A stretch of 45,323 nucleotides of DNA. Source: Deltaproteobacteria bacterium. GTDB taxonomy: Bacteria > Desulfobacterota > Syntrophobacteria > BM002. The translations under genes were made by a program, and so were the position numbers. The stretch spans positions 1 to 45,323 of the forward strand of contig JAFDGZ010000038.1 of NCBI GenBank assembly GCA_019309045.1, written 5' to 3'. The notes under the pieces were generated by a model. That model saw nothing but the letters and a program-made list of their open reading frames with translations, was not told where the DNA came from and ran no database searches. Below, one piece after another: positions 1 to 45,323 of the stretch; the first letter of the stretch is position 1; every line of letters starts with the position of its first letter.

Positions 1-957
1 TACGTTGTTGATCTTTTGCCTGCCGTAGAAAACTGAATGCTTGTAATAAGGCAACAGGAATACAAGATTGGCTCCCTCGCGGGCCTCCCTCAATTTCAGT
101 TTTCCCACGAACCGCTTGATATTATCCTTATTCTGAATGTAGACATGAACTTCGTTGTAGACCGTGTATGGGGCGACAAGATTGGCCCCTGCCTGAAGGC
201 CGAGCCCGTAAGGGATGTCGTCCGGGATCCGGGCAGCAGCCAGCTTGTCTATTATTTCCTCTGGACCTTTTGCCAGACAAAAGTATCGCACTTCCTGATT
301 TCTCTTGTAATTATATTCCCGGCTCCAATCTTCTAGAAGACTCTTGGGATCGCGGAGTTTTATTTTACCACCGATGCGGGATGCATAGTTCCTTTTTTCG
401 AGTTCCTTCGCCATGCGGGAAACAAAACCAGGATCAAGGCCAAGGCTTCTGGCAAGCTCACGAACCCCCCAAAGCTTGTTTATGTCGTAAAGAGCTGCTC
501 TGAGAATAAGCGAGGCCTTGTCGGAAAAAGGCCCCCTTCCCATTCTTTTTTCAGGATAGCGGTTAGGAAAGCCGATCCGTTCTATGTGTAAGCAGTCATA
601 CTTCAGCAAGACATTTCCAGAGAGGTCTATGAAGTAAACACCCTCCTCTTGACATCGCTTCCTTCGATCAGGGCTTAAGTATTTTGCCACCACAAGAGGA
701 ATTATGCACTCAGCCTGCTTTGCAAATGATTTCAGAAGCGATATTTTTGCCTTGAATAGTGAAGCACTCTGCTGTGCTAATATTTCTCCAGCCAATTTGA
801 ACTGCACATCTTTATACGAGACGTGCGCTATGAACTCAGGGTGCCACTCTTTGTCTTTGGAGCCTGGGACCTCAAAGCGGATATTGAGCCCTTCCACAGG
901 GATGAGTTCTTTTATATGGATCTTGAGGTAATCAAATATTTCAAAGTCGTCGTCCAT
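1..957 (-). CDS. AbiEi-family antitoxin/transcriptional regulator, partial (3' end outside window)
   Basis: An open frame of 319 codons runs from ATG at 957 to position 1 with no stop, so the gene continues off the left edge. The middle holds a winged-helix-like stretch (LWGVRELARSLGLDPGFVSR, about residues 162-181). The C-terminal part, ending with HSVFYGRQKINNV, resembles the domain of type IV AbiEi antitoxins in front of their VSD-QLYLDL-type segment. In that family AbiEi represses its own promoter by binding inverted repeats and neutralises an AbiEii nucleotidyltransferase toxin encoded just downstream; here the toxin would lie outside the window. A perfect 16+16 bp palindrome starts 13 bp before the ATG, as expected for autoregulation. 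The ATG has no clear Shine-Dalgarno. The family call is from recognition by eye; another wHTH regulator with the same C-domain remains possible. Confidence 0.65.
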   Translation of the reverse strand, partial: MDDDFEIFDYLKIHIKELIPVEGLNIRFEVPGSKDKEWHPEFIAHVSYKDVQFKLAGEILAQQSASLFKAKISLLKSFAKQAECIIPLVVAKYLSPDRRKRCQEEGVYFIDLSGNVLLKYDCLHIERIGFPNRYPEKRMGRGPFSDKASLILRAALYDINKLWGVRELARSLGLDPGFVSRMAKELEKRNYASRIGGKIKLRDPKSLLEDWSREYNYKRNQEVRYFCLAKGPEEIIDKLAAARIPDDIPYGLGLQAGANLVAPYTVYNEVHVYIQNKDNIKRFVGKLKLREAREGANLVFLLPYYKHSVFYGRQKINNV

Positions 958-970
958 TGCTGTTGCTCAA

Positions 971-1006
971 ATTTATATTGTTGTCCAATCGGACAACAAT
1001 ATAAAT
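971..1006. promoter_or_regulatory. Perfect 16+16 bp palindromic operator
   Basis: ATTTATATTGTTGTCC (971-986) and its exact reverse complement GGACAACAATATAAAT (991-1006) are separated by 4 nt. The element covers the -10 box and predicted start of the promoter for the AbiEi-like gene and ends 13 bp before its ATG. This is the expected position for an operator of an autorepressing antitoxin. Confidence 0.75.
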
Positions 1007-1026
1007 AACAACAACAAAAATGTCAA
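998..1026 (-). promoter_or_regulatory. Sigma-70-type promoter of the AbiEi-like gene
   Basis: On the minus strand TTGACA (1026-1021) is followed after 17 bp by TATATT (1003-998). The -35 is perfect consensus. The -10 box lies in the upstream arm of the palindrome, so a bound repressor would block RNA polymerase. Predicted start near 991, leaving a leader of about 33 nt. Confidence 0.6.
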
Positions 1027-1371
1027 GTAAAAGGATAGATGGGGATGGGCGTAAAATTATAAAATTCTTCTTGCTGAGTTGCTGAGGTAGGCTGCTGGTC
1101 TGCGCCGGTCAACTATCTGATATTCTGAAATAAGCTCTTCAAAGGTGATCTGAGGTTCGCTTCAAGATGATGTTTTTGATGTCAGAAAAGGCTGTGCTGG
1201 AGGCAGGTAGACGGTGGTGGCAACAGCAGGAACCAGGAGTATTCGTGAGTCGATGTTGAACATGGGAAACGCAGCCTCGATTCTCCGGCCACCGATGTGG
1301 TTATGCTGAATCCTGCCATGAGGGGGACGGGACACATCCGATAGTCCCCCTCTGTTCCCCCAAAAAAATGG
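1007..1371. other. Gene-free stretch between the AbiEi-like gene and tRNA-Sec
   Basis: No convincing gene is seen on either strand; short open frames here have no recognisable motif or ribosome binding site. A GC-rich inverted repeat is present: AGGGGGAC (1321-1328) and GTCCCCCT (1344-1351) with a 15-nt loop, resembling a REP-type hairpin. A run of seven T on the minus strand (1362-1368) lies directly after the tRNA 3' CCA and may end its transcript. Confidence 0.5.
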
Positions 1372-1467
1372 CGGAAGTGCATGGGAATCGAACCCACCTG
1401 GGACAGCCCTCACTGCCCCACACCGGATTTGAAGTCCGGGAGCCCCACCAGCGAGCTTGGCACTTCC
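1372..1467 (-). tRNA. selC: tRNA-Sec (anticodon TCA)
   Basis: The minus strand folds as a selenocysteine tRNA. The 8-bp acceptor stem is GGAAGTGC (1467-1460) with GCACTTCC (1380-1373). The anticodon arm is CCGGACTTCAAATCCGG with the UCA anticodon. A long extra arm follows, then a T arm with GGTTCGATTCC. The length of 96 nt, the 8-bp acceptor and the long variable arm are hallmarks of bacterial tRNA-Sec. Discriminator G (1372) and an encoded CCA (1371-1369) follow, then a T run. It inserts selenocysteine at UGA with SelA, SelB and SelD. No selenoprotein gene was found in this window, so its clients lie elsewhere. The 3' end faces the AbiEi-like accessory gene; selC is a classic integration site for islands. 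Confidence 0.95.
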
Positions 1468-1473
1468 GCGAGA

Positions 1474-1502
1474 TATATAACAGATATGTGTTGAGCTGTC
1501 GA
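1474..1502 (-). promoter_or_regulatory. Promoter of tRNA-Sec
   Basis: TCGACA (1502-1497) and TATATA (1479-1474) are 17 bp apart on the minus strand. The expected start is about 1467, the first base of the mature tRNA, so the transcript may need little or no 5' trimming. Confidence 0.5.
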
Positions 1503-1692
1503 GGGCTTTCCCTATCTCCTCAGAGAGCAAAGCAAAATGAGATTGCCGCTAGAGAGCAGTTCACTTCCTTTGATCTCCCAGAGCCAGTGGCGACCTGGTG
1601 CTTCAGGGCATGAGAGTTGAGATTTGCCCAGGCCTCCTTTATGATTACACAATGCATGGAAGAATGAAAATCCACATTGTGGTGAGGCCTGC

Positions 1693-2742
1693 ATGGTAAC
1701 AGGGGAGAGGCAGCTGCAGATAGGCAATGTCATGCTTGGCAAGGGCCTGGTACTGGCGCCCATGGCGGGGATGACGGATGTGAGTTTTCGCCTGATAGCC
1801 AGGGAGCTTGGAGCTGATCTGGTATTTTCGGAAATGGTGAGCGCCGAGGGACTTGTGCGGCGGAATCCAGCTACCTGGCGGCTCCTTTACTGGGACCGCA
1901 GGGAAAAGCCTCTGGCCATCCAGATTTTTGGCTCTGAGGCCGAGGTAATGGCAGAAGCCGCTGGAATTGTAGTTGACCATGGTGCCGACATTGTGGATCT
2001 CAACATGGGCTGTCCTGTAAGGAAAATCTTGCGTCAGGGAGCTGGAGCTATTCTCATGAATGATGTCCAGAAAGTTGCCCGTGTAGTTGAGGCAGTGCAG
2101 AGGTCGGTTGCGGTGCCGGTTACTGTAAAAATCAGGGCTGGTTGGAGCCGCCAGCGGATAAACGCTGTGGAGGTGGCTCAGGCAGCTGCTGCTGCCGGAG
2201 CAGCTGCCATTACGGTTCATCCTCGCACAGCTCAACAAGGATTTGCTGGGAAGGCAAACTGGCAGATAATTCGCCAGGTCAAAGAGGATGTTGATGTTCC
2301 GGTGATTGGCAATGGGGATGTGAGACAGGCCGAACAGGTGGAACAGATGAAGTCTGCCACCCGTTGTGATGGTGTGATGATAGGAAGAGCTGCCGTGGGC
2401 AATCCCTGGATATTCCAGCAAGCCAAAGGCATGGCTGCCGGAGAATCTTGCCCTTTACCGAGCGCGCCTGAACGGTTCTCTGTGATGATGCGTCACCTGC
2501 GGCTCTATCTGGAGAGTCAGCCTGAAGGTGTTACTGTTGCCTGCCTGCGCCGCCGAGTGATGTGGTATACTCGAGGCCTTCCCGGAAGCAGCAAGCTGAG
2601 ACATGTGGTGAGCAGATGCAGGCATACCAACGAGGTACTGAAGCTGGCAAAAGCCTTTTTCGATGAACTGGGACAGCGGCGCTGCCCTGACGAAAGACGG
2701 CACGGGGCTAGAGATCAGCAGCAGATGGGAGAACTGCAGTGA
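1693..2742 (+). CDS. dusB: tRNA-dihydrouridine synthase (DusB type)
   Basis: An FMN-dependent enzyme that reduces uridines in the tRNA D-loop to dihydrouridine. The 349-residue protein has the Dus TIM barrel: LAPMAGMTDVSFR near residue 21 (FMN loop), NMGCPVRK with the catalytic cysteine near residue 100, a TVHPRTAQQGF segment, PVIGNGDV, and MIGRAAVGNPW at the phosphate-binding end. Length fits DusB (about 320-350). The last 4 nt overlap the GTG start of the downstream ispH-ubiA fusion, so the two are probably translationally coupled. The start is preceded by a weak GTGAGG. The C-terminal tail of about 25 charged residues is less conserved. Confidence 0.93.
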   Translation: MVTGERQLQIGNVMLGKGLVLAPMAGMTDVSFRLIARELGADLVFSEMVSAEGLVRRNPATWRLLYWDRREKPLAIQIFGSEAEVMAEAAGIVVDHGADIVDLNMGCPVRKILRQGAGAILMNDVQKVARVVEAVQRSVAVPVTVKIRAGWSRQRINAVEVAQAAAAAGAAAITVHPRTAQQGFAGKANWQIIRQVKEDVDVPVIGNGDVRQAEQVEQMKSATRCDGVMIGRAAVGNPWIFQQAKGMAAGESCPLPSAPERFSVMMRHLRLYLESQPEGVTVACLRRRVMWYTRGLPGSSKLRHVVSRCRHTNEVLKLAKAFFDELGQRRCPDERRHGARDQQQMGELQ

Positions 2743-4490
2743 AGGTAAAAGTGGCGAGAACTGCTGGCTTCTGTATGGGAGTGCGCAAAGCGCTCGAGGC
2801 TGTACTCGCCGCTACTACGGAAGCCTCTGCTACTAAAGAGACCGTTTACACATATGGGCCGCTGATTCACAACAACCAGGTGCTGGAGGTCCTAGAGGCC
2901 CGGGGTGTACGTTGTCTGGAGGAACTGGATGGCACGGACAGCGGCAGAATTGCCATACGGGCCCATGGAATTCCCCCTCAAGAACGAAGGATCATTAAAG
3001 AAAAGGGTTTGAAGATCCTCGATGCTACCTGTCCTAGAGTGGCGAAAGTACAGGGCATTATCAAGAAGCACGCACTGCGCGGCTATGAGGTGGTGATAGT
3101 CGGGGATGACAATCACGCTGAGGTTCTGGGACTGAAAGGCTTCAGCAATAACCGGGCTCACGTGGTCAGCAAAATGGAAGATGTGCAGACACTGCCGCCT
3201 ATGGAGCGCGTGCTGGTGGTGGCTCAGACCACCCAGGATGAAGCAATATTCAATGAAATCGTAGAGGTTCTTCAGAAGCGTTTCCCTGAGGTCATTGTTC
3301 GCAACACTATCTGCGACTCTACCCACAATAGACAGCAAGAGGTGCGCTCACTGAGTAAAGAAGTAGAGGCCATGGTGGTGGTGGGGGGTCGCCACAGCGC
3401 CAACACCAGAAGGCTGGCAGATATTGCCATGGCCTCGGGCGTTCCCACCTTTCATGTGGAGACCGCGGATGAGCTGGACAGAAAGAAATTGAGCGCCTTT
3501 CGGGTCGTCGGCGTTACAGCTGGAGCTTCAACACCCAATTGGCTGATCAGCAGGGTGGTGCGCCAACTGGAGACCATTGAACCAGAGACAGCACATCCAT
3601 TGCCTCGAATCCTGCGGAGGTTCTTCCGCTTTTTGATGGAGAGCAACCTGTATGTTGCTGGGGGTGCCTGCTGTCTGGGCTATGCCACGGCTGTTCTCGA
3701 GGGAGTCAAACCTCGGGGACTGGCTGCGGCTATCACATTCTTGTATGTCTTTGCCATGCATGTGCTGAATCGTTACACTGACAGGGCCGCTCACTTGAAC
3801 GATCCCGCCAGAGCAGGATTCTATGAAAGACACCTTATTCCTTTTGCTGTTGCAGGCATTGTCTCGGTGCTGCTTGCTGTTGGTTGCGCTGCCCTGATGG
3901 GTCTTGAGGTATTATTTGCCCTGGTGGTCATGATTGCCCTCGGCCTGCTCTACAGCATCCGCATTGTTCCAGAAATATGGTTGAGTGCAGTCAGGGTGAG
4001 TAAGTTGAAAGATATTCCCGCATCCAAGACCGTGTTTGTTGCTGGCGCCTGGAGTGCCGTCATAGCGCTGTTGCCAAAGCTCTATGGCGGCCTGCACGTG
4101 CGGCTTTCAACTATCTGCCTGCTGCTGGTGGTTTTTGTTCTTGTTTTCGTGCGATCAGCTATTTTCGATCTGGTAGACATTCAGGGCGACCGGTTTGTTG
4201 GAGAAGAGACTGTACCCGTGGTAATTGGTGAGAAGCGTACAATAAAACTCCTCTTGCATCTGATTTTGCTGATGGCAATTCTTTTGACAGTTCTGCCTTT
4301 ATACGGCCTGTTCACCTTTTTCAGTTATTTGATGCTGGCATCGTGCGCCTATGCAATATTCTGTGTATACACTTACAACCGCAAATTGATGCGACCTGAC
4401 AGCCTTGCCTTTGAGGCTCTAGTGGAAAGCAACTTCTATTTTGCAGGCATATTGGCCCTGCTCTATCAAGTTCTAGCGGCTCGCCTGTGA
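2739..4490 (+). CDS. ispH: IspH (HMBPP reductase) fused to a UbiA-family prenyltransferase
   Basis: One continuous frame of 583 residues. Residues 1-280 are IspH, the last enzyme of the MEP isoprenoid pathway, which reduces HMBPP to IPP and DMAPP. The three 4Fe-4S cysteines are Cys12 (GFCMGV), Cys98 (DATCPR) and Cys192 (NTICDST); His44, His76, His126 and Glu128 sit in the expected LIHN, RAHG and DNHAE contexts. Residues 290-583 are a multi-pass UbiA superfamily domain. Its first Asp-rich motif is unusual (NRYTDR, 344-349, instead of NDxxD); the second is DLVDIQGD (477-484). It would transfer a prenyl chain to an unknown acceptor at the membrane. The GTG start overlaps the dusB stop (GTGA). 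No frameshift or stop lies between the halves, so the fusion looks genuine and functional. Confidence 0.92.
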   Translation: MKVKVARTAGFCMGVRKALEAVLAATTEASATKETVYTYGPLIHNNQVLEVLEARGVRCLEELDGTDSGRIAIRAHGIPPQERRIIKEKGLKILDATCPRVAKVQGIIKKHALRGYEVVIVGDDNHAEVLGLKGFSNNRAHVVSKMEDVQTLPPMERVLVVAQTTQDEAIFNEIVEVLQKRFPEVIVRNTICDSTHNRQQEVRSLSKEVEAMVVVGGRHSANTRRLADIAMASGVPTFHVETADELDRKKLSAFRVVGVTAGASTPNWLISRVVRQLETIEPETAHPLPRILRRFFRFLMESNLYVAGGACCLGYATAVLEGVKPRGLAAAITFLYVFAMHVLNRYTDRAAHLNDPARAGFYERHLIPFAVAGIVSVLLAVGCAALMGLEVLFALVVMIALGLLYSIRIVPEIWLSAVRVSKLKDIPASKTVFVAGAWSAVIALLPKLYGGLHVRLSTICLLLVVFVLVFVRSAIFDLVDIQGDRFVGEETVPVVIGEKRTIKLLLHLILLMAILLTVLPLYGLFTFFSYLMLASCAYAIFCVYTYNRKLMRPDSLAFEALVESNFYFAGILALLYQVLAARL

Positions 4491-4627
4491 ACAGCATATT
4501 TTGTTCCTGTCTATGGTCTTGCAGCAATGGTAAGACGGCTTTCCTGGATGGAACTGGAGGACTGCTTGCACCAGGGGACCGCCTCCGGTTGCTGCTTTTC
4601 TAGAGAAAAAATGGAGGATGTGGCCAT

Positions 4628-5503
4628 ATGGCCCCTGAAGTTTCCGTTATCATACCCACCTACAACAGGGCCAACATGGTTGCTGAGGCAGTAAAGTCGG
4701 TGCTGCTGCAGTCTGGAGTCAGTTTTGAACTGATCGTGGTCGATGACGGTTCAACTGATGGTACAGAGAAAAAACTCGAACCTTTTGGCAGTTCTTTGCA
4801 ATACCACCGTCAGACTCACAGCGGTGTGAGTGCAGCACGCAACAGAGGCGTACAATTGAGCCGGGCACCGCTGCTCGCCTTTTTGGACTCGGATGATCTC
4901 TGGCTGCCCGGAAAGCTTCTTGTCCAGAAAACATTTATGGACAGAAACCCCGGGATGCAGATCTGTCAGACTGATGAACTGTGGTGGAGAAACGGCAGGA
5001 GAGTGAATCCGAAACGCTACCATCAGAAGCCTTCGGGAGACATATTCAGGGCTAGTCTGGAGAGATGTCTGGTTAGCCCATCTGCGGTGATGATCCGCAG
5101 GCCATTCTTCGAGCAGCTGGGCGGCTTCGATGAAGAGTTGCCCATGGCTGAAGACTATGATCTTTGGCTCAGAGCAGCACTTGAGCAGCTGGTGCCGCTC
5201 ATTCGCCAGCCCCTGGTGATCAAACGTGGAGGTCATGCTGACCAGTTGTCCTCCACGCCGGGCATTGACCGATACCGCATAAGAGCACTGGAGAAACTTC
5301 TGCTCAGTGGGAGACTGTCTCGGCAGCAGTACAGTTGGGTTTGGCAAACACTTGAACGTAAATGTCTGATCTATGGGCGGGGATGCCTGAAACGTTCTAA
5401 ATTGGCTGAAGCGAATAAGTATTTGAACAAACCGGCACTCTACTCAACGATGGCTGTTTACCCCCGAAATAAGGACTCCCAGGGAGAGCCGTCAGAAAAA
5501 TGA
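4628..5503 (+). CDS. Family 2 glycosyltransferase
   Basis: A GT-A fold glycosyltransferase of 291 residues. VSVIIPTYNRANMV at the N-terminus and IVVDDGSTDGT near residue 37 form the nucleotide-sugar site. SGVSAARNRGV and AFLDSDDLW (the DxD-like metal site) follow, and GGFDEELPMAEDYDLWLRA near residue 165-185 is the acceptor-side ED motif. It probably adds a sugar to a surface polysaccharide or lipid carrier; donor and acceptor cannot be told. No polysaccharide cluster surrounds it, so it is an isolated gene 138 bp after ispH-ubiA. GGAGG at about 4611-4615 precedes the ATG at a rather long distance. Confidence 0.88.
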   Translation: MAPEVSVIIPTYNRANMVAEAVKSVLLQSGVSFELIVVDDGSTDGTEKKLEPFGSSLQYHRQTHSGVSAARNRGVQLSRAPLLAFLDSDDLWLPGKLLVQKTFMDRNPGMQICQTDELWWRNGRRVNPKRYHQKPSGDIFRASLERCLVSPSAVMIRRPFFEQLGGFDEELPMAEDYDLWLRAALEQLVPLIRQPLVIKRGGHADQLSSTPGIDRYRIRALEKLLLSGRLSRQQYSWVWQTLERKCLIYGRGCLKRSKLAEANKYLNKPALYSTMAVYPRNKDSQGEPSEK

Positions 5504-5591
5504 ACTTGAAAAACGGCAAACCGCCATCCTTCCCAGCGGAGAACCAGGTAGCCATTTTCTTGCTCTAGACAGGAGAGGCCAAATTCAAGCT

Positions 5592-6005
5592 TCAAGAGAC
5601 CGCCTCAGCCAGGGCTTGCCGAATATTCTCCATCTCCCCTTCAGAGTAAGGGTGCACCTCTGGCCACTCCATGACGCCATCGCCTGTGTTTCTGGGAACG
5701 ATGTGGAAATGAGCGTGGTCAATAAGCTGGCCGGCTGCTCTGCCATTATTGAGCAGGACGTTGTATCCTTCATTGCCAAGAACTTTTTCCACTGCAGTGC
5801 CGATTTGCTGCAGCGTCTTTCCCATATCAGTCAGCACATCGGCTGGAATGTCAGCAAAGGTGGCGTAATGGGCCTTGGGAATGACAAGGCAGTGACCTTT
5901 GCTGACGGGGTTGATGTCCAGGAAGGCTAGAACAGTGTCGCTTTCCTTTATTTTCGCCGAGGGAATCTTGCCGTCTACGATCTGACAAAAGATACAGTCT
6001 GGCAT
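5592..6005 (-). CDS. HIT family nucleotide hydrolase/transferase
   Basis: A 137-residue histidine-triad protein. It starts MPDCIFCQIVDGKIPS, typical of HinT-like members with a Cx2C zinc-type pair, has GHCLVIPKAHY near residue 40, and ends with the triad HAHFHIVPR near residue 95-103. Such proteins hydrolyse adenosine phosphoramidates or dinucleotides; the substrate here is not known. The start at 6005 was preferred over the longer frame from 6047 because GGAGGT lies just upstream and family members begin at this methionine. The gene is divergent from glycerate kinase. Confidence 0.92.
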   Translation of the reverse strand: MPDCIFCQIVDGKIPSAKIKESDTVLAFLDINPVSKGHCLVIPKAHYATFADIPADVLTDMGKTLQQIGTAVEKVLGNEGYNVLLNNGRAAGQLIDHAHFHIVPRNTGDGVMEWPEVHPYSEGEMENIRQALAEAVS

Positions 6006-6299
6006 AGTCGTACCTCCATTGCTGTAGTGAGAGATGTATAATGCCAAGGTGGCATTTTACCTGGCTCGCAAAACAGGTGTCAATCCGGTAAATAGGGGAG
6101 ATAATCTGCAAGATTCTCACTGGCTATGGCAGATATCTAGGGAAAAGACAATAACTGAAAGCATTGTATAATAAAAATCTTGCAACAATGGAATGGAATC
6201 AGAGTGCTTGACTTGGGTGGATAAAGAAGATTATTTTGCGGCCTGCACTGGCAGACTATTTATGCGTTGTTTACCTTAACTGGCTCGAGAGGAGTCGAC
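6006..6299 (+). promoter_or_regulatory. Divergent intergenic region with candidate glycerate kinase promoter
   Basis: 294 bp without a gene between the HIT gene (minus) and glycerate kinase (plus). A perfect TATAAT lies at 6167-6172 with AAGACA (6145-6150) 16 bp upstream, a plausible sigma-70 promoter toward the kinase. No other structure was recognised. Confidence 0.4.
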
Positions 6300-7619
6300 A
6301 TGACGAGAGATTTGCGAGAACAAGCACGGCAGATATTGCTAGCCGGCCTCAAGGCAGTGGATCCCGCTGCAGCTGTAAAGCGATATGTGTCAATTCAGGA
6401 CGAGCAATTGACCATTGCGGGGAAAAAAGTCGATTACAGAGGTGGTCTCTGGGTGGTGGGTGCCGGCAAAGGTTCGGCAGCCATGGCGCGAGCCCTGGAA
6501 GAAATCCTGGGTGAGCGAATCAGTGGTGGAGTGGTGGTAACCAAATACGGCTACCTGGAAACGCTGAGCCGAATTGACTTGTATGAAGCAGGCCACCCAA
6601 CTCCTGATGAGAACGGCAACCGTGCTGCCCGCAGAATCATTGAACTGGTTTCAGGACTTGGCGAAGATGATGTGGTGCTGGTTCTCATCTCTGGGGGCGG
6701 CTCAGCACTGCTGCCAGTGCCCGTGGTTGGCGTTTCTCTGGAGGACAAGATGAAGACCACCGAGCTCCTCCTGAAATCTGGTGCCTCTATCCAGGAAATG
6801 AACGCTATACGCAAACATCTTTCTCAAATCAAAGGAGGACACCTTGCCCGCCTCGCCTATCCTGCCCAGGTATTTAGCCTTATCCTCTCTGATGTAGTGG
6901 GTGATCATCTGGATGTGATAGCTTCTGGCCCAACGGTGGCAGACCCGAGCACATACCAGGACTGTCTGGAAATTGTTAGCCGCTACGGTTTACAGGAGGC
7001 ATTGCCAGAGGCCGTAATGGCACACCTGGAGGCGGGCGCGGCCGGAAAAGTTGCCGAGACCCCCAAACCAGACGAGCCTGCCTGCAAGAGGAGCCGTACC
7101 TACCTGGTGGGAACCAACCTGCAGGCCTTAGAAGCTGCCGCGATGGAGGCGGAAAAGTTGGGCAGGCGAACACTCATTCTTTCCTCGCTGATTGAGGGTG
7201 ACACAGGTGAGGCAGCGCGGTTTCATGCGGCAGTGGCGCGGCAAATTGTCCAAAGCGGTCATCCTCTGCCAAGACCTGCGTGTGTGATTTCCGGTGGAGA
7301 GACAACAGTAGTGGTGCGCGGCAAAGGAAAAGGAGGGAGAAATCAACATTTCGCTCTGGAGGCTGCCTTTGCTATTGATGGATTGCCGCAGATATGTATT
7401 CTTTCTGCTGGCACAGACGGTACAGATGGACCTACTGACGCTGCCGGTGCGGTGGTGGACGGCAGTACCATTTCCCGAGCGAGGGCGAAGAATCTAGATG
7501 CACGAGCTTTCCTGGAGAACAATGATTCTTACCATTTTTTCAAGAATCTTGGCGACCTGGTTATGACGGGACCAACAAATACCAATGTCATGGATCTGCG
7601 GATTATATTAGTAGACTGA
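6300..7619 (+). CDS. Glycerate 2-kinase (MOFRL/GckA family)
   Basis: This enzyme phosphorylates D-glycerate to 2-phosphoglycerate, feeding serine-cycle or sugar-acid carbon into glycolysis. The 439-residue protein shows the N-terminal glycerate-kinase domain (VVGAGKGSAAMA near residue 52, ISGGGSALLP near residue 128, ILSDVVGDHLDVIASGPT near residue 200). A C-terminal MOFRL domain follows (GGRNQHFALEAA and SAGTDGTDGPTDAAGA). The ATG at 6300 is chosen over an earlier methionine because GAGGAG lies 7-12 nt upstream. Length matches the family (about 420-450). It stands alone, without sugar-acid catabolic genes nearby. Confidence 0.9.
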   Translation: MTRDLREQARQILLAGLKAVDPAAAVKRYVSIQDEQLTIAGKKVDYRGGLWVVGAGKGSAAMARALEEILGERISGGVVVTKYGYLETLSRIDLYEAGHPTPDENGNRAARRIIELVSGLGEDDVVLVLISGGGSALLPVPVVGVSLEDKMKTTELLLKSGASIQEMNAIRKHLSQIKGGHLARLAYPAQVFSLILSDVVGDHLDVIASGPTVADPSTYQDCLEIVSRYGLQEALPEAVMAHLEAGAAGKVAETPKPDEPACKRSRTYLVGTNLQALEAAAMEAEKLGRRTLILSSLIEGDTGEAARFHAAVARQIVQSGHPLPRPACVISGGETTVVVRGKGKGGRNQHFALEAAFAIDGLPQICILSAGTDGTDGPTDAAGAVVDGSTISRARAKNLDARAFLENNDSYHFFKNLGDLVMTGPTNTNVMDLRIILVD

Positions 7620-7759
7620 ATTGCTCCTGATGCAGCGAGCAGAAGCAGGACAGCATAGAATGCCGGCTGGCCCGATTGGCTGAGCCAGCAATCTCGGTCG
7701 AGATGATATTAGCTATCCAAACGCTTTGTAATTAGATGGCCTCGAGGAGAAAGGATCCC

Positions 7760-9205
7760 ATGTTCCTGTGGCGAAAGTGCAGGTTGCCTATTGTTGCAGC
7801 CAGCTTGTGCTGTCTTTTTCTCTTTAACAGCGGTTGTCAGGAACTGGCACCTCGCGACGAGCTGGATACAATCAAGGCAAGAGGGAAGCTGCGGGTTTTG
7901 ATGCGCAACAACGCCACCTGTTATTATGAAGGTGCTCATGGGCCGACAGGCTTCGAGTATGATCTGGTGCGGGGTTTCGCAGACTACCTGGGTGTGAAGG
8001 TTGTACCTGTGGTTACAGACAAACTTCAGGAAATGGTGCCGTCTCTGTTGCGAGGCGATGCCGACCTGATAGCGGCAGGTTTTAGCAGAACCCTGGAGCG
8101 ACGCTTGCGGCTTTCCTTTGGACCCAGCTACATGGAGGTGGAACAGCAAGTTGTGGGGAGACGCGGTGGCCCCTCTCCGCACAAAATTGCCGATCTTGTC
8201 GGTCAATCGCTGTGGGTAAATGCTGGCTCGGCCTATGAGGAAAGGCTGCGAGAACTCAAGAAGAAATACCCGGCGCTTTCCTGGATGTCCATCTCCGGCT
8301 ACGAAACAGAGGAGCTTCTGGAGATGGTGTGGAAGGGGATCATCCCTCTGACTATCGCTGACTCGAATATCATTGCCGTGAACCGGCGGTACTATCCGCA
8401 GCTGGTAATTCTCTTCAGTATAGGCAAGCCGCAGCAGCTTGCCTGGGCCATGCACCCACAACATCGGCATCTCAGGCATGCTGTGGACAACTGGTTTACC
8501 AGGCCGCAGACCCACGCCCTTATCCAGCAGCTGAGTGAGCGCTACTATGGGCACCTGGAAGTTTTCGACTATGTGGACCTGGTGAAATACCATCGCAGAG
8601 TACGCCATCGGCTGCAGCGCTACCAGAAATATTTCGAAGCTGCTGCAGATAAATATGGTTTCGACTGGCGTTTAGTGGCAGCACAGGCATACCAGGAGTC
8701 TCATTGGAATCCACGGGCAAGAAGCTTTACCGGGGTTAGAGGCATAATGATGCTGACCCTGGATACAGCCGAGTATCTCGGCATAGAGAGCAGACTGGAT
8801 CCACGTCAGGCTATTTTTGGAGGAGTGCGTTATCTGGCGGATTTACACAAGAGAATAGGGCCAGAGGTGGTTGAGCCTGATCGTACTTATATGGCTCTGG
8901 CAGCGTATAATGTTGGCTGGGGCCACTTGCAGGACGCCAGAGAACTGTGCGAACGTATGGGTAAGAATCCCAATTCATGGCAGGATGTGAGGGCCACCTT
9001 GCCGCTTCTTCGGCAAAAAAAGTACTATCGAACACTCAAGCACGGCTATGCACGCGGTACAGAACCAGTAAGATATGTTGACCGGATACGAACCTATTAC
9101 AAGATTCTGGTCCAGGCCACGGAACAGGCAGGAAAGAGGAAAGGAGCGAAGGAGGATACCCTGAGCAGAATGGCAGAGTACTGGTGGCTGGCGCAAAACG
9201 GCTAG
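7760..9205 (+). CDS. mltF: Membrane-bound lytic murein transglycosylase F (MltF-like lipoprotein)
   Basis: Cleaves the glycan strand of peptidoglycan, forming 1,6-anhydro-muropeptides, from the outer membrane. The 481-residue protein has a signal peptide ending in a lipobox-like NSGC with Cys26 as the lipid-modified residue. An SBP_bac_3-like periplasmic-binding domain covers about residues 38-270 and an SLT goose-lysozyme-like domain about 290-430. The catalytic Glu is Glu313 in QAYQESHWNP; later SLT motifs are GIMMLTLDTAEYLG and ALAAYNVGWGH. This two-domain order is diagnostic of MltF. The start at 7760 was preferred to 7736 because AGGAGAAAGG lies upstream and the signal peptide then begins correctly. 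Confidence 0.93.
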   Translation: MFLWRKCRLPIVAASLCCLFLFNSGCQELAPRDELDTIKARGKLRVLMRNNATCYYEGAHGPTGFEYDLVRGFADYLGVKVVPVVTDKLQEMVPSLLRGDADLIAAGFSRTLERRLRLSFGPSYMEVEQQVVGRRGGPSPHKIADLVGQSLWVNAGSAYEERLRELKKKYPALSWMSISGYETEELLEMVWKGIIPLTIADSNIIAVNRRYYPQLVILFSIGKPQQLAWAMHPQHRHLRHAVDNWFTRPQTHALIQQLSERYYGHLEVFDYVDLVKYHRRVRHRLQRYQKYFEAAADKYGFDWRLVAAQAYQESHWNPRARSFTGVRGIMMLTLDTAEYLGIESRLDPRQAIFGGVRYLADLHKRIGPEVVEPDRTYMALAAYNVGWGHLQDARELCERMGKNPNSWQDVRATLPLLRQKKYYRTLKHGYARGTEPVRYVDRIRTYYKILVQATEQAGKRKGAKEDTLSRMAEYWWLAQNG

Positions 9206-9220
9206 CTCCTGTACAGCGTT

Positions 9221-9832
9221 CTAGGCTTGCACCAGGAGATAAAAGATGACCCTGTAGAGGGGTAAGATTACCTGGTCCATGAGGCCAAGGAAAAACAGGC
9301 CGAGAATGATCAACATGCCATACCGTTCGAGTCCCACGTAGGCAGCTCTTATACCAGGGGGCAGGATGCCGGCGAGCACCCTGGAGCCGTCCAGCGGCGG
9401 CACAGGTATCAGGTTGAACAGAGCCAGGACAATATTTATGGAGCAGCAGTAGAAAAGCAAGTCCACTAGCATGGGCGGCATTGTTGCGGCCAGCAAACGC
9501 AGCGCTAGAGCTGACAGCAGTATAAGGGTAATGTTGGCGAGGGGTCCTGCAGCCCCAACGATCATCATGCCGCGCTTCGGATCCCGGAAATAAAGAGGAT
9601 TTACCGGCACCGGTTTTGCCCAGCCCACCAGAAAGCGTGATCCCAGAAGAAGCAGTACCAGCGGCAGGACAATAGTACCCATAGGATCAATGTGCTTGAT
9701 GGGATTGAGAGTCAGGCGGCCGGCATGTTTGGCTGTAGGGTCTCCAAGCCGGTAGGCCACATAGCCGTGAGCAACTTCGTGGACGATTACGGAAAATAGC
9801 AGAATCACTATGGCAAGTATCATAGTCAGCAT
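9221..9832 (-). CDS. Site-2 protease family M50 membrane metalloprotease
   Basis: A 203-residue, multi-pass zinc protease of the compact M50 type that lacks PDZ domains. HEVAH (residues 18-22) holds the two zinc histidines and the catalytic Glu, and PVPPLDGSR near residue 145 carries the third ligand. A GRLTLNPIKHIDPMGT stretch after the first motif is typical of this group. These proteins act inside the inner membrane; the substrate is not known and no anti-sigma factor is adjacent. The gene is convergent with mltF. Confidence 0.9.
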   Translation of the reverse strand: MLTMILAIVILLFSVIVHEVAHGYVAYRLGDPTAKHAGRLTLNPIKHIDPMGTIVLPLVLLLLGSRFLVGWAKPVPVNPLYFRDPKRGMMIVGAAGPLANITLILLSALALRLLAATMPPMLVDLLFYCCSINIVLALFNLIPVPPLDGSRVLAGILPPGIRAAYVGLERYGMLIILGLFFLGLMDQVILPLYRVIFYLLVQA

Positions 9833-9989
9833 GACGGTCTCTTTTCATTACAGATTATAGGTGATCAATACCATAAGCTTGGAGAGAACAAAGGTCAAGG
9901 GATCTGCTGCTTGTTGAGCAAATAGAGGCAGAGAAGCATAGTTAGCCTGTGAAGGAGATGCTGCTGCCGTAATGTTTACTTCCCTCGAA

Positions 9990-12030
9990 TTAGCAGAACC
10001 GCTGTGGTGTACAGCTGCCCTGTTGTTTGTAGCTTTCTGATCTAATGCCCAGCCTTCGCATGATCTTTTGCAGGGATGCCCTGCCGAGGCCGCTCAGATC
10101 AGCGGCCTTGGTGACGTTGCCTCCTGTTTGTTGGAGCAAGCTGGAGACATAGTCGAAAGTGAATTGCTTGACTACCCGGTCTTTTGCCTGTTTGTAAGGC
10201 TCGATGGCCTGAGGTGTGGCCTGGGCTGTCTTGTGAAACATGTTCGCCGTGTACCTCGAGTCTTCCAGGGCTTGCAGCTCTCGAGCTCGAATGACACTGT
10301 CTGCTGAGAAGGTGACCACGCGAGGGACAAAATTTTGCAGTTCTCTGACATTGCCTGGCCAACTTCTTTGCTTGAGCAGGGCAAGTGCTCCGGAAGTAAA
10401 GCGTCTGGGAGCAATGCCCAGCTCGAGGGAGGCGAGTCTGCTAAAGTGATTGACAAGGAGCGGAATATCAGAGTGGATCTCTGCAAGTGAAGGCGTTGTC
10501 AGAGTCACCACGTTCAAGCGATAATATAGGTCTTCGCGGAAAGTTCTCTGGCGGATTTTTTCCTCCAGGTTCTGATTGGTGGAAGCGATGACGCGGACAT
10601 CTATCTTGCGAGTGCGAGCAGTGCCGAGAGGCTTTATTTCCTGTTCTTGAATAGCCCGAAGCAGTTTAGTCTGCACAGAAATGGGAATGTCTCCTATTTC
10701 ATCGAGAATCGGATAATAGTGCACCAGAAAAATCTCGCCTTTCTTGCTTTACACCTCTTCGGTCAAAGGCTTTTTTGAGCTGGCCACTTCTTCGATGCGG
10801 CACTCCAAGAAGGGGCAGGCTCCATGAAAATGGGGGTACTGACATTGCTGGCCGATGACCTGCTCTTTTGTCACCTTATAGCGCTCCAGGTGTGCCCTGT
10901 TCACCATTTTGATGCGCAAGTCACGGTCGAGAAGGACCAGCATGTCAGTTATGCCGTCAAAAACAGATTGCAGTAATTCTTTGCTTTGCAGAAGGTTTTC
11001 AGTGTGTTGCAAGCTTTCAATAGTAATGCCGATTTGTTGGCCAACTGAAAAGAGCAGTTGCTGCATTTCCGGGGTAACCTCGCTGAAGTCGAGGTTGACG
11101 AAGCACATAACCCCGAGAACTTCGCCACGGCAGCATAGAGGCACGTTCAGACCGCTCTGCTCTTCTTCGAAAGAGAAAAAGCTCAGGTGACCACAGGCGG
11201 CTTCGTACAGAGATGAGGACAGGTCTGTGGGCTTGTCTTCAACTTGATGCGGACACAAACTGGAATCGAAGGGCAGCTGTGGAAGCACGAAATGAGCATT
11301 TTCATGGCACTGTAGTTCTAGGCGCGATGGATTGTTGCGCAGCAGATAGATTGCTGCGCCTTGCGCTGGTACGATGTCCAGTGTTTTTTTCAAGACGCTG
11401 GGCAGTATTTCGGGGAGATGGACGGAACGGGTGATCAGCTCGGCAATAGTGTTCAAGGTATGGAGTTCCCGGTTACGAGTGGCCACCTTCTCCTGGAGCC
11501 GTTGCTGGGAGCTCTCTAGTGCTCTGGTTCGATGAGCCACCATTTCCTCGAGTGTTTCAGTATATTTTTCCAGCTCCTGACGACTTTGATGCAGGTGAGT
11601 CGCCATAACTTGAGCTGCAGTAGTAATTTCCTCGATTTCATCCTTGCCTTTTGCCTCTTCGAGTAGTTGCAATTCCTTGTCGCTGCGAGGAATGTCTCGA
11701 AACATGTCCAATAAATCTTTCAAGCTGTGGACAACTAGACGGTTGAAGAAAAAGCTTACCATAATGTACAGCATTGACAGACAGAGGAGGCTGCTCCACA
11801 GTATTGAATAGGCTCGTGCTCTGATATTAGCCAAAGCTATATCCATGGGAATGCTGACAGTTGTCACTCCGGCGATCTCGTCGGGGACGTGACCGAAACC
11901 TCTGTCGCTGCCGTAGATCTTGATGAGGGACCGTGGGGCATCCTCGGGGTCGCCGTGGCAGTGCATGCATGATTCGGTGAAATAGACGGCATGAGACTGA
12001 ATAAAATAGGCTCGGCCATCTATTTCGAGC
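9990..12030 (-). pseudogene. Broken sensor / sigma-54 activator (Tll0287-like, HAMP, GAF, PAS, AAA+ remnant, Fis)
   Basis: A single reading frame carries this gene from about 12030 to 9990, interrupted by one TAA (10749-10751). Order: a DUF3365/Tll0287-like sensor end with a haem-binding CxxCH (ESCMHCHGDP, codons just before and after 11966), a transmembrane segment, HAMP, coiled coil, GAF, PAS, then part of a sigma-54 AAA+ domain and a Fis-type helix-turn-helix (NVTKAADLSGLGRASLQK). Three lesions are visible. The sensor N-terminus is absent and homology stops near 12030. TAA splits the PAS domain (PLTEEV, stop, SKKGEIFLVHYYPILDE). The PAS end runs straight into Walker B (LDEIGDIP), so Walker A and the GAFTGA loop are missing. 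It cannot act as an ATPase activator. The two fragments could still be expressed separately; decay is more likely. Confidence 0.85.
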
Positions 12031-12945
12031 TTTTTGTGGCTGGCTGCGTGGCCACAATAGTGGCTTACATGATTTTTTGGCCTGGAGTGTATATTATTTC
12101 GAGAAAGATATTCAAGCTTCCCCGCAAGACCGTAGCGGTCCTTGGTTCGGGTATTTCCATCTGCGGAGTGTCAGCTTCGGTTGCCACCGGCGGAGCAGTG
12201 CGCGCCAGGCCCGGTGGTGTCGATAATGGTTTCCGCCCTGGTGGTTGTCTGGGCGGTTATCGAGTTGATTATGCTGCCTGGTTTTTTCACTCATGTCTGG
12301 CCAACTACCAATGATCCACTGGTCGCTGGTGCTGCCATGGGAATGTCGGTGAAAACAGATGGGGCTGATGCTGCCGCGGGTGAGCTTATGGATGAGTTCA
12401 TGCGGAGCAAGATAGAGGTGGAAAGCAATGGGACGATCAAGTGGCCCGCCGGCATCATTACTTCCAGTGCAGTAATGACCAAAGTGTGGATCTACATGTT
12501 CATCGGTATCTGTGCTTTTGTGCTGGCCCTGGTGTGGGTATACAAGATAGATCGAATACCGGGGGAAACCGTGCCATTCTCCGAGGTATGGCATCGGTTT
12601 CCCAAATTCGTCCTGGGATACTTTTTCTGCTGGCTATTCTTGCTGGCGCTCTATTTCGGTCCCGGGCACAGTGGGGCTCCCGATGCCATGCCTTTCCTCA
12701 AATCAGTGAAAGCGGGTGCGGTGCCTATCGAGAAAGGGATGAGGAAGCTGTTCTTTATGCTCACCTTCTTGAGCCTCGGCATAATCACTGATTTCAAAAA
12801 GCTGAAGGAAGCTCAGTTTGGCAAGATGGTCTGGGTATACTTCATTGCTCTGTTTCTGTTAATCATACCGGTAACGCTGGTGATTGCCTATCTGTTCCAC
12901 CATGGCATGGAAATTCCCAACATTGCCCAATTTGTAACTCAGTAA
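12028..12945 (+). pseudogene. N-terminally truncated, frameshifted YeiH-type putative sulfate exporter
   Basis: Two plus-strand frames together encode the C-terminal two thirds of a multi-pass PSE/YeiH-family transporter. The first frame gives IVAYMIFWPGVYIISRKIF and GSGISICGVSASVATGG. The second continues with VVSIMVSALVVVWAVIEL, SKSVKAG-like loops and MRKLFFMLTFLSLGIITDF. The join is explained by one extra base in the CCCGG at 12210-12214; removing it restores ARP-VVSIMVS. The protein start is missing: homology begins about 12028, inside the opposite-strand sensor remnant. The gene would have exported an anion, perhaps sulfate or sulfite; it now looks dead. A strong terminator follows at 12956. 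Confidence 0.8.
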
Positions 12946-12955
12946 ACCATGAATT

Positions 12956-12992
12956 CCTCTGCAGACACGGTGTCTGCAGAGGAGTTTTTTTT
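12956..12992 (+). terminator. Rho-independent terminator after the exporter remnant
   Basis: CCTCTGCAGACAC (12956-12968) and GTGTCTGCAGAGG (12970-12982) form a 13-bp perfect inverted repeat followed by AG and eight T. It sits 10 bp after the exporter stop. Confidence 0.88.
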
Positions 12993-13157
12993 GGACAGCG
13001 AGGTAACCGCCAGGCAATAGTCTTCAGTATATGGCAGGGTGCCTTATCCGCTGAATCACATGAAAAGCAAGTGTAAGAATGTTATGCTCACTGAAGATGT
13101 GGGTCAAACTATTACAGGAAACTCCAGGGAGTGTGAAGAAAGGGGGCGGCTCGGGCC

Positions 13158-13529
13158 ATGACCCTGTCCATTGAGACCCTGGCATACCTCATGGCAGGGA
13201 TTGCCCTGGGTGCCCTTTATATCAAACGTGAGAAAGGACTGGCCCGACTCGACTTCGAGATGCTTCCTGAGATCGACAAGGTGAGCTTCGAGGAGCTGAA
13301 GTTACTCTTGAAAAAGTCGTATCAGCGGACATTGTACCTGAGTGTCTCTTTCCTGTATCTAGCTTTCGTGACAAGCTTCAAACGTTCACCGCAGGCGAAA
13401 ACGTTTGGCATTATTCTGACAATCGGCCTGTTCCTTTACAATATCCCGCCACGAAACAGGGTGATGAGAATGCTCACAGACCTGGGCATAGACAGGAAAG
13501 TGTTAGAAAAGCGAGGAGTGAAACTGTGA
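13158..13529 (+). CDS. Small membrane protein of unknown function
   Basis: A 123-residue protein not recognised as a named family. An N-terminal hydrophobic segment (residues 5-22) is followed by an acidic linker (FEMLPEIDKVSFEEL) and a second hydrophobic region split in two (about residues 58-70 and 82-95). It ends in a basic tail with PPRNRVMRML. Codon use and the purine-rich AAAGGGGGCGG upstream of the ATG look like a real gene. It lies alone between the exporter remnant's terminator and a small ORF, so context gives no function. Confidence 0.65.
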   Translation: MTLSIETLAYLMAGIALGALYIKREKGLARLDFEMLPEIDKVSFEELKLLLKKSYQRTLYLSVSFLYLAFVTSFKRSPQAKTFGIILTIGLFLYNIPPRNRVMRMLTDLGIDRKVLEKRGVKL

Positions 13530-13659
13530 ATAGATCCGCGGGGCCTGGCCTGAAGGAGCTGCTGATCTCAAAATTTCACTCTCTTTACAGGGAGAAAGAG
13601 ATTTTTACCACCCGACGCTTAGCACCTGTGAATAGCAGGTTGATGATGAGAAGAAAAAA

Positions 13660-13830
13660 ATGGCGAGCATAATTGAGGTGACTGAATCGACAGCTATGCG
13701 GTTTGGCCTGGTGAGAGATAAGAAAGGCAAACAGTTCGTTTGCAAACCAGGTGCTCTGAGAGATCAGGCAACACTGGCTGATGACGAAAAGAAACACCGC
13801 ATGGACAACGTGGTGCATGCCTTGCAGTAA
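13660..13830 (+). CDS. Small 56-residue hypothetical protein
   Basis: ATG at 13660 opens a 56-codon frame to TAA at 13828-13830. The product is hydrophilic and charged (RFGLVRDKKGKQFVCKPG in the middle, DDEKKHRMDN near the end), has one cysteine and no membrane segment. An A/G-rich GATGAGAAG precedes the start. A terminator follows 25 bp after the stop, which supports a discrete small transcript. No family recognised; it may also be a chance frame. Confidence 0.45.
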   Translation: MASIIEVTESTAMRFGLVRDKKGKQFVCKPGALRDQATLADDEKKHRMDNVVHALQ

Positions 13831-13855
13831 GACCTTCGGACTAGCAGCGCTTTTT

Positions 13856-13890
13856 CTCCCCGGTTCGGTATTGCCCGGCCGGGGAGTTTT
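13856..13890 (+). terminator. Rho-independent terminator
   Basis: CTCCCCGG (13856-13863) pairs with CCGGGGAG (13879-13886), followed by TTTT. It ends transcription from the small 13660 frame, upstream of the SDR gene. Confidence 0.7.
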
Positions 13891-14077
13891 GCTTCAGAGC
13901 ACAAGCAATGGCCACGGTGTTCGCTCTGGGCAAGATATTCCAGCAAATATTCGCTCTGAAGAGTTGCGCAATTGCGGTGCGTCGCATATGATACATGTTA
14001 GCTGTAACTAAAAGCTGCTTGGCTTACAGAGTAGTGACTGAGAGCATAGTTTTACAGAGTACGGGTAGGAGGTGGCC

Positions 14078-14965
14078 ATGCAAGTATTCGTTACCGGCAG
14101 TACGGGGTTTGTCGGCAACCATGTGGTGAAAGAGCTTCTTGACAAAGGTCACCAGGTGCGTGCTCTGGTGCGGCCTCGTTCAGAGCACAAGCTGAAAAGG
14201 CCAGACGATGTGGAGATTGTCCACGGCAGCGTGGAGAGTAAAGAAGAGCTGCTGCAGGGAGCCCAAGGCTGTGATGCTGTCATCCATCTGGTGGGAATCA
14301 TTCGGGCCTTCCCGAAGAAGGGCATCACCTTTGAGAAGCTTCATGTAGAGGCCACTGAAAATGTGATCGAAGCCTGCAAAGAGGCGGGGGTTTCTCGACT
14401 GCTTCATATGAGTGCTCTGGGGGCCAGGGAAGATGGTTCCACAGAATATTTGCGGACAAAATTCGCTGCGGAAGAGCTGGTGAGGCAGAGCGGCCTGCGC
14501 TACACTATCTTTCGGCCTTCACTGATCTTTGGCAGAGGCGGCGAGGCCGTAAAGATGTTCGCCGACATGGTCAAGAAATTTGTGGTACCCATCATCGGCG
14601 ACGGGCAATATCGCTTCAAACCAGTAAGTGTGGTCACAGTGGCCCAGGGTTTCGTCAAGGCTCTTGAACTGGATGCTGCCGAAGGTCAGACCCTGGAGGT
14701 GGGAGGGGCAGAAGAGGTGAGCTTCAACGAGATAATGGACACTCTGGCAAAGGTGATGGGAAGGAGTATCATCAAGGTTCACGTGCCCGTGCTGCCACTG
14801 CGGCTGGCGACCAGCATGCTCGAGCATGCGCCTGGCTACCCCCTTACCCGAGATCAGATCAGCATGCTTCTGGAAGGCGGCACCTGCGATGAAAAACCTT
14901 TTTATGAACTTTTCGGGTTGACCCCCATTTCTCTGGAACAGACTCTGCGGGAGGCTCTCTGGTAG
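14078..14965 (+). CDS. NDUFA9-like atypical SDR, NAD(P)-binding protein
   Basis: A 295-residue extended/atypical short-chain dehydrogenase fold. The N-terminus has the nucleotide-binding glycine motif (VFVTGSTGFVGNHVV). Then come AVIHLVGIIR near residue 70, an HMSALGA strand, and YLRTKFAAEELVR with the YxxxK-like pair. This pattern matches the complex I NDUFA9 / NmrA-like group, whose bacterial members often bind NADPH without a defined reaction. ATG at 14078 is preferred over GTG at 14072 because AGGAGG ends 5 nt before it. Its 3' end overlaps the 3' end of the opposite-strand sulfite-reductase-like gene by 107 bp. Confidence 0.85.
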   Translation: MQVFVTGSTGFVGNHVVKELLDKGHQVRALVRPRSEHKLKRPDDVEIVHGSVESKEELLQGAQGCDAVIHLVGIIRAFPKKGITFEKLHVEATENVIEACKEAGVSRLLHMSALGAREDGSTEYLRTKFAAEELVRQSGLRYTIFRPSLIFGRGGEAVKMFADMVKKFVVPIIGDGQYRFKPVSVVTVAQGFVKALELDAAEGQTLEVGGAEEVSFNEIMDTLAKVMGRSIIKVHVPVLPLRLATSMLEHAPGYPLTRDQISMLLEGGTCDEKPFYELFGLTPISLEQTLREALW

Positions 14966-15713
14966 CCAAGCGCTCTCCCTCCAGTGCGTTAGCTTTAAAG
15001 AATTCGGTAATCCTTGCCACAAGTTGCAACACCTGCTCTTCACTGAGATCCCGGGCAAGCTCCACAGCGAGCTGAGGATGGCGCCCCAGTTTGCCGCCCA
15101 CAAGCAAGCGATAGCCAGCCGTATTGCAGGTAATGGCATCCGTGGGGCACGCCCGGGCACATGCTGCGCAGCGCACACAGCGATCCTCATCTAACCCCAG
15201 AAGGGAGCCCTCAGCCAACAAGATGGCAGCCTCTTCACAGGCTGCCTCGCAGTCGCCGCAGGCAAGGCACTCCTCTGGCCTGATCTCCATGCCGGCCTGT
15301 CCTATGATGCCGACATCTTTTATCTGCGGCTGCGAGCAGCAATTTGGACAATCAGCTACAGTGACACGGAACTGATGGTGCAGCTTTAACCGGTCCCCGA
15401 GTTGCAGGCGGAGAAAAGAGAGAAGCTCTGCTTGCTGCAACACCTTGTCCAGCTCGTTCACCAGCGCGGCAGAGGCGGTGACCGCATTGCTGCAGCCGCT
15501 CGATCCGAAGCAGGTTTCAATGCTGTATCCCTTGACATCCTTGCTGTGAGTCTGGAGGTGCCGCTTCTTGCTCTCCTCGATATCTGCTACTGTGATGCGC
15601 TGACGGCCGCGTGCCGCCACCTCCTCTTCCACCTTTTTGCGAACGCGGTGACGGACAAAAAATGGCACTCGCCTGAGAATTTCTTCGGCTTCTCTGTCCC
15701 AGGTCAATCTCAT
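14859..15713 (-). CDS. Siroheme sulfite/nitrite reductase-like protein with PCP_red and 2x[4Fe-4S] domains
   Basis: A 284-residue redox protein. Residues 1-53 resemble PCP_red (LTWDREAEEILRRVPFF and RITVADIEESKK). Residues 60-135 have a siroheme/4Fe-4S pattern, CFGSSGC (Cys68, Cys74) and DCPNCC (Cys122, Cys125/126). Residues 149-190 hold two ferredoxin clusters, CLACGDCEAAC and CVRCAACARACP. It probably moves electrons to a siroheme centre, in the manner of small AsrC-like or coenzyme-F420-type sulfite reductases; activity and substrate are unknown. Start 15713 is supported by GAGGGT upstream. No partner subunits lie next to it. The C-terminal 36 codons overlap the SDR gene on the other strand, an unusually long convergent overlap. 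Confidence 0.82.
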   Translation of the reverse strand: MRLTWDREAEEILRRVPFFVRHRVRKKVEEEVAARGRQRITVADIEESKKRHLQTHSKDVKGYSIETCFGSSGCSNAVTASAALVNELDKVLQQAELLSFLRLQLGDRLKLHHQFRVTVADCPNCCSQPQIKDVGIIGQAGMEIRPEECLACGDCEAACEEAAILLAEGSLLGLDEDRCVRCAACARACPTDAITCNTAGYRLLVGGKLGRHPQLAVELARDLSEEQVLQLVARITEFFKANALEGERLATREPPAESVPEKWGSTRKVHKKVFHRRCRLPEAC

Positions 15714-15850
15714 GCTGGACCCTCTTCGATCTGGTGCAACCAAAAGCTCTAGCTCAGAGAATTATTGCCATCTTATTATAACGCATGGAAAGCTGTCTTC
15801 AATCCAACTCACAAGCAGTGAATGTCTCATGGGTTTTGAGTTTGACTGAA

Positions 15851-16729
15851 TTACATTTCGAGTTTGAAAGAGATGGGCACCAGTACCCAGCTGGCAATGT
15901 GCCTTTCTCCCAGACGGCCGGGATTGAACCGCCAATTCCTGACAGCCTGAACAGCTGCATCATCAAGAATCTTGTATCCAGAACTTTCCTTGATCTGCAC
16001 AGTAGCCACATGACCATCTTCCAGGACGTATACTCTGAGCAGAACGGTGCCCTGATAACCGCGTCTGACAGCCAGGCGAGGATAGTGCGGTTCCGTGCGA
16101 TAGCCATACTGAGGAGGCTGTGGCTTGACGTAGGCCCCACTACCTGATGTCGCCTTGCTGCCGGGAGACGCCAGCTGTCCACCCGGGATCAAGGCGGCCC
16201 TCTTGTCTGCTGAGTTCGGTGGAGATGGAGTTTTTGGGCCTGGCACTTGCTTGTTGGACTCTGTGTGCCCGGTATCATGCTCAGGAAGAGAAGGCGGCAA
16301 ATCAGTTTCGGGGGGGGCTGATGGTTGTGCCTGCGAGGCTGTTATGCTTGCAGGTTTAGTTGGTGCAGCTTTTCTGGATTGGAGCTGACTATGTGCCTGA
16401 ACTCGCTTCTTCTTCGGCTTTGATGTGGCCAGCTTGCGGCCGGGCTTCTGTACGGTGGTCCTTTTCTTGCTGACAGGTTTTCTTCTGACAGGAGAGCGGC
16501 TGGCAGGCTTGGCTGCTGACTTTGCTCGAGGTTTCTGTTTTCCAACGGTGGCCGGCCGCACCTCCGCAGCAGGCCGCAGGGCCACGAGAGTGACGCTCAT
16601 GGCCAGCGGGGTCGGACCCTGTCCTCGGGAGAGCCAGCCCTGAGGAGCCTCCCAGAAAAAGAAGCAGAGGTGTACCAGCAGAGCAAGAGCCCCAGCCGCG
16701 ATCAAATCCCTTCTGGAGTTTCGTTCCAC
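15851..16729 (-). CDS. tonB: TonB energy transducer
   Basis: Transmits proton-motive energy from ExbB/ExbD to the outer-membrane receptor. The 292-residue protein has a short cytoplasmic N-terminus, one membrane anchor (residues 9-27), a long Lys/Pro/Ala/Ser-rich periplasmic spacer (about 60-195) and the C-terminal TonB domain. That domain contains PHYPRLAVRRGYQGTVLLRV, then KILDDAAVQAVRNWRFNPG near the end. A GTG start overlaps exbD by 28 bp. It is the last gene of the B12-riboswitch operon, suggesting a dedicated TonB for corrinoid uptake. Confidence 0.93.
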   Translation of the reverse strand: MERNSRRDLIAAGALALLVHLCFFFWEAPQGWLSRGQGPTPLAMSVTLVALRPAAEVRPATVGKQKPRAKSAAKPASRSPVRRKPVSKKRTTVQKPGRKLATSKPKKKRVQAHSQLQSRKAAPTKPASITASQAQPSAPPETDLPPSLPEHDTGHTESNKQVPGPKTPSPPNSADKRAALIPGGQLASPGSKATSGSGAYVKPQPPQYGYRTEPHYPRLAVRRGYQGTVLLRVYVLEDGHVATVQIKESSGYKILDDAAVQAVRNWRFNPGRLGERHIASWVLVPISFKLEM

Positions 16730-17121
16730 TTTGTCTCGAGAGCTACCTGAGTTATGCCGGCCTGGCGCACAGTGTCCAATACCTCTATGATATTCTGGTA
16801 GTCTACCGTACGTTGGCCTGCGATAAAAACCTTCAGCTGTGGTTGGAGTTGCTTTTTCTGGGTCAGTTTTTCCTTCAGTTCCGCCAGTCCGAGCGGGATC
16901 TTGTCCATGTAGATCACCCCCGAAGCATCTACAGATATACTGATATAGTCGGTCCGATCAAGTGCTGCAGTGGACGCCTGGGGAAGGTCGAGGCGAATTC
17001 CTCTATGAACTACCATGGACAGCATGGCATAGATGAAGAAAACAAGCAGCAAGAACACCGTATCTATGAGGGGGATCATCTCGATGCGGCCGCGCTTCAT
17101 GGTCCTCCTTTTCAGCTTCAT
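16702..17121 (-). CDS. exbD: ExbD/TolR biopolymer transport protein
   Basis: Proton-channel partner of ExbB and TonB. The 139-residue protein has one N-terminal membrane segment containing the essential protonatable aspartate (IEMIPLIDTVFLLLVFF) and a periplasmic domain with SISVDASGVIYMD and VDYQNIIEVLDTVRQAGI. Start 17121 is chosen because GGAGG lies about 7 nt upstream; the frame can extend to a TTG at 17127. It overlaps tonB by 28 bp and follows exbB after 114 bp. Confidence 0.93.
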   Translation of the reverse strand: MKLKRRTMKRGRIEMIPLIDTVFLLLVFFIYAMLSMVVHRGIRLDLPQASTAALDRTDYISISVDASGVIYMDKIPLGLAELKEKLTQKKQLQPQLKVFIAGQRTVDYQNIIEVLDTVRQAGITQVALETKWNETPEGI

Positions 17122-17235
17122 AGACAAACCTCCCCGGCAGGACGATTACAGAACTCCATATTCAAAAATTGGACAGTGAAGTGCTCCTTCCCGGTACATA
17201 ATGGCCACGTGAGTGAAAGGAGCCCGCAGATCATT

Positions 17236-17910
17236 TCAGCTCACCTCTGAGTGTGGTTCTCGAGAACTGTCGGCAACGGCAGCGCCCTCGACCTCAGGAA
17301 CAGTGCAGCCATGATTCTGTTTGTTCCAGACAATCTCCAGACTGGTGCCATATTTTTCCAGAAGTCTGACAGCGTCTTCAACGCGGGACTGAAAGTAATT
17401 ATAGGGAATCAGGGTAAAGATGGCGATGGCCAACCCCGTGGCAGTAGTCAGCAGGGCCTGAGCAATACCGGCTGATACGGCCTGGGGGTGTTCAATACCT
17501 GCACCGCCTAGCAGATCAAAACTCTGGATTATACCTATCACCGTGCCGAGAATGCCGAGGAGAGGCGCTAGTGTGATAATGGTGTCGAGGATGGGCAAGT
17601 ATTTCTCCATACGCTTGATTTCTTCTTCTGCTGCCATGTCCAGAGCATCTTTGAGAGAAAAATGGCGATGAAGGATGCCGCAGTAGAGCATGCGAGCCAC
17701 ATAGTCACGAGCGCCGTGGCTGAGCTGATCGATCCTGTCGAAGCGGTTTTGTTCAACCAGCTGCAAGATTTCGTCGACTACTTGCTGATTGCGGCCTCGA
17801 CTCTGGCGGAGCCAGAAAAGAGAGCGTTCAATGATAAAGGTCAGCGACACCAACGAACAGAGCAGGAGCGGATACATTACTGGTCCGCCTTTATGAATGT
17901 AGACAAGCAT
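17236..17910 (-). CDS. exbB: ExbB/MotA/TolQ proton channel protein
   Basis: Pentameric proton channel of the TonB complex. The 224-residue protein has a first membrane helix near the N-terminus (GGPVMYPLLLCSLVSLTFII), the cytoplasmic insert, then two helices: LAPLLGILGTVIGIIQSF and AQALLTTATGLAIAIFTLIPYN. These carry the conserved TVxG and the A/G-rich pore residues. GAGGTG precedes the ATG. It lies 9 bp after the btuD gene in the same operon. Confidence 0.94.
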   Translation of the reverse strand: MLVYIHKGGPVMYPLLLCSLVSLTFIIERSLFWLRQSRGRNQQVVDEILQLVEQNRFDRIDQLSHGARDYVARMLYCGILHRHFSLKDALDMAAEEEIKRMEKYLPILDTIITLAPLLGILGTVIGIIQSFDLLGGAGIEHPQAVSAGIAQALLTTATGLAIAIFTLIPYNYFQSRVEDAVRLLEKYGTSLEIVWNKQNHGCTVPEVEGAAVADSSREPHSEVS

Positions 17911-17919
17911 TGCTGCACC

Positions 17920-18717
17920 TCACAATTGGTCGTCTGCAGCTGATGGCAGTGGCGTTATTCGGGGCTTGCCGGAAACGGGACTGCGATCCACGTACAAACG
18001 ACACTTGTAGACGGGCTCCAGATGACGGGAGCAAACCACTTCCTCCGGGGTGCCTTGCACAACAAGACGGCCTCGGTCCAGGACGAGCAACCGGTCACAG
18101 AACTGGGCAGCGAGATTGATGTCGTGCGAAATGATCAGAGCACCAAGGTTGTCTTCACGCACCAGCTTCCGGGTAAGTACAAAAAGATCGAGCTGATGGC
18201 GAAGGTCGAGAAAAGCAGTGGGTTCATCCATCAACAGACATATGGGCTGTTGGCTCAGGGCGCGGGCCACCAGGGCCCGTTGACGTTCGCCGCTGCTGAG
18301 AGCTGCCAGCCGCCGGTTGGCAAGGTGACTGACGTGAACGCTTTCCATAGCCTGCTGGGCAATAATCACATCGCGCTCCTTTTCGAATTCCAGCAACGCG
18401 AGGTGAGGATAGCGTCCCATGAGCACGAGTTCGAGTACAGTGAAGGGGAAGTCGACAGGAGTTTCCTGACCGACCACTGCCAAGCGCTGAGCGAGAATCT
18501 TGCGATCCCAGGAAGACAAGGAGCGGCCTGCAAAGAGAACCTCTCCCTGTTGAGGAGTGAGGACGCCGTTGATGATTTTGAGGAGAGTGGTCTTGCCAGA
18601 ACCGTTGGGACCAATGAGACCAAGAAATTCACCGCGGTTCAAGGTGAAGGAAATGTCTCTGAGCACCCAGTCGCTTCTGTAGCGAAAGGCAATGTTTCTG
18701 GCTTCCACAAGCGTCAT
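17920..18717 (-). CDS. btuD: Cobalamin/Fe-siderophore type ABC transporter ATPase
   Basis: Powers corrinoid import through BtuC. The 265-residue ATPase has Walker A GPNGSGKTT (residues 36-44), a Q-loop in AVVGQETPVDFPFTV, signature LSSGERQRALVARAL, Walker B ICLLMDEPTAFLD and an H-loop in LIISHDINLAAQF. These features match the FepC/BtuD subfamily. The gene begins 2 bp after the btuC stop. Substrate assignment to B12 rests on the operon riboswitch rather than on the ATPase itself. Confidence 0.92.
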   Translation of the reverse strand: MTLVEARNIAFRYRSDWVLRDISFTLNRGEFLGLIGPNGSGKTTLLKIINGVLTPQQGEVLFAGRSLSSWDRKILAQRLAVVGQETPVDFPFTVLELVLMGRYPHLALLEFEKERDVIIAQQAMESVHVSHLANRRLAALSSGERQRALVARALSQQPICLLMDEPTAFLDLRHQLDLFVLTRKLVREDNLGALIISHDINLAAQFCDRLLVLDRGRLVVQGTPEEVVCSRHLEPVYKCRLYVDRSPVSGKPRITPLPSAADDQL

Positions 18718-18719
18718 GT

Positions 18720-19718
18720 CTATTCCAAAGTCCGGCGTATGAGATATATGAAGAAGGGACCGCCGAAGAGAGCCGTCAGTACGCCCACTGGCAGTTCGCC
18801 CTGATATGTTAGTGTTCTGGCAAGCATATCGCAGATTACCAGAAAGGCAGCCCCTGAGAAAAAGGCTGTTGGCAGCAGCAGTCGGTGATCTGAGCCCACC
18901 AGGAAACGAAGGGCGTGCGGTATGATGAGACCGACAAAGCCAATAATGCCGCTGAGGCAGACCACTGCACTGACTATCAGCGAGACGAGAACAAAAAGAG
19001 TCTTTTTCAAGCGCTCTACGCGAACTCCCAGGTGGATGGCAGTCTCTTCCCCGGCGACCATGAGATTAAGAGGACGCGCGGTTCCATAGACAAAGGCCAG
19101 GCCCACCAACACCAGCGGCAGCAGAACAGCCACTTCTTTGAAAGCAGCAAAACCGAGGTCGCCCATGAGCCAGTGGAGGATATTGTGGATTTTGTGATTT
19201 CGGGTTATGGCAATGAGAAACATAATGGCCGCGGAAAAAAATGCGTTGACGATCACCCCGGAGAGAAGCAGAACATTTGTCTGGATGCGAGCATTGCCTC
19301 TGGCAATTCCCATGACCAGCACAATGGTGGCAAGAGCGCCAGCAAAGGATGCCCCCATCACCCCCGGGAAGAAAGCCCAACCCAGAAGGATGCCCAGAAT
19401 AGCGCCAAAGGCCGCGCCACCTGAGATGCCGAGAATAAAAGGCTCGGCCAGGGGGTTGCGCAGAAGAGCCTGAAACACAACGCCAGCCACAGCGAGAGTA
19501 CCGCCAACCAGAGCTCCCAGCAGAATTCGGGGCAGTCTGATCTTGAGCAGAATGGTGCGGCTGGTGTCATTGAGGACCCTCATGCCCAGCAGTTCACGCA
19601 GCACTGCCCCGCTCTGTAAATGGGCCGGACCTGCCGTCAGTGACAGCAGACAGACTGCAAGGAGCACTGCCAGCAGCAGCAGTGATATGAGTGTTATCCT
19701 GGATGGCGTTGCTCGCAT
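18720..19718 (-). CDS. btuC: Cobalamin-type ABC transporter permease (FecCD family)
   Basis: Inner-membrane channel of the corrinoid importer. The 332-residue protein shows about ten hydrophobic segments. FecCD-family motifs include RLPRILLGALVGGTLAVAG near residue 64, a NPLAEPFILGISGGAAFGA stretch, and GIIGFVGLIIPHALRFLVG near residue 265 that contacts the ATPase. It sits between btuF and btuD. Confidence 0.93.
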   Translation of the reverse strand: MRATPSRITLISLLLLAVLLAVCLLSLTAGPAHLQSGAVLRELLGMRVLNDTSRTILLKIRLPRILLGALVGGTLAVAGVVFQALLRNPLAEPFILGISGGAAFGAILGILLGWAFFPGVMGASFAGALATIVLVMGIARGNARIQTNVLLLSGVIVNAFFSAAIMFLIAITRNHKIHNILHWLMGDLGFAAFKEVAVLLPLVLVGLAFVYGTARPLNLMVAGEETAIHLGVRVERLKKTLFVLVSLIVSAVVCLSGIIGFVGLIIPHALRFLVGSDHRLLLPTAFFSGAAFLVICDMLARTLTYQGELPVGVLTALFGGPFFIYLIRRTLE

Positions 19719-19818
19719 GGTCCCAAAGTGATAATAGCCGGCCGGCTAATTGTAAAGAACAAAGTCGAAAGATGCCCAGCCCGGCTGTTGTGCAACTGCC
19801 CAGAGATGCTGTTCAATT

Positions 19819-20724
19819 TCAGGGAAATCTCTCCGGATGAATAATCCGGGCGAGCGTCTCCAGTCCGTCGACAATCCGCGGCGAGGGCCGATCACAGATA
19901 TCAGAGTCGATCGGATAAATCAGCTTGTGTTTTACCGCGGGAATCTGCGGCCACTGCTGCCAGAACTGTTTTGCCTTTTCAAAGGAAAAACCTCGCGCCA
20001 TAGAGGTGATGATGATGACCTGGGGCTGGGCCACGAGAACGCGCTCGATGTTGAAGCGAGGGTAGCCTGAACTGGAAGCGGCAATGTTCAAGCCTCCGGC
20101 CTTTCTGATCAGGACGTCTATAAATGTCCCTCGACCCGCAGAAATAACAGGTTCGATGCCAATCTGGAAAAAAACTTTTGGCCTTGGTTCTCCACACACT
20201 CTGGCTTCCACCTGATGAATGCGTCGGGTCATTTGTCGGGCCAACGAGCTGGCTGCCTCCTCGGCGCCGATAACCCTGCCAATATTGGTCACCGTGACAG
20301 TAATTTCTTCCAGGTTCTTCGGGTCGGTAACAAAGACAGGAATGCCCAGTTCTGAGAGACGCTCCACCAGAACTTTGGGATTGCCGTCCCTGGTGCCAAT
20401 AACCAGATCTGGCTGCAGGGCCACTATGCGCTCGAGATTGGGATACACATAAGAGCCCACTTTGGCAACTTTCCTGGCCTGCACTGGATAATTGCTGAAC
20501 TGACTTACTCCCACCACACGGTTGCCGGCACCCAGGGCAAAGAGAATCTCGGTGATGCTCGGCGCCAGGGAGACTATTCGCTTGCAGTATTCCGGCACTG
20601 CAACCAGCCTGCCAGCCTCATCAGTGACCGTTCCACAGTAGCCGACTGTGGACAGCAATATAAGAAGGCTCAACAAGAGCGGTGCACTCTTCCCTCCAAG
20701 TTTGCTGAACAGGCATGGAGTCAT
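19819..20724 (-). CDS. btuF: Periplasmic cobalamin-binding protein
   Basis: Delivers corrinoid to BtuCD. The 301-residue protein has a signal peptide of about 30 residues. The BtuF/FhuD fold follows: RIVSLAPSITEILFALGAG, VVGVSQFSNYP, NLERIVALQPDLVIG and a C-terminal lobe with LEPVI-like IGIEPVISAGRG and YPIDSDICDRPSPRIVDGLE. The RIVSLAPS and YPxxxxxRPSPR patterns are typical of cobalamin-binding members. It lies between the receptor and the permease. Confidence 0.92.
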   Translation of the reverse strand: MTPCLFSKLGGKSAPLLLSLLILLSTVGYCGTVTDEAGRLVAVPEYCKRIVSLAPSITEILFALGAGNRVVGVSQFSNYPVQARKVAKVGSYVYPNLERIVALQPDLVIGTRDGNPKVLVERLSELGIPVFVTDPKNLEEITVTVTNIGRVIGAEEAASSLARQMTRRIHQVEARVCGEPRPKVFFQIGIEPVISAGRGTFIDVLIRKAGGLNIAASSSGYPRFNIERVLVAQPQVIIITSMARGFSFEKAKQFWQQWPQIPAVKHKLIYPIDSDICDRPSPRIVDGLETLARIIHPERFP

Positions 20725-20767
20725 TGTTTGGACAACTTCTCTCTACTTGCAAGTTGAGGGCAGTTTG

Positions 20768-22810
20768 TCAGAGCAGAATCTCGACACCGCCCATGGCACT
20801 GAATTCAGGAGAAGAATAACCAATAACCTCCTGGTAATGATTGTCGAAGACATTCTGCCCCTTGACAAAAAACTTCAGCTGCTGCACGGGACCCTGTCTT
20901 ATCTGGGTGGTATAGGAGGCTGCTGCGTCAAGGGTGAAATAATCGTTGTTTTGCAGACGCTTGGTAGTAAACGTGTAAAAAGGAGATGTGTCAAGTGCCT
21001 GGAACAACAGGTCGTCTCTGTCTCCCACATAGGTGCCTCTTATGTTTACATTGAACTGGCGCCATAGCCAGTTCACAAAAAAGGAAGCAGAATGCTTTGG
21101 CCGCCGCAGAAGTTTCTTGCCCTTGGCAAAAGCAAGATTCGTGAGGCCGCCATCGTCTGTTACCTCGGTGTTCAAATAGGTGTAGTTGCCTCCCAGGGTA
21201 AGGCCAGGGCCAGGTTTGGCCAGAAAGGTGAACTCCAGCCCCCAGGCCTCTGCTTTCTGGATGTTTTCGAAGGTAAAGATGGGTGCTTCATAAACAGCAG
21301 CAATGAGGTCCTTGAACTTGCTGTTGAAATAGGTGAAGCTCAGGGCGACTTTGTTGTTCAGTAGAGTCTGGTCGACACCTACTTCCCAGGAAAATGTTTT
21401 TTCCGGATCCAGCTTTGGATTGCCTATGGCGCCAAATCCCCCGAAATTTTCTAGAAAAGTCGGCTCCTTGATGCCAGTGCCAACTGCTGCCCGCAGTTTT
21501 GTGCCAGTTTCCCTGATGTCCAGCGCCACCGAACCCCTGGGCGATGTCTTGCTGCCATACTCACTGTTGTCATCTACGCGGACACCTCCAGTGAGAAACA
21601 GGCGGTTGAACAAGCCCAACTGCTCCTGCAAATAGAAGGCGTTATTGTGGCGGCTCTTGTCAGCGGTCTCAGTTGATGGAAAAGAACCGAAAGGCGGTGG
21701 ACCAAAAACAATTGTGGCCAGACTGTCCAGATCGAGCGCTTCTCTATCGTATGCATATCCAGCTGTAAATACGGATTTCAAGGCCTCGCCTCTGGCAAAG
21801 CGCAGGTTCAGGTGATAATCAATAGTTGCCCTGGTTTCGCTGCTCTCAGAATGACTGCCGGGTGGAGCGTCCAGTGCGGTCTGCTTGTTGGGCGGATCGT
21901 CGTACGTCTTGTCCGATCTGTGAAACCCTAGCTGGAAGACGTTTTCCCACCAGGGAAGCATGTTGTTGCGGGTTTGCACACCTATAACCGTATCACGGTC
22001 TCTCTGATATTGATCAGGATCCAGCCCCGGAAAGCTTTTGTCAACACGATCTCCGCCGAGTTCAGTGGGAAACTCATATTTGCTGTCAGCATAACGCGCA
22101 GTCAGGTTTATTTCCCAGATTTCAGATGGATAGACGTCGAGGCGGCCGCTGAAAGTGTTATTGTAGTAGTCGTTGTTCACGTTCAGAATCCCCTTGTCGT
22201 CTATCCTGCCGTATGCGAAGGAATAGCCGATTCGCTCGTTTCCACCTGAGACGCCTATCTTCTGCTCGCCGATGTAACGGCCGCCCTCATGGTGCGCGCC
22301 GTTGGCCGTAGAGAGCCTGATGGTTGGCTTGCCCTGGCCTCTCTTGGTTATGATGTTGATTACCCCGCCCATGGCGTCTGAACCGTACAGGGCGCTCTGG
22401 GGGCCCCGAATGATCTCTATTCTTTCGATATTGTCAGTGGTAAGATTCGAAAAGTCATAGTCGCCGCCGGCCAGATTGACGTGGACTCCATCGATCATGA
22501 TGAGCGTGAAGTTGTTCTCACCGCCTCTGGGGTATAGAACAGTTGTGCCACCGCGGGAGCCGGTCTGCGAGATGTTCAGGCCAACCACATTCTGGAGGAG
22601 CTGCGACACATCAGTAATGTGGCGACGCTGGATCTCGTCTGCTGTTATCACAGTAGCTGAGACGCCGAGCTCTGTGACTGGCACCTCGGTTCTGGTAGCA
22701 GTAACCACCACTGGCGCCAGTGTAGTCTCTTCCTGTTCCTGAGCTGTTGCGGGCACTGCGATCGCCGCTGCCATGAGTATACTCGAAATGAAAAGGTGTG
22801 CTCTTTTCAT
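20768..22810 (-). CDS. btuB: TonB-dependent outer-membrane receptor, BtuB-like
   Basis: A 680-residue outer-membrane porin-type receptor that imports corrinoids using TonB energy. Signal peptide residues 1-23 are followed by a TonB box-like LAPVVVTATR (31-40). A plug domain follows (ITDVSQLLQNVVGLNISQTG, YPRGGENNFTLIMIDGVHVN, RIEIIRGPQSALYGSDAMGG), then a 22-strand barrel. The last residues are VEILL; most such receptors end in an aromatic residue, so the BAM signal is atypical. GGGAGGG lies upstream of the ATG. Being under a B12 riboswitch and beside btuFCD strongly supports a corrinoid ligand. Confidence 0.92.
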   Translation of the reverse strand: MKRAHLFISSILMAAAIAVPATAQEQEETTLAPVVVTATRTEVPVTELGVSATVITADEIQRRHITDVSQLLQNVVGLNISQTGSRGGTTVLYPRGGENNFTLIMIDGVHVNLAGGDYDFSNLTTDNIERIEIIRGPQSALYGSDAMGGVINIITKRGQGKPTIRLSTANGAHHEGGRYIGEQKIGVSGGNERIGYSFAYGRIDDKGILNVNNDYYNNTFSGRLDVYPSEIWEINLTARYADSKYEFPTELGGDRVDKSFPGLDPDQYQRDRDTVIGVQTRNNMLPWWENVFQLGFHRSDKTYDDPPNKQTALDAPPGSHSESSETRATIDYHLNLRFARGEALKSVFTAGYAYDREALDLDSLATIVFGPPPFGSFPSTETADKSRHNNAFYLQEQLGLFNRLFLTGGVRVDDNSEYGSKTSPRGSVALDIRETGTKLRAAVGTGIKEPTFLENFGGFGAIGNPKLDPEKTFSWEVGVDQTLLNNKVALSFTYFNSKFKDLIAAVYEAPIFTFENIQKAEAWGLEFTFLAKPGPGLTLGGNYTYLNTEVTDDGGLTNLAFAKGKKLLRRPKHSASFFVNWLWRQFNVNIRGTYVGDRDDLLFQALDTSPFYTFTTKRLQNNDYFTLDAAASYTTQIRQGPVQQLKFFVKGQNVFDNHYQEVIGYSSPEFSAMGGVEILL

Positions 22811-22918
22811 AAAACCCTCCCAAGAAATATAGCCTTTGCAACAGGCTGGATACCCTTAAGAAAACTGCAAGATAGCTCTTGCTGAAGGTGGAAGACTCCT
22901 ATTCGGATCAGCAAAAAA

Positions 22919-23179
22919 TCAGCCGTATAACCGCAAGGGGTCTCCGAATATTTCAAGTTTGCCTGCTTCATTCAAGCGGGCCTTCACACAAGAGACGTGC
23001 TGGGCTCCCTGGGTGAGCAGGAGATGGCAGGCATCTTCCACATCGTAGAAGCCTTCTGTGCCGGCAGCAAGAACAGTGCTGTCGCCTGGAAGGCCCAGGC
23101 CGGCCATTGCCTCTTCAACAGAAAAGGACTCGGGCAGATTGCCGCTGTCAGTGAGGTAAACGATTATGCCTTTCTTCAT
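22919..23179 (-). CDS. Small protein of unknown function, first gene of the B12 operon
   Basis: An 86-residue soluble protein starting at 23179, supported by GGAGG six to ten nt upstream; a longer in-frame start at 23203 lacks such a site. It begins KKGIIVYLTDSGNLPESFS, then GLPGDSTVLAAGTEGFYDVE and LLLTQGAQHVSCVKARL. The alternation of hydrophobic strands suggests a small alpha/beta fold. It has two cysteines and no membrane segment. It lies between the riboswitch terminator and btuB (108 bp before it), so it should be repressed by B12 along with the importer. I do not recognise the family; a role in corrinoid handling is only inferred from position. Confidence 0.75.
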   Translation of the reverse strand: MKKGIIVYLTDSGNLPESFSVEEAMAGLGLPGDSTVLAAGTEGFYDVEDACHLLLTQGAQHVSCVKARLNEAGKLEIFGDPLRLYG

Positions 23180-23279
23180 CTGTTGCCTCCTTTCTCTGGA
23201 CAATAATTTTTTGGATGTGTTTACTGCTGCCTGGCATGAGCAGGATGAACTGTTGCCCGGCAGACCTCTGCCAGGGTTG

Positions 23280-23325
23280 GTTTCCAGAGACGGCCGGTCG
23301 GGCTAAACCGACCGTCTCCTGGAAA
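23280..23325 (-). other. Long imperfect hairpin in the leader of the B12 operon
   Basis: On the minus strand TTTCCAG-GAGACGG-TCGG pairs with CCGA-CC(GGC)CGTCTC-TGGAAA around a 6-nt loop, with only small bulges. It is not followed by a T run, so it is not a classical terminator. It lies between the riboswitch terminator and the first gene, about 100 nt before its start, and could stabilise the mRNA or act in regulation. Confidence 0.6.
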
Positions 23326-23349
23326 CTGGTTGAGGTTGAGGAGTGGTGC

Positions 23350-23386
23350 AAAAAAAAATCCTTGAGCTGCTTTGAGCTCAAGGATT
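23350..23386 (-). terminator. Riboswitch-associated intrinsic terminator
   Basis: On the minus strand ATCCTTGAGCT (23385-23375) pairs with AGCTCAAGGAT (23368-23358) around a 6-nt loop, followed by eight to nine T. It lies about 70 nt after the cobalamin aptamer and upstream of all operon genes, so it is the likely expression platform. Confidence 0.88.
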
Positions 23387-23452
23387 GCACCCAGTTTACT
23401 TGATCCTCAAGGATCGCCGATTGCAGCCAGCTCCTCGTGGCCTCCTCGACCG

Positions 23453-23645
23453 GTACTCAGGCAGGTCTTCTGGCTTCCCTGCCCCCCAGGCTGCCTTCCC
23501 ACCCCGCTTCAGCGAGACAGTGGCAACATGTTGCCAGGAGGGTTCCCTTTCCCTGAAGGAAAGAGCAGGGTTACAGCGGCGGGACCGCTCCCGATTTGCA
23601 CGGGATTCCCTATTGAGCCCAGATGGGCACCTGAGTTGTGAGTAT
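23453..23645 (-). promoter_or_regulatory. Cobalamin riboswitch
   Basis: The minus-strand leader holds the aptamer landmarks in order: CTCAGGTGCC (about 23635-23626), GGGAATCCCGTGCAAATC (about 23611-23594), GAGCGGTCCCGCCGCTGTAA with the J6/3-type core, and the closing GCCAGAAGACCTGCCTGAGT (23475-23456), the B12-box-like 3' element. Adenosylcobalamin or a related corrinoid would bind and favour the terminator at 23350-23386, shutting off the btu/tonB operon. Edges are approximate. Confidence 0.95.
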
Positions 23646-23652
23646 CCCTTTT

Positions 23653-23682
23653 ACTATAGCGAAAGAGCAAAAATCAAGTGAA
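23653..23682 (-). promoter_or_regulatory. Promoter of the B12 uptake operon
   Basis: TTCACT (23682-23677) and TATAGT (23658-23653) are 18 bp apart on the minus strand. The predicted start, about 23646, coincides with the first base of the riboswitch. Confidence 0.55.
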
Positions 23683-23771
23683 AAATTCAACTGCCATGTT
23701 CAGCCGATCAGCTGATTATGGCGGTCGTTGGATGTCATTTTACTTGTTTCAAGGCCTGCAACCCTCGCCCT

Positions 23772-24770
23772 TTACTGCATGAATTCTGGGACGTAGGCGT
23801 ACAGGGCGGGTGAGCCGCCGGTGTGGACGAAGAGCACGTTTTCATCTTTACGGAAGTAATCCTTTCTCAGCAGATCGATGAGGCCGGCCATTGCCTTGCC
23901 GGTGTAGACGGGGTCTAGAAGAATTGCTTCAGTTCTGGCCACCAGCTTAACGGCTTCCACCATCTCAGGCGTGGGCAGGGAGTACCCCGGCCCCACATAA
24001 TCAGCAAAGCAAAGCACGGCATCTCTTGGTATTCCTGCTGCAATTCCGAGAAGAGAGGCAGTTTGCTCCGCAAGATGGTGTACTATTTCTTCCTGAATCT
24101 CCTTGGGGCGGCTGACATTGATGCCAATTACGTCAATATTGCTGTTGGTCCCGGAGAAACCGGTTACCAGGCCGGCGTGAGTGCCAGCACTGCCGCTGGC
24201 ACAGACCACCTGATCTATTCTGACACCATTTTCAAACGCTTGCGCCAGTATTTCTTCGGCACAGGCCACATAGCCGAGGGCGCCAATGGGAGTGGAAGCA
24301 CCACCTGGTATCACGTATGCTTTTCCTCCCTCTGCTGCCACCTCTGCTGCCACCTGCTGCATTTCTTGCATCATATCGGAGCCGCCGGGTACAACTTTAA
24401 TTTTTTCTACTCCCATGAGATGAAAGAGCAAGTTGTTGCCGCTGGCCTTGGGGCTGTAGCTGCCTGGAACGCGTTCCTCCAGAACCAGGCGGCATTTCAG
24501 GCCTTCTTTAACTGCGGCAGCCAGAGTCAAGCGACAGTGATTGGACTGGACCGCGCCGCAGGTAATGAGGGTGTCAACCTGCTGGGCGAGGGCGTCGGCA
24601 ACGAGAAATTCCAGCTTTCTGGTCTTGTTGCCGCCGGCAGCCAGACCAAGAAGGTCGTCCCTTTTCATGTAAATGGTGGGGCCACCTAGGGCTCGGGAAA
24701 GACGGGAAAGCTTTTCCAGAGGGGTGCGGCCTTCAGTATATCGTCTGCGAGGAAAGCGCGCTAGGTTCAT
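23772..24770 (-). CDS. dcyD: D-cysteine desulfhydrase / ACC deaminase family PLP enzyme
   Basis: A fold-type II PLP enzyme of 332 residues. It has YMKRDDLLGLAAGGNKTRKLE near residue 33 with the PLP lysine in GGNKTRK. ITCGAVQSNHCR near residue 70, VCASGSAGTHAGL and the C-terminal VHTGGSPALYAY follow. In characterised members it degrades D-cysteine to pyruvate, sulfide and ammonia, or ACC to 2-oxobutyrate; sequence alone does not separate them with certainty. It is the last gene after a polar amino-acid ABC transporter and an Asp/Glu racemase family enzyme, which favours use of an imported (possibly D-) amino acid. Confidence 0.85.
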   Translation of the reverse strand: MNLARFPRRRYTEGRTPLEKLSRLSRALGGPTIYMKRDDLLGLAAGGNKTRKLEFLVADALAQQVDTLITCGAVQSNHCRLTLAAAVKEGLKCRLVLEERVPGSYSPKASGNNLLFHLMGVEKIKVVPGGSDMMQEMQQVAAEVAAEGGKAYVIPGGASTPIGALGYVACAEEILAQAFENGVRIDQVVCASGSAGTHAGLVTGFSGTNSNIDVIGINVSRPKEIQEEIVHHLAEQTASLLGIAAGIPRDAVLCFADYVGPGYSLPTPEMVEAVKLVARTEAILLDPVYTGKAMAGLIDLLRKDYFRKDENVLFVHTGGSPALYAYVPEFMQ

Positions 24771-24965
24771 AACGATTCCTTTCTTTGCATTGAGTGAGCC
24801 TGGTGTAGAAGCGGCCTTGCAGCCGACTGCTTCTCTGATAAAGGTCAGCCGAAAAATAGCCGGCTTTCAACTCTGACTAGATCCTCCCATGGCCTGGCGA
24901 CTGGCGCCCTCAGTGCAAGTGATGTTTGCAAAAAGCAATTTGCCGAGGCAAATTTCCAGAGGCGC

Positions 24966-25691
24966 TTAACAGCTGTCAGAGAGTGGTTCGATTCCAGCCT
25001 GGCGAATGGCAGCCCTGGCGAGCAGGCCGAGCGAATCAAAGTAGGGCACCTGGAGATGCTCCTGGCTCAAAGCCAGAGGAATCTCGGTGCAGCCGGCAAC
25101 TATCCCTGCTGCTCCCCTGCGGATGAGTCTGCCGACAACCTCGATGAGATCGGCCCTGATTGCAGGACGCGAACGTTGGGGGGAGCTTTTCTTGAGATCG
25201 TAGATGGCCTGCATAACCAGATTCTGGTCGGCTGCCTCGCAGGTGATGGTCTCGATATCACTTTCACTTAGACGCTTCTGGAATGCCCGGCCCTGAATTG
25301 TACCTGAAGTGGCCAGCAACCCTACCTTTTTGACTCCGGGATGTTGAGTCGCTATAGCCTCTGCTACCATATCAAAGATTGAAAGGATCGGCAAGGTTGT
25401 CTGTTCCTGCAATTCTTCCAGGAAATAGTGAGCCGAGACACAGGGAATGATGATGAAATCCGCACCGGCCTGCGCCAGTGTCCTGCATCCTTGCACCAGC
25501 ATGGGCACAGGGGACTCTCCTTTGCCAGTAATGGCTGCAGTGCGGTCGGGCACCTCTGGATTCGAGTAGATGATGACCCGCAAATGGTCCTGATCTCTTG
25601 TTGCCGGGGTATTTTGAATTATCATGGCAAAGCAAGCCAGAGTTGCTTCAGGTCCCATACCACCTAGAATACCGATGACTTTTCGTGACAT
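24966..25691 (-). CDS. Aspartate/glutamate racemase family protein
   Basis: A cofactor-independent racemase family member of 241 residues. It starts with VIGILGGMGPEAT, then YSNPEVPDRTAAI, and has both family cysteines: FIIIPCVSAHYF near residue 82 and GIVAGCTEIPLAL near residue 197. The usual IPCNTAH is here IPCVSAH, so the loop after the first catalytic cysteine has changed and the substrate may differ from aspartate. It lies 26 bp after the ABC transporter ATPase gene, implying the imported amino acid is epimerised. Confidence 0.85.
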   Translation of the reverse strand: MSRKVIGILGGMGPEATLACFAMIIQNTPATRDQDHLRVIIYSNPEVPDRTAAITGKGESPVPMLVQGCRTLAQAGADFIIIPCVSAHYFLEELQEQTTLPILSIFDMVAEAIATQHPGVKKVGLLATSGTIQGRAFQKRLSESDIETITCEAADQNLVMQAIYDLKKSSPQRSRPAIRADLIEVVGRLIRRGAAGIVAGCTEIPLALSQEHLQVPYFDSLGLLARAAIRQAGIEPLSDSC

Positions 25692-25717
25692 TTGTGCCCG
25701 CCTCTTTTATGGTGCAC

Positions 25718-26443
25718 TCAGACCAGAATCTGGCTGAGAAAGTCTCTGGTGCGTTCGTACTTGGGATTCCTGAAGAATTGCTCGTCCGTACCTCGTTCGA
25801 CAATCTTGCCCTCGTCCATGAAGATAATTTCGTCCGCCACCTCCCTGGCAAAGCCCATTTCGTGAGTCACCACGATCATGGTCATTCCCTCTTTGGCAAG
25901 GTCAACCATGACTTCGAGTACCTCGTTGATCATTTCTGGATCCAGCGCTGAAGTGGGCTCATCGAACAGCATGTACTTCGGTTCCATAGCCAGACTGCGA
26001 GCAATGGCAACCCGCTGCTGTTGTCCCCCTGAAAGGTTGGCCGGGTATTCGTGGGCCTTATCGGGTATGCCCACCCTTTCAAGGAGCTCCATGGCCTTTT
26101 TCTCCGCCTCCTTTTTGGTTTTCTTGAGCACTTTCATGGGAGCAAGGCTGATGTTGCGAAGGGCCGTCATGTGCGGGTACAGTTCGAAGCGCTGAAATAC
26201 CATACCGATCTTCTGTCTGAGCTGATAAAAGTTGGTTTTGGGATCGCTCAGGGAGGTGCCGTCAACCAGGATCTCTCCTTGTTGATACGGCTCCAGTCCG
26301 TTGATACAGCGAAGGAGGGTGCTCTTGCCGGAACCACTTGGCCCACAAATTACCACGGTCTGCCCTCGACGGATTGTCTCGTTGATGTCGATGAGCACTT
26401 GAAAATCACCGAACCACTTGCTGACATTCTTGATTTCTATCAT
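25718..26443 (-). CDS. Polar amino-acid ABC transporter ATPase (GlnQ/GltL type)
   Basis: A 241-residue ATPase that drives amino-acid import. Walker A is [19 protein letters not shown] near residue 33, the Q-loop is [14 protein letters not shown], the signature [17 protein letters not shown], Walker [16 protein letters not shown] and the H-loop [15 protein letters not shown]. This matches the polar amino-acid (PAAT) subfamily. Its start overlaps the preceding permease gene by 4 bp. Confidence 0.93.
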
Positions 26444-27099
26444 AGGATTCCTGACTTCCTCGCCTTTCCTTCAAAGTGGAGAGATATCTTGGAACCGATA
26501 AAGCAGAAAACGAAAAAGACAATGGCAACGAATCCGAACAGCTGAATTGAACGCACCTCCAGGTTGTCTACAATTGAGGTACGTCTGACAAACTCCTGCA
26601 CACCGATGACGAAGGCAAGGCTGGTGTCCTGGAAAGTGACGATGGATTGGGTGATCAGGCTGGGCAGCATGCGTCTGAAAGCCAGAGGGATCAGAATATA
26701 ACGAGCTGTCTGCGAATAAGTCAGACCTGTGGAGTAGGCCGCATGTATCAAGTCTCTACTGATAGACTGGTAGCCGGCGCGAAATATCTCTCCAAAATAC
26801 GTTGCTTCAAAGATAATGAATGAAATGACTGCTGAGAGAAAGGGATTGAGAGGTCTGCCGGCGAATATGGGCATAACGAAATAGAACCAGAATATGACCA
26901 GAATAAGCGGCATATTGCGGACAAAATTGACGTAGACAGTGACTGGTTGATAGATCCACTTGCTCCTCGAAATCCTGCCCAGACCCACCATGATCCCCAG
27001 GGCAATTCCTCCTGCCAGAGCCCAGAAAGTGAGCTGGAGGGTAACCAGAAATCCCCCCATCAAGAACGGCAGGTTGCGGGCCACAGCATCGAACATCAT
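26440..27099 (-). CDS. Polar amino-acid ABC transporter permease
   Basis: The second permease subunit, 219 residues, with about five hydrophobic helices. PAAT-family motifs are [20 protein letters not shown] near residue 18, [19 protein letters not shown], and the EAA-like loop [23 protein letters not shown]. It overlaps both its neighbours by 4 bp, a tight operon. Confidence 0.92.
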
Positions 27100-27815
27100 T
27101 GCCTCCCGATCATGCCGGGAATCTTGAATTTGGCTTCAATGATCCCCATGAGGCGCACCACGGTGAGTCCAAGGAGCAGGTAGATCAACATGGCTCCTGT
27201 AGTTGCCTCCAAGCCGTGGAAGGTTTCAGCGTCGATTCGGTAGCTCATAAAAGTCAATTCAGCCACTCCTATGGTCATGGCGATGGATGAATTCTTGAAA
27301 ATTGTGAGAAACTCAGTGGTGATAGGTGGTATGATGATTCGCAGGGCATACGGGATAATCACATAACGATACATTTGGTAGTAGGTCATTCCAGTTGACA
27401 GAACTGCCTGATATTGCTCTTTGTTGATAGAGGCAAAGCCGGCGCGCATGTGTTCAGCTACACGTGAGGCCGTATACAGTCCCAGAGCAAAAATAGAAAC
27501 GTAGTAGTTGAGACCCAGAATCTGGTTGATTTCCCTGCCGATATGTTCACCGAAAATCATGGGCCCGGCATAGTACCAGAAGAAAAGCTGGACCAGGAAA
27601 GGTATATTTCGAAAGAGTTCAGTGTAGGCCGTGGCAACGAAGCGCAACCAGCGCCACGGGGTCACCCGCAGGGTTCCAATCATAATGCCGAGGAACAGTG
27701 CGATGATCCAGGCGATGAAACCGATCTTCAAGGTGAGCCAGATGCCTTGCAGCAGCCAAATGCCGTAAGGCTGCCGCCACAGTACGCCCCAGTCGAACGT
27801 GTAGTTCATTCCCAT
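27096..27815 (-). CDS. Polar amino-acid ABC transporter permease
   Basis: The first permease subunit, 239 residues from the start at 27815. ELFRNIPFLVQLFFWYY and GMTYYQMYRYVIIPYALR (the EAA loop touching the ATPase) are characteristic of GltJ/HisQ-type permeases. The frame is open back to 27857, but homologous proteins start near MNYTFDW, so the methionine at 27815 (or 27809) is preferred. It forms a heterodimer with the next gene product. Confidence 0.9.
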   Translation of the reverse strand: MGMNYTFDWGVLWRQPYGIWLLQGIWLTLKIGFIAWIIALFLGIMIGTLRVTPWRWLRFVATAYTELFRNIPFLVQLFFWYYAGPMIFGEHIGREINQILGLNYYVSIFALGLYTASRVAEHMRAGFASINKEQYQAVLSTGMTYYQMYRYVIIPYALRIIIPPITTEFLTIFKNSSIAMTIGVAELTFMSYRIDAETFHGLEATTGAMLIYLLLGLTVVRLMGIIEAKFKIPGMIGRQ

Positions 27816-27881
27816 GAGTTGTATTCCAGACAGGGAGAAGCAGAGGGAGGCCGACAAACCTCCCTCTATCGAGAAGAAGAG

Positions 27882-28778
27882 CTATTTTTTCCACCAACCG
27901 TCTGAAATGGGATAGACCATCATCTGTAGATAGTTCCTGTAGGCTTCGGACATAGGGATGGGGACAACACCATTGGGTCCCATCCATTTATCGTACAGTT
28001 CAAAGAATTTGCCGGTCTTGATGGACCAGATTATGGTGTTGTTAACGAAGTCCCGGAAGTCGGAGTTTCCCTCACGCATAATATAGGCATAGGGTTCGTA
28101 GGCAATAGCAAAGGGGACGGTCATCCATTTTTCCGGGTGCTGATCTTTCATTCGCAATCCTTCCAGAAGACTGCGGTCAGTGGAGTAGGCCTCGATTTTT
28201 CCACTTTTCAAAGCCAACATTCCCTGAGGATGGGTTTCAGTGACAACAATGTCCCTGGGTTTAAATTTACCTTGTTTGGCCAGAGCTTCCACTGCCCGCA
28301 GGTTCGTTGTCCCCCTGGCGGCACCCACCCGTTTGCCGTTGAGATCCTCCAGCTTGGTGATGCCGCTGTCCTTGGCAACCAGGAAGGTGGTCTCTGAGAA
28401 GAAGAAAATCATGCTAAAATCAGCCTGTTCTTCCCGCTTCTGGGTGTAGGTGGTGGAGCCCATTTCCACGTCGATGGTACCGTTTACTACCATGGGTATA
28501 CGAGTTTTCGGGGTAACGGTGTACGGTACTATCTCAATTTTCTTGCCGAATCGTTTGCTGAGGTTTTCCGCCAACAGATGAGCCATATCTACAGAAAAGC
28601 CAACGTGCTTTCCCACCTTTGGGTCCACATAGGCGAAAGGTATGGATCCCTCCCTGAACCCCAGTTTGATCTTGCCTGTCTTCTCTATCTGGTCCATGGT
28701 CTGATCAGCCAAGACCGGCGCGGCCAAAAGAGACACACAGCAGGCAATTGCCAGAGCAATTATCCCTACTCTCTTCAT
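27882..28778 (-). CDS. Periplasmic amino-acid binding protein (SBP_bac_3)
   Basis: A 298-residue binding protein with a clean signal peptide ending PVLA-DQT near residue 25. The family-3 domain follows: KTGKIKLGFREGSIPFAYVD, GFSVDMAHLLAENL, VNGTIDVEMGSTTYTQKREE and GKRVGAARGTTNLRAVEAL. It is closest in style to glutamate/aspartate-binding GltI. GGAGG directly precedes the ATG. It is the first gene of the transporter-racemase-desulfhydrase cluster; the real ligand, including whether it is a D-amino acid, is not shown. Confidence 0.92.
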   Translation of the reverse strand: MKRVGIIALAIACCVSLLAAPVLADQTMDQIEKTGKIKLGFREGSIPFAYVDPKVGKHVGFSVDMAHLLAENLSKRFGKKIEIVPYTVTPKTRIPMVVNGTIDVEMGSTTYTQKREEQADFSMIFFFSETTFLVAKDSGITKLEDLNGKRVGAARGTTNLRAVEALAKQGKFKPRDIVVTETHPQGMLALKSGKIEAYSTDRSLLEGLRMKDQHPEKWMTVPFAIAYEPYAYIMREGNSDFRDFVNNTIIWSIKTGKFFELYDKWMGPNGVVPIPMSEAYRNYLQMMVYPISDGWWKK

Positions 28779-28824
28779 TTTTTCCTCCTTTGCCTGGTGA
28801 TGTGATGCAGATGAAATGATTGGA

Positions 28825-28890
28825 CCGGAACAGTGCTTTAATGGAGCCAGCTCCGTACCCTGTACTTTTCCCGAGCAAGCGCTGTTCCGG
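28825..28890 (-). repeat. Long inverted repeat in the leader of the amino-acid transporter operon
   Basis: CCGGAACAGTGCT (28825-28837) and AGCGCTGTTCCGG (28878-28890) are complementary over 13 positions with one G-T mismatch, enclosing 40 nt that contain a second hairpin, GGAGC-CA-GCTCC (28843-28854). The whole 391 bp gap 28779-29169 between this operon and arfB otherwise shows no gene. On the minus strand the structure starts about 50 nt before the binding-protein ATG, so it could be a cis-regulatory RNA or a protein binding site. No known riboswitch consensus was recognised. Confidence 0.5.
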
Positions 28891-29169
28891 GGCCCGCAAT
28901 AAGATGCAAACCACTATAGCGCATCACGGTTTCCGAAGCAACAACAGGCCCGTCCTCCACATTCACGGTTTTATGGGCTTGAGGGGTATGTAACCGTGTA
29001 CTGTTGAAGAACGAGTCCTCGACTCTCTCCAGTGAAAAGAGAACATTGCACAGACTGTAAAGAGGGAGTATTCTGGTTGATACTGACGTCGTGTGTTCCC
29101 TGTGGCAGAGGGTTGCTTTTCACAGTTGGGACTTGCGCAGACTTAGCAGCAAGGTTGAGGGTTCCGACC

Positions 29170-29586
29170 ATGCTGAGAATCTCAGACGAAATAGCTGTGC
29201 TAATGCATGAAGTGGAATTGCAGCCGATTCGGGCGCAGGGTGCGGGTGGTCAGAAGGTTAACAAGGTGGCCACCGCAGTGCACCTCCGTTTTGATATCAA
29301 GGGATCGTCGCTGCCTGAAACCTGTAAAGAAGCGCTGCTGAGGTACAATGATCATCGTATTTCAAAAGAGGGTATAATTATCATCAAGGCCCAGCGGTAT
29401 CGCAATCTGGAAAAGAACAGAGAAGATGCACTCAACCGACTGAAAGAACTGATCAAGGGAGCGACTGTTGTCCGCAAAAAGCGAAAACCTACAAAGCCCC
29501 CACGAAGGTGGCAAGAAAGACGCCTCGAAAGCAAAATACGGCGAGGACAATTGAAAAGATTGAGACAAAGGATTGAAGAGGAATAG
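29170..29586 (+). CDS. arfB: Alternative ribosome-rescue factor B (peptidyl-tRNA hydrolase ArfB/YaeJ)
   Basis: Releases nascent chains from ribosomes stalled without a stop codon. The 138-residue protein carries the catalytic GGQ motif (residues 26-28 in RAQGAGGQKVNKVATAVHLR) and a basic C-terminal tail (KPTKPPRRWQERR...KLK-like RGQLKRLRQR) that inserts in the mRNA entry channel. These two features and the short length set it apart from RF1/RF2. Start 29170 is chosen because the family starts near this MLRIS; GAGGG lies upstream. The upstream part of the frame (from 29032) shows no homology. Confidence 0.93.
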   Translation: MLRISDEIAVLMHEVELQPIRAQGAGGQKVNKVATAVHLRFDIKGSSLPETCKEALLRYNDHRISKEGIIIIKAQRYRNLEKNREDALNRLKELIKGATVVRKKRKPTKPPRRWQERRLESKIRRGQLKRLRQRIEEE

Positions 29587-29682
29587 TCCTGTGACGCAGT
29601 GGCAACAACACATGATCACGAGTTAGAGCGATTTCAACATCAGCCAGATTCTTCCCTCTAATCTGGAGGCACGGTTGTTAAA

Positions 29683-29841
29683 ATGAGTAGCAAGAACAAG
29701 ATATTGGCCGGTCTGATTATGATTGCTGTGGTGGACTGGGTAGTTCCTCTGCCAATTGTCGGCATTCTGCTCATCTACGTGCTTCTGCAAAGGCCGCCAT
29801 GGTTCAAGCAAATGGTAGCCCAGGTGTATGGCGCCGATTGA
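29683..29841 (+). CDS. Small membrane protein, 52 residues
   Basis: A short frame from ATG (29683) to TGA (29839-29841). One long hydrophobic stretch (ILAGLIMIAVVDWVVPLPIV and on to IYVLLQ) is followed by a basic RPPWFKQ. GGAGG at 29664-29668 precedes it. It lies between arfB and fxsA on the same strand. Not recognised as a named family; the coherent membrane profile suggests a real gene. Confidence 0.6.
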   Translation: MSSKNKILAGLIMIAVVDWVVPLPIVGILLIYVLLQRPPWFKQMVAQVYGAD

Positions 29842-29911
29842 AGAGAGCAGAGCAGCGTCCTGCATACTGCAAATGCCGCAGCCGTGGACGGACTCACCAG
29901 GAGTTATTTGT

Positions 29912-30301
29912 ATGTTTCTCAAGCTCTTTCTAGGTTTTACCCTTGTGCCCATCGCAGAGATCTATTTGCTGATCAAAATCGGCTCACACATAGGCGCACT
30001 CAATACCATTGCTGTGGTGATTGTTACCGGCATCCTGGGTGCTTCCCTGGCAAGGCTGCAGGGCCTTCAGACGCTTGTTAGGGTTCGGCAGAGTCTGGAG
30101 CATGGTGAACTCCCGGCAGAGGAAATGCTGGATGCCCTGCTTATCTTCGTGGCTGGAGTCGTGCTTTTGACGCCTGGCTTCATAACTGATCTTGCGGGGC
30201 TTGCCTTGCTGATTCCGCAGTCGAGGAACAGATTCAAACGGTGGCTGCGGAAAAAATTCGATGTGTGGATGACAACTCACCCTTATGGTGAGAGCTGGTA
30301 A
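29912..30301 (+). CDS. fxsA: FxsA family membrane protein
   Basis: A 129-residue inner-membrane protein of the FxsA family (named for suppression of F exclusion of phage T7 in E. coli; cellular role unclear). Features: FTLVPIAEIYLLIKIG near the N-terminus, VIVTGILGASLARLQGL, and VAGVVLLTPGFITDLAGLAL with the conserved PGFxTD. AGGAG ends 8 nt before the ATG at 29912. The open frame extends further upstream but without homology. Confidence 0.9.
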   Translation: MFLKLFLGFTLVPIAEIYLLIKIGSHIGALNTIAVVIVTGILGASLARLQGLQTLVRVRQSLEHGELPAEEMLDALLIFVAGVVLLTPGFITDLAGLALLIPQSRNRFKRWLRKKFDVWMTTHPYGESW

Positions 30302-30353
30302 GAGAGAGGAACGCCGTGCTGTCAGGAAAAGCGGCAGGATTATCTGGTGGTAA

Positions 30354-31331
30354 ATGACCCGGAAAAGAGATCTATCCAAAAGAAGAAAATATAGATATTT
30401 ATTTGGACCAGTACCCTCTCGTCGATTCGGGCGGTCTCTGGGTGTGGATCTTACGCCTTTCAAGACATGCAGTCTGGATTGCATCTTTTGTCAACTGGGG
30501 CGAACAACACACAAGACCGTTGTTCGCCAGGAATACGTTCCTACTGCTGAAGTAATTGCCGAACTGGAAAAGTGGTTAGAGACTGACGGCAAGGCAGACT
30601 ATATTACCCTTTCCGGTTCAGGAGAACCAACACTGCATAGTTGCTTCGGCGAGGTTATCGAGTTCATCAAAGTAAAGAGCACAATTCCAACGGCGCTTCT
30701 AACTAATGGCACTATGCTGCAGTCCCAGGAAGTTCGGCAGGCGGCTTCTCAGGCCAATACTGTGAAGGTTTCTCTGAGCGCCTGGGATCAGGATTCCTAC
30801 GAGAGAGTGAACCGACCCCACCAGCAATTGCAGTTCGATCAACTGGTTGAAAGTCAGAGGGTTTTTGCAGCGCAATTCAGCGGAAAATTATGGCTGGAGA
30901 TTTTTCTTATAGAAGGCGTCAACTCAATGCCCGAGGATGTGAGAAAAATCGCCGCTTTGGTAAGGACAATCAATGTGGAACGTGTTCAATTTAACACTGC
31001 TATACGTCCCTCGGCTGAACAGTTTGTCAAACCGCTGTCACATGAAGACATGCGTGTTCTAGTTCACCTGTTTCAGCCGCCGGCAGAGATCATCCCAGAA
31101 TTCAGCGCAGCCACAGTAAAAAAAATGCCGGTTACGCAAGAGATGGTTTTTTCCATGCTGCAGCGCCGTCCGTGCACGGCGGAACAAATAGCCGATGCAT
31201 TCAACATGCATCCGAATGAGGTAGCGAAATATCTCGGAAGATTGCTTCGAACAGAAAGGATCCGAACAGTGCGCAAGAATGGCGTGGTTTACTATCTAGC
31301 CGCCGGCAGGGAAGTAATAATGGGGGACTAG
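30354..31331 (+). CDS. Radical SAM protein (COG0731-type Fe-S oxidoreductase) with C-terminal winged helix
   Basis: A 325-residue radical SAM enzyme. The 4Fe-4S cysteines are Cys39, Cys43 and Cys46 in CSLDCIFC, preceded by the family leader YLFGPVPSRRFGRSLGVDL. ITLSGSGEPTLH (the GGE-like SAM motif) and VSLSAWDQDSYERVNRP follow. The last 70 residues resemble a helix-turn-helix (TAEQIADAFNMHPNEVAKYL). This group is related to, but shorter than, wyosine-forming TYW1 enzymes; substrate unknown. It is convergent with the next gene. Confidence 0.87.
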   Translation: MTRKRDLSKRRKYRYLFGPVPSRRFGRSLGVDLTPFKTCSLDCIFCQLGRTTHKTVVRQEYVPTAEVIAELEKWLETDGKADYITLSGSGEPTLHSCFGEVIEFIKVKSTIPTALLTNGTMLQSQEVRQAASQANTVKVSLSAWDQDSYERVNRPHQQLQFDQLVESQRVFAAQFSGKLWLEIFLIEGVNSMPEDVRKIAALVRTINVERVQFNTAIRPSAEQFVKPLSHEDMRVLVHLFQPPAEIIPEFSAATVKKMPVTQEMVFSMLQRRPCTAEQIADAFNMHPNEVAKYLGRLLRTERIRTVRKNGVVYYLAAGREVIMGD

Positions 31332-31345
31332 AGTGCCCGGTAACA

Positions 31346-31876
31346 TCAGCTTTCAATGTCTATGGCTTGCTCAAGTGACAGACCAGCACAGAATCTCTCG
31401 AACATAATTGTAGCCTTATCCATGTGTCCACCAGCAAATCTCAAGAACGCATCAACATGATTTCGCATGTTGAGATACCATGCTGCAATATCAGCGTCTG
31501 AGTACCCCAAGATTTTTCCCATTCTGGCATCATAACTGGCATCGTGGGGCAATTCTACGATCTCTGTTGCAGCAACCGTGGCCGTCTTCTTGCTCAAAGC
31601 GATGGTGAGGCCTATTATTCCGTCACTATCTGCGATCGGTGCCACGAAGAGAGTATTAGCGCACGGGGTTGGTTTTCGGTTGAACCAAGCATTAACAATT
31701 TTTTCAAACGTTGCTTTATCAACCGTTTGAGGCCAGTTATCAAAAATTACTGGTTTAGCCCCGGAGCACAATGCAACCATCTCGTCTTCAACGCCTCCGA
31801 AAGGGTCTATCTTGCCGCCTTGAGCGGCCTTCGTGAGCTCCTCGATAGTCATCTGCCATGCTTCCTTACTCTGCAT
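31346..31876 (-). CDS. Hypothetical protein, 176 residues
   Basis: Not recognised. The protein is soluble, slightly acidic and has three cysteines (VALCSGAKP, PTPCANT, ERFCAGL). The N-terminal part begins MTIEELTKAAQGGKIDPFG, a central TLFVAPIADSDGIIGLTIAL looks like a beta core, and the end is helical. GGGAGA lies before the ATG. Nothing around it (radical SAM gene on one side, a possible integrase scrap on the other) tells its function. Confidence 0.7.
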   Translation of the reverse strand: MQSKEAWQMTIEELTKAAQGGKIDPFGGVEDEMVALCSGAKPVIFDNWPQTVDKATFEKIVNAWFNRKPTPCANTLFVAPIADSDGIIGLTIALSKKTATVAATEIVELPHDASYDARMGKILGYSDADIAAWYLNMRNHVDAFLRFAGGHMDKATIMFERFCAGLSLEQAIDIES

Positions 31877-31930
31877 GATTTCTCCCTGCGAAAAAGAGCG
31901 CGACCTTGTTAACTAAGGTATACTAACATG

Positions 31931-32116
31931 CTATCGTTCTTTTCTGCCAAGCTTTTCTTTTCCAGCTGAATGTCGGTTTCGATTTGGCAGGCAATGTATC
32001 AAGCCAGTTTGACCTTCCTGCCGCACCGCCTCAGCCAACAAAGTGCGGGTGAGAACACGAGATGTATGTCCAACCATCTGAAGGATCATGAGAACTTTCT
32101 CGTCTGTTTGACACAA
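31931..32116 (-). pseudogene. Possible C-terminal scrap of a tyrosine recombinase
   Basis: A 61-codon frame with VLMILQMVGHTSRVLTRT followed by AEAVRQE. ILxMVGHxSxxxTxxY is the box II region of phage-type integrases, but the catalytic tyrosine that should follow is absent and no upstream catalytic domain exists. It abuts the VapBC-type pair and may be a leftover of an integration event. The identification rests on one short motif. Confidence 0.3.
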
Positions 32117-32149
32117 TGGAAAAACTGTCTTACAATGACGGTAAGACAG
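32108..32149 (+). promoter_or_regulatory. Promoter and palindromic operator of the VapBC pair
   Basis: TTGACA (32108-32113) and TACAAT (32131-32136) are 17 bp apart, a near-consensus sigma-70 promoter. The perfect inverted repeat CTGTCTTAC (32125-32133) / GTAAGACAG (32141-32149), 7 nt apart, overlaps the -10 box and the start site. This is the usual arrangement for autorepression by an AbrB-type VapB with VapC. Confidence 0.75.
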
Positions 32150-32168
32150 ACAGCAGTGGGGATCAAAT

Positions 32169-32417
32169 ATGCCCGAAGCAGTTCTTTCTTCTAAAGGTCA
32201 GGTTGTCCTGCCCAGAGAGATTCGAGAGACACTGGGCTTGAGGGAAGGAGATCGTCTGCGGGTTGAGATCGAAGATGACCATATCACCATCCGACCGATA
32301 CGGTCCAGTAATGTGCAGGACTGGCGACGCTGGCGCGGTGTTCTTGCTGGAACAACCGCCCTGGCAGATCACCTGGCCGAGCATAGTGAAGAGGTGACTG
32401 ATGAGCGTCTGCCTTGA
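32169..32417 (+). CDS. vapB: AbrB/MazE-type antitoxin (VapB)
   Basis: An 82-residue antitoxin. The N-terminal swapped-hairpin DNA-binding domain reads AVLSSKGQVVLPREIRETLG then LREGDRLRVEIEDDHITIRP, a textbook AbrB/SpoVT fold. The C-terminal tail from about residue 48 should wrap the toxin. The stop lies 17 bp inside the toxin gene, giving coupled translation. The palindromic operator lies 20 bp upstream. Confidence 0.92.
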   Translation: MPEAVLSSKGQVVLPREIRETLGLREGDRLRVEIEDDHITIRPIRSSNVQDWRRWRGVLAGTTALADHLAEHSEEVTDERLP

Positions 32418-32820
32418 TGCTTTCGCAATGCTGAGCTGGCTACAGGATGCGGCAGGAGCTCATGAGGTAGAAGAATATCTGACCCGGGCAGCCGAGGATG
32501 AACAATTCAATTGTTACCTTTCCACGATCAATCTGGGAGAGGTCTTCTATCGTCTTGTACGTGTTCGAAACCTTGAAGAGGCTGAAGCTTTCTGGGAAGA
32601 GGTTCGGCGGGGGAATCTGCCTGTGAAGCTGGTGGAACCCACGCGCAACAGAGTCCGTGAGGCAGCTCGCATAAAAGGTCAGTATCCTGTAGCTTTCGCG
32701 GATGCCTTCGCCGCCCAAACAGCGCGAGAAAAGGCAGTGCCACTGGTCACAGGTGATCCTGAATTGAAGATACTGGCAGACAAAGGCATGATTTCTTTGC
32801 TTTGGTTGGGACCCGCCTGA
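32401..32820 (+). CDS. vapC: PIN-domain ribonuclease toxin (VapC)
   Basis: A 139-residue PIN nuclease with the acidic metal-binding residues: Asp6 (VCLDAFAM), a Glu in INLGEVFYRL, Asp in VAFADAFAAQTA, and Asp in VTGDPELKIL. VapC toxins cleave tRNA or rRNA at single sites and halt growth when free of VapB. It overlaps vapB by 17 bp and the set looks intact. Confidence 0.92.
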   Translation: MSVCLDAFAMLSWLQDAAGAHEVEEYLTRAAEDEQFNCYLSTINLGEVFYRLVRVRNLEEAEAFWEEVRRGNLPVKLVEPTRNRVREAARIKGQYPVAFADAFAAQTAREKAVPLVTGDPELKILADKGMISLLWLGPA

Positions 32821-33160
32821 TCAGCTGCTATGGCTGCCATTTCTCCGTTCAGTGGTTTTCGTTGTTTTTCCACTAATTTTTGTTGTTATTTCATTCTTCT
32901 CCATTCCTGGCCTAACAATTCTGATCTTGCTCGCTGCAACTGCCAGTTGAGTTAGGGATAATTGAGGATGGCCTCTATTCTCGGGATCGCTGTTTTTGTC
33001 CCCGTTGGTACAATAATCTTTACCACTTGCAAGCGGCTGTTTATGAAACATCCAGGCCAGGGTGCTTTTTGAGAGTAGTCGTTTTATGCTGGAGTGCGGC
33101 GAACACAATGTGGCAAATTAGGCTATCCCTTCGTCCCCGATCAAGAGAATTGTCAGGTAT
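32821..33160. other. Gene-free stretch between vapC and the EamA transporter
   Basis: 340 bp with low coding signal. A minus-strand frame of 95 codons here (32821-33108) has a Lys/Thr-rich composition, no motif and no ribosome binding site, so it is not called. Base composition is richer in T and A than in the flanking genes. No hairpin or promoter was recognised. Confidence 0.4.
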
Positions 33161-34057
33161 ATGAATTTAACCGCTGTAGTGCTCGTTTTGCTATCTGCCG
33201 CCATTCATGTGGGTTGGAATTTCCTGACCAAATCCAGTGAAAGCCCCATGGCGTTTTCACTGTTGAAGGGTACTTTTTTGCTTGCCTTTGGGGCAGTGGT
33301 GCTGCTGAGCATACCTGGACAGATGATTCCGCAGGAACTGTGGATCTATGTCCTGGCCTCCGGGGTGATACACGGTATATATATTCTAGCCCTTAGTATT
33401 GCCTATGAAACGGGTGACATTTCGTATGTCTATCCCATTGCCAGGTCGGCACCGGCACTGGTGCCTGTTGCCGCTTTTTTCATACTCGGAGAAACGATCA
33501 CTTGGCGTGGTGGTATCGGCATTGCGATTGTCATGACCTGCGTCTTGCTGCTCCAGTTCAGAAACAGCGGTGATTCTGAGGGGGAAGGACTCAGGACATC
33601 CATTCGCAAGAAAGACACCCGTTGGGCCTTCATTACCCTGGGGGCGGTGGTGGCCTACACCCTGGTGGACAAAGCAGCAATGGTCAGCTTCAGCAACCAC
33701 CCAGAGATGCCGACGAGTGTTCGTGGACCGGTTTTTTTTCTCCTCCAGGTGATGCTCTGCTATTTGCTATTCTGGGGCTACTGGTTGATAAAGAAAAAAC
33801 TGGCAATCAGAGAAGTGTGGAAAAGAGAATGGCCGCGCGGGCTGGTAGCAGCTGCTGGCACACTGGCTTCATATAGTTTGATCCTGCACGTCATGCAGAC
33901 AGAAGAGGTCAGCTACATCGTCACTCTCCGCCAGGCTAGCGTGCTTCTAGCCGTACTGGTGGGCTGGTTCATTTTGCGGGAGCCGTATGGCAAGCAGCGG
34001 CTGATTCTTTCTGGAGCCATGGTGGTAGGATTCTATCTGGTGGCAACAGCAGCCTGA
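33161..34057 (+). CDS. EamA/DMT family transporter
   Basis: A drug/metabolite transporter family membrane protein of 298 residues with ten predicted helices arranged as two EamA repeats. The first ends near SYVYPIARSAPALVPVAAFFILGE, and the second near SYIVTLRQASVLLAVLVGWFILREP. The repeated pattern with a Pro/Arg-containing helix followed by LGE or LRE is the family signature. Substrate is unknown; members export amino acids, metabolites or drugs. It is convergent with the Fbp-type ABC operon. Confidence 0.88.
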   Translation: MNLTAVVLVLLSAAIHVGWNFLTKSSESPMAFSLLKGTFLLAFGAVVLLSIPGQMIPQELWIYVLASGVIHGIYILALSIAYETGDISYVYPIARSAPALVPVAAFFILGETITWRGGIGIAIVMTCVLLLQFRNSGDSEGEGLRTSIRKKDTRWAFITLGAVVAYTLVDKAAMVSFSNHPEMPTSVRGPVFFLLQVMLCYLLFWGYWLIKKKLAIREVWKREWPRGLVAAAGTLASYSLILHVMQTEEVSYIVTLRQASVLLAVLVGWFILREPYGKQRLILSGAMVVGFYLVATAA

Positions 34058-34142
34058 CAGAAAAGGGAGTTTTGCAAAAAAGTAGCAGAAGATCATAGCC
34101 TTGTGCAGTTTGAATGCCATTGACAAAAGTGGCAGTCGAAAG

Positions 34143-35222
34143 TCAAACGTCTGTTTTCTTCACATAGACAGTAAGGGTATCGAGAGCCACAGCCACATTA
34201 GTCCCCCGGGCACGAAAGTGCGTCGGGTTTGCATCGTCAAGAGAGATGAGGTGGCCATTGGCCACTTCTATCTCGTATCTGGCCAGAGAACCGAGAAAAA
34301 AAGCATTTTTAATTTTCCCCCTGAGTGCTGCCTCACCTTCTTCTGCAAAGCGTAGCATCTCGGGACGGGCAACGATGGTCACCTCCTCACCCTCTTCAAA
34401 GCGGTCATCCACCTCCACCTCGAAGACGGCCTCATAGAGACTGATCTGCACCCGGTTTCCTGTCATTTTCTGCACCGTACCGTGCAGGTAGTTGGTTATG
34501 CCTATAAACTCGGCAACGAACTTGGTTGCCGGTCTGCGGTATATTTCTATGGGTGAGCCCACCTGTTCGATACGTCCCTGATTCATTACTAGCATAGTAT
34601 CCGAGATGCTGGTGGCCTCTTCCTGATCGTGGGTTACGTAGATGGTGGTGATTCCCAGCCGTTCCTGCAGGTTCCGAATCTCCCCCCGCATGTAGAGACG
34701 CAGTTTGGCATCAAGATTCGACAGAGGTTCGTCAAAGAGCAAGACCTGTGGTTCGTTCACCAGCACCCGGGCAATGGCCACCCGCTGCTGCTGGCCGCCG
34801 GAAAGCTGGTCAGGCATCCGATCTTCCATGCCGCCGAGTTGCAGGAGTTCGAGGCCGGCTGCCACTTTTTTCTTTATCTCCGCCGCCGGAAGCTTTTTGA
34901 TCTTGAGGCCGTAGGCAACATTTTCGAACACAGTCATATGTGGAAAAAGAGCATAATTCTGAAATACGGTCCCTGTTGGCCTCTGGTAAGGAGGCAGATG
35001 GTTGACCCGTTTTCCTCCCACAACTATGTCGCCCTCCTCGGGCTCGTAAAAGCCTGCGATACATCGCAGGGTAGTAGTCTTGCCGCAGCCACTCGGACCC
35101 AAAAGAGTAGTGAGTTTGCCAGCCTCGAAATCATGGCTGAACCGATCTACAGCGAGTATTTCCTCTCCCTTTTTGCCAAAGCGCTTGGTGACGTTCTTCA
35201 AAAGAACAGGGACCCTGGTCAT
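34143..35222 (-). CDS. Fe3+/spermidine-type ABC transporter ATPase (FbpC/PotA-like)
   Basis: A 359-residue ATPase of the CUT1-like group. Walker A LLGPSGCGKTTTLRCIAGF near residue 41, VFQNYALFPHMTVFENVAYG (Q-loop), [19 protein letters not shown], Walker B VLLFDEPLSNLDAKL and the H-loop IYVTHDQEEATSISD are followed by a C-terminal TOBE domain (about residues 275-355). It lies downstream of its permease (28 bp gap) and binding protein. Substrate is unproven: ferric iron, phosphonate, thiamine or putrescine systems all use this type. Confidence 0.92.
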   Translation of the reverse strand: MTRVPVLLKNVTKRFGKKGEEILAVDRFSHDFEAGKLTTLLGPSGCGKTTTLRCIAGFYEPEEGDIVVGGKRVNHLPPYQRPTGTVFQNYALFPHMTVFENVAYGLKIKKLPAAEIKKKVAAGLELLQLGGMEDRMPDQLSGGQQQRVAIARVLVNEPQVLLFDEPLSNLDAKLRLYMRGEIRNLQERLGITTIYVTHDQEEATSISDTMLVMNQGRIEQVGSPIEIYRRPATKFVAEFIGITNYLHGTVQKMTGNRVQISLYEAVFEVEVDDRFEEGEEVTIVARPEMLRFAEEGEAALRGKIKNAFFLGSLARYEIEVANGHLISLDDANPTHFRARGTNVAVALDTLTVYVKKTDV

Positions 35223-35250
35223 ACTGATCTCCTAACACTCAACAGTACCG

Positions 35251-36930
35251 TCACATACGAAACATGGAAGCAGTGGCTCCGGTTAATTTGTAGAGAAGCA
35301 CAAGGAGTAAAATCACCATCGCCATAAGCAGGCTTGACATGGCAGCTGCCACGCCGAGAGAGCCGGCCTCAACAAAATTATAAATATCTACTGCCATGAC
35401 TCGCCATTTGGGGGTGACGAGAAAGATGGTGGAAGTAAGTTCCGTGATCGCTCGAATAAAGGCAAAGGTGAGTCCAGCAATAAATGCAGGTTTCAACAGA
35501 GGAAGCACCACCCGGCGAAATGTGGTGAACCAGGTGGCCCCCAGGTCTGCGGAAGCCTCTTCCAGGACCACATCGATCTGCTTGAGAGTGGATACACCTG
35601 TTCTCAGACCGAAAGGCATTCGCCTGATTACATAATCAACGATGATAATGAGAGCAGTGCCGGTGAGTATCAATGGCGGTCTGTTAAAAGCTACTACAAA
35701 GCCGAGGCCCATCATGGTTCCTGGCACGGCATACGGCAGCATAGCCACAAAATCCATGGCCTTTCTGCCGGCAAAGTTCTGTCTTTCTATGAGGTAGGCT
35801 ATGACAACTCCTACCAGGGCTGCGCCCAGTGCTCCCACCGATGACATCCAGAGGCTGTTGATGACAGAGCGGCCGGCATTTTCCAGCAAAAGGCGGTAGT
35901 GGTCCAGGGTGAACGAGTTGTCCACCCCCCAGACCTTGGCGAAGCCTCCGGCAAAAATCACCAGGTACTGCACGAGTACAATTACCGACATGAAAGCGAG
36001 AAAAGCAAAGAGCGGCCATTTTATCTTCGGCGGCGTGGGCCTTACGTCTGCGTGCGCAGGTGCGCCTGTGACCGTCACATAGGAGCGCTTTGATTTGTAC
36101 ACACTTTGCAGATAGAAGAGAACAAAAGAAGGAATGAGCAGGATGATACTGATGGTGGTTCCCATGCCCCAGTCCATGACCCCCAGGGTCTGCATGACTG
36201 CTTCAACGGCAAGCACAGATAGTCCGCCGCCCAGAAGGGCAGGCGCCCCGAAGGCACTCAGGTTGGTCATGAAAATGAGCAGGGTGGCTGCCATGAGGGC
36301 CGGGGTGATGAGCGGCAAGGTGATGGTGCGAAAAACTCTGAAGTCTCTAGCGCCAAGATCCTGAGCCGAATCCTCCAGGGATCTGTCAAAGCTGCTGAAG
36401 GAGGCCGAGGTCACCAGAAACGCCAGGGGAAATGTGGTAATTATCTGCGAGATTACCACGCCATGCCAGCCATAGATGATGAATTTGAAATGGAAAAATT
36501 TCTGCAAATAGATATTGATGAGACCAACGCGTCCGAGCAGCAAGATGAAGGCAAAGGCGTTCACAAAGGGTGGGGTGATCATGGGCAGGATTGCTGTTAC
36601 CATGAAGAGTGGCTTCAAGGGAACTGTGCTTCTGGTGAGTGCATAGCCAAACAGTGTGCCCACAAAGAGAGCGCCGACAGTGGCGAAAATTGAAATGTAG
36701 AGGGTGTTGTAGAGAACGTTGCGAAAATAGGGATTGGTGAAGAAGTGGAGGTAATTGTTGAGACCGATAAACAGGCCGTTTTCGTCCAGGGCGCTCTGGC
36801 GGAATACCGAGTAGAGAGGATAGAGGACGAACCAGACCAGCATGATGAAACAGAAGATGACCAGAGAGAAGACAAGCGGCTCTCTGGTCAGTCTTCTTAT
36901 TTCTCCAAGTTTTTCACTAATAATGTGCAT
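35251..36930 (-). CDS. Fused double-permease of an Fbp-type ABC importer
   Basis: A 559-residue protein with two tandem BPD_transp_1 domains and about twelve helices. Each half has its own EAA loop: DSAQDLGARDFRVFRTITLPL near residue 185 and EASADLGATWFTTFRRVVLP near residue 463, both touching the ATPase. Fusion of the two permeases is normal for the FbpB/AfuB and ThiP types. It sits between the solute-binding gene (133 bp upstream) and the ATPase gene. Confidence 0.92.
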   Translation of the reverse strand: MHIISEKLGEIRRLTREPLVFSLVIFCFIMLVWFVLYPLYSVFRQSALDENGLFIGLNNYLHFFTNPYFRNVLYNTLYISIFATVGALFVGTLFGYALTRSTVPLKPLFMVTAILPMITPPFVNAFAFILLLGRVGLINIYLQKFFHFKFIIYGWHGVVISQIITTFPLAFLVTSASFSSFDRSLEDSAQDLGARDFRVFRTITLPLITPALMAATLLIFMTNLSAFGAPALLGGGLSVLAVEAVMQTLGVMDWGMGTTISIILLIPSFVLFYLQSVYKSKRSYVTVTGAPAHADVRPTPPKIKWPLFAFLAFMSVIVLVQYLVIFAGGFAKVWGVDNSFTLDHYRLLLENAGRSVINSLWMSSVGALGAALVGVVIAYLIERQNFAGRKAMDFVAMLPYAVPGTMMGLGFVVAFNRPPLILTGTALIIIVDYVIRRMPFGLRTGVSTLKQIDVVLEEASADLGATWFTTFRRVVLPLLKPAFIAGLTFAFIRAITELTSTIFLVTPKWRVMAVDIYNFVEAGSLGVAAAMSSLLMAMVILLLVLLYKLTGATASMFRM

Positions 36931-37063
36931 CTAGCCTTACTGGGGCATGAGGGCATCATGCTCATACCCTCGCATGAGAAAAATGGGTTTTTTTCAGATA
37001 TCATTATCGCTGACCGATGACAAACAGTAGAGTAAAATCGAGCCAGCTTTTCCAAAGGGGTCT

Positions 37064-38110
37064 CTACTTCTTCCTCGCCTTCCACTCGTAGATATTGAAC
37101 TGCCCGATTATCTCCTTTTTATACTTGGCTCCCCACAGGTAGTCGTCGTTGAAAATGTTCAGTTCACTGAGGGGCACGGCCCCTTTTGGCCTGTCTACAT
37201 CAGGTCGAACCGAATAGTTTCCCGTCTCCTTCGCCAGTTCCTGTGCTTCTTTTGAGAGCATAAAGTTGAGAAAAGCCTTGGCCCCCTCCGGATTGGGAGA
37301 GTTCGCCACCAGAGCTGTGCACGAAGGCTCGGCATAGATGGGACTCGGGAACACAGGAACAATTGGATAGCCCTCCTCCTGCAGCATGTAGACTCTATCG
37401 TAGAAGGTAATGCCCACAGGATACTCACCCCTGGCTACCATCTTGCTGGGAGCGCTGCCGCTCCTGGTATACTGGGCCACATTGGCCATGAGCTTTTTCA
37501 AATAACTCCAGCCGCCTTTTGATTCAATGCCTGTCTCACCGGGTTTCCGGTACATTTGCAAGATGGTGGTGACAAAGGCATAGGCTGTGCCCGAGGCTGC
37601 GGGATGGGGCATGACGATCTTCCCCTTCCACTTTGGATCCAGAAGATCCTCATAGTTTTTCGGAGGCGGCACATTCATTTCCTTGAGCAGTTTGCTGTTG
37701 TAGCAAAATACCAGAGGATACATGGTGGTTCCCATGATGTAGTCATCATTCGGATAGGTATAGCGTTTGAGCACATATTTGGCATTGGGGGGATTGTAGG
37801 GAGCAATCAAGCCCTGCTCCCTCGCCTTGACTAGATAGGCCGCTCTGACAGAATGCCAGACGTCAGCCTGGGGACGGGCTTTTTCCACCCGCAGCCGCGC
37901 GGCGATCTCTCCTGTGGAAATATTGATGCTCTCCGCTTTGATGCCGGTTTTCTCTTCAAAGAGTGCGGTAAATTTCTTCATGACCTTGTCTTTCCAGGGA
38001 GAGTAAATGAGGATTTTCCCCCCGGCGGTGGCATTCACCGGGCCCAGGATCGGCCACGAGAGCAATGCTGCCAGGGCCAGACACACAAAAACCCTTTTTT
38101 TTGTCCTCAT
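37064..38110 (-). CDS. Extracellular solute-binding protein of the Fbp-type importer
   Basis: A 348-residue periplasmic binding protein (SBP_bac_1/SBP_bac_6 type) with a signal peptide ending near residue 30. The N-lobe begins KILIYSPWKDKVMKKFTALF, with VWHSVRAAYLVKAREQGLI and DDYIMGTTMYPLVFCYN following. The C-lobe has GITFYDRVYMLQEEGYPIV and EGAKAFLNFMLSKEAQELA. It resembles ferric iron-binding FbpA and AfuA proteins, but the tyrosine pair that binds iron cannot be placed with confidence. A very strong AAAAGGAGATG Shine-Dalgarno precedes the ATG. Confidence 0.9.
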   Translation of the reverse strand: MRTKKRVFVCLALAALLSWPILGPVNATAGGKILIYSPWKDKVMKKFTALFEEKTGIKAESINISTGEIAARLRVEKARPQADVWHSVRAAYLVKAREQGLIAPYNPPNAKYVLKRYTYPNDDYIMGTTMYPLVFCYNSKLLKEMNVPPPKNYEDLLDPKWKGKIVMPHPAASGTAYAFVTTILQMYRKPGETGIESKGGWSYLKKLMANVAQYTRSGSAPSKMVARGEYPVGITFYDRVYMLQEEGYPIVPVFPSPIYAEPSCTALVANSPNPEGAKAFLNFMLSKEAQELAKETGNYSVRPDVDRPKGAVPLSELNIFNDDYLWGAKYKKEIIGQFNIYEWKARKK

Positions 38111-38540
38111 GGTATCATCTCCTTTTCGCTAAGATTATGGTTAGGTGTAGGCTGCCCAAGCAAAAGCAAATTGCTTTCTCACCCCCCTTCTTTGCAGCCA
38201 ATCTTCCCTCGAGTGGTTGCTCCGATCATAATCAGATACCGTTATTGCCAGCAGCATCAGTGTCCCTAAAAAGGGGCGCACCAAAGTATCTCGTTTACCA
38301 ACATCGACTATGGTCTAATTGTGGGGCATTCCCCACTGGTTTCTTGGGCCTGGCCAATAGCAGAAGGTATACCACTAGGTTCAGGTTTTGTTCATCTCCA
38401 GGCGCTGTGGCGAGATCCGGCTTTGATATGATTTAAGATTTTACCTCTTTTTTCTTCCAGTCGGTAGCATTAATATCCAGCAGGCGAGCATTTTTGCCAG
38501 AAGATAGGAATACGGCCATCATTCCGCATTGTCTCTTTTG
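38111..38540. other. Gene-free stretch between the solute-binding gene and deoC
   Basis: 430 bp without a convincing gene on either strand. It is the leader of the Fbp-type operon on the minus strand. One short hairpin, GTGGGG-CATT-CCCCAC, is at 38321-38336, without a T run. No riboswitch consensus was recognised. Confidence 0.4.
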
Positions 38541-39203
38541 CTATCTTATTTGGTTAATAATTCCCACGCTGGCACTAGTTCCCAACCTGTTGGCCCCGGC
38601 CGCAATCATGTGCAGAGCATCCTCCAGGGTTTTGATGCCGCCGGCAGCCTTGACGCCAAAGTCGCTGCCAACTGTCTGGCGCAGCAGTTTCACATCCTCC
38701 ACCGTGGCCCCGCCCACCGCAAAGCCTGTAGAGGTCTTGACAAAGGCTGCTCCTGCCTCCTTTGCAAGCAGACAACCTCTTCTTTTTTCTTCGTCCGTCA
38801 GATAGCAGATCTCGAGGATCACCTTCACCGGATTGCCGGTGGCAGCATCGACCACGGCGCGGATATCGGTGAGCACCGTCTCATCGTCCCCTTCTTTCAA
38901 GGCGTCAAGCCGCATGACCATATCGATTTCCCTGGCGCCCGACCTCACCGCCTCCCGGGTTTCCCTGGCCTTTGTCGCTGGAGAATGAGTTCCCAGCGGG
39001 AAGCCCACTACCGAGCATACCAGCACGTCCGCAGCGCGCAGGCAGCGCACCGCCTCCTCCACGTGGACAGGATTGACACACACCGCCTTGAAGCCGTAGC
39101 CCACGGCTTCGGAGCAGAGCCGCTGTATGTCTTGTCGACCGGCAAAGGGTTTGAGCAAAGAATGGTCTATCATTGCTGCCAGTTGCTGTGGAGTAATGTT
39201 CAT
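38541..39203 (-). CDS. deoC: Deoxyribose-phosphate aldolase
   Basis: Splits 2-deoxyribose 5-phosphate into acetaldehyde and glyceraldehyde 3-phosphate in deoxynucleoside breakdown. The 220-residue protein has the class I aldolase barrel. ALSDDT-like MIDHSLLKP is at the N-terminus, AVCVNPVHVEEAVRCL near residue 40, EIDMVMRLDALKEGD near residue 92, and the Schiff-base Lys156 is in GAAFVKTSTGF. Lys185 lies in GVKAAGGI. No other nucleoside catabolism gene is adjacent. GGAGAC precedes the ATG. Confidence 0.95.
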   Translation of the reverse strand: MNITPQQLAAMIDHSLLKPFAGRQDIQRLCSEAVGYGFKAVCVNPVHVEEAVRCLRAADVLVCSVVGFPLGTHSPATKARETREAVRSGAREIDMVMRLDALKEGDDETVLTDIRAVVDAATGNPVKVILEICYLTDEEKRRGCLLAKEAGAAFVKTSTGFAVGGATVEDVKLLRQTVGSDFGVKAAGGIKTLEDALHMIAAGANRLGTSASVGIINQIR

Positions 39204-39346
39204 ATCTGTCTCCTTGGTCTAAAGATCATCCAATCAAGGACTATGCGGCTAAAACCTTAAAGAGGATTCCTGGGCCCGGGAGGAGAAAAATCCGAGGGAG
39301 AATCGACAGCCAGGCGGCAAATTTACCGGAGCCGTGAACAACCAAC

Positions 39347-39484
39347 ATGAGAGGGCTCCACCCTTTCCGCAAAGTCAGACTGAGGGACTATGGCATCGTC
39401 TATGAGATACAAGAAAGCCGCCTCGTGATTGTAGTCCTGACGATTGCCCTTCGCGACATTGGCTGTCGACGCTTGATTAGATAA
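39347..39484 (+). pseudogene. RelE/ParE-type toxin remnant
   Basis: A 45-codon plus-strand frame reads VRLRDYGIVYEIQESRLVIV, matching the central RxGDYRxxYEI...LVIxV strand pattern of RelE toxins, and then ends in an altered RDIGCRR instead of the usual GHRxxVY. The N-terminal helices are missing and no antitoxin gene is upstream. It sits in the 336 bp gap between cobS and deoC, which otherwise holds no gene. Confidence 0.5.
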
Positions 39485-39539
39485 ATAGCCCCACCCCTAT
39501 GTGGCCTTCTTGGGCCGCAGAGGTTCCGCTTTGCTGCAA

Positions 39540-40319
39540 TCAATTGGCAAATATCTCCCAGCTGCTGTAGGTGGTGACTGTGGGGCCAAGCGCTGCCAGC
39601 AGCATGAAGAGAGCTGTTTCCACCAGCTCATTGGCAGCGCCAAGCATATCACCGCTGATGCCTCCGAGTCGCTTGCCGCACCAGCGGCCATATAGCCGGG
39701 AAACTGTGACTGCCACCGTGAACAAGACGACTCCAGGAGGACCAAAGACCACGGCGAGGACTAGAGTAAACCCGAGAGCACTATAGCGGTGTCGGCTGGT
39801 AGCAGCTTCCACAAAACTGCTGGCGGTGCCGCCTTCAGCCCGGGCATAGGGCAGCTGCACGGCCAGGTCCACCTGGATGGCACGCGCTATGGCAAAAATG
39901 AGCACGAGCCACAGGGTGGTCCCGCCGGCGACCATTCTTGCAAAAGCAAGCCATTTGAGAAGGAGTACCAGGGCCACCGCGATGGCTCCGAATACCCCCA
40001 GATGAGAATCCTTCATGATGGCGAGTCTTTCATGTTTGTCCCAGCTGCCGCCGATGGCGTCCACAAGATCAGCAAGGCCGTCTAGGTGAAGAGCGCGGGT
40101 AAGGACAATATGGGCTGCGACCATGAGGCCGGCAACTCCGGCAGGCCAGCCGTTGCCCGGAATAAGATTACCGAGCAGCCCAGCTGCCCAGAGACAGAGG
40201 CCGAGCAGGCAGCCTACCAGAGGAAAGTACGGCAGGGAAGCAGCCGGGTTCTCTGCCTCCCGGCCTGGGATCGGCAAAATGGTCAGAGTGCGGATGGCGG
40301 TGGTGAGCTCTGGTAGCAT
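39540..40319 (-). CDS. cobS: Adenosylcobinamide-GDP ribazoletransferase (cobalamin 5'-phosphate synthase)
   Basis: An integral membrane enzyme that joins activated cobinamide to alpha-ribazole (phosphate), completing the nucleotide loop. The 259-residue protein has several hydrophobic helices and the family core ALHLDGLADLVDAIGGS near residue 78, with KDSHLGVFGAIA following. A C-terminal GGISGDMLGAANELVE is also typical. It is the last gene of the cobO-cbiR-cobU-cobS run, 108 bp after cobU. CobT and CobC, which make the ribazole, are not in the window. Confidence 0.94.
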   Translation of the reverse strand: MLPELTTAIRTLTILPIPGREAENPAASLPYFPLVGCLLGLCLWAAGLLGNLIPGNGWPAGVAGLMVAAHIVLTRALHLDGLADLVDAIGGSWDKHERLAIMKDSHLGVFGAIAVALVLLLKWLAFARMVAGGTTLWLVLIFAIARAIQVDLAVQLPYARAEGGTASSFVEAATSRHRYSALGFTLVLAVVFGPPGVVLFTVAVTVSRLYGRWCGKRLGGISGDMLGAANELVETALFMLLAALGPTVTTYSSWEIFAN

Positions 40320-40427
40320 GGCGGATTCTTCATCTGATGGGGCAGCAGCATCTCTTATTTCGTAATGCAGCTGGCCGAAGCCTGTGGCGGATCGACCCCT
40401 TTATCTGCTTGACGATTATACTCGGAC

Positions 40428-40946
40428 TCACCATTTGAGCCGCACAGGAATGCCGCTAACCAGGAAAAAGACCTCCTGGGCGCACCGGGCAAGGTGCTGA
40501 TTTATTTTTCCGGCAAGATCGCGAAATTCTCTAGTTTTCCTGTCAGCAGGAACGATTCCCATGCCAACTTCATTGGTCACCACAATGAGGTGGCAGGGAG
40601 GCGCCTGTAACTGTTCCAAAAAGTCGTCAATTTCCCCTGAGCTCTCATTGCTGATGCGCTTTCTGTAGAACAGATTGCCGAGCCAGACAGTGATGCAATC
40701 TATAAGGGCCACCGAGGTGTTGGCAGGCATAGCCCTGAGTGCTGCAGCTGGGTCGAGCGGCTCTTCAATGAGAGTGAAGGAAGGGTCGCGCTCCAGCTGA
40801 TGCCTGGCAATACGGCTGGCCATTTCGGGATCTGTTGGTTCCGCGGTGGCAATGAAGACTTTGTGGGCGTAGGGTGCTGCCAGGTGCAGGGCATAGCTGC
40901 TCTTGCCGCTTCTGCTGCCACCGGTAACAAGAACAAGACGACTCAT
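40428..40946 (-). CDS. cobU: Adenosylcobinamide kinase / guanylyltransferase
   Basis: Phosphorylates adenosylcobinamide and transfers GMP to give adenosylcobinamide-GDP. The 172-residue protein has the P-loop VTGGSRSGKSSYA (residues 7-19), FIATAEPTDPEM, the guanylylated histidine His49 in RIARHQLERD, and LIEEPLDPA. VALIDCITVWLGNLF and VVTNEVGMGIVP complete the pattern. Its start overlaps cbiR by 4 bp. Confidence 0.95.
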   Translation of the reverse strand: MSRLVLVTGGSRSGKSSYALHLAAPYAHKVFIATAEPTDPEMASRIARHQLERDPSFTLIEEPLDPAAALRAMPANTSVALIDCITVWLGNLFYRKRISNESSGEIDDFLEQLQAPPCHLIVVTNEVGMGIVPADRKTREFRDLAGKINQHLARCAQEVFFLVSGIPVRLKW

Positions 40947-41743
40947 GGGCAGAACTTCTCCACTACAGCACGAGATACCTGTAAATCTTGTTTGCTGAAC
41001 ACTTCCAGGGTGACCACTATGTCCCTGGCCTGGGCCAGGGAGAGCAGGCTGGAAAAGAGGGTGCTCATGATGTCATCCGGCGCTTCTCCAAGATCGCGGT
41101 GATCACGACCTGAGCGGATGCCATGCAGATGCACCACCCGGATGGATTTTCTGTAACGCTCGAGATAGCGCTGCAGAGGCTGCTTGTAGAGGATGACATG
41201 GCCCACATCGAGGCACACACTGAGGTGCAGACCATGGATAAGGTCTTCCACCAGATGAAAGGGATAATCGAGTGTTTCCACACAGATAAGTTCTGCAGAA
41301 ACTCCATGGTCGACAATGGTGCCGATCGAGAGGCTCAGATTATGAAGCCATTGAGAAATATTGTGCTCAGGCAGGCCCTGGAAATGGACGATGTAGCCAT
41401 GAGGCTTCAGTGGTGCAGTGGCAGTGATGGCCCGCAGACATTTGCCCACGGACTTGCTGCGGATGTCGGTGTCCAGGTCTCCGAGCTGGATATCCAGAGG
41501 AAGGTGAATCGTGTAGCTCAGGTCACACTGGTTGGCAATTGTTTTGAGTTGGCGAATTTCTTCCTGGCTGGGGTAGTTGGCCAACTCATCCGATTCAAAA
41601 AGAACAATTTCAATGTCGTCCACTTCAGAGGCGAGTTTGCAGACATTGGTGAGGATATCTGTTGGATAAATATATGATGTGGTGCCGAGTCGAAAGGGAA
41701 AACGTCGCGTTGCTGGGAAACTGCTGCTTACAGTCAAGGTCAT
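40943..41743 (-). CDS. cbiR: Cobamide-remodelling phosphodiesterase (CbiR), AP-endonuclease-2-like TIM barrel
   Basis: A 266-residue xylose-isomerase-like barrel. Metal-ligand positions appear in strand ends: IVLFESDELANYP, YTIHLPLDIQLGD, YIVHFQGLPEHN, ICVETLDYPFHLVEDL, VCLDVGHVI, VVHLHGIRSGRDHRDLGEAP and VVTLEVFSKQDL. This is the pattern of CbiR, which hydrolyses the nucleotide-loop phosphoester of cobamides to yield an alpha-riboside plus cobinamide phosphate, so that cells can replace a foreign lower ligand. It overlaps cobO and cobU by 4 bp each. Placement between an adenosyltransferase and CobU strongly supports remodelling. The catalytic activity itself is inferred from family and context. 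Confidence 0.88.
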   Translation of the reverse strand: MTLTVSSSFPATRRFPFRLGTTSYIYPTDILTNVCKLASEVDDIEIVLFESDELANYPSQEEIRQLKTIANQCDLSYTIHLPLDIQLGDLDTDIRSKSVGKCLRAITATAPLKPHGYIVHFQGLPEHNISQWLHNLSLSIGTIVDHGVSAELICVETLDYPFHLVEDLIHGLHLSVCLDVGHVILYKQPLQRYLERYRKSIRVVHLHGIRSGRDHRDLGEAPDDIMSTLFSSLLSLAQARDIVVTLEVFSKQDLQVSRAVVEKFCP

Positions 41744-42255
41744 TTTTCCACGCCGGTCCTGGCAGCTACTCCCTGTTGGAAGTAATGTTTGACTTCCTGC
41801 ATTTCTGTAACGAGATCAGCTCTGGCTATCAGGGCAGGATGTGCGTGGCGGCCGGTAAAGACCAGTTCCACCTGCTGCGGCCGGAGGTCTACGAGTTCGA
41901 TGAGTTGCTCCACACGCACAAGGCCAAGATGTGCAGCCACATTTGCTTCGTCGAGAATTACCAGCCGATAGGTGCCGGAAGTGAGGGCTTTGGTGACCTG
42001 CCCGAGGGCCGCTTGGGCCTGGTGACGATCCCTGTCAGAAGGTTCCCCCTGGATGAAGCCGGGTTTGCCGAAGGTCTCTATGGTGAGGAGATCTGAGAAC
42101 CTGGCCAGGGCAAGGTGCTCACTGTACTGACCACTCTTGAGAAACTGCCCCAGATACACCTTCCAGCCAGCGCCGAGAGCGCGAATGGCCAGGCCTATGG
42201 CAGCGCAAGTCTTTCCCTTGCCATTGCCGGTATAGATATGGACATAGCCTATCAT
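41740..42255 (-). CDS. cobO: Corrinoid adenosyltransferase (CobO/BtuR)
   Basis: Adds the adenosyl upper ligand to cob(I)alamin or earlier corrinoids. The 171-residue protein has the P-loop YTGNGKGKTCAA (Thr16 closing the loop), AIRALGAGWKVYLGQFLK, YRLVILDEANVAAHLGLV (Walker B-like) and VELVFTGRHAHPALIARADLVTEM. The ATG at 42255 is the family start; the frame extends to 42291. It overlaps the cbiR start by 4 bp, opening the salvage operon. Confidence 0.94.
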   Translation of the reverse strand: MIGYVHIYTGNGKGKTCAAIGLAIRALGAGWKVYLGQFLKSGQYSEHLALARFSDLLTIETFGKPGFIQGEPSDRDRHQAQAALGQVTKALTSGTYRLVILDEANVAAHLGLVRVEQLIELVDLRPQQVELVFTGRHAHPALIARADLVTEMQEVKHYFQQGVAARTGVEK

Positions 42256-42350
42256 TTCAGGAGAGCCCTCATGGCAGTCAGTAAGCCGCACACTTACTGC
42301 GAAGACCAGCCTCTTTGAGGTGCCTGTCCTCTGGAGGGAGAGGTAACCTT

Positions 42351-42767
42351 TCAGGCTGCCTGGGACAAGCGCTGGCTCTCTTTCTTCATCTCTCCCCGAA
42401 CAGCTCGCACCGAGTGATTGACGTAACTTTCTGGAAAGCGGTAGATGCCGCCGTAGAAATAGTCCACGTAGCAGGCAGTATGGTGCCCCCTGGTAGTGGC
42501 ACTCCAGAAACAGCGCTGGTTGCCGAAAATGGGGTCGAGGTAGAGACGATGTTTGTTTTCTTCTGGAAGAAGAAGAGAGGACAGTTCTTCATTGTTCGGC
42601 AATCGCCAGTCTTCATAGCCAGCGAATTTGATCTTGTTGAGATAGCTGATAAAGCGCTGCGCTTCGGGCCAGGTAACCCGTTCGGGTGCCGGATCTTTCT
42701 GCCACATGAGACCCGTCTGGGTGTCAGTGACTGTGCCATTGCCGTTGTCCACAAATCTCTCTGACAT
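42351..42767 (-). CDS. DUF1566 (Lcl C-terminal-like) protein
   Basis: A 138-residue protein with the DUF1566 pattern: RFVDNGNGTVTDTQTGLMWQ at the start, TWPEAQRFISYLNKIKFAGY in the middle, DWRLPNNEELSSLL, then the C-terminal FWSATTRGHHTAC...VRAVRG. Such domains are secreted or surface lectin-like modules in other proteins, but this one has no signal peptide and stands alone. AAGGAGG precedes the ATG. It lies 95 bp upstream of cobO on the same strand; a link with cobamides is not evident. Confidence 0.85.
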   Translation of the reverse strand: MSERFVDNGNGTVTDTQTGLMWQKDPAPERVTWPEAQRFISYLNKIKFAGYEDWRLPNNEELSSLLLPEENKHRLYLDPIFGNQRCFWSATTRGHHTACYVDYFYGGIYRFPESYVNHSVRAVRGEMKKESQRLSQAA

Positions 42768-42894
42768 CTAAACCTCCTTGATAGTCATCATCATAACCAC
42801 GGGCAAACGTGCCAGATATTCAATCATAGGTAAGGGCTCACTTTTTCTCGACAGCTAGCGGCAGCAGGAGGTAGCCAGCTTGCTATATCAATAG

Positions 42895-43800
42895 CTACGA
42901 GCCAAAATATTTTAGTTGGAGGTTACTCAAGGTTTGCAGGTAATCTTCACTATAGAGGAGGTCATTGCGACTCTGAACACCACTGAACAAAATAGGCAGG
43001 AAAAAGCGAAGATCGATGCCCTCCTCATTGAGGCTGTGTTCATTTGCCTGGTGTACTGCCAGAACAGAATAGTACATGGTCAACAAGGCGATCTTCGAGT
43101 CCCGCCTGATCAGATAAGAATGCCCTCCCAGGGTCTGAAGAAAGAAGCCAGCATAGCGGTAAAGAAATTTGAGACTTTCGGCAGAATCGCCTAAATCACC
43201 ACATTTACGTATGAGCCAGTGATAGAGCGTACCCATCAGAGGTTCGGCCAAATCTGCCTCTGAGTTTATTATGTCCCGGATCACGGCAATTTTTTTCTGC
43301 CGCAATAGCCGGAAAAAGAAAAAACTGTTTTGCAGAAGAATTGGCGCGCGATAGGCTTCGCCGCTGATGGTGGGCTTATGGCGATCCAGGCTGGCGAGTA
43401 TGCCAGTAAAAAAGGGCCAGCTGTCCTGCGATATTCCATGAGTTTTGAGTGCTTGGTTGCCATCTAGATACCTGCAGAAACTGCGCAGGGTATCCTCAAG
43501 TTGCTGACAATCCAACCGTTGGGGTGAGCGTCCCTGGGCTATGGGTGAATTTGGCCCAAAGACCTCGGTGAACCTGGCGGTTGGAAGCAGCTGCTTCTGG
43601 GGCTGCTGTTGTTGAATAGGCTGCTTCTGGCTGAGCAACTTCTGCAACTCCTGGATGCGCTCAGTACACTTCTGCTGCTCCGCTACTACTGCCTTGCGGG
43701 TGAACCTTTCATAGATAGGATCCCACTTCCACCAGAGAATGGCGGCGAGGGCACCTACGATCAGAACCACAAATAGAAACGCTCCGCATCCTCTTTTCAT
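42895..43800 (-). CDS. Membrane-anchored hypothetical protein with Q-rich coiled coil
   Basis: A 301-residue protein not recognised. The N-terminus is a signal-anchor (CGAFLFVVLIVGALAAILWW, residues 5-24). A Gln-rich, coiled-coil-like linker follows (residues 40-70, LLSQKQPIQQQQPQKQLLP). A helical globular domain of about 200 residues contains LDCQQLEDTLRSFCRYLDG and several aromatic-rich helices (SFFFFRLLRQKK). The topology suggests a periplasmic domain held at the inner membrane. No signature of a peptidase, transferase or receptor is visible. A start Shine-Dalgarno is weak. Confidence 0.75.
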   Translation of the reverse strand: MKRGCGAFLFVVLIVGALAAILWWKWDPIYERFTRKAVVAEQQKCTERIQELQKLLSQKQPIQQQQPQKQLLPTARFTEVFGPNSPIAQGRSPQRLDCQQLEDTLRSFCRYLDGNQALKTHGISQDSWPFFTGILASLDRHKPTISGEAYRAPILLQNSFFFFRLLRQKKIAVIRDIINSEADLAEPLMGTLYHWLIRKCGDLGDSAESLKFLYRYAGFFLQTLGGHSYLIRRDSKIALLTMYYSVLAVHQANEHSLNEEGIDLRFFLPILFSGVQSRNDLLYSEDYLQTLSNLQLKYFGS

Positions 43801-44071
43801 AGTGTTTTCTCTAGATTTGTTGTTAGCTGTCAGTTAAAGAACAGTCGTTTCTACTTTCGCAGTTGCTTATCATTTTTTATGGCGAAAATCTACCCCGGAT
43901 ATGGTGGTATACTTTTTGTTTGTTTTCCTTTATTACAGAAAGAAGAGGGCTATCGCAAAACTTCTGCTTTGCAGAAACTGACAAGTTGCTTATATCATGA
44001 CTATTTATAAGTCTGATTTGCTCGAGAATTTCTTCTAGGAAAAGGTGCCCTGAGTGTGCTAAAATAAGCTA

Positions 44072-44230
44072 ACCCCGATAAGCCGCGTGGGTGACTCGGT
44101 CCCAGGAAGGCCAACCTATTACTCCGCTTACGCTTTTGGGTAAGGCCAGTTGAAATCCAGAAACAACTGGAAGGGACGCTAGGTGGCGGTGGACTGAGCG
44201 GCGCGAAGGTTTGTCGGGGCGCCTTTTTGT
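44072..44230 (+). ncRNA. Candidate structured RNA of unassigned class
   Basis: In a 478 bp gap without genes (43801-44278), about 150 nt are closed by a long-range helix. Bases 44073-44084 pair with 44208-44219 (12 pairs, two G-T). 44085-44088 pair with 44201-44204, and CTCGGTCC (44095-44102) pairs with GGACTGAG (44191-44198). Inside, CTTAC/GTAAG (about 44127-44144) and CCAGTTG/CAACTGG (44146-44170) form two hairpins. A T run (44224-44228) follows the 3' strand, so the plus strand fits a transcript. TAAAAT (44060-44065) is a weak -10. The closing helix and length recall 6S RNA, but no diagnostic consensus was seen. It is convergent with the AsmA-like gene. Confidence 0.5.
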
Positions 44231-44278
44231 TGCCGGCTGGTATGGCAGGCTGGTTACCTGGCCATGTGGGCAAGGGTC

Positions 44279-45323
44279 TCATTCAACCAGTTTCTGTAAA
44301 TCCTGGTTTATTTCTTGCTGCTGTTTTTCCCTGCCTGGTGGTTCGGGGACCACATTGGCTTGCGGTCTCTGCACACTTTCCTTCTCTGCTGCCTCTCTAT
44401 GTTTTCTGAGCCACAATTCATTTATAGTGTAAACAGGCTTCTCCATTGTTCCAACAATCTCGACTGGCAGGGTTACAAAATTCTGGGGGTCTGTGATCTG
44501 GGGGAGAAGAGGTCTGATTTCCGTCAATTTTCCGGCATATTGCACAGGAAAACGCAGGTTCATCTCAAGAGCGAGCCTTCTATCAAGCAAGCTTGCAGTA
44601 CCCCTGCCCTCACCACTGAGAACCGGGCCCTGCAGGATGAGGTCCTGGACTATAACCTGGCCCCTTCTTATAAGGAGTCGGGCAGTGACCCGTGGAAAGG
44701 CCAATTGTTGAAAATCTTCGCTTTGGAAAAACTCGACTAGTTGTTGCACTAGTGGGTGCCCGGTGAATAGCGCCTCTTCCAGAACAATATCTGCCTGAGA
44801 ATTCAAATGAGCAACATCAGGGCTGCTGCCAGTGGCTGTTGCCTGCAAGGTCATATTTCCTGACATCGACTTGCTGAGATGAGGGGCAATATCCTTCATC
44901 ATCTCATCCAACAGAACGTCTTTGACAGTCAGCTTCGTTTGGAAGGGAGGACCGATCTGTTTTAGATCAGCTCCTAGAGTCGAGTGAAGCTCTCCACCGT
45001 ATACCCTGGCGTCGAGAGTGTCGATATCGAGCTTCCCCTTTTGCAGGGTGAAATGGCAGTTTACTTTGTTGGCAACGAATTTTTTGTAGTAGAGCCACTC
45101 AACGTTTATCGTTCCCACGGCGTCGAAACCTGGAGCCATACCTGTAGACCATACTGGCGCTGCCTCATGCAGAGGTGGCTCAGCTGGCTGCGATGGAGCG
45201 GTTTCTTCCGAAAGTGGCGTGCCAGTGGTGGAAGGAGGAAAAGATTCTTGCGTCAATGAATCTGCAGTTTCCTGGGTATCGAGCAGCTGTTCAGAGGTGG
45301 ATTCGGAAGAAAAGACCTCAGTA
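44279..45323 (-). CDS. AsmA-like C-terminal domain protein, partial (5' end outside window)
   Basis: The frame is open from the right edge to the stop at 44279, so the start lies outside. Visible residues begin with a Ser/Glu/Pro-rich linker, then a beta-rich domain: YYKKFVANKVNCHFTLQKGKLDIDTLDARVYGGEL, SKSMSGNMTLQATATG, RVTARLLIRRGQVIVQDLIL, then LPVEIVGTMEKPVYTINELW. Repeated strand-turn units with GxL.. and Y.G...  are typical of the AsmA-like family, which lies in the envelope and is linked to lipid transport to, or assembly of, the outer membrane. The extreme C-terminus is Gln/Lys-rich. Which subfamily it is cannot be told without the missing part. Confidence 0.75.
   Translation of the reverse strand, partial: TEVFSSESTSEQLLDTQETADSLTQESFPPSTTGTPLSEETAPSQPAEPPLHEAAPVWSTGMAPGFDAVGTINVEWLYYKKFVANKVNCHFTLQKGKLDIDTLDARVYGGELHSTLGADLKQIGPPFQTKLTVKDVLLDEMMKDIAPHLSKSMSGNMTLQATATGSSPDVAHLNSQADIVLEEALFTGHPLVQQLVEFFQSEDFQQLAFPRVTARLLIRRGQVIVQDLILQGPVLSGEGRGTASLLDRRLALEMNLRFPVQYAGKLTEIRPLLPQITDPQNFVTLPVEIVGTMEKPVYTINELWLRKHREAAEKESVQRPQANVVPEPPGREKQQQEINQDLQKLVE

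Follow-up and report, generated by a model that had tools for sequence, protein, structure and literature searches.

Positions 44072–44229 almost certainly encode a real structured small RNA, and comparison of related genomes indicates that it is new, uncatalogued, non-coding and restricted to one lineage. The window, which is the whole 45,323-nt stretch of DNA that was analysed, holds this gene in a 478-nt intergenic gap, with the gene orf301 on one side and an ORF for an AsmA-like protein on the other (Table 1). On the + strand of the window, no gene lies downstream of the RNA. Two covariance models, R1 and R2, cover the locus over their full length (model positions 1–160 of 160), with scores of 165.2 and 159.8 bits, respectively, and homologues in other genomes are 158–161 nt long.

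A sequence-only reading of this DNA had proposed a structured RNA in a gap with no gene, closed by a long helix and spanning 150 nt. The structured RNA was borne out and lies on the + strand between orf301 and the AsmA-like ORF. The long closing helix also stood, and the length was corrected to ~158 nt. What emerges is an RNA family that is well supported, uncatalogued and covarying in structure, in a lineage that is poorly studied and mostly uncultured. In addition, the covariance model means that the RNA can be annotated directly in new genomes.

Table 1. Features of the RNA locus, its neighbours and related sites (window positions unless a genome is named)
Feature	Position	Strand	Remarks
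Structured small RNA gene	44072–44229	+	~158 nt predicted transcript; covariance models R1/R2
Extended −10 promoter-like box, TGCTAAAAT	44057–44065	+	from upstream alignment
Closing helix	44072–44084/44208–44220	+	12–13 bp; nearly all pairs kept in 11/11
4-bp helix	44086–44089/44202–44205	+	
8-bp covarying helix	44095–44102/44191–44198	+	both-side changes at 5/8 pairs
Distal domain	44111–44186	+	7-bp helix, 3-bp helix, three-way junction with two hairpins
7-bp helix	44111–44118/44180–44186	+	one bulge
3-bp helix	44123–44125/44174–44176	+	
Hairpin, 5 bp	44127–44131/44140–44144	+	
Hairpin, 7 bp	44146–44152/44164–44170	+	stem sequence-invariant in 11/11
Closing-helix 3' strand and T-rich tail	44208–44229	+	intrinsic-terminator-like 3' end, from sequence
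T run	44225–44229	+	
orf301	42895–43800	−	orphan protein; divergent neighbour
AsmA-like protein gene	44279–45322	−	Pfam PF05170; runs off window; converges on RNA
Selenocysteine tRNA	1373–1467	−	
Cobalamin riboswitch	23443–23649	−	
BtuR/CobO-type corrinoid adenosyltransferase gene	41740–42291	−	
6S paralogue sites	G005:C1:174354, 1336164, 2735364; also G001, G006, G008, G010, G011		loci L075–L078, L091–L096

Secondary structure and covariation

The predicted fold consists of a closing helix and a rod of helices leading to a three-way junction that bears two hairpins and forms the tip of the molecule. Internal loops are small (8/4 nt). All of the elements seen in the sequence-only reading, namely a 12-bp closing helix, further helices, two inner hairpins and a T run, were located in the + strand. 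In the window copy, the closing helix comprises 12 canonical pairs (44073–44084/44208–44219) with an unpaired A–C outermost. Two wobbles in this helix (U–G and G–U) are unchanged in 11/11 sequences, which would be odd if pairing alone mattered. The distal domain is the best-conserved part of the RNA and the UCC in hairpin loop 44153–44163 is invariant among the 11 sequences. Overall, mean conservation is 0.94 for paired columns versus 0.81 for unpaired ones. A pseudoknot between GGGG of the 5' internal loop and UCCC of the hairpin loop was considered and found to be unsupported, pairing in only 86% of cells.

When the window copy is folded by itself with padding, it is only mildly more stable than its shuffles (z −1.8). 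With exact ends, the + strand gives z values of −2.1 to −4.4 in 11/11 intact homologues, and the − strand is weaker in all of them but L011. As the stability of a single copy is modest, stability alone would not settle the structure and it is the comparison of homologues that does so.

Homologues and covariation, both of which the sequence-only reading had suggested looking for, were found, with pairs covarying beyond what is produced by shuffles, slid pairings or a tree-based null. Standard pairs occupy 98.8% of 517 pair cells (11 intact sequences, 47 pairs), a count that leans towards the specified structure because R1 was built on a hand-specified structure and alignment A7 was fitted to R1. 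Both sides have changed at 9/47 pairs in these sequences: five in the 8-bp helix, two in the closing helix (its two outer pairs), one in the 7-bp helix and one in hairpin 44127–44144. Neither the observed pairing level nor the double-change counts were reached by any of 500 shuffles, and when partners are slid by 1–3 columns, pairing falls to 34–43% of cells. The tree-based null, in which columns are independent and the observed number of changes is placed on the tree, averages 93.0% paired cells and 2.0 double-change pairs, and the observed values are reached in 0/2000 simulations. The 3-bp helix and hairpin 44146–44170 never vary among the 11 sequences; they are conserved, yet covariation says nothing about either. 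Further support for the pairing comes from alignment A5, which comprises six sequences aligned free of structure and already has every pair except the outermost A–C of the window copy. Individual minimum-energy folds recover 42–46 of the 47 consensus pairs in 9/11 sequences.

We rejected a protein-coding origin. Although one frame of the − strand stays open in 10/11 copies, variable columns are spread over the codon phases as 17/15/15, which is no periodicity, and the length changes among homologues break the frames. Together, these properties indicate that the RNA is non-coding.

Distribution among genomes

Model R1 places the RNA, as a single copy, in 12/13 genomes of the order, with one of these copies disrupted, and R2 gave no match in the 43 remaining genomes of the class. 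At the DNA level, a search of 60 related genomes gave strong matches in 11 of the family's 12 other members, and elsewhere only weak, chance-level matches. The intact homologues are 74–80% identical and there is one per genome. Within the order, the RNA is missing from a single genome, which is 75% complete and comes from a different genus.

In a phylum sample of 297 genomes, the R1 matches comprised two members of the order and a single locus in a distant family (L043), which is no more than a terminator hairpin similar to the closing helix; scans of more than 40 genomes were run with stricter filters, so that very diverged copies could escape. Scanning 84,980 named species genomes for an exact pattern gave 12 records. 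Eleven of them are MAGs that carry the names Deltaproteobacteria, Desulfobacterota, Syntrophobacterales or Desulfobacteraceae (BM002); the remaining one, an Oscillospiraceae bin, matches by chance, at 9 bits. Searches of phages, plasmids and viral contigs gave no match to the RNA. Judged by these sequence searches, the RNA is specific to one order of Desulfobacterota among the genomes examined, an order that may be GTDB order BM002 of class Syntrophobacteria. Its near-universal presence there is what one would expect of a core cellular RNA, but no homologue was detected outside the order, so that it is a clean example of a lineage-restricted structured RNA.

The disrupted copy (L012 in genome G011, 1491–1637) retains an intact 3' half, with the 5' half and the promoter region replaced by unrelated sequence, and orf301 still adjoins it. 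The loss of the 5' half is either a real rearrangement, in which case the RNA is dispensable in that genome, or a MAG assembly fault.

Comparison with known RNA classes

No family in Rfam 15 matches the RNA region at gathering thresholds. At E≤10, nothing plausible appears within 43950–44300, where two snoRNA-like chance matches lie upstream of the RNA, and the loci of six relatives gave chance matches only, all of them outside the RNA. This outcome supports the earlier description of a new or divergent RNA, probably a free-standing regulator. The view that it is not tmRNA, SRP RNA, RNase P RNA or a riboswitch held up as well: tmRNA, RNase P RNA and SRP RNA were each found above cut-off elsewhere in this genome. 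A riboswitch or cis leader was rejected since both neighbours are on the − strand and the RNA, on the + strand, ends facing the AsmA-like gene. A catalogued aptamer was likewise rejected, there being no Rfam match at the RNA, and the cobalamin riboswitch of the window lies elsewhere.

Bacterial Y RNAs, the partners of Ro60 (Rsr), resemble the RNA in having ends closed by a long stem and a structured head. Unlike them, the RNA comes without a detected Ro60 partner and has no Rfam match. The Ro60/TROVE protein was found in 0/13 genomes of the order, with one control genome positive, and this negative result led us to reject Y RNA identity. Hfq was also found in 0/13 genomes by a search that was positive in five controls and that a diverged Hfq could escape; an Hfq-dependent trans-acting sRNA was rejected because Hfq was not detected among the 13 genomes.

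Orphan structured motifs (PMC2864571, PMC11109978) are similar in that they are intergenic, GC-rich, covarying and narrowly distributed. Many of these are cis leaders, whereas the RNA has no same-strand downstream gene in the window. The motifs described include orphans with 3–6 representatives, one of which comes from two Desulfobacteraceae genera (PMC11109978). No orphan motif catalogued in Rfam matches the RNA, and no paper on sRNAs of this lineage came up in a literature search.

Transcription signals and neighbouring genes

The RNA looks like an independent transcription unit, as a conserved promoter-like box precedes it and its closing helix is followed by a T-rich tail. The box has the consensus TGnTARRAT, recurs in all of the upstream regions displayed and is better conserved than any other block ahead of the RNA. 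Its end lies 6–7 nt from the closing helix in most copies. No promoter is called by a standard sigma-70 two-hexamer scan, and the −35 region is weak. The T-rich tail is present in most copies and varies in strength. As it is weak in some relatives (L010 and L006), the 3' end might come from processing.

The gene orf301 occurs in 12/56 genomes of the class, which are exactly the 12 that carry the RNA. A single locus inherited vertically within one order may be all that lies behind this shared distribution. The orf301 protein has an N-terminal hydrophobic, membrane-anchor-like segment and a predicted helical domain. It has no Pfam match and its predicted structure (pLDDT 72, moderate confidence) gave no significant fold match. 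The AsmA-like gene neighbours the RNA in most relatives, as seen by tblastn synteny.

Proposed function and alternatives

The best explanation overall is that of an independently transcribed, stable sRNA acting as a protein-bound ribonucleoprotein, for which confidence and doubt are evenly balanced. The narrower statement that the RNA works mainly by binding a protein stands at, or slightly short of, that balance. Here, transcription would start near 44072 and stop after the closing helix, and the sealed ends would make the RNA long-lived. A protein would recognise the sequence-invariant junction and hairpin 44146–44170, and would in turn be sequestered or scaffolded by the RNA. Both 6S and SRP RNA act through a bound protein and provide the analogy for this mechanism. 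Paired positions are more conserved than unpaired ones, yet the 7-bp hairpin stem is invariant, which suggests recognition of a shaped core and not of an exposed seed. A more specific proposal is that of a new class of ribonucleoprotein RNA, confined to one order, with a dedicated partner at the invariant junction and possibly working with orf301; it is unlikely.

Antisense action is the commonest function of free-standing bacterial sRNAs, and the RNA could be a trans-acting regulator of this kind, in which a conserved loop (e.g. the UCC-containing 44153–44163) pairs with mRNAs and alters their translation or decay. The invariant UCC would make a possible base-pairing seed. However, no Hfq was found in the order, conservation is on average lower at unpaired than at paired positions and no consistent pairing was seen with the start region of orf301 in a duplex test that is crude and has unrealistic energies. 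The near-invariant core, the sealed ends, the less-conserved unpaired positions and the lack of a detected Hfq favour protein binding over seed-based antisense, so that the latter is possible but rather doubtful. A cis role, either on the divergent orf301 or, as antisense to its 3' end, on the AsmA-like gene, is quite improbable. It would fit the linkage to orf301, which stays beside the RNA in three genera and shares its distribution, and the AsmA-like stop codon that falls inside the 3' tail of the RNA in L006. Against this, the RNA and orf301 are on opposite strands, 271–549 nt apart, a different downstream gene replaces the AsmA-like gene in G002 (L011) while the RNA stays, and both the structure and the covariation are properties of the + strand RNA.

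The sequence-only reading had also allowed for 6S RNA (SsrS, RF00013), and the corresponding alternative is a second, divergent RNA of the 6S type, which would bind RNA polymerase via a promoter-like bubble. The two RNAs are of the same size class, are rods with paired 5' and 3' ends and come from stand-alone genes; the RNA has its own promoter-like box, and relatives in the order carry two or three 6S paralogues. However, RF00013 gives no score at the RNA even at E≤10. The genome has its own 6S gene elsewhere, at 92.9 bits, 6S is present in 12/13 genomes of the order and R2 matches none of the 6S loci. In addition, 6S RNA has a large central bubble and a single terminal hairpin, whereas the RNA has small internal loops and a three-way junction at its tip. 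The 6S assignment was consequently abandoned, and a divergent 6S-type RNA is very improbable. The reading as a protein-bound ribonucleoprotein is the one that we prefer.

A separate observation concerns 6S RNA itself. Where several genomes of the order carry more than one 6S gene, the canonical copies score 69–93 bits and the further copies ~28–59 bits, and the latter are clearly alignable with the canonical copy.
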